A DNA stretch of 23,474 nucleotides from a virus, in the IMG/VR virus record IMGVR_UViG_3300020439_000082, positions 1 through 23,474 of that record; one strand, given 5' to 3'. Positions 1 through 23,474 of the stretch are shown in pieces. Positions within the stretch are counted from its first letter, which is position 1, and each line of letters opens with the position of its first letter. The position numbers were made by a program, and so were the translations under genes. The notes beneath the pieces are model-generated. The model made no database searches, was not told the DNA's origin, and was given only the letters and a program-made list of their open reading frames with translations.

Positions 1-652
1 TACGATACTGCTGTAGGTTCTGTAATTTTTCTTCAGTGCCTTGCATGTAGTTTGCAAATCTTCCAATACCAGCTTTTTGTAATGCATCATAGTCTGCTTG
101 TGTAAGTTTACTTGTATCAAAACCTGCAAGGTCTGCTAATTCTTTTAGAGATAATCCTGCACCTGACTCACTATCTGCAGATGTTGCTGCAAGAATTTGG
201 CTTTTATATGGGTCTTGTAGTCCACCATAAAAAGATTCTAATAAGCTTGATGTGGGCGTAGAGAATGGTGCCATAACATTACCCATAGGTGAACTACCAC
301 TAGTTGTCATAGTAGAGCCTGTTGGTGGTGCTACTCCTGTATTATCGTTAGGGTCTATCTCTCCATATGTTCCTACTCCTGTACCAACAGGGTCTCCTCC
401 TGCTTGGTCTGGGCCACCACCCAATGCATCAATCTGTAATGAAGCAGATAATTGTGATGGTGATTGTACATTCATAGAAGGTTGTGGTAATAATGGCTGT
501 CCAAAAACTCCCATATTATTTTGTATACTAGTGTTTATTGGAGACATCATATCCATAGGTCTTTCTGAATAATTAGGTTGATTATTCTTTTTCTTCATAC
601 CTGGAAACTGTAAACTTCCTAATGCTAGTAAATTATTTATTCCGTTTGCCAT
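1..652 (-). CDS. Virion-module protein of unknown function, cut by left edge
   Basis: The reading frame starts at an ATG and stays open to the first base of the window, giving about 217 residues of a longer protein. Its ATG shares one base with the stop of the preceding gene (TAATG), the junction style used through the whole window. It begins MANGINNLLALGSLQFPGM. Residues about 20-130 are rich in Gly, Pro, Ser, Asn and Gln and look disordered; the part after about 140 (SLLESFYGGLQDPYKSQIL onward) looks helical. I do not recognise a family. Its place after the nozzle-like and 505-residue proteins suggests an internal virion or ejection protein, which is inference. The missing C-terminus may carry the informative domain. 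Confidence 0.8.
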   Translation of the reverse strand, partial: MANGINNLLALGSLQFPGMKKKNNQPNYSERPMDMMSPINTSIQNNMGVFGQPLLPQPSMNVQSPSQLSASLQIDALGGGPDQAGGDPVGTGVGTYGEIDPNDNTGVAPPTGSTMTTSGSSPMGNVMAPFSTPTSSLLESFYGGLQDPYKSQILAATSADSESGAGLSLKELADLAGFDTSKLTQADYDALQKAGIGRFANYMQGTEEKLQNLQQYR

Positions 653-2169
653 TATTTCCTTCTAAACATGTTAGGGTTATTTCTTCTAAATCTTCTTTGG
701 TCTCTTCTGCTCATGTTATCAAACATTTGTTGTAAAGTTAAAGGCTCATTAATACCAGCAAACTGTGATAGAACATTATCTACAGACATTCCTTGTGGTT
801 GAGTAACAGACAATAAGCTGTCTACGGGTTGCGTATTGTAATCAAATTGAGCCCTAGTTCTACTCATTCCTAAATTTGTACTTTTTCTTTCTGGAGTTCT
901 AACTATTGTAGTATCTCCAAGTGCATCAACTGCATAGTTCATATAAGATGTACCATAAATTTTTTGTAAAGTTTCTGGGTCATATGTAATATTTGTTTGA
1001 AAAGCTCCTCCCCCTAAAGCTTTTTCAAATCCAGGTATAACCATGTCGCCTTCTATATCGTCAGACTCTCCTGACAGTAGAGGAACAGAAGGTCTTTCTG
1101 GTGCAGGAGTTAAACTCATATCAAGTGCCATATCTGGTTCTTCTAATGGAATACCAACAAGGGGTCTTTCTGGTTTAACCTTTACTTCTTCTTCTACCAA
1201 CTCATTTAGTATCTGATTTAATTCTGGACTTGCAGCACTATCTACGACTTCTCCAGGCATAGCATCTTTAATATCTGCTAATAATGTTCCGTCAACCATA
1301 ACCTCTAACGCTTCATTCTCTGCATTAACTACATCTGCTGCTGTCATAGGTATTTCTTCTACAACCATATCACCTGCAAAATCATCAACCTCAGAAGGTA
1401 TTCCCACACTTGGTCTTTGTAACATACTAAATACACTATCATCCAAACCAGCGTCTTTTTTTAATCTATTAAATTCATTAAAGTATCTTTGTTTTTCTGC
1501 TGGTATTACAGAGTCAAAGGCTTTTCTTAGTGCAGATGTACCTTTGTATTGTAACTCTTTAGTAACAGGGTCTCTTTCATATCGTTTCATAAACCCTACA
1601 GGATTTTTCATAAAGTTTGCAGATACTTCTGCTGAACCTGTTAGAAAGTCAAATAAATTTTTAGGCTTTAATTGCTCTTTTAAAGGGAGGCTACTAAACT
1701 TGTCTTTTAATTTTTTGATTTCAGGTAGCTCTGCTATCTGGTCCATCATCTTTTTAGATATTAACTTACCTGCGTTTGCAGAGAACTTCATGTCTTTCAT
1801 AAGTTTGTCAGACATTTCTCTAGCTTGTGAATCTATTTCAAGGGCAGCGTCTTTTAGTAAAGATACTTGGCTTGTGTCTATACCTCCATATGCTTTACTT
1901 CTCTGCCTGTCAGCATATGCAGAAGATGCAACACCTAATATAGCATCATCTAGTTTACCTGGTATAACCTTACTTAATACTTTTCCAATTCTGAATCCTC
2001 TTTTAGCTCTTTTCTTTGCTTTGGAAATTTTATCTAACCTTTTCTGCAACATGTTTTCTAGTATTACAGTTTCTGCTGCTTGAGTTTGAGCTAGATTTAA
2101 TAAAGCATTAGTGTGTGATTGACTATACTTTATATTGTTTTTCTTTTGAACTCTAGGATTAAAGGACAT
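652..2169 (-). CDS. Putative internal virion protein with three RPxVGIP-type repeats (505 aa)
   Basis: A 505-residue protein with no recognised family. The ATG at 2169 is preferred because AAAGGAG lies nine bases upstream; the frame also opens at a TTG at 2196, but that start has no such signal. Residues 1-130 are Lys/Arg-rich and helical (KAKKRAKRGFRIGKVLSKVI). The middle third is acidic and holds three imperfect copies of a segment with the form (Q/E)RPxV..P, an acidic patch and then (G/L)DM, near residues 251-270, 334-352 and 358-377. The C-terminus is strongly basic and ends RRFRRNNPNMFRRK. Order in the module and the charge pattern fit a protein packed in the virion or ejected with DNA, but no motif proves it. 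Confidence 0.85.
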   Translation of the reverse strand: MSFNPRVQKKNNIKYSQSHTNALLNLAQTQAAETVILENMLQKRLDKISKAKKRAKRGFRIGKVLSKVIPGKLDDAILGVASSAYADRQRSKAYGGIDTSQVSLLKDAALEIDSQAREMSDKLMKDMKFSANAGKLISKKMMDQIAELPEIKKLKDKFSSLPLKEQLKPKNLFDFLTGSAEVSANFMKNPVGFMKRYERDPVTKELQYKGTSALRKAFDSVIPAEKQRYFNEFNRLKKDAGLDDSVFSMLQRPSVGIPSEVDDFAGDMVVEEIPMTAADVVNAENEALEVMVDGTLLADIKDAMPGEVVDSAASPELNQILNELVEEEVKVKPERPLVGIPLEEPDMALDMSLTPAPERPSVPLLSGESDDIEGDMVIPGFEKALGGGAFQTNITYDPETLQKIYGTSYMNYAVDALGDTTIVRTPERKSTNLGMSRTRAQFDYNTQPVDSLLSVTQPQGMSVDNVLSQFAGINEPLTLQQMFDNMSRRDQRRFRRNNPNMFRRK

Positions 2170-2266
2170 CCAGGTTTTCTCCTTTGAATTTTTCAATAAA
2201 CCTTTGGGGTAAATTTACTACTTTATCGTCGACAAATGCAACTAAAATCTTACTTTGGAATAACAT
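2159..2266 (-). CDS. Possible 35-aa protein bridging two structural genes
   Basis: A short ATG frame covers the only gap between the 124-residue and 505-residue genes. It begins inside the end of the first and stops eight bases into the second. The product starts MLFQSKILVAFVDDKVV and ends FKGENLDVL, a plausible small strand-helix composition. No clear ribosome binding site precedes its ATG; only GACGG is near. It could be a real coupled mini-gene or a chance frame. The gap is otherwise unexplained in a genome that leaves almost no gaps. Confidence 0.35.
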   Translation of the reverse strand: MLFQSKILVAFVDDKVVNLPQRFIEKFKGENLDVL

Positions 2267-2624
2267 TTGTACCGTCTGCTGATTGTTCAAATTCATCTGC
2301 TTGGGTGTTAGCATTGCCAGATTCTGGAACAGAAGCAAAAAACTTTTGTCCTTCTGCTACTCTAACCCCACCTTTAAATATTCTTACTGCATTTTTTTGT
2401 GGTTTTTTTACATCTGAAAACTTTGCAAATGTTTTTACCTCTCTTAGTTCTGGACTACTAAACTCCAACTCAAACAATTTGCCAAACTCTTTTCTAATTA
2501 TTTTTAATCTACCTTGATGGTATTGTAATATCTCTTCACCATTCTTCATTTGATTAACAGATATAGGACCTCTTCTAACTTCTTTACTTGTACCTGCAAC
2601 TGTATGTGATTTAGTTCTTGCCAT
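2250..2624 (-). CDS. Small virion-module protein of unknown function (124 aa)
   Basis: The ATG overlaps the stop of the nozzle-like gene as TAATG, so translation is probably coupled to it. The N-terminal 40 residues are basic (MARTKSHTVAGTSKEVRRGP). The centre (GKLFELEFSSPELREVKTFAKF and the run to RIFKGGVRVAEGQKFFAS) looks beta-rich, and the last 25 residues are polar and probably flexible. There are no cysteines, signal peptide or membrane segments. I do not recognise the family. The neighbours suggest a minor tail or internal virion protein. Confidence 0.8.
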   Translation of the reverse strand: MARTKSHTVAGTSKEVRRGPISVNQMKNGEEILQYHQGRLKIIRKEFGKLFELEFSSPELREVKTFAKFSDVKKPQKNAVRIFKGGVRVAEGQKFFASVPESGNANTQADEFEQSADGTNVIPK

Positions 2625-4771
2625 TATCTTGCACCTCTAGGTCTAAATATTACTGTCATATCTTGTAACTCAAAGTCTGATTCTGCTGTACCAGCTACTC
2701 TTAACTGTATAGATTTTTTCTTTATTCTGTTAGCAGATGATATTTCAAACTTTGTAGTAATCATATCATTACTACTAGATAAAGTATTAGAATCAAATAA
2801 ATTTGTTGTTGCTGCTGCACCATCATACCCACCAGTAAGTGTAAGATTATCTCCATTTTTATGTGTCATATATACACTGTAAAATGTTTTATCTAATGAT
2901 GGCTCTCCCAAATCTGTCTCTGGTAATGTTATGTCTATTACTTGTGACTTTGAATCTGTATCATATCTTTTTACTGTATATGTATCGTTTGTGTCATCAG
3001 TGGTAAATTCTAAACATACCAACTCTTGTTCATAGCTAACAAGGTTTGTAACTTTTTTACTCACCAAAGTATTAGTATCGTTTAAGTTTGAAAAAGATTT
3101 GGTTGCTATGTCATATAGATACCCTTTACTATCTGTAGAATTACAATCTCCTATAACCATGATTTGATTCTTCTTAGGTATAAATCCTACAGCACAGCTT
3201 GTGCTTGTTATATTTGCTGCCCACAAATCTTCATCTATAGTATTGCTTATCTTTACAATGGTGTCAAAGAATCCAAACATCCCAAACTCATTCACCCAGA
3301 CTAGTCCTAGGTCAGACTTTGCTACAGCTGCTGGATGGCTAATACCTCTATTCTCAAACTCGCCTTCTACATACCAACCTGCATCAGAACCAGAAGATAT
3401 GTTGATAATAAATAATTTATTTTCTTTGTATACAAATAGTCTGTCTTGGAACTCTATAATCTTAACTATCTTATCTCCATCATTAGTTCCTACATCTATA
3501 AAATAAGACTGAGGAAAGGTGTCATATTTATTTACAGGGGTATATTGTATTCTATCACCCATTTCTTTTGTCACACCCTCACTATCTACATACAATACAT
3601 TACCAACAAAAGCTCTTTGATTTGCAACCACAGCAGTTTTATATGAGTAAGCTTCTTGACCATTAAATGTTATAGCTTTTTCATCTGGCAAAAATCCATT
3701 AATAGTAGCATAGGTATCAAGTGCAGGTGATTTTATAGCATAAGCTCTAGCATCTGTTTCTGCATTGTTGGTATCATTGGTTACCACATAGCCTGATTTG
3801 TCTATAAAGGCATCATATTCATCCGCTAATGAAGTTCTAGAACCTAATTCAAAGTTTACATCCAATAACATTCTATACTCATCATCTGGATTATTGTAAT
3901 TCTTTACATATATTCTCATTCCTTGTATAAATGGGCTAATGCTGTCATCTTTAATAGATAAACTAGCTAAAAAATATTGTGCATCTGCTATAGTTATAGC
4001 GTCAAAAGGTGTGTGCAATAAAGATTCTTGTCCACCAAAATAAACATAAGATATACCTACTGCATATATACCTTCTGGCCATAGTCCGTCATCCTTACTA
4101 GTACTTGAAGATAGTTTTAGTCTAAACTCTGCAGTAGGTGCTGCACCGTCTTCTACCCCAGAGGTAGGGTCAGCAGGACTAGCCAATGTTTCAAAGTCTG
4201 CTGTTACTGGTGCTGCCAAGCCACCATTGTAAAACTTCATTTGGTCTGTTACCGCAGAAGAATATACATCAGGGTGTACATCATTAGTCCTTTCTATTCT
4301 TACTAATGCTATTTGTTCATTTCCTGTGTTTCCAAAATCACTGTCTGCTACTCTTAATCCACCTTCTGCAAAGTAATACACAGGTTTTGCATCTGTTGCA
4401 CTACCTGAGGCTATTAGCGTAGCAGAGTCTATGGGTGTAGCACTGTTGAATGATGTATTGGTACTGACAAATACCTCTCCCTTAGGAGAAGTATATGCCA
4501 AGTATTCCCCACCATCTGCCCCACCAGTAGGAACTATATCACTACTGAATTTAAACAACCCATATCCAGCTTGGATTCCAGCATTACCATCATCTGTCAA
4601 TGTAATAGAACTTGCGAGGTTGTCGAACTTTCCAGTAGTTACGACTTTACCCATGTGTGAGACATTGACATTTGTAGCTTCTGCTAAAAATCCTTCAGCT
4701 AAATCCTTTTGAGAATCTTTATTATTTAAACCTAAGTCAAATCGTTTTATGTTAAATGATTGTTTTGGCAT
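2624..4771 (-). CDS. Tail nozzle / tail-stabilisation-like protein (715 aa)
   Basis: A 715-residue protein with almost wholly beta composition. The N-terminus (FNIKRFDLGLNNKDSQKDL, then FLAEATNVNVSHMGKVV) and the central stretch (KIVKIIEFQDRLFVYKENKL, then FIINI) match what I know of podovirus nozzle or tail tubular B-like beta-propeller proteins, which close the tail tip and hold packaged DNA. T7 gp12 is about 794 residues, so the size is comparable. The match is by pattern, not alignment. The ATG overlaps the lysozyme stop as TAATG, which places a tail gene straight after the lysis genes. No cysteine-rich or catalytic motif is visible. A P22 gp10-like stabilisation protein is the main alternative. 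Confidence 0.7.
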   Translation of the reverse strand: MPKQSFNIKRFDLGLNNKDSQKDLAEGFLAEATNVNVSHMGKVVTTGKFDNLASSITLTDDGNAGIQAGYGLFKFSSDIVPTGGADGGEYLAYTSPKGEVFVSTNTSFNSATPIDSATLIASGSATDAKPVYYFAEGGLRVADSDFGNTGNEQIALVRIERTNDVHPDVYSSAVTDQMKFYNGGLAAPVTADFETLASPADPTSGVEDGAAPTAEFRLKLSSSTSKDDGLWPEGIYAVGISYVYFGGQESLLHTPFDAITIADAQYFLASLSIKDDSISPFIQGMRIYVKNYNNPDDEYRMLLDVNFELGSRTSLADEYDAFIDKSGYVVTNDTNNAETDARAYAIKSPALDTYATINGFLPDEKAITFNGQEAYSYKTAVVANQRAFVGNVLYVDSEGVTKEMGDRIQYTPVNKYDTFPQSYFIDVGTNDGDKIVKIIEFQDRLFVYKENKLFIINISSGSDAGWYVEGEFENRGISHPAAVAKSDLGLVWVNEFGMFGFFDTIVKISNTIDEDLWAANITSTSCAVGFIPKKNQIMVIGDCNSTDSKGYLYDIATKSFSNLNDTNTLVSKKVTNLVSYEQELVCLEFTTDDTNDTYTVKRYDTDSKSQVIDITLPETDLGEPSLDKTFYSVYMTHKNGDNLTLTGGYDGAAATTNLFDSNTLSSSNDMITTKFEISSANRIKKKSIQLRVAGTAESDFELQDMTVIFRPRGAR

Positions 4772-5256
4772 TAATTATATTCACTCACTATATGTTTAAA
4801 GTGTTCTTCTGTACCAGCACCTTCTTCTGTGTTGTAATACTTTTTCCAGTAGTATGCTAGTCCGTCTACACCTGATTGCAACGGCTCTTGTATTCTCCAG
4901 TACTTAATTCTACAATGTAATATACCAGCAGCATTGTTAGTATGAAGCATCCAATCCCAAAAATCAGGGTCAGGGTTAGTGATATGAACACTATCAATAT
5001 TAAGAATAGAAGAAACTGCATCAACCAGTTCAGGGCGGTTTGCAATAAAGTTCTTACAGTTGTCCACTGCTGTATCTGGTTCAACTTGCCAAAAGCTTCT
5101 TGCAGGGCCTTGCCCAATCTGTCTAATATACTCATATCTACTCTCCACTAATCCTGTATTATATACTAATTCTATTGCAGTGTCTGAACAATACTTATCT
5201 CCAAGCTTATTACATACTTCTACAATTAACTCTTTCATTTGTTTTTGATTTACCAC
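4771..5256 (-). CDS. Lysozyme/transglycosylase-like endolysin (161 aa, GTG start)
   Basis: Predicted peptidoglycan-degrading lysis enzyme. It carries a putative catalytic Glu in GLVESRYEYIRQ (residue 38), followed by GQGPARSFWQVEP, which matches the Gly-rich, Gln-containing loop of lysozyme-fold and transglycosylase enzymes and resembles endolysins I recall from marine phages. The frame is open for 60 more codons upstream, but those lie inside the holin gene. The GTG at 5256 shares one base with the holin stop (TAGTG) and has GAGG eight bases before it; the same TAGTG junction occurs at 15986. An ATG at 5238 is the other candidate and lacks a good binding site. There is no signal peptide, so release through the holin is expected. 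A second frame with membrane segments lies inside this gene. Confidence 0.8.
   Translation of the reverse strand: MVNQKQMKELIVEVCNKLGDKYCSDTAIELVYNTGLVESRYEYIRQIGQGPARSFWQVEPDTAVDNCKNFIANRPELVDAVSSILNIDSVHITNPDPDFWDWMLHTNNAAGILHCRIKYWRIQEPLQSGVDGLAYYWKKYYNTEEGAGTEEHFKHIVSEYN
4866..5135 (-). CDS. Possible embedded membrane protein inside the lysozyme gene (89 aa)
   Basis: An 89-residue frame lies wholly within the lysozyme gene in another reading frame of the same strand. Its ATG is preceded by GGAG with seven bases between, as good a ribosome binding site as most genes here have. Residues 1-36 form an amphipathic helix (ILDRLGKALQEAFGKL) with no long hydrophobic run. Residues about 38-75 are almost continuously hydrophobic, enough for two helices in a hairpin, and the tail is polar with Cys 86. 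Nested lysis genes are known in phages (the Rz/Rz1 pair), and no spanin pair is otherwise obvious. Alternatively it is an overlap artefact, since shifted frames of AT-rich genes often look hydrophobic. Confidence 0.35.
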   Translation of the reverse strand: MSILDRLGKALQEAFGKLNQIQQWTTVRTLLQTALNWLMQFLLFLILIVFISLTLTLIFGIGCFILTMLLVYYIVELSTGEYKSRCNQV

Positions 5257-5627
5257 TATGCTGACCTCTTCACCTTCTCGTATGTTCTTAGACCACCCAG
5301 CCCAAGCATCCCCATTAGGACTGTAGTCAATGTACTCATATCGAATACTGGTAGCTCCATTGGATTCCCAGTTGATGATAAGATAAACATTAAAAATGGC
5401 TGCAAGACAAAGTGGTAGCACAATGCAACTCCACATGTCCAGCCTACGAAAGGCCTCCAGCCACTTACAAATAAACTTGAAGAACCTGCTTCTACCTTGT
5501 TTACTTCTATTTGTGCTTTGTTTATTTCCTGTATTAATTGTGCTTTCTCCTCCTTATCTAAAGTAAACTTATCTACATGACCAGCTACTTTATCTATTAT
5601 ATTAGCAACAACATTTAATTTAGGCAT
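5256..5627 (-). CDS. Holin, GTA-type 3TM family-like (123 aa)
   Basis: Predicted inner-membrane holin that lets the downstream lysozyme reach the cell wall. Residues 1-48 are polar and helical. A first hydrophobic segment spans about 58-83 (GWRPFVGWTCGVALCYHF and on) and a second about 98-115, ending GMLGLGGLRTYEKVKRSA. The sequence GWRPF-x-GW followed later by LGLGGLRTYEK is the pattern I know from the family named for gene transfer agent holins (GTA_holin_3TM). The ATG shares a base with the preceding 48-residue gene (TAATG), and the stop shares a base with the GTG of the lysozyme gene. That order is the classical lysis pairing. Family assignment is from memory of the motif. Confidence 0.8.
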   Translation of the reverse strand: MPKLNVVANIIDKVAGHVDKFTLDKEEKAQLIQEINKAQIEVNKVEAGSSSLFVSGWRPFVGWTCGVALCYHFVLQPFLMFILSSTGNPMELPVFDMSTLTTVLMGMLGLGGLRTYEKVKRSA

Positions 5628-5773
5628 TATTTCTTACCCTTCTTGATTTTTTTTAACTTGTTTTTAATTTCGTGAAAGCTATCATCTTGTTTACATGGAC
5701 AAAATGGTCTGAAATCACACCACACTTGCCTAAGTACAAAACCTATAACCATTCCACATATTAATTCTAACAT
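5627..5773 (-). CDS. Small Cys-containing membrane protein leading the lysis group (48 aa)
   Basis: A 48-residue protein with a strong ribosome binding site (AGAAGGAGAG just before the ATG) and a stop that overlaps the holin ATG as TAATG. Residues 1-18 are hydrophobic (MLELICGMVIGFVLRQVW) and can span a membrane. They are followed by CDFRPFCPCK with three cysteines and then a Lys-rich tail (KNKLKKIKKGKK). It is the first gene after the promoter at 5844-5872. Position suggests a lysis accessory such as an antiholin or small spanin-like protein, but no lipobox or known motif supports a precise role. Confidence 0.75.
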   Translation of the reverse strand: MLELICGMVIGFVLRQVWCDFRPFCPCKQDDSFHEIKNKLKKIKKGKK

Positions 5774-5789
5774 ATTCTCTCCTTCTTCT

Positions 5790-5817
5790 ATAAGGTACCC
5801 TACATAAGGTTACCCTA
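5790..5817 (-). repeat. Tandem 14-bp repeat in lysis-group leader
   Basis: Two adjacent copies read ATAAGGTACCCTAC and ATAAGGTTACCCTA on the plus strand and differ by one inserted T. Each half is close to a palindrome around GGTACC or GGTTACC. They lie between the predicted transcription start and the ribosome binding site of the 48-residue gene, so they would be in the 5' untranslated region. A protein-binding site or RNA element is possible; no family is recognised. Confidence 0.6.
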
Positions 5818-5828
5818 ATATGGCTTCC

Positions 5829-5844
5829 TTGAAGTGTTCTTCAA
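5829..5844 (-). promoter_or_regulatory. 16-bp palindrome at the predicted start site (operator-like)
   Basis: The sequence TTGAAGTGTTCTTCAA is a perfect six-base inverted repeat around four bases. It touches the downstream edge of the -10 box and covers the expected transcription start. There is no T-run after it, so it is a poor intrinsic terminator. Placement is typical of a repressor operator, which is inference. Confidence 0.5.
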
Positions 5845-5872
5845 AGATAAGCCGTTTTTGTAGTTTTGTCAA
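5844..5872 (-). promoter_or_regulatory. Sigma70-like promoter for the lysis/tail genes
   Basis: On the minus strand TTGACA (perfect -35) is followed after exactly 17 bases by TATCTT (four of six for -10). It begins a few bases after the stop of the 79-residue gene, in the largest gap inside the lysis and small-protein region (102 bases, 5774-5875). It would transcribe the 48-residue gene, holin, lysozyme, nozzle-like protein and on to the left edge. It is the best host-type promoter I found in the window. Confidence 0.6.
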
Positions 5873-5875
5873 TAT

Positions 5876-6115
5876 TTATTTTCTATACCTTGCAGTTTTC
5901 TTTGCAATACTTTTTGGTTGTTTAACAAACTGTTTACCTTTTTTACCACCTTTAGCCTTAGCTCTATTGGTAGCTGCTCTTTCAGCAGGTGTTAAAGCTT
6001 TCCATGCTGCATCAGGTAAATATCTTTTTAATCCCCTGCTTGGTTTTCCATCTGAAGTTCTCCATTTTTGTTTACCCCAGTTCTTCAAACTTTGTTGAGA
6101 TTTTTTCAATGCCAT
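5876..6115 (-). CDS. Small basic protein, LPDAAWKAL...KTARYRK type (79 aa)
   Basis: A 79-residue Lys/Arg-rich protein: SLKNWGKQKWRTSDGKPSRG, then RYLPDAAWKALTPAERAATN, a Lys/Gly stretch, and GKQFVKQPKSIAKKTARYRK. I recall close relatives in many marine phages as a domain of unknown function (possibly DUF5872; not checked). The ATG overlaps the preceding stop as TAATG. No membrane segment or cysteine is present. Charge suggests nucleic-acid contact, perhaps in the virion, but nothing proves this. It is the last of four basic genes in a row, directly before the lysis promoter. Confidence 0.85.
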   Translation of the reverse strand: MALKKSQQSLKNWGKQKWRTSDGKPSRGLKRYLPDAAWKALTPAERAATNRAKAKGGKKGKQFVKQPKSIAKKTARYRK

Positions 6116-6315
6116 TACTTGTAACCTCCACCTGCAGCTTTATATGCCTTAGCTAACATTTGAGCCTTACGAGCTGACCACTGTCCAGGTCTACCACCTT
6201 TACCACCAGCTTTAATTCGTTGAAATATTCGTTTTCTCATCCCAGGTTTAGTATAGTTACCTGCTTCATTAACTCTTGACTTACCTACTTTTTTTCTTTT
6301 TATTCTTTTAGCCAT
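6115..6315 (-). CDS. Small basic protein, GQWSARKAQ type (66 aa)
   Basis: A 66-residue basic protein beginning MAKRIKRKKVGKSR, with KPGMRKRIFQRIKAGGKGG and GQWSARKAQMLAKAYKAAGG before the end. The GQWSARKAQ and KAGGGYK pattern is one I recall from phage proteins of unknown function in marine samples. An ATG two codons earlier at 6321 is possible. The one at 6315 is chosen because it shares a base with the previous stop (TAATG), as its neighbours do. The C-terminal half should form a helix; the N-terminal half is a Lys/Arg tail that could bind DNA or RNA. Confidence 0.85.
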   Translation of the reverse strand: MAKRIKRKKVGKSRVNEAGNYTKPGMRKRIFQRIKAGGKGGRPGQWSARKAQMLAKAYKAAGGGYK

Positions 6316-6608
6316 TACCATTTTACCTTATTAGCCCAGTAAGCTGCACTCATCTTACCTTTGGCTATGTTTCTTCTATGTCTTGCTTTAAAACTTTTTC
6401 TTTTCATTTTAATTCTTCGAGACTCTCCCGCCTTTGGTTTACCAGCAGTCTTAGCTCCTTGTTGTCCGAACCTAATAGTCTTTACCTTACCACCCTCTTT
6501 AGCCACTACGATATGTGATTTTTTTGGGTGATTAGGAGTTCTCTTTGGTTTATTAAAACCAGATACACCAGCTCTTTTTAGCCTAGGGTCTTTCTTTCTT
6601 ACTGCCAT
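6315..6608 (-). CDS. Small basic protein, KARHRRNIAKGKMSAAYWANKVKW type (97 aa)
   Basis: A 97-residue basic protein. It contains AGVSGFNKPKRTPNHPKKSH, a short beta-like segment HIVVAKEGGKVKTIRFGQQG, then KAGESRRIKMKRKSFKARHR and a conserved-looking end MSAAYWANKVKW. I remember this ending in proteins of unknown function from many tailed phages, including marine ones. It starts at ATG within TAATG after the 34-residue gene and ends in TAATG with the next. Its wide spread suggests a shared virion or packaging role; the actual function is not known to me. Confidence 0.85.
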   Translation of the reverse strand: MAVRKKDPRLKRAGVSGFNKPKRTPNHPKKSHIVVAKEGGKVKTIRFGQQGAKTAGKPKAGESRRIKMKRKSFKARHRRNIAKGKMSAAYWANKVKW

Positions 6609-6712
6609 TACTTTCTCTTTTTCTTACTATTCATAATCTTTTTCTGTAAAAACTTTGGTAAAGTCTTTTGTTTTTTTGTTAAAGATTTTTTCTTCTTTGT
6701 ATGCTTAGGCAT
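6608..6712 (-). CDS. 34-aa Lys-rich mini-protein
   Basis: A 34-residue frame begins MPKHTKKKKSLTKKQK and ends IMNSKKKRK; about half the residues are Lys or Arg. The ribosome binding site AAGGAG stands eight bases before the ATG, the start overlaps the thioredoxin-like stop and the end overlaps the next start, both as TAATG. Those three signals make it a convincing gene despite its size. It is the first of four consecutive basic proteins. No family recognised. Confidence 0.75.
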   Translation of the reverse strand: MPKHTKKKKSLTKKQKTLPKFLQKKIMNSKKKRK

Positions 6713-7101
6713 TACTGTATCTCCTTCTTAATTTTATCAAATACTTCCTGCTCATCAAATCTCATACTAATACCAGGTTCATATCTCATTACTTCTTTAC
6801 CTTCTTTTAATATGATAATAGTAGGAACTACTTTAATATTCCATTCTTTTTGTATTACTGCACCAACAGCTTTATTGTTTAAATCTATTTCACCTACATA
6901 ACAAAGCTTAGATAGTTTTTCTACCTTAACTCTGTTTGCATGATTCCATGATGCGTTTACTTGCACAACTGCACACTTCTGTATGTTAAGTGCCTGTATA
7001 GATGCAAAGTTATCTAAATTAACCGACTGCCCAAAAGCAGAGGATGATAGCACAGCAAATCCAAAGAAGGATAAGCATAGTTTGTAAAATTGTTTCATCA
7101 T
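6712..7101 (-). CDS. Exported thioredoxin-fold protein lacking the CxxC site (129 aa)
   Basis: Residues 1-24 form a signal peptide (basic start, LCLSFFGFAVLSSSAFG, cleavage likely before Gln 25). The rest fits a thioredoxin fold: VVQVNASWNHANRVKVEKL, GEIDLNN, and VVPTIIILKEGKEVMRYEPG, where Pro 93 is the expected cis-proline. Where active thioredoxins have W-C-x-x-C this protein has W52-N-H-A-N56, so redox catalysis by that site is lost. Cys 43 and Cys 67 remain and could pair with each other. AGGAG lies eight bases upstream of the first of two adjacent ATGs. An exported protein in a virion operon may act in the periplasm during infection or release, or be a virion protein; I cannot decide. 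Confidence 0.75.
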   Translation of the reverse strand: MMKQFYKLCLSFFGFAVLSSSAFGQSVNLDNFASIQALNIQKCAVVQVNASWNHANRVKVEKLSKLCYVGEIDLNNKAVGAVIQKEWNIKVVPTIIILKEGKEVMRYEPGISMRFDEQEVFDKIKKEIQ

Positions 7102-7119
7102 AATCTTTTCTCCTGCCCA

Positions 7120-7416
7120 TTAATCTTTATTCATATCCAGTAAAGTTTCTTGAATCATTCTTGTATCATCTTTAACTGAATCAACCTTTTCTTCAAGTTT
7201 ATCTACTTTTTCTTCAGTGTTTAATATTGAATCACGAATCATCTGGTCTTTCAAATCATATTCCATTCGTGATACTTCTGGCTCTGGTAATTCTTTTGCA
7301 AGTTCTATTTCTGCTTGTAAAGAATACCACATGCCAACAATCATTCCTACAGTAACAAGTATACTTACACCTGTTTCTAAGGATAGAGTGAATTTGGTGT
7401 CTTTACCTACTTCCAT
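7120..7416 (-). CDS. Membrane-anchored coiled-coil protein (98 aa)
   Basis: One membrane helix at about residues 15-33 (TGVSILVTVGMIVGMWYSL) is followed by an acidic helical region with heptad-like repeats (TEEKVDKLEEKVDSVKDDTR). AGGAG precedes the ATG, which lies two bases after the methyltransferase stop. The topology is that of an inner-membrane spanin (Rz-like): a single N-terminal anchor and a long periplasmic coiled coil. It sits about 1.6 kb before the holin, and no outer-membrane partner with a lipobox was found, so spanin is only one option. A virion or assembly membrane protein is another. Confidence 0.75.
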   Translation of the reverse strand: MEVGKDTKFTLSLETGVSILVTVGMIVGMWYSLQAEIELAKELPEPEVSRMEYDLKDQMIRDSILNTEEKVDKLEEKVDSVKDDTRMIQETLLDMNKD

Positions 7417-7417
7417 T

Positions 7418-8071
7418 TTATTCTCCTATATCATTATTGTCTACTATTAATTTTGGTGCATAGTATGTATTACCATCACCCTTTAAATACCAATCTATTC
7501 TAGCTTTATCTGGTATGTCCAAAGTAACTGGACTATACTCAATTCTTTCTTGCCTATCAAACTGTTCTATATGATGTACTTTTTTAATAGCTTTTATATC
7601 TCCATCATATTGGCTTTGTTCTTGTAAGAAGTTATTATACCAGGTAAGTATGGTACCCTCTTTACAATGTTGCATTATTCTAGTAGGAAAATATCTCTTG
7701 TTTAACATATCACCAAACCCATCATAAAATACACCATCATACTTTCTATCAGTAGGTATATCATCATACCAATCTCCTTTGACTGGTATTACATTAGGTT
7801 TATCTTTTGCCCACTCTACTAATGCATCGTATATATTGTCATTAACTTCAATAATAGTATGTGATTCTATGTCGTGTGCTTGTATTAAACCAGCACTAAT
7901 ACCCATACCAAATCCAAATTCTAGTATATGTCCACCATTAGCACATACAATATCAGCATGTAATTCCATTATAGGAGTTTCCCAGTCAGACATTACATCC
8001 CAACCAGTAGCTTCATCTATAATGCAATCTTCTTTAACTGTATAGTTTGCTGTTGCTGCATATCCGTTCAT
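7418..8071 (-). CDS. GAMT/RMT2-like SAM-dependent methyltransferase (217 aa)
   Basis: The sequence follows guanidinoacetate N-methyltransferase closely as I remember it: VMSDWETPIM (residues 26-35) against VMERWETPYM, ILEFGFGMGIS (49-59) as SAM motif I against VLEVGFGMAIA, HTIIEVNDNIYDALVEWA against HWIIECNDGVFQRLRDWA, and GVFYDGFGD against GILYDTYP. Glu 31 of WETP and Asp 117 match the two acidic residues that bind the guanidino group in GAMT, so a guanidino substrate (arginine side chain or small guanidine) is predicted. RMT2-type protein arginine methyltransferases share the same fold and motifs. The ATG overlaps the previous stop by four bases (ATGA) with GGAGGT upstream. It lies between fibre accessory genes and a membrane protein, so a virion protein may be the target. 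Confidence 0.85.
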   Translation of the reverse strand: MNGYAATANYTVKEDCIIDEATGWDVMSDWETPIMELHADIVCANGGHILEFGFGMGISAGLIQAHDIESHTIIEVNDNIYDALVEWAKDKPNVIPVKGDWYDDIPTDRKYDGVFYDGFGDMLNKRYFPTRIMQHCKEGTILTWYNNFLQEQSQYDGDIKAIKKVHHIEQFDRQERIEYSPVTLDIPDKARIDWYLKGDGNTYYAPKLIVDNNDIGE

Positions 8072-8379
8072 CGACCAGGACCTCCACCAGCAACATGTTC
8101 TCCGCCTATAAGCTCAGACATAGCGTATGGTGCTTGTTCTATACTAGCTACTTGAGATGCTGTTATATCTTGCTGAGTAGATTGAAATGCACTGTTAGTA
8201 CCACCAATCTTTTCAAAAGTATCTCCAGGTCCACCATCTGCTGCAAAGGTCATACCTTCTCCACCAGTAGACAATCCTTTTAAACTAATATTAGATGTTT
8301 GTTGTACAACAGTAGCTTCACCTACTGCTGAACCATTACTAAACAATCCTACATTAGTACTTCCTACCGTTACACCCAT
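8068..8379 (-). CDS. Gly-rich small protein near the fibre (103 aa)
   Basis: A 103-residue protein with repeated Gly, Ser and Thr: it starts MGVTVGSTNVGLFSNGSA and ends GGEHVAGGGPGR. Ala/Gly/Thr-rich composition suggests a structural or fibre-linked protein. The ATG overlaps the stop of the 80-residue gene as TAATG, and its own stop overlaps the methyltransferase start. There are no cysteines, signal peptide or membrane segments. I do not recognise it. A fibre assembly or tip protein is possible by position only. Confidence 0.75.
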   Translation of the reverse strand: MGVTVGSTNVGLFSNGSAVGEATVVQQTSNISLKGLSTGGEGMTFAADGGPGDTFEKIGGTNSAFQSTQQDITASQVASIEQAPYAMSELIGGEHVAGGGPGR

Positions 8380-8621
8380 TACTCAGCGTCTCTAATTGCT
8401 TTTAAATCAACTAATTCAGCATCTACTTCAACTACTTTTGCTTCAAGATTTGCTTTTCTTTCTTCTGCATCTTCAATAGCTTCGCCCACTTCTCTTGATT
8501 CCATATAATCTAACACTTCAACATCATTGCCAGATGCGTCTTTCATAGTTTTCATATATTTAATTTCAATCATTTTTACTTCTGACGATTCTACTGCTTT
8601 TTCTGAAATTACTTTAGCCAT
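8379..8621 (-). CDS. Acidic coiled-coil protein overlapping fibre end (80 aa)
   Basis: An 80-residue acidic protein. The N-terminal half (AKVISEKAVESSEVKMIEIK) looks like beta strands; the C-terminal half (AEERKANLEAKVVEVDAELV) is a predicted coiled coil. AAGGAG lies seven bases before the ATG, and the gene overlaps the last eight bases of the fibre gene. Small proteins coded right after a fibre often help fold or attach it, and this may be one, but there is no recognisable chaperone motif. Confidence 0.75.
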   Translation of the reverse strand: MAKVISEKAVESSEVKMIEIKYMKTMKDASGNDVEVLDYMESREVGEAIEDAEERKANLEAKVVEVDAELVDLKAIRDAE

Positions 8622-11600
8622 TTAACTTCTCCTTTAATTCGTTAATTTGTTCTTGTTGTTCTTTTATTGCTTCTACTAAATAAGGTATCATTTCCTCATA
8701 TCGTAAAATCTTATATTCTTTATCATCTTCTGCTCTTAGTGGTATTCTCTTTTCATCTACTAAGTGAGGTAAAATCTTTTCTACTTCCTGTGCTTTAAAT
8801 CCTGCACTTAATCTTTCTCCACCTTTTTTCCAATTAAATGTATGTCCTTCTAATTGTGTTACTACATCTAATCCATTTTCTATTTTTTCAAAGTTTTCTT
8901 TTAGTCTTATATCAGATGGTGTTGTAGAGAATGCAATTACATCTTTATCAAAGTGAACATCTCCATCGTGTCCAATTCTCATACTTTCAAAGAAATCTCC
9001 TGAACCATCAGTTCCCTGTGTGTAAAAAGATAATCCTATATAATCTGTATCTGTGCTTCCATCTGCTACAGAAGTTATCATAGCTCTTCTTCTACTTCCA
9101 CCAATCCAACAAATTGAACCATAATTAGTTCCACTTGCTCCCCCATTATGCCCCTCAAGAAGTATGCTATCTTGTCCTGACAATGTCATTGTAGCAGTTC
9201 CATCTCCATCTGAAGTAGTGCTTGTGTGAGCAGACAAATCTAACTTAGCGTTCGGAGAGCCAGTACCTATTCCAATTCTATCATTACCTGCATCGGTAAA
9301 TAATAAGTTAGCATCGCCATTACCCTCTACTCTAAAATCTATGTCATTACTACCCTCATTAATTACGATTGAATTATTTAAATCAATTTTAAGATGCTCT
9401 ACTCCATTGTGGTCATCAAATATTGTGCTTGTATTAGTCCTATTTCTAAAGAATAAATTACCAGTTTCATTTCTTAAATAAGTATTACTACCATCGTGTC
9501 TTATTGTAAAGTCAATACTACTACCAGCTCCAAGATAGTGATTATCTTCAACATAAGCATATCCGGAACTACTACTTTCATAAAATCTCATTGTATTTAC
9601 ACCACCAACAACCATATAAACACTATCAGCTGTGTTTTCGTGAATATAAGTATGAGTTCCTCCGTCAAAATAAATTTTTGAAGTTGCTGGTATTTTTAAA
9701 TCACCCTCAGATAGTTGTATTCCACCACCTTCTCTGTAAATTTGGAATATGTTATTATCGGATTGGTCTCTAAAATAAAGATTACCATTTGATAGTTTCA
9801 TATAATTATGTGAACCATCGTGTTCAATAGTAAAATCTGATGCAGCACCAAATCCTGCTTTAGCATTGTCTGCGTGTTGAGTGCTTTGAGCAAATATTGT
9901 TTTAGTAGCACTACCATCTAAATAAAAATAATCAGTAACACCACCACTACCATTATCAGATTGGAATTTTATATCTTTATCATCTGCATTGTTTTTAATA
10001 ATTATATCGCCAGTATTATTTTGCATATAAGCATTACTATTATCGTGTTGAAATCTTAAATCTAAATCCGAACCCAACATAAGTTGTGCAGAATCAACCA
10101 TTTTAATATCGTGATTAAATAATGCAGTTCCAGCATCACTTGCATCTATTTGTAATGCGTGTATATGACTACCACCATCATTTACAGATAAAAATATATC
10201 TTGGTCTTGTGCAAGATTTCTAAATTGTATATATCCAGTATAATTTCCAAATAATGTGTTAGAGCCATCGTGTCCAAGATAAATATCATTACCAGTTCCC
10301 ATTCGTAAATATTGTCCATCATTAGGTATTTTAATATCTCCCTGCGCACTTGCATCTATCCATAAAGCAGTTTTTGTAGAGCCACCATCATTGACTAAAA
10401 ATTTTAAATCTTGGTCTGATGTGTTTGCTCTTATGTAATTAGTAGTACCATCGTGATACATTTGTAAATCACTATCTGCTCCAAGAGTAAGTTTAACTCC
10501 ATCTGTTGGAACTCTAACCATATTGTTAGCACCATCTAATTTTAGAAAAGTTTGAACTCCACCACTACCATCGTCTGTTCTAAATATGATGCTCTTGTCA
10601 TCAATAGTGTTATCTATGTATAAATCTCCAGTTCCATATTGTTGTATAAAACTATGACTTCCATTGTGCTGGATTCTTAAATCGTCATTAGCCCCAATCA
10701 TTAATTTTTGACTATCGTTAGGCAATCTTACAGCTCCAACATCACTTGAATCGATTTGAATAGCAGTTTTCATCGTGCCACCATCATTAACCTTAATGTA
10801 TAAGTCTTGATTTGATGTATTGGAATTTATATAATTGTTTGAGCCATCGTGTAAGATTCTTAAATCATTACCAGCTCCTAAATAAAGATTTTGCCCATCA
10901 TTAGGAAGTTTAATTGAGCCATTATCACTTGCATCTATTTGTAATGCAGTAATTGTACTACCACCATCGTTTACATTAAAATGTAAATCTTGGTCTTGAG
11001 TTACTGTTCTTATATAGTTTACATTACCAGAGTGATAAAGTTGTAAATCATCTGCATTACCTATGCCAAGTCTTATATTATCAGGAAGTCTTACTTTATC
11101 TACAGATTCTTCTCTAAACTGCATTAATCTTGTGCCACCTACAAATACATCTAAAATATCATCAGATGATTCTTGTATATAAGTATGAGTTCCACCGTCA
11201 AAATAAAGTTTATTAGTAGCACTAATTTCAATATCACCATGCATATCTAAATCACCATCAGAATTGAAACTTGATAATGCTGAACTATTACTACCTAATT
11301 TTAATAAAGAATTTGGCTCATCTAATGTTATCCAGTTTCTAAATGTAGTTCCATCATAAGAATAAATAATTAAACTTTGGTTATCATCTCTATGTGATAT
11401 ACTATATGTTGTATGAGTTGAATCTTGTGAGGATTTTTTAAGTCTTATGCCACCTTCACTTCCGTCTGCTGATTGAATGTTTAAATAATCACTACCATTC
11501 CAAGTAAGAGTTGATTCTCCATTTAAAGCTGTTGAGCTACTAAATGTTGCTATTCTATTATTACTACCATTTGCTACTGCTGATACTGCACCACCACCAA

Positions 11601-14600
11601 TATCATCAACTGATAATTGAACTATAGCATCTGCACTTTGATTGTAAACTACAACCGTATCTTGACTGGTCAAAGGTTCTGAGTCTGTATTCAATACAGC
11701 CAACCCAGAAAAATCTACCTCTACATCGTTTGCATTTACTGCAATACCATCTCCTGCACCAACTGCTAAACTTCCTGAACTAGTTACTGTACCAGTTAAT
11801 CCATTTCCACCTGAGACGCTTGTTACTGTTCCAGCATTTGATGTAAAACTAGAATCATTATTAAAAGCAGATAGTTTAATTTCACTTGCTGCTTTTCTTG
11901 ATTCTGTAGTTCCGTCTTGTAAAATAAATTCTGTTGTTCCAGATATATCTCCTGTCATATCTGTTAGTTCACTAAAGTCTAATGCTAATGTTGCACTAAA
12001 TACACCACTACTTGCTGAGCCACCACCTGACAATCCAGTCCCTGCTGTTACGGATACAGAAGTAATATCTCCATTGTTGTTGCTAAAAGGTAAATCTTCT
12101 ACAAGTATTTTCTTAAGACCTACACCAGAATCGTGGAACATTATAGCATCATTTGCTGCGTCTAAACTACTAGCTAAACTTAATCCATTTATATCTACCT
12201 CTATGTCATCAGCATTTACTGTTATACCAGTTCCTGCTCCAACTGCTAAAGTTCTTGTAGCAGTAATATCTCCACCACCTGTTAATCCTGCACCTGAAGC
12301 TATATCTATAGAACTATGGTCTTTATGTTCATTAGCTACAAAGCCACTAAGATTGTCGTGTACAATCTCTGAATCGTTTGTAGATACTGCAGAAGAAGAT
12401 ACACTTATACCTGTACCTGCACCTACATTTACAGTAACTCCACCTGAGCTACCACTACCAGTCAAACCTGTACCTCCAGTTACAGATGTAATTGTACCTG
12501 CATTATTGGTAAAAGGTAAATCACTTACTGTACCTAGTCTAACAGCATCACTGTTAGAGTCGTCAAAAAATATAAAACCGTCTGCTCCTACAACTTCAGA
12601 TATAGCTGTTAATGCACTAGCAGCTATGTCTACTGCATTGGTAGTTACAGCTAAACTACTTGAACCTACTGCAAGTGTTGCTGTACCTGAACTTGTTATT
12701 GCAGAACCACCACCTGTTAATCCGTCACCACCAGTAACTGTAACAGATGTTACTGTACCAGCATTAGATGTAAAACCTGAATCATTATTGAAACCAGATA
12801 AATTAATATTACCTTTTGTAAGTTTTTTCTGAGCATTAGAACTATCTACTACTGCAAAGAAATCTCCGTCTCCGTCTGATGTAGATGTTGAAAGTTCAGA
12901 TAAATCTACATCTATAGTTGGCGTAGCTCCTTCTCCACTATTGTTTTGTAGGTCAATTAAATTACCTGCAGTCAATGTAGCTACATAATTACCAGTAGTA
13001 TGCGTTGTTAAGTCTACACTATTGTTAGCAATACTTACAGCAATACTTACATCTGCACTTCCGTCAAACGCAGTAGCAGTTGTACCAGTAACATCTCCTG
13101 TTAAGCTTATATCTCTTGAATTTGCTAATGTTGTTGCTGTACTAGCATTACCTTCTAAAGCTGCTATTAAAGTACCTGTAGCTACTGTTAAATTACCTGT
13201 AGAAGAAGCGTCTGCAGTTGTTGTACCTACTTTAAATTTATCTTCAGATTCGTCCCATATAATTGCTGCATTGTTGCCAGTGCTACCTCTTTCTATGATT
13301 AACCCTGAATCGTTAGCATTAGAACTTGCTCCACGATTTAATCCTATAATATTATCTGATACATCTAAATTGGTTTGATTGACTGTAGTTGTTGTACCAT
13401 TGACTGTTAAATCTCCAGTAACAGAAGCATTCCCAGTAACACTCAATGTTCCAATTATTGTTTCTGATGTTCCTGCATCTACTTTAAATACTACATTACC
13501 ACTACTATCTTTTGCCCTAAAATCTAAATCATTACCACCATTGTTGTGCATTGTATAGGCATCTAAAAAAACTAATTTACCTACACCATTTCTTACAATA
13601 TTAAAATTATGGTCTGTTGTAGTTCCGATAGTACCACTTGTGTCTTGTGACCTAATTTCAGTTTTAACAGTATTTGTGGTATCTGTTACAGTGAACTTTG
13701 GTGTATTAGCATCGCTAAAATCTATATCTCCAGTAAAAGTAGGACTTGCTAAAGTTTTGTTAGAAAGTGTTTGTGAGCCAGTGAGTGTAGCTACTGTTGA
13801 ATCTATAGAGAGTGTATCTCCAGTCAAATCAATACCAGTTCCACCTGCTAAATTTGTATCATCTCCTATATCAATAGTTCCAAGCGTGATAGCTTGTCCA
13901 CTTAATGAAAGATAATCGTGAGAACTTGTAACAAGTGTTACATTTGTGCTATTATCTGTACCAGCTGCGTCTACACCTATTGTAGTTCTTACTGCTGCAG
14001 CATCTGCATCATCTACAATACTTTTACCAAATGTTGATATAGTAGTATTAGCAGGTAAAGAAAATGTTTTTAAATCTGCATCTACTTCACTGTCCATAAG
14101 AGCACCAGCTGAAGTCACATTAGCAGTATCAGTTACATCCGCATTACTCTCTACTGAGTCAAGTTTTGTTTCTTGAGCATCAGTCATAAATCTTTTGTTA
14201 GATGCATCTGACATATTTGCTGTGCCAAATGTTGGGGAAGCTCCACTTATTACTGACTGGTCTAATGCTTTTACATCTGCAATACTTGTAAGTTCACTAT
14301 CCATTAATGCACCTGCACTAGTTACATTTGCTGTATCTGTGACATCTGCACTGGCTTCAATGCCATCTAATTTAGAGTGGTCAGCGTCTGTAAACACATT
14401 AGAGTCTGAAGCACTATCTACAAGCGTTCTTATTTCAGAAGCTGTTTGGTCTGCTGTGGCACTATCTTCAATAGCATTTAATTTATTTAAAAGGGTAGTT
14501 GTAAAGTTGTTGTCTGATTGTGTGGCTACTACAAAATCTATATTACCATCTGTATCGTCATAAGATACTGATATGCCTGTTTCAGTACCATCTAACATTC

Positions 14601-14952
14601 CACCAACAATATCTTCTACTTGCTCAGTAGTTAGAGTTGCTTCTATCTTTGCGTTAAGCTGTGTTTGTATATTGGAAGTAACACCATCTAAATAGTTTAT
14701 TTCTGCAGTAGTTGCAGTAACACCATCTAAGATATTTAACTCTGCTGCTGTAGAAGTAACAGCAGTTTCATTAATTTGTAAAGCTCCGTCATTTTTAATA
14801 TTAATAGAAGCACTACTGATTTGTAAAATACTAGCTGTACCTTCACCATCTTCTACATCTCTTAGAGTTGCATCTACCCCAGAGTTACTATTAGAAACCT
14901 GTAGTAAGTCTTTGTAAGACTCTGATATTTTTTTACCAGTTAGCGTAGCCAT
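8614..14952 (-). CDS. Giant tail fibre/spike with S74-type intramolecular chaperone (2112 aa)
   Basis: A 2112-residue fibre that probably binds the host surface. Residues 1-60 (MATLTGKKISESYKDLLQVS, then DVEDGEGTASILQISS) resemble virion-attachment ends of marine phage fibres. Residues 60-300 hold LDGVTAT-type and ADVTDTANVTSAGALMDSE repeats. 500-590 contain DNIIGLNRG and IIERGSTGNN. 720-1070 hold Gly-rich NAGTVTSVTVTGGDGLTGG repeats. About 1295-1830 hold eight copies of a unit with LGADSDLQMYHDGTTNYI. Residues about 2012-2112 match a peptidase S74 chaperone: TPSDIRLKENF, then GFKAQEVEKILP and a coiled-coil end. In that family self-cleavage takes place at a Ser-Asp pair, here Ser 2013-Asp 2014, after trimer folding. 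The upstream binding site is weak (GGTG). Confidence 0.9.
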   Translation of the reverse strand: MATLTGKKISESYKDLLQVSNSNSGVDATLRDVEDGEGTASILQISSASINIKNDGALQINETAVTSTAAELNILDGVTATTAEINYLDGVTSNIQTQLNAKIEATLTTEQVEDIVGGMLDGTETGISVSYDDTDGNIDFVVATQSDNNFTTTLLNKLNAIEDSATADQTASEIRTLVDSASDSNVFTDADHSKLDGIEASADVTDTANVTSAGALMDSELTSIADVKALDQSVISGASPTFGTANMSDASNKRFMTDAQETKLDSVESNADVTDTANVTSAGALMDSEVDADLKTFSLPANTTISTFGKSIVDDADAAAVRTTIGVDAAGTDNSTNVTLVTSSHDYLSLSGQAITLGTIDIGDDTNLAGGTGIDLTGDTLSIDSTVATLTGSQTLSNKTLASPTFTGDIDFSDANTPKFTVTDTTNTVKTEIRSQDTSGTIGTTTDHNFNIVRNGVGKLVFLDAYTMHNNGGNDLDFRAKDSSGNVVFKVDAGTSETIIGTLSVTGNASVTGDLTVNGTTTTVNQTNLDVSDNIIGLNRGASSNANDSGLIIERGSTGNNAAIIWDESEDKFKVGTTTADASSTGNLTVATGTLIAALEGNASTATTLANSRDISLTGDVTGTTATAFDGSADVSIAVSIANNSVDLTTHTTGNYVATLTAGNLIDLQNNSGEGATPTIDVDLSELSTSTSDGDGDFFAVVDSSNAQKKLTKGNINLSGFNNDSGFTSNAGTVTSVTVTGGDGLTGGGSAITSSGTATLAVGSSSLAVTTNAVDIAASALTAISEVVGADGFIFFDDSNSDAVRLGTVSDLPFTNNAGTITSVTGGTGLTGSGSSGGVTVNVGAGTGISVSSSAVSTNDSEIVHDNLSGFVANEHKDHSSIDIASGAGLTGGGDITATRTLAVGAGTGITVNADDIEVDINGLSLASSLDAANDAIMFHDSGVGLKKILVEDLPFSNNNGDITSVSVTAGTGLSGGGSASSGVFSATLALDFSELTDMTGDISGTTEFILQDGTTESRKAASEIKLSAFNNDSSFTSNAGTVTSVSGGNGLTGTVTSSGSLAVGAGDGIAVNANDVEVDFSGLAVLNTDSEPLTSQDTVVVYNQSADAIVQLSVDDIGGGAVSAVANGSNNRIATFSSSTALNGESTLTWNGSDYLNIQSADGSEGGIRLKKSSQDSTHTTYSISHRDDNQSLIIYSYDGTTFRNWITLDEPNSLLKLGSNSSALSSFNSDGDLDMHGDIEISATNKLYFDGGTHTYIQESSDDILDVFVGGTRLMQFREESVDKVRLPDNIRLGIGNADDLQLYHSGNVNYIRTVTQDQDLHFNVNDGGSTITALQIDASDNGSIKLPNDGQNLYLGAGNDLRILHDGSNNYINSNTSNQDLYIKVNDGGTMKTAIQIDSSDVGAVRLPNDSQKLMIGANDDLRIQHNGSHSFIQQYGTGDLYIDNTIDDKSIIFRTDDGSGGVQTFLKLDGANNMVRVPTDGVKLTLGADSDLQMYHDGTTNYIRANTSDQDLKFLVNDGGSTKTALWIDASAQGDIKIPNDGQYLRMGTGNDIYLGHDGSNTLFGNYTGYIQFRNLAQDQDIFLSVNDGGSHIHALQIDASDAGTALFNHDIKMVDSAQLMLGSDLDLRFQHDNSNAYMQNNTGDIIIKNNADDKDIKFQSDNGSGGVTDYFYLDGSATKTIFAQSTQHADNAKAGFGAASDFTIEHDGSHNYMKLSNGNLYFRDQSDNNIFQIYREGGGIQLSEGDLKIPATSKIYFDGGTHTYIHENTADSVYMVVGGVNTMRFYESSSSGYAYVEDNHYLGAGSSIDFTIRHDGSNTYLRNETGNLFFRNRTNTSTIFDDHNGVEHLKIDLNNSIVINEGSNDIDFRVEGNGDANLLFTDAGNDRIGIGTGSPNAKLDLSAHTSTTSDGDGTATMTLSGQDSILLEGHNGGASGTNYGSICWIGGSRRRAMITSVADGSTDTDYIGLSFYTQGTDGSGDFFESMRIGHDGDVHFDKDVIAFSTTPSDIRLKENFEKIENGLDVVTQLEGHTFNWKKGGERLSAGFKAQEVEKILPHLVDEKRIPLRAEDDKEYKILRYEEMIPYLVEAIKEQQEQINELKEKLNG
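9478..11070 (-). repeat. Eight HDG-type units in the fibre shaft
   Basis: Fibre residues about 1295-1825 repeat the motif (L)x(L/I)GxxxDLxxxHDGSxxYI eight times, starting near residues 1295, 1356, 1416, 1488, 1549, 1624, 1699 and 1806, so unit lengths vary from about 60 to 107. Between copies, VNDGGS and ALQIDAS recur, and KIYFDGGTHTYI flanks the array at about 1248 and 1759. Copies differ in every unit, which fits an old duplicated beta-shaft rather than recent expansion. Confidence 0.85.
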
Positions 14953-14956
14953 TTAA

Positions 14957-15409
14957 TTACACCAAGCTATAGGGAACTACACCACGAGTTCCACCTTGTT
15001 TATCTCTTCTTCTTGCCCCGAACCTTGTTACCATTTCCTTGTATTCAGCCATAGCTATTTGTGCAGACTGTAATTTAATAGTAGCAAGTTCTGCATTGTT
15101 AGTTCTTGCTGCAGCATCCATAAGTGCTTTTGCTTTTACATAAGCTATAAGTGCTGGTTGCAAAGAGTTGTCTATATCTATAGTTCCTGTAATAGATGTA
15201 AGTTTATCTGGCTCAGCGTAATAAGATATTAAAATACCATTAGTAATTACATCTCCAGTAGAGCCTACTTGAGCTGCTTTATATTTACCTTCTGATGTTT
15301 CTGTTGTTCCGCCATCACCGCTTGTTGAAGCTATGGCTATCTTATCTCCTTCTATCCACCAAACAAAAGTATCTGAAGGGTCTTTGTATGTACTGTCTAC
15401 TGCTGCCAT
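14957..15409 (-). CDS. Virion protein, connector-like, unknown function (150 aa)
   Basis: A 150-residue protein. Residues 1-75 are beta-rich (DTFVWWIEGDKIAIASTS). Residues 76-130 are helical (LQPALIAYVKAKALMDAAAR, IAMAEYKEMVTRF), and the end is basic (GARRRDKQGGTRGVVPYSLV). The ATG follows the previous stop after two bases, and the fibre gene starts two bases after this gene's stop codon. Location between adaptor-like genes and fibre suggests a head-tail joining or fibre-anchoring protein. I have seen similar ends in marine phage genomes but know no assigned function. Confidence 0.8.
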   Translation of the reverse strand: MAAVDSTYKDPSDTFVWWIEGDKIAIASTSGDGGTTETSEGKYKAAQVGSTGDVITNGILISYYAEPDKLTSITGTIDIDNSLQPALIAYVKAKALMDAAARTNNAELATIKLQSAQIAMAEYKEMVTRFGARRRDKQGGTRGVVPYSLV

Positions 15410-15411
15410 TT

Positions 15412-15717
15412 TTATTCCGTATCTGTTATCTTAGTTTCTTGATTTAAAAGTCTTGGAACCATAATATATTCTGAATCACTGTTTAATATGCTACATCTAA
15501 ATACTTTATTTACAGTAACATCTCTATCATCATCTAATCCATACCACATTTGATTATGCACTAAATTTGTTTTTGCGTATTCAGTTTTTAAATTATACTG
15601 TCCTAAATCTACCAAAGCTTCATTAATTAAATTTAATACATAGTTTTCTGATACTTCAGGCACTGCCTGTTGTACTCTACTAAATATTTCTTTCCCACTA
15701 AATTCTATTGCTGCCAT
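15412..15717 (-). CDS. Virion protein of unknown function (101 aa)
   Basis: A 101-residue protein with an N-terminal helical part (KEIFSRVQQAVPEVSENYVL, NLINEALVDLGQYN) and a C-terminal beta-like part (DDRDVTVNKVFRCSILNSDS). The ATG overlaps the stop of the 11-residue-repeat gene as TAATG. The helical domain that positions an LxxLINEALxDLG stretch is reminiscent of phage adaptor proteins near the portal, but I cannot assign it. There are no membrane segments. Confidence 0.8.
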   Translation of the reverse strand: MAAIEFSGKEIFSRVQQAVPEVSENYVLNLINEALVDLGQYNLKTEYAKTNLVHNQMWYGLDDDRDVTVNKVFRCSILNSDSEYIMVPRLLNQETKITDTE

Positions 15718-15986
15718 TATAAGTCCTCATATTTTGCGTTTACATCCTGCCAAAAAGAATTACCATCATTCCAAAATTTAAATTGTTCTAAGGTTTCACT
15801 CCAGCTAGTAGATGGTGCTATTACTTGCTCACTCCAAGTTGATGTTGGAGTTGTTAAAGTTTCTGTCCAGGTAGAGCTTGGGCTAATAGCTCGTTCACTC
15901 CAAGAAGTAGAAACAACATCTAAGTCCTCTGTCCAAGAACTAGATGGCTCTATTGTTTGTTTGCTCCAAGTAGTATTTATTGCCAC
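15717..15986 (-). CDS. 11-residue Trp-repeat protein (89 aa, GTG start)
   Basis: A short protein built from six tandem 11-residue units, each starting with Ser/Thr-Trp-Ser/Thr-(Glu/Lys). Trp occurs at residues 7, 18, 29, 40, 51 and 62 with no exception. Units alternate between TWSExxIxPSS and SWTExLxxxTS forms, giving a 22-residue higher repeat. A non-repeat tail has FWNDGNSFWQDVNAKYEDL. The GTG start shares a base with the previous stop (TAGTG), the same junction as in the lysozyme gene. Strict period and alternation point to a small beta-solenoid or stacked beta structure with Trp in the core. Function unknown; a virion decoration or fibre-binding role fits its neighbours. Confidence 0.85.
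   Translation of the reverse strand: MAINTTWSKQTIEPSSSWTEDLDVVSTSWSERAISPSSTWTETLTTPTSTWSEQVIAPSTSWSETLEQFKFWNDGNSFWQDVNAKYEDL
15774..15971 (-). repeat. Six 33-bp coding units (11-residue period)
   Basis: The six units of the Trp-repeat protein are exactly 33 bases each, with no insertion or deletion between them. At the DNA level the units are diverged, so the periodicity is kept at the protein level. Alternate units are more alike than adjacent ones, giving a 66-base super-period. Confidence 0.8.
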
Positions 15987-16636
15987 TATCTACTATCCTT
16001 TCTAAGCCTTGATTGTTCAATTTCTTCTATACCTAAAAGTTGTAGTGCTTCTTTATATTGAGCATCTATCAATGTATATTGATTTGTGTATACAGAAGAC
16101 AGCTCTGAGTCTTCATCTACATTCTTATCTTTTATAATTCTTTCAAGTGCTTGTCTAGCTGCGTACAAAACTACTGCATACTCTGCTTCATCTGGAAAAT
16201 TATCTATGTTTGTAGCGCTGTGTAAAACTGTAATGTCTGTATTAATAGACACCACTCTGCTATCATTAGATGCTACGCTTTCTGGAAAAGTGTTAATAAC
16301 TTGATTATGAATTATGTATGCTGGGTCACTTGTTGAAGCAAATTCCATATATGCTGAATCATGAACTCTACCCATTTGACTAGGTTGTAGTTCTCTACAT
16401 GGCATATATCTATTGCTATTATTAGCATCTTTTCTTAATACAGAAATAATTCTTTTACCCTCAGCATCTTGAGAGTTTGTAAAGTTTGTATTACTTGCAA
16501 CTCTTGAAAGCTTTTGTATAGGCATAGCATTTAATATAAATCTTGCACCAGCTGTTAGCCAATCAGACAATGCATCATTTTCTGTAGTTCCAAAACCTGT
16601 TAGTGCATCTACTTGGTCTTTAAATGATTCAGCCAT
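15986..16636 (-). CDS. Putative head-tail adaptor/virion protein (216 aa)
   Basis: A 216-residue mixed protein beginning MAESFKDQVDALTGFGTTEN, then LSDWLTAGARFILNAMPIQK. A middle beta region (GRVHDSAYMEFASTSDPAYI) is followed by helices (EAEYAVVLYAARQALERIIK, DAQYKEALQLLGIEEIEQ). Length is close to T7 gp11 (about 196 residues), and helical ends around a beta core fit the adaptor class, but the match is by shape only. The ATG overlaps the stop of the 45-residue gene as TAATG. If this is the adaptor, the nozzle-like gene is unusually far away, about 11 kb downstream. Confidence 0.75.
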   Translation of the reverse strand: MAESFKDQVDALTGFGTTENDALSDWLTAGARFILNAMPIQKLSRVASNTNFTNSQDAEGKRIISVLRKDANNSNRYMPCRELQPSQMGRVHDSAYMEFASTSDPAYIIHNQVINTFPESVASNDSRVVSINTDITVLHSATNIDNFPDEAEYAVVLYAARQALERIIKDKNVDEDSELSSVYTNQYTLIDAQYKEALQLLGIEEIEQSRLRKDSR

Positions 16637-16773
16637 TATCCTTGTCCTCTACTTTTCTTTTTGTAGTGTTTACTAGAAAGCTTGTTTCCAAACTTTGTAT
16701 TTCTACCTTGTCCTTGTCTTGTTTTCTTTTTTCCATTTGTATGTCTTGGTTGTTGTGAAAATCCTTTTCTCAT
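16636..16773 (-). CDS. 45-aa basic mini-protein
   Basis: A 45-residue frame, MRKGFSQQPRHTNGKKKTRQ and then GQGRNTKFGNKLSSKHYKKK before the end. It is rich in Lys, Arg, Gly and Gln with almost no hydrophobic residues, so it is probably unfolded unless bound to nucleic acid or a partner. It is joined to both neighbours by TAATG overlaps, which makes it a convincing gene. I recall similar short KKTRQG...GRNTK proteins in marine phages, without known function. Confidence 0.75.
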   Translation of the reverse strand: MRKGFSQQPRHTNGKKKTRQGQGRNTKFGNKLSSKHYKKKSRGQG

Positions 16774-17786
16774 TACCCTCTTCTACCCAATCTTGCTTCA
16801 GCTATTAGCCTGTCTAAAGCCTGTTGATATTCACTTTTTAAAGGATAGTTTCCTTGTAAATTTCTTTCAGGATTTCTTTGTCTAAAATCTAAATCTTTCA
16901 TAAAGTCCATTAAACTGTTTTGGAATGACCTGTCTTCAGTTGAATCAGTTCTAAAAAAGTTTATAATTCTATCTTTAAAAGACATCTTAGACATTTTTTC
17001 ATCAAACTTTTCTTTTCTTGCTTGTCGTTTTTCTGCCATTTCTTTTCTAGTACCTTTTGGTAACATAATACCTGTTCTCTCTAAAATGTCTCTTTCTCCA
17101 GGATTAGAAATAAACTCTATATTATTTGCTGGTTGGAAACCTAAAACAGAATCAATCGGACTTATAGTACCTGGTTCATCTATATCAGACATACTACTAC
17201 CTAAACTTTCTAAGGGTGGAAGACCTAAGCTTATTCTATCTTTGTTTATTTTCTCCAAAATCGTATCACTATTCATAGGTTCAGGATTTAAAGGCGTACT
17301 ATCTAACTCACTAGGCATACCAGGAAGCATTGGGTCTCCACCAACTACTTTGCTTTTATTTTTTTCTATCATGTTTTGAACCATTGCTAATCCATTGAAT
17401 GCGTCTAAAGCTTCTTGCTCTAAATCGTCAAAATTTATTTCATTCACTCTTTCTATTGTACTGTTCATCCTAGATATATTGCTAAAATACTCTTTTGTCA
17501 TTTCTCTTCTTTGTGACATAGAGTCTGGTGTAACCTGTTCATATAGGTCTATCATATAGTTTTGCATATCTTTTTTTCTAGCTACATCTAGTAAGTCTTC
17601 CACATAAGATGGTTGAAATTTTTCTACAACTGTTTGTGGTGCATAAGTGTTTAACCATTGCTCAACAGCTGCAAGTTCATCTTCTTTTGGAATTATATCT
17701 GCAAAAAGACTAAGTTCAGGAAATGAAGCCTCCATATTAAAGTAGTCTTCTCTATATGTTTCAGGTCTGTTGTTATCGCCATTCAT
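16773..17786 (-). CDS. Virion-module protein of unknown function (337 aa)
   Basis: A 337-residue protein. Residues 1-145 are mostly helical and acidic (EDELAAVEQWLNTYAPQTVV, SYVEDLLDVARKKDMQNYMI). The centre is Pro-rich and likely flexible (GGDPMLPGMPSELDSTPLNP, then a run of PPLES and DEPGTIS). The C-terminal 100 residues are strongly basic and helical (KGTRKEMAEKRQARKEKFDE). No membrane segments or cysteines are seen. It is joined to both neighbours by TAATG. This three-part plan resembles the 505-residue protein near the left edge. Location between the capsid and adaptor genes suggests an internal head protein, but I recognise no family. Confidence 0.8.
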   Translation of the reverse strand: MNGDNNRPETYREDYFNMEASFPELSLFADIIPKEDELAAVEQWLNTYAPQTVVEKFQPSYVEDLLDVARKKDMQNYMIDLYEQVTPDSMSQRREMTKEYFSNISRMNSTIERVNEINFDDLEQEALDAFNGLAMVQNMIEKNKSKVVGGDPMLPGMPSELDSTPLNPEPMNSDTILEKINKDRISLGLPPLESLGSSMSDIDEPGTISPIDSVLGFQPANNIEFISNPGERDILERTGIMLPKGTRKEMAEKRQARKEKFDEKMSKMSFKDRIINFFRTDSTEDRSFQNSLMDFMKDLDFRQRNPERNLQGNYPLKSEYQQALDRLIAEARLGRRG

Positions 17787-17875
17787 TATTTTTTATATCT
17801 AGATTTTTTCATTACTCTTTTTTTCATTTTAGGTTTGACAACATTCTTTTTCTTTTTTTTCATTGCTCCATACAT
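17786..17875 (-). CDS. 29-aa Lys-rich mini-protein (start uncertain)
   Basis: A frame reading MYGAMKKKKKNVVKPKMKKR and ending MKKSRYKK; more than half the residues are Lys or Arg. AAGGA stands about eleven bases before the ATG at 17875. The frame continues upstream to two ATGs at 17923 and 17926, which would add 16-17 residues and overlap the zinc-ribbon gene's end, but those lack a binding site. The stop overlaps the next ATG as TAATG. It forms a group in kind with the other tiny basic genes. Confidence 0.6.
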   Translation of the reverse strand: MYGAMKKKKKNVVKPKMKKRVMKKSRYKK

Positions 17876-17915
17876 AAAATTATATTTCCTTCTTATTCCG
17901 TTTAGTGTTGTACTT

Positions 17916-18173
17916 TTAATCATCATGTTTACCAAAAATCATTTCATCTACTTTTTTGGCTCTTTCTTCTTTGTTTCTCTTATTAGTTCTTTCTATATGC
18001 TTATCCATGCTCATGCTACCAAAATCTATCTGGTCTTTTCTTATGGCTGTTGCCATAGGTGTATCACGCATAATTATGTTAAGTGTATACTTAGGAGCAG
18101 ATGCTCTTTTATTACAGTCCCTACAAGTAAAGTATCCTTCTGGATTGGGTGCGTTACAATGCTGACACTTCAT
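17916..18173 (-). CDS. Zinc-ribbon protein (85 aa)
   Basis: Two CxxC pairs, Cys 3/6 and Cys 17/20, ten residues apart (MKCQHCNAPNPEGYFTCRDC), make a four-cysteine zinc ribbon at the N-terminus. Residues 25-50 (SAPKYTLNIIMRDTPMATAI) may form a small beta-helix domain. The C-terminal 35 residues are a charged helix (DKHIERTNKRNKEERAKKVD). Zinc ribbons mostly bind nucleic acids or proteins. In this operon a role in packaging or late regulation is possible. I recall similar proteins in marine podoviruses, function unknown. Confidence 0.8.
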   Translation of the reverse strand: MKCQHCNAPNPEGYFTCRDCNKRASAPKYTLNIIMRDTPMATAIRKDQIDFGSMSMDKHIERTNKRNKEERAKKVDEMIFGKHDD

Positions 18174-18176
18174 TTA

Positions 18177-18374
18177 CTATCCTTTAGAAACTACAATATA
18201 AGCTAATCTACTTCTGTCTAGCTTTACTGCTTGAATGTCTACAATAGCGTTGTTTGTTTCATCTAATGACTGAATGTAGTCATTAATCTCTTTAGCTAAA
18301 GAACCAGCAGTATCACTATCTGCGACACTTATATCATTTATAATAACTTTGGTAACTGTATTATATGCTGCCAT
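18177..18374 (-). CDS. Small soluble protein of unknown function (65 aa)
   Basis: A 65-residue protein with a beta start (MAAYNTVTKVIINDISVADS), a helix (TAGSLAKEINDYIQSLDETN) and two strands (AIVDIQAVKLDRSRLAYIVV). The compact beta-alpha-beta-beta layout looks like a folded mini-domain. AGGAG precedes the ATG by seven bases. The zinc-ribbon gene starts three bases after this gene's stop. No family recognised. Confidence 0.75.
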   Translation of the reverse strand: MAAYNTVTKVIINDISVADSDTAGSLAKEINDYIQSLDETNNAIVDIQAVKLDRSRLAYIVVSKG

Positions 18375-18386
18375 TTTATTCTCCTA

Positions 18387-18602
18387 TTACTTTTTATAAA
18401 CCTTTTCTGCTCCTGCAATACCAAATGAACCTAGTGTAACCCAAACAAATGAATTATAAATATAATCATTCACTACAAGTTCAATTCCTATAATACCCAT
18501 AACTAAATCAACAATTCCAAATACACACATCAGTGCAAAAGAAATAAATCCAATAATTGCTTTTTCGTTATAATCGTTGTCGTCTTTAAATATTGCCCAC
18601 AT
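18387..18602 (-). CDS. Two-helix membrane protein, holin-like (71 aa)
   Basis: Two hydrophobic segments, about residues 15-40 (KAIIGFISFALMCVFGIVDL and on) and 50-65 (NSFVWVTLGSFGIAGAEK), with short charged ends. The layout of a first helix, a short acidic loop, and a second helix ending in GxxGxxxxEK is common in small phage membrane proteins annotated as holins. AAAGGA lies six bases before the ATG. It follows the hairpin at 18625-18652. Since a better holin sits beside the lysozyme at 5256-5627, this may be an antiholin, a second holin or an unrelated membrane protein. Confidence 0.7.
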   Translation of the reverse strand: MWAIFKDDNDYNEKAIIGFISFALMCVFGIVDLVMGIIGIELVVNDYIYNSFVWVTLGSFGIAGAEKVYKK

Positions 18603-18624
18603 AATTAATCCTTTCTGGATTTTC

Positions 18625-18652
18625 GGGGTTGCTCCTTTCTACGAACAACCCC
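18625..18652 (-). terminator. GC-rich hairpin between capsid and small-protein genes
   Basis: GGGGTTG and CAACCCC pair as a seven-base stem around a 14-base loop, the most GC-rich hairpin I noticed. It lies in the 85-base gap (18603-18687) after the capsid accessory gene. No T-run follows on the minus strand, so it is not a classical intrinsic terminator. It may slow transcription, protect the abundant capsid mRNA end, or form part of a regulatory site. A second small inverted repeat (ACAGT/ACTGT) is next to it at 18652-18668. Confidence 0.4.
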
Positions 18653-18687
18653 ACAGTATCCAAAACTGTTACCCTTATGGATTCGGG

Positions 18688-19119
18688 TTATGATATAGTA
18701 ACATGTGCAACATCGTGTGCCACAGCTTTTGCAAAGTAATTAATACCATTGCAAAATAATTCTACTGAGTCACCTAATTGTGCACCACTGATAAATACGA
18801 TTTCATCAACTGCTGATTCGGCAGAACTACCTGCTGAACCATCTGCTCCAACTGTCATACCGACGATTGTATCTTCGGCTGTGTTGTTTGCAATAGTAAC
18901 TGCGTTAGCAGCTACTGCTGATAAAACGAATTTGCAGTGCCAACCAGCACCTGCTGAAGCTGCTAAAGGTAAAGTAATCTCATAGGCAGATGCCTGATTA
19001 ACTCCGAATACTTTTCCTGAATCAGCTGCAGTTAAAGTTCTAGCTGCACTAACTTCTTCGTATTTTTGTTTAAAGTTACTTGCTCCACTGTTTACTTCTA
19101 AATATGATGCTCTAGCCAT
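18688..19119 (-). CDS. Probable capsid accessory/decoration protein (143 aa)
   Basis: A 143-residue Ala/Gly/Val-rich beta protein. It contains SAARTLTAADSGKVFGVNQA, EITLPLAASAGAGWHCKFVL and NAVTIANNTAEDTIVGM. The phrase LTAADSGKVFxV...ITLPL recurs in phage surface or decoration proteins as I know them. AGGAG stands six bases before the ATG, which is only two bases from the MCP stop. Being directly after the major capsid gene supports a head-surface role; a short head fibre is an alternative. Two cysteines are present, and no signal peptide. Confidence 0.75.
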   Translation of the reverse strand: MARASYLEVNSGASNFKQKYEEVSAARTLTAADSGKVFGVNQASAYEITLPLAASAGAGWHCKFVLSAVAANAVTIANNTAEDTIVGMTVGADGSAGSSAESAVDEIVFISGAQLGDSVELFCNGINYFAKAVAHDVAHVTIS

Positions 19120-19120
19120 T

Positions 19121-20488
19121 TTACACTCCTTCTAAGTTAATTAAGTAATGTGATTCTGGTAGACATACTTCTAGACCTGCTTCAGTAAGAATCATATCTT
19201 TTCTTAGGTCTTCATCTGCACTTTGTACATTTGTCATAACCTGAGTATCACGATTAATTCCATTACCAACTAATGGTCTGTAGTATAGTTTGCTCATATC
19301 AGCCATACACATAAATCCAGATGAATGACCTCTAAATAGTGGTTGTTTCACTAAGTAGATAGAACCATGGACTGTGTTAATCTCCATTAACTGGTGACCG
19401 TACTGTCCTGCTAATTCATCCATGTTGATTTGATATTGTGTACTTGCTGTAGATATATCAGAGAATGAGCCATCACCCATTTTGTTAAAGAAAGAAATTA
19501 CAGGAAGAGAAGCCAATGCTAATCTTTCGTTACTTCCGCCTCTAGCTGGGTCAAATAATACCTCAAAGTCTGCTAATAGTCTATCATAGGTAAGCTCTGA
19601 AGCTTGTGCAGTTCTGAAGTAAGCTTTACCAGAACTATATGATAAGTTGTTAGTTCCGCCTACTACTGTGCTGTTTTTAATGATATGTCCAATTAGACCT
19701 TCAGTGTATTGAACTCCGCCTACTTTTGCTTTTTGGTTAAAAAGCATAGCTCTTTCAATATCAATTTTGTGTTCTCTCATTTTCTGAGCTAACACTCTTT
19801 CAAACTCATTTGCTACTCCACGAAGTTGAGTTGCATATGCAGTGTTTGAAATCTCAGCAGCTGTCTTAAAGATTTGAGTATATCCATAGTTATCTTCAAG
19901 GCTGTCTGAGAATACATCTGGTGCTCCAGTACCTTCAGCGTATGCTGTACCAATGATTTGACATCTTTTATTATCTAAAAGTTTGTTTGCATTGGTAGCG
20001 GTAGATGAAACAGAAATAACTTTACCTGTGAAAGTTGTATCTGCTGCATTTTGAACTGGTGCGTCTTCAACTCTTACAATGATGTTAGCGTATGTAGCAT
20101 CACCTTCTGAGTCTCCAAGTGTTCTTACAGCAAAGACCATACCTTTTACAAGGAAGTCTACTGCTGCACCGTCTGGTGTATCTACAGTAAATGATACTGT
20201 ATCACCAGCAGCTTGAGTTGCACTACTATCCATATTGCCTTTAAGTAAAAACTCTCTACTTGTATAATTAATTTTTGTTCTGTCTTCTAAATAACGGAAC
20301 AAAGAATCATCCGTAGGAAGTTTTGCAGTCTTGCTTAGATATACGAAGAACGGACTTTCATCAGGAGCTAATTCTGAAATCCTGTCTGAAAAGTTATATA
20401 GTCTTCTTCTATCTGGAGCAACACCATAATCAGCAGATGTTGTAGCAGCAGTCAAGTTAGTTGACTTAATTTGTCCGCTTATTGCCAT
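19121..20488 (-). CDS. Major capsid protein (455 aa)
   Basis: A 455-residue protein directly after the scaffold gene, with AGGAG before its ATG. Residues 1-90 have PDRRRLYNFSDRISELAPDE and SPFFVYLSKTAKLPTDDSLF, an N-terminal arm followed by an extended strand. The centre has a long helix (FERVLAQKMREHKIDIERAM) resembling the spine helix of HK97-fold capsids, and later DPARGGSNERLALASLPVIS. Near the end are HGSIYLVKQPLFRGHSSGFM and GINRDTQVMTNVQSADEDLR. Portal-scaffold-capsid order and size identify it well. HK97 fold is expected for tailed phages, not seen directly. Confidence 0.85.
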   Translation of the reverse strand: MAISGQIKSTNLTAATTSADYGVAPDRRRLYNFSDRISELAPDESPFFVYLSKTAKLPTDDSLFRYLEDRTKINYTSREFLLKGNMDSSATQAAGDTVSFTVDTPDGAAVDFLVKGMVFAVRTLGDSEGDATYANIIVRVEDAPVQNAADTTFTGKVISVSSTATNANKLLDNKRCQIIGTAYAEGTGAPDVFSDSLEDNYGYTQIFKTAAEISNTAYATQLRGVANEFERVLAQKMREHKIDIERAMLFNQKAKVGGVQYTEGLIGHIIKNSTVVGGTNNLSYSSGKAYFRTAQASELTYDRLLADFEVLFDPARGGSNERLALASLPVISFFNKMGDGSFSDISTASTQYQINMDELAGQYGHQLMEINTVHGSIYLVKQPLFRGHSSGFMCMADMSKLYYRPLVGNGINRDTQVMTNVQSADEDLRKDMILTEAGLEVCLPESHYLINLEGV

Positions 20489-20502
20489 TTTATTCTCCTA
20501 GT

Positions 20503-21243
20503 TTATTTTCTTTTGATAGTTGAACTTATGCTACCAGAAGATGCGGCATTAAGAATTTGGTCCCACATTCCATCTTGTTCAGACTTTGTAGGAACTGCTC
20601 CACCTTGCAAAACCCCTGCGGTTCTTGCTTGATTAGATGTATCTGGTTTTTGAATTACAGGTTCTTTGTATTCACCTTTATTCATTTTAAATAACTTAAC
20701 CAAATTGTCTAAAGGAACAGACTCTTTTGGTGCAGATGTGAACTCCATAAATTCTTGAACTTCATTATCTTGCATTCCAAAATCATTTCTTAATTTATTA
20801 ACAGTGTCATTAAGAAACTGTTTTTGCTCTTGTCCTCTCATAGCGTTTTGTACTGCACTATTTATCCTAGCCTCTTCTTGTTTCACACGCATTTCGTATG
20901 ATGGAGAACCAGGTTTATTGTACGCATCCCACGGATTGAACTCGTCGTCATTTAGTTGTTGTGCTTCAACTTGTTTTGATTCACCAGGCTTTCCGACAAT
21001 ACTATCTCTTAAAGTTTCAACAAGGTCAGGTCTTTGCTCTAGTAAGTTGATTAATGGTTTGTATTGAGATAAATGCTTTTTATCTGCTTCAGCTTTGTCG
21101 TACATAGACTGAAACTTTTTAGCTTCTTTTTCCCAATTCATTCCTTCTTCAGCTCCTAAAGTACCTTCTTGTTGACCTTCAGCTTGAACCTCATCCATAG
21201 ATTCTAAAGCTTGAGTATCGGTTTGTGATGTTTCTGTATTCAT
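20503..21243 (-). CDS. Capsid scaffolding protein (246 aa)
   Basis: A 246-residue acidic, Gln/Glu-rich protein between portal and capsid, where tailed phages put the scaffold. The N-terminus is acidic and disordered (ESMDEVQAEGQQEGTLGAEE), followed by a helix (NWEKEAKKFQSMYDKAEADK), a stretch with FNPWDAYNKPGSPSYEMRVK, a long helix (EARINSAVQNAMRGQEQKQF) and a basic C-terminal tail (SSTIKRK), the usual capsid-binding end of scaffolds. The ATG starts two bases after the portal stop. It should build the procapsid and leave before DNA packaging. Confidence 0.8.
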   Translation of the reverse strand: MNTETSQTDTQALESMDEVQAEGQQEGTLGAEEGMNWEKEAKKFQSMYDKAEADKKHLSQYKPLINLLEQRPDLVETLRDSIVGKPGESKQVEAQQLNDDEFNPWDAYNKPGSPSYEMRVKQEEARINSAVQNAMRGQEQKQFLNDTVNKLRNDFGMQDNEVQEFMEFTSAPKESVPLDNLVKLFKMNKGEYKEPVIQKPDTSNQARTAGVLQGGAVPTKSEQDGMWDQILNAASSGSISSTIKRK

Positions 21244-21245
21244 AT

Positions 21246-23288
21246 TTACTCCTTCGATGTCTCGTCTTTTTGAGCAGAACTGTCCATTTGAGACTCAATT
21301 ACCTTGAGGTCTCCTCGCAATTTCTCTAGTTCGAGCAACACCTTGTCGTTTAGTTTGTTTCTACTTACACGCCTATCGGCATTGGCGTTAGATTCTATAT
21401 CCTTTAAACGAGTCTTAAATTTCTCAACTTCAGTTCGTTTTCTATCAGATATAGATTCTCTTGTAGCCGTTTGCAGGTCTCCCTGTAAATTCTTTATTGT
21501 TTCTGACATACTTGCCATTTGTTGCTCCATTGCTTGTCTTTGATTCATACGATTTAAAATACCTTCTTTATCAAAGATGTCTGGGTTTTTCTTTAATACT
21601 TCTACTTGGTCTACTAATCCCATTTGGAATGCTTCCATATACACAGCTAACTCTGCGTATTTACTTGTTGGCAATGTAGAACCTGACTCAATACCAACAT
21701 CGTGCTGTTCTAAATTGTGTTTATCTTTCTTCAAGTCAAACACAACTCTTGTTTTGTCAGAGTATATTTGAGCCATTTGCTCTGTAATGTCATTATTAGG
21801 CTGTACCAATCTCATTAGTTTTGGTACGTTATAATGTGTCTTAGCATAGTTATACATTACTTTACCTAATCTTTTAATACTAAACTCTACATCTCTAAGT
21901 TTAGATTTAGGTCTTTCACTACCTAATGCTATAATTCTTTCTGTTCCTCTAGCGGTATCTGGCTGTTCTCCTACTCCTTGCATTATCTCTGGAATACCAA
22001 AGATGAAGTTTATATAGAACTCACATTGTTGTATCAATCTATAAAACTCTCCAGTCAAAGGTTGAGGTGCTGGATAGTGTGGCTCACCTTGTGATGAGTC
22101 TACTTCAATAACTGCGTTTGGATTTGCCCAATCTTTTTCTAGTTGTGAAATATTTTCTACACTTCCAATAGGAACCATAAGTTTTAAACCTGCTGATGCT
22201 TGGGCGTGAGATAGTGCTAATGACCATAGCTTATTTAACAAACGTTGCATTGGTCTTGCTCTGGAGACATCAGAACGAGGATAAGGGGTTTGAGTCCAAA
22301 CGTTTGCAATAGGCACTATTGGGTATACATCTGTGTTTAAAATAGTTTCATACAACACTACCTCACCTATACTTGCAATAACTTTAATTCTATTTTGATA
22401 GACTTGTATTATATCTACCTTACCCTCTTCAACTAAATTTTTATTTTGTTCTAAAAATATTCTGAAGTCTGCTTCATCTACAATAAACTCTTTACCATTT
22501 TGATTATCCATCAAACGATAAAAAGGAACTTTAACTTTTGTAAACCTTTCTAAGATTTGAAAGCGTTTATAGTTCTGTTCTGTGTATCCTCTTACAGTAT
22601 CAGGAGTATACGTGTTTAAAGAGTTTTTATTAATGTTGTCAGGGTAGTCCTGTTCGTTAGAGTAAGTAGATATACTATCAATCAGTGGGTCTATCTCTTC
22701 TCCTGTTTCTGGGTCTACACTTGAACCAAGCTCTGGATACAAATTCAATACCTGTGTCTCTGTAAGTATTGTAGATAAGATGATGTTATCTGCATCTGTA
22801 AAAAATCTATCTCTGGATGAAGCTGGGACATACACTCTGAATGGGTCAAGGTATGAAAACTTTACATCCCCTTTACCAAAGTCAGAGTCATAGTCAATGT
22901 AAGCATATAAAAATCCAAGCCCTACTACACAATAATCGTGTATCGCTTGTTTTACCTGTGCGTCTCCTTCTGAGTTCTGCCAGGCAAATCCCATTACCTC
23001 TCTCCAAAGATAGGCTAATGATGTGTCTGAATCCTCTCTAGGTACCACTGTGAACACTGGTGGTCTTGATGTCAGCATACTTTTTAGTCTTTCAACAGCA
23101 GGAGATATTCTATCCATAGGAACATCTGCCTGGTTTCTCGCTGATAATTCGTGCGATTCTGTTTCTGTGAAATGATTACCTAAGTAAAAATCTAAATCTT
23201 GTCTAGCATCTGTCTCCCAAGCCTTCCTATCATTCTTATATCTGTCAAATAGTTCTCTGTTGGTTAATGCTCTTTTATCATATTCCAT
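21246..23288 (-). CDS. Portal protein, P22-like type (680 aa)
   Basis: A 680-residue portal, the ring at one head vertex through which DNA enters and leaves. The N-terminus (RYKNDRKAWETDARQDLDFY) is followed by DRISPAVERLKSMLTSRPPV, then FSYLDPFRVYVPASSRDRFF with TDADNIILSTILTETQVLNL, all close to P22-type portals as I recall them. Near residues 350-470 are RARPMQRLLNKLWSLALSHA and FGIPEIMQGVGEQPDTARGT. The last 100 residues form a long coiled coil (MASMSETIKNLQGDLQTATR) that may be the barrel. AGGA stands six bases before the ATG. The P22 portal (725 residues) is similar in length. Confidence 0.85.
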   Translation of the reverse strand: MEYDKRALTNRELFDRYKNDRKAWETDARQDLDFYLGNHFTETESHELSARNQADVPMDRISPAVERLKSMLTSRPPVFTVVPREDSDTSLAYLWREVMGFAWQNSEGDAQVKQAIHDYCVVGLGFLYAYIDYDSDFGKGDVKFSYLDPFRVYVPASSRDRFFTDADNIILSTILTETQVLNLYPELGSSVDPETGEEIDPLIDSISTYSNEQDYPDNINKNSLNTYTPDTVRGYTEQNYKRFQILERFTKVKVPFYRLMDNQNGKEFIVDEADFRIFLEQNKNLVEEGKVDIIQVYQNRIKVIASIGEVVLYETILNTDVYPIVPIANVWTQTPYPRSDVSRARPMQRLLNKLWSLALSHAQASAGLKLMVPIGSVENISQLEKDWANPNAVIEVDSSQGEPHYPAPQPLTGEFYRLIQQCEFYINFIFGIPEIMQGVGEQPDTARGTERIIALGSERPKSKLRDVEFSIKRLGKVMYNYAKTHYNVPKLMRLVQPNNDITEQMAQIYSDKTRVVFDLKKDKHNLEQHDVGIESGSTLPTSKYAELAVYMEAFQMGLVDQVEVLKKNPDIFDKEGILNRMNQRQAMEQQMASMSETIKNLQGDLQTATRESISDRKRTEVEKFKTRLKDIESNANADRRVSRNKLNDKVLLELEKLRGDLKVIESQMDSSAQKDETSKE

Positions 23289-23322
23289 ATATTTTCCTAG
23301 AAAAAGATGTATTTTATCGTCT

Positions 23323-23338
23323 AAAATTTACGAATTTT
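23323..23338 (-). promoter_or_regulatory. 16-bp AT palindrome in portal leader
   Basis: AAAATTTACGAATTTT is a perfect six-base inverted repeat around four bases. It lies in the 72-base leader before the portal gene (23289-23360), which is the only clear gap upstream of the head module. It is not GC-rich enough to end transcription well. A TAAAAT box (five of six for -10) occurs just downstream, but no -35 with proper spacing was found, so a full promoter is not claimed. Confidence 0.35.
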
Positions 23339-23360
23339 GGTAAAGTTTCGGCAAGAACTA

Positions 23361-23474
23361 TCAGTCAATACTACCTGTTATCCAGTTATAAACCTTGTTT
23401 TTCTTGATATTAACTTGTTTTTCTAGCCTATCTTTAAAATTTTTAGCATCTATGGCAGTACTGCTTGGAGCTTT
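23361..23474 (-). CDS. C-terminal end of an upstream gene (37 aa visible)
   Basis: The frame is open from the right edge to a TGA at 23361-23363. The visible end reads KAPSSTAIDAKNFKDRLEKQ and then VNIKKNKVYNWITGSID. It is helical and basic. Phage gene order often places the large terminase before the portal, so it may be the terminase end, but these residues are not enough to say. No start is visible. Confidence 0.55.
   Translation of the reverse strand, partial: KAPSSTAIDAKNFKDRLEKQVNIKKNKVYNWITGSID

Follow-up and report, generated by a model that had tools for sequence, protein, structure and literature searches.

A GAMT-type methyltransferase gene of a tailed phage adjoins a putative tail-tip gene whose glycine-rich arginine end may be the substrate

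We analysed a stretch of viral DNA of 23,474 nucleotides (the window), a 23.5 kb fragment of a marine tailed phage with portal, capsid and tail genes. We think it somewhat probable that a methyltransferase (MT) encoded in its late operon methylates the C-terminal arginine of a putative tip protein, the product of the gene immediately upstream. This substrate is inferred from homology to guanidinoacetate N-methyltransferase (GAMT), which makes creatine in animals, and a predicted fold of the same kind, conserved acidic residues, a fixed gene order, and the association of the arginine tail with the enzyme. The preliminary description of this DNA had drawn attention to the enzyme and missed the tip gene encoded just upstream, which ends in GGGPGR. 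The positions of the features are collected in Table 1.

Table 1. Features of the window around the methyltransferase gene
Feature	Position	Strand	Remarks
Methyltransferase (MT) gene	7418..8071	minus	Intact frame, 217 aa; GAMT-type guanidino-N-methyltransferase by homology and fold
Predicted guanidino-binding acids of MT			Glu31 and Asp117
SAM loop of MT			E-F-G-F-G-M-G
Small putative tail-tip (adhesin-like) protein	8068..8379	minus	103 aa, end ...EHVAGGGPGR; no Pfam match; proposed substrate
CGA-TGA, terminal Arg codon and stop	8068..8073	minus	MT ATG lies inside; 4-nt ATGA overlap
80-aa protein between long tail fibre and tip protein	8379..8621	minus	
Long tail fibre	8614..14952	minus	2112 aa; C-terminal Peptidase_S74 chaperone domain
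MEVGKD gene, directly after MT	7120..7416	minus	Directly after tip gene in several MT-less phages
Thioredoxin-like protein	6712-7101	minus	Apparent signal peptide; in late operon; weak Pfam match (0.013)
Three consecutive small, very basic proteins	5876-6608	minus	Without a Pfam match; C-terminus of one is GGGYK (GGGYR in L020)

The homology evidence makes it very probable that the MT is a GAMT-type guanidino-N-methyltransferase. Compared with solved structures by phmmer, it matched only GAMT (E = 2.6e-20, 1xcj), and a profile built from 37 viral MT sequences scored 1e-28 with GAMT against 4.5e-4 with the next family. The AlphaFold model of the MT (pLDDT 89.6, pTM 0.89) likewise placed GAMT at the top of a Foldseek search (1.6e-13 over 224 columns, TM 0.69), ahead of the next family at 2.7e-7. 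Both comparisons had been named in the preliminary description as checks on a guanidino-specific methyltransferase, and both support that claim by homology, with GAMT ranking first in sequence as well as in full-length fold. No usable family match was found in Pfam, NCBIfam or PHROGs, and protein arginine methyltransferases (PRMTs) of types I-III gave no match to the MT by sequence and were absent from the best 50 fold matches.

In the phmmer alignment to 1xcj, Glu31 and Asp117 of the MT correspond to Glu45 and Asp134 of rat GAMT, which we take to be the acids that hold the guanidino group. Both residues are unchanged in 37 of 37 viral MT sequences, in keeping with the earlier claim that the two acids are retained. 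The motifs VM-x-x-WETP-x-M, GFGM and YD were all found in the order originally described; conservation among the 37 sequences is narrower, however, as only the W and E of WETP and the D of YD are invariant. A generic methyltransferase with a WETP motif by chance was ruled out by the Foldseek ranking, and the best structural match is GAMT, with its acids invariant in the viral family, rather than a generic SAM methyltransferase. What the MT shares with GAMT (PDB 1xcj, 3orh), its best sequence and fold match, includes the W-E motif, the GFGM SAM loop and both acids. The two are about 25-29% identical in the fold alignment and diverge after about residue 145, and the MT differs from GAMT in being encoded in a phage tail operon.

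We assign the tip protein from the position of its gene after the tail fibre gene. Its AlphaFold model (pLDDT 52) is too poor to reveal whether the C-terminus is exposed. A search of phage records found no match to the tip protein and only distant matches (22-29% identity) to the window's capsid protein. On several MT-less contigs the MEVGKD gene follows the tip gene after 16-25 nt. Since the window has the same gene after its MT, the MT has the look of an optional insertion at a single site.

One scan returned 382 viral stretches that encode relatives of the MT, and 80 of these were kept. In the tree of the family the window belongs to group 1, which is made up of subgroups 1a (support 100/99) and 1b (support 100/96), with 96/77 for the node that unites them. 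Further viral sequences form groups 2 and 3, and long branches make the deep placements uncertain. A glycine-rich stretch followed by arginine ends the protein upstream of the MT at every group-1 locus with an intact junction (42/42; several of these are near copies, and the upstream proteins differ). In subgroup 1a the upstream stop overlaps the MT start as ATGA, and the last codon is CGA, AGA or, once, CGG (together with a GTG start); all three being used, the arginine is evidently kept while the bases change. Subgroup 1b has a TAA stop, as a rule a 6-nt gap, and different upstream proteins, and the end is still GGGR. One 1b member (L253) carries T4-like sheath and tube genes downstream, named here by sequence recognition rather than by family search, while the window has another capsid/portal type. 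The pairing of MT and tip gene is therefore found in T4-like myoviruses as well as in the type of phage that the window represents, and crosses phage types.

Homologous tips from phages that lack the MT served as natural controls. Within the tip family of 103-118 aa to which we refer as family a, the unique proteins encoded with an MT ended in arginine without exception (24/24), whereas those without an MT ended in glutamine (18), arginine (11) or glutamate (2); four 262-aa homologs with unrelated ends were left out of this count. The difference between arginine and glutamine with and without the MT gave a Fisher p of 7e-7 on unique sequences. The sequences are related, and after clustering the strength is modest, with p = 0.0016 at 90% identity and 0.013 at 80%. 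No second-site MT was found on 34 MT-less contigs, which may be incomplete. As 11 unique arginine-ended tails thus occur with no MT elsewhere on their contigs, the arginine tail must serve some function independent of the enzyme.

A second tip family, of 208 aa, gave a similar picture. Its MT-linked member ends in GGGGGGR, and this tail occurred in none of the 75 readable MT-less homologs among the 79 others listed (4 run off the contig). Members near 70% identical mostly end in INCRLSGL or VEAGGLFP, and many of the more remote homologs are longer and similar over no more than a part of the sequence. Searches for MT-less homologs of the subgroup-1b tip found none. For the group-3 fibre tips, narrower queries gave 8 and 7 loci, all on known MT-bearing contigs, and phage records held no MT-less homologs of them.

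Some of the tips in this material are worth recording for their own sake. In L111/L117 and L112/L116 there are two tip gene copies per contig, one ending in GGGPGR and the other in GGGPGQ; either a single phage carries both variants of the tip, or the assembly produced the duplication. MT-less tips such as those of L107, L110 and L119 end in GGGPGQ or GGGFGGGQ and so resemble GGQ, the motif acted on by release-factor glutamine methyltransferases; methylation of the glutamine end by the host is conceivable.

Because the MT gene is encoded right after a tip protein with a glycine-rich arginine end, methylation of the tip arginine is more likely than synthesis of creatine. Under this proposal the polyglycine stretch would give the terminal arginine a flexible arm with which to reach into the MT pocket, where its guanidino group would be held between Glu31 and Asp117. 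SAM-dependent methylation of the internal guanidino nitrogen would then yield delta-N-methylarginine; that the methylated atom is probably this internal (delta) nitrogen is argued by analogy with GAMT and with BlsL. Through the ATGA overlap, production of the enzyme would be tied to production of the tip protein. As to purpose, one may speculate that the modification tunes receptor binding or protects an exposed end. Among the substrates put forward in the preliminary description, a fibre-type protein is thus favoured, narrowed to the tip C-terminal arginine because of the association of arginine with the MT in the upstream gene, and creatine-type compounds are disfavoured. More tentatively, the glycine-rich C-terminal arginine tail and a dedicated GAMT-type, delta-N-methylating enzyme may together form a mobile two-part module in marine phages, a proposal that we hold at slightly less than even confidence.

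It is possible, though we consider it unlikely, that the MT is a protein arginine methyltransferase whose target is a different protein of phage or host, with the Gly-Arg tail serving as a docking site or being unrelated. Examples would be internal arginines of the fibre, the operon's small basic proteins or, as for RMT2, a ribosomal protein of the host. Fibre genes often precede the MTs of groups 2 and 3, three small basic proteins are encoded near the MT in the window, an internal G-R-S/T close to the C-terminus is invariant in the group-3 fibres, and several group-2 fibres have SGR-T/S. However, the association with a terminal arginine is specific to group 1, and relatives of the small basic proteins are found in MT-less phages, for which reason we set these proteins aside as substrates. 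In the group-3 fibres upstream of the MT (L256-L277) the G-R-S/T precedes a terminal Cys by about 20 residues and is a possible internal arginine target.

In groups 2 and 3 the MT mostly comes after fibre or other virion genes with no GGGR end upstream, which suggests that its substrates in these groups are different, and some members sit among DNA-metabolism or oxygenase genes. Given these differences in context, the proposal of the tip as substrate applies to group 1. In L262 and L264, which come from T4-like phages, relatives of the MT share small clusters with several genes that, judged by eye, appear 2OG-Fe oxygenase-like and sulfotransferase-like. Two kinds of cellular relatives were found, an NRPS-like protein that contains an MT domain and, in marine Alphaproteobacteria, fusions of TPR repeats with an MT, and this diversity indicates that the wider family has diverse substrates. 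The former (L063:4-1959, from an Acidobacteriota MAG) is possibly a guanidine-methylating NRPS module; the latter (L064-L069) join TPR repeats to a GAMT-like domain in MAGs of marine Rhodospirillaceae and other alphaproteobacteria.

That the MT is instead an auxiliary metabolic gene, a true GAMT that draws on host pools during infection to form creatine or some other methylated guanidino compound, appears very unlikely, even though GAMT is its closest solved relative and a 2024 ocean survey placed viral genes under K00542 and proposed that they serve to make creatine (PMC11360552). The MT lies in a late tail operon and is coupled to the tip gene, and creatine synthesis would leave the terminal arginine association unexplained. 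A scan of 36 MT-bearing viral records for PF02274, the ADI/amidinotransferase family, found no match, which weakens the metabolic explanation only mildly, as many records are fragments, the model (now named ADI) may miss amidinotransferases, and the host could supply the partner enzyme. Equally improbable is a glycine-rich arginine end that is a by-product of a ribosome-binding site (GGAGG) and the ATGA overlap, with the MT acting on an unrelated target: GGN codons in 1a could supply the Shine-Dalgarno sequence, and GGGGGR with ATGA also occurs in some unrelated pairs of genes on viral contigs, but 1b keeps GGGR off the usual Shine-Dalgarno register and despite its stop and gap, the glutamine codon CAA is equally compatible with ATGA yet never found with an MT, the arginine is kept in the member whose start codon has changed to GTG, and MT-less homologs carry glycine-rich tails with no adjoining gene start, so that we set aside the notion of a pure by-product.

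Gly-Arg-rich contexts are the classical substrates of PRMTs, and the target of RMT2 is a ribosomal protein. RMT2 itself is a fungal type IV protein arginine methyltransferase whose product is delta-N-monomethylarginine (PMC4860837); by analogy, the MT would resemble it in chemistry and in kind of substrate, that is, the internal guanidino nitrogen of a protein arginine. BlsL, of the blasticidin S pathway, is a bacterial GAMT-like enzyme reported to methylate the delta nitrogen of an arginine side chain (PMC5572114); likened here by description, it differs from the MT in being a non-phage enzyme of a small-molecule pathway. The 'GAMT' (K00542) of ocean viruses, which according to the survey is a marine viral gene more virus-enriched than any other covered there (PMC11360552), probably belongs to the same family as the MT, again likened by description, and is read in that source as an enzyme of creatine synthesis. 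Methylated arginines have been detected by mass spectrometry in phage proteins including a tail fibre; the phages concerned are not known to encode a methyltransferase (PMC13288928). Within the open-access literature we found no relevant paper on phage-encoded protein arginine methyltransferases. While the family has already been reported in ocean viruses, the link to the tail-tip C-terminus appears to be new within that literature.

The proposal gives a concrete and testable substrate, the peptide end GGGPGR, to a viral gene that the ocean survey explained by creatine synthesis (PMC11360552), and the related MT-less, glutamine-ended phages provide a ready natural control. If it is true, the MT would be a phage-encoded candidate for the arginine methylation of phage structural proteins (PMC13288928). 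It would be a protein arginine methyltransferase that a phage encodes for use on its own tip, and the gene that ocean surveys link to 'viral creatine' would be reinterpreted. Phages would then have an enzyme dedicated to the chemical modification of their own tail tips.

Follow-up and report, generated by a model that had tools for sequence, protein, structure and literature searches.

What does a short protein with a regular tryptophan repeat do between the virion genes of an uncultured phage? This question is raised by the 23,474-base linear virus record IMGVR_UViG_3300020439_000082 (IMG/VR), analysed here at full length and referred to as the window. An earlier note had described an 89-aa phage protein with Trp at residues 7, 18, 29, 40, 51 and 62, a period of 11, starting with GTG at a coupled junction, and these points held on re-examination. 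The recounted Trp positions were 7, 18, 29, 40, 51, 62, 72 and 79, and a run of six Trp at any fixed period occurred in 4 of 100,000 shuffles of the protein. The GTG start overlaps the upstream 216-aa gene by one base (TAGTG), and the gene end overlaps the downstream 101-aa gene in the same manner (TAATG). The minus strand encodes a P22-like portal (Pfam E = 1.5e-36), an SU10 major capsid protein (4.6e-32) and small proteins, and the order continues with the 216-aa protein, the Trp-repeat protein, the 101-aa and 150-aa proteins and a 2112-aa fibre. The phage context given in the earlier note thus holds as well. The features discussed below are as follows.

15986..16636, minus strand: virion-type 216-aa protein, upstream of and coupled to the Trp gene; homologues of 206–945 aa in the same slot
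15717..15986, minus strand: Trp-repeat protein, 89 aa (open reading frame with GTG start), proposed to be a free-standing fibre dock; 47 of 84 distinct loci have a homologue in this slot
15804..15986, minus strand: N-terminal arm, residues 1–61, with Trp 7, 18, 29, 40 and 51; unit consensus T/S-x-W-S/T-E/K; without predicted secondary structure
15720..15803, minus strand: C-terminal module, residues 62–89 (W62..W72..W79..Y86), proposed fibre-docking triad; W72 and W79 vary hardly at all among 38 homologues, and the same tail (W-x6/7-W-x6/7-[WYF]) lies beside the same fibre elsewhere
15412..15717, minus strand: putative 101-aa N-terminal half of a split SU10-type adaptor; weak match to phrog_2125 residues 13–78 (E = 0.0035); its C-terminal tail is short (..KITDTE) where the Trp protein is present
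14957..15409, minus strand: putative 150-aa C-terminal half of the split SU10-type adaptor; weak match to phrog_2125 residues 142–196; Pfam SU10_adaptor at E = 0.0008, below cut-off
8614..14952, minus strand: long tail fibre, 2112 aa, with a C-terminal long tail fibre distal match; N-terminus MATLTGKKISESYKDLLQVSNSNSG, the proposed triad partner

The Trp-repeat gene and its surroundings

The units of the 89-aa protein alternate between type A (W-S-x-x-x-I-x-P) and type B (W-T-E-x-L), as the earlier note had stated, and are followed by a C-terminal module whose aromatic residues W62-W72-W79-Y86 are spaced by 10, 7 and 7. At the DNA level the repeat units share just 13–22 of 33 positions, which speaks against a fresh tandem duplication as the source of the array. 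A 111-aa open frame antisense to the gene (15670–16005, plus strand), also open in the relatives L001 and L004, is probably a by-product of the repeat codons.

The 101-aa and 150-aa proteins are read as a split adaptor because of weak matches to phrog_2125, the first to its N-terminal part and the second to its C-terminal part; the 150-aa protein also has a weak match to Pfam SU10_adaptor. The two genes (14957–15717) are separated by a two-base gap and lie in different frames, a layout shared by L001 and L004, and in L226 the adaptor is a single fused gene of 224 aa. The fibre contains many TAAELNILDGVT-type repeats, and its C-terminus matches a long tail fibre distal subunit (phrog_33119).

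Several observations concern the remaining neighbours. Homologues of the 216-aa protein (L029, L124 and L125) reach 945 aa through large repetitive and coiled-coil-like inserts, followed by a conserved C-terminal end. Many relatives, whether or not they carry the Trp gene, have a different protein of 160–204 aa, from one of several families, inserted in the Trp-gene slot ahead of the adaptor (for example L126:2822–3322, L078:2667–3164, L055:2540–3154 and L172:3004–3492). Where the window encodes a 337-aa protein of unknown function (16773–17786), close relatives carry a 246–305-aa protein (L011:1223–2140; L019:1241–2083) that by eye resembles a phage lysozyme-type peptidoglycan hydrolase. A 129-aa protein (6712–7101) has a signal-like N-terminus and, by eye, a thioredoxin-like look, and a similar gene starts after the adaptor in L073.

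Homologues, unit number and predicted structure

Scans of IMG/VR showed the Trp-repeat protein to be real and to be conserved among uncultured marine phages: its relatives, of 56–99 aa, occupy the same gene slot in a large SU10-like group. Sequence searches elsewhere gave little. By tblastn in isolated phages, no match was found for the Trp protein or its relative L155, nor for the 216-aa gene, the adaptor genes, the fibre N-terminus or a 91-aa triad protein; the portal had one 20% match, and one further hit at E = 9 was attributable to chance. GTDB genomes yielded no adaptor relative, and a PDB sequence search returned nothing for the Trp-protein family. In PHROGs the best match of the 89-aa protein was at E = 0.12, and the 38 homologues gave scattered weak matches alone (best 0.0077). 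The Pfam family Mucin-like (PF16058) scored 16.1 bits against the 89-aa protein, under its curated cut-off of 28.7.

Homologues with other copy numbers, which the earlier note had anticipated, were found, with three, four or six Trp units counting the C-terminal one. The Trp spacing was mostly 11 or 12 and further 13, 16 and 19, never below 11. Nor did the alternation of units hold as a strict rule, since the 56-aa homologues have the order A-A-C-terminal unit and L129 has A-A-A-B-A-B. The unit consensus has T/S at Trp-2 in 108 of 112 cases, mostly S/T at +1 and then E/K; in L074–L076 and L080, Leu, Phe or Tyr stands in place of an inner Trp. Single-unit in-frame indels separate close relatives, and therefore the unit number is free to change. 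A multiple-of-three rule was ruled out by pairs with three and four units (L028/L045, L015/L013, L074/L080 and L099/L100). The observed counts 3, 4 and 6 all divide 12, which we do not claim as a rule: five is absent, yet the sample is small and changes by one unit are common. Conservation is highest beyond the repeats, in W72-W79-Y86, a feature left unmentioned in the earlier note. The residues flanking the repeat Trp and the triad Trp differ, and the two sets may bind different partners.

Structure prediction, which the earlier note had proposed, was run on monomers with AlphaFold2, both models being based on shallow alignments. The 89-aa protein was predicted at a mean pLDDT of 56 (low confidence), with repeat blocks mostly at 44–55 and a helix at residues 63–87. 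For the 56-aa relative the mean was 75, with an extended arm at about 70 and a helix at residues 27–54 at 86–88 over most of its length. Thus the repeats came out as an unstructured or extended arm, and structure was predicted in the C-terminal helix. No strand was found in the repeats of either model, one of which is of low confidence, and the suggestion of a minimal solenoid or stacked beta structure gained no support from them.

It is unlikely that the 11-residue units build a small beta-solenoid or beta stack, perhaps only on assembly, that serves as a stalk or decoration. The family does share with beta-solenoid repeat proteins short, regular repeats anchored by a hydrophobic residue; the units are beta-prone, with T/S around Trp, and length varies by insertions alone and never falls below 11 residues, as with solenoid coils. 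Unlike those proteins, the family has no predicted strands in the monomers, its spacing is uneven and reaches 16 and 19, members may have as few as three units, and the inner Trp is lost in some.

Linkage to the adaptor and the fibre

Among the 84 distinct SU10-like loci, 47 carried the Trp gene, 34 lacked it and three could not be judged, their contigs starting too near. The 101-aa adaptor half was present in 47/47 loci with the Trp gene, and all others had adaptor halves of 111–115 aa, so that the form of the tail tracked the presence of the gene in 81/81 judgeable loci. In the fibre-less relatives the adaptor half ends in NTxWTE[VI], matching the consensus of the repeat unit. The fibre lay downstream in 44/44 Trp-gene loci whose contig reached far enough and in 0/34 loci without the gene; its N-terminus was absent anywhere in 13 contigs of 25–72 kb lacking the Trp gene. 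A tree of the adaptor halves placed a single change on its branches. The perfect link within the SU10-like group is thus one evolutionary event, and we discarded it as independent evidence.

Other phages with the same fibre N-terminus provided further comparisons. The linked fibres start with MATLTG..YKDLLQVSN, with YKDLLQV conserved at residues 13–19, and the best 80 of 353 fibre-bearing contigs were taken. The triad rule was defined as a C-terminal W-x6/7-W-x6/7-[WYF] in the gene ending just before the fibre. In the pooled loci the triad was present in 66 of 83 genes directly upstream and in 4 of 2103 other ORFs, locus counts that overstate the independent cases because loci of one group are related (the two largest groups comprise 43 and 20). 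The rule was fixed on loci L225–L276 and then applied to contigs new to a second scan, where it found the triad in 15/23 non-redundant loci versus 0 of about 1000 other ORFs; this held-out set is partly independent, many of its loci belonging to groups already seen.

Several families of unrelated proteins share the triad beside this fibre N-terminus. Counted by groups, the fairer measure, five BLAST-separate neighbour groups carried it, of 43, 46, 91–97, 150–547 and 370–412 aa. Six groups lacked the strict C-terminal triad, the lineages without such a neighbour including L241, L295 and the L292 and L275 types; among the six, L272 has a looser triad in a 43-aa neighbour, L275 an internal cluster and L261 a triad elsewhere. 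In L275 the protein that adjoins the fibre upstream, of 509 aa, matches a phage structural protein and contains the internal GPTWDALPYSAWEDWDTDW. The gene order in L226 is SU10_adaptor (Pfam E = 1.5e-9), triad protein and fibre, and in L270 two adaptor-half-like proteins, a 46-aa triad protein and the fibre. The triad proteins upstream of the fibre in L301 and L319, of 479 and 547 aa, have weak CBM_5_12 matches below the curated cut-off.

A proposed fibre dock

A solved precedent for such a triad is found in phage SU10, where Trp839, Trp847 and Trp857 in the dock loop of the nozzle protein gp17 are arranged as a quasi-threefold star in which each contacts one chain of the trimeric fibre gp16 (PMC9509320). 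The dock stretch taken from the SU10 genome, GPIWSDFQEITWDDPSIKELVW, was likened to TSWSETLEQFKFWNDGNSFW, and the TSWSETLEQFKFWNDGNSFWQD of the 89-aa protein has by eye a similar pattern, the motif being short. Both contain three Trp or aromatic residues at short spacing (8 and 10 in SU10; 10, 7 and 7 here) in W-S-D/E and W-D/N-D contexts, and both belong to the tail of an SU10-like phage. In SU10, however, the dock is a loop within the nozzle protein, whereas here it would be the C-terminus of a separate 89-aa protein with a Trp-repeat arm N-terminal to the triad, and the contacts solved in SU10 are inferred here from genes. The candidate nozzle of this phage, a 715-aa protein, has only four scattered Trp. 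On the fibre side, SU10 gp16 has an aromatic/aliphatic clamp, Tyr23-Ile24-Tyr25, close to its N-terminus; in the fibres linked to the Trp gene the conserved YKDLLQV lies at residues 13–19. The adaptor long tail fibre dock domain of SU10 and T7 likewise concerns the junction of an adaptor and a fibre (PMC9509320), encoded here by adjacent genes; there the adaptor itself grips the fibre (PMC9509320), whereas the present phages have a separate protein, and their adaptor half is without the NTxWTEV tail of the sister clade.

The best-supported reading, which we consider moderately probable, is that the 89-aa protein is a small free-standing fibre-dock protein of a short-tailed SU10-like phage, whose C-terminal module docks the fibre. 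W72, W79 and Y86, with W62 ahead, would hold the N-termini of one trimeric 2112-aa fibre, in the manner of the SU10 loop, in which each of three Trp contacts one fibre chain. The predicted C-terminal helix conflicts with the loop precedent and counts against docking: Trp every seven residues would share one face of a helix, a geometry different from that of the SU10 loop. A helix is less likely in some other triad proteins, whose triad region contains Pro or is T/N-rich.

Two other roles were weighed against docking. The protein might assist the assembly of fibre or adaptor, as a scaffold or in a chaperone-like way, and stay outside the virion; it is small, coupled to structural genes and strictly linked to the fibre, and PHROGs give no convincing match, but in other lineages the triad terminates large proteins or is internal to a structural-type one, and the one solved comparable Trp triad found is a virion part (PMC9509320), making this role quite improbable. 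Binding of the Trp units to host-surface glycans, as in some carbohydrate-binding repeats, would suit a Trp-rich repeat in the tail region and the weak CBM_5_12 matches in two of the larger triad proteins. We judge it very improbable, as the 89-aa protein had no carbohydrate-binding family match in PHROG and Pfam searches and docking explains the strict linkage to one fibre N-terminus better.

Under the docking reading, the N-terminal arm of T/S-x-W-S/T-E units would be an extended, expandable tether, most likely on the adaptor ring. That the arm binds the adaptor is suggested by the unit consensus, which equals the NTxWTEV adaptor tail motif of the sister clade; this tail is missing in exactly the phages with the Trp gene. 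Alternatively, the arm may provide extra fibre docking or act as a spacer. A more speculative and rather doubtful extension is that the Trp units replace, in one chain, the tail borne by each sister-clade adaptor subunit, so that a single polypeptide, donating strands or peptides in tandem, would thread several subunits of the 12-fold ring and clamp the trimeric fibre with its C-terminus. In that case an expandable repeat protein would have taken over fibre attachment from the adaptor.

Phage assembly in general poses the question of how tails of 12- or 6-fold symmetry hold a trimeric fibre. Should the rule hold, a Trp triad ending the gene just before a YKDLLQVSN fibre would predict fibre docks in many uncultured phages, and in this family the dock would be a separate peptide that can be swapped, which would help in understanding how fibres are exchanged.
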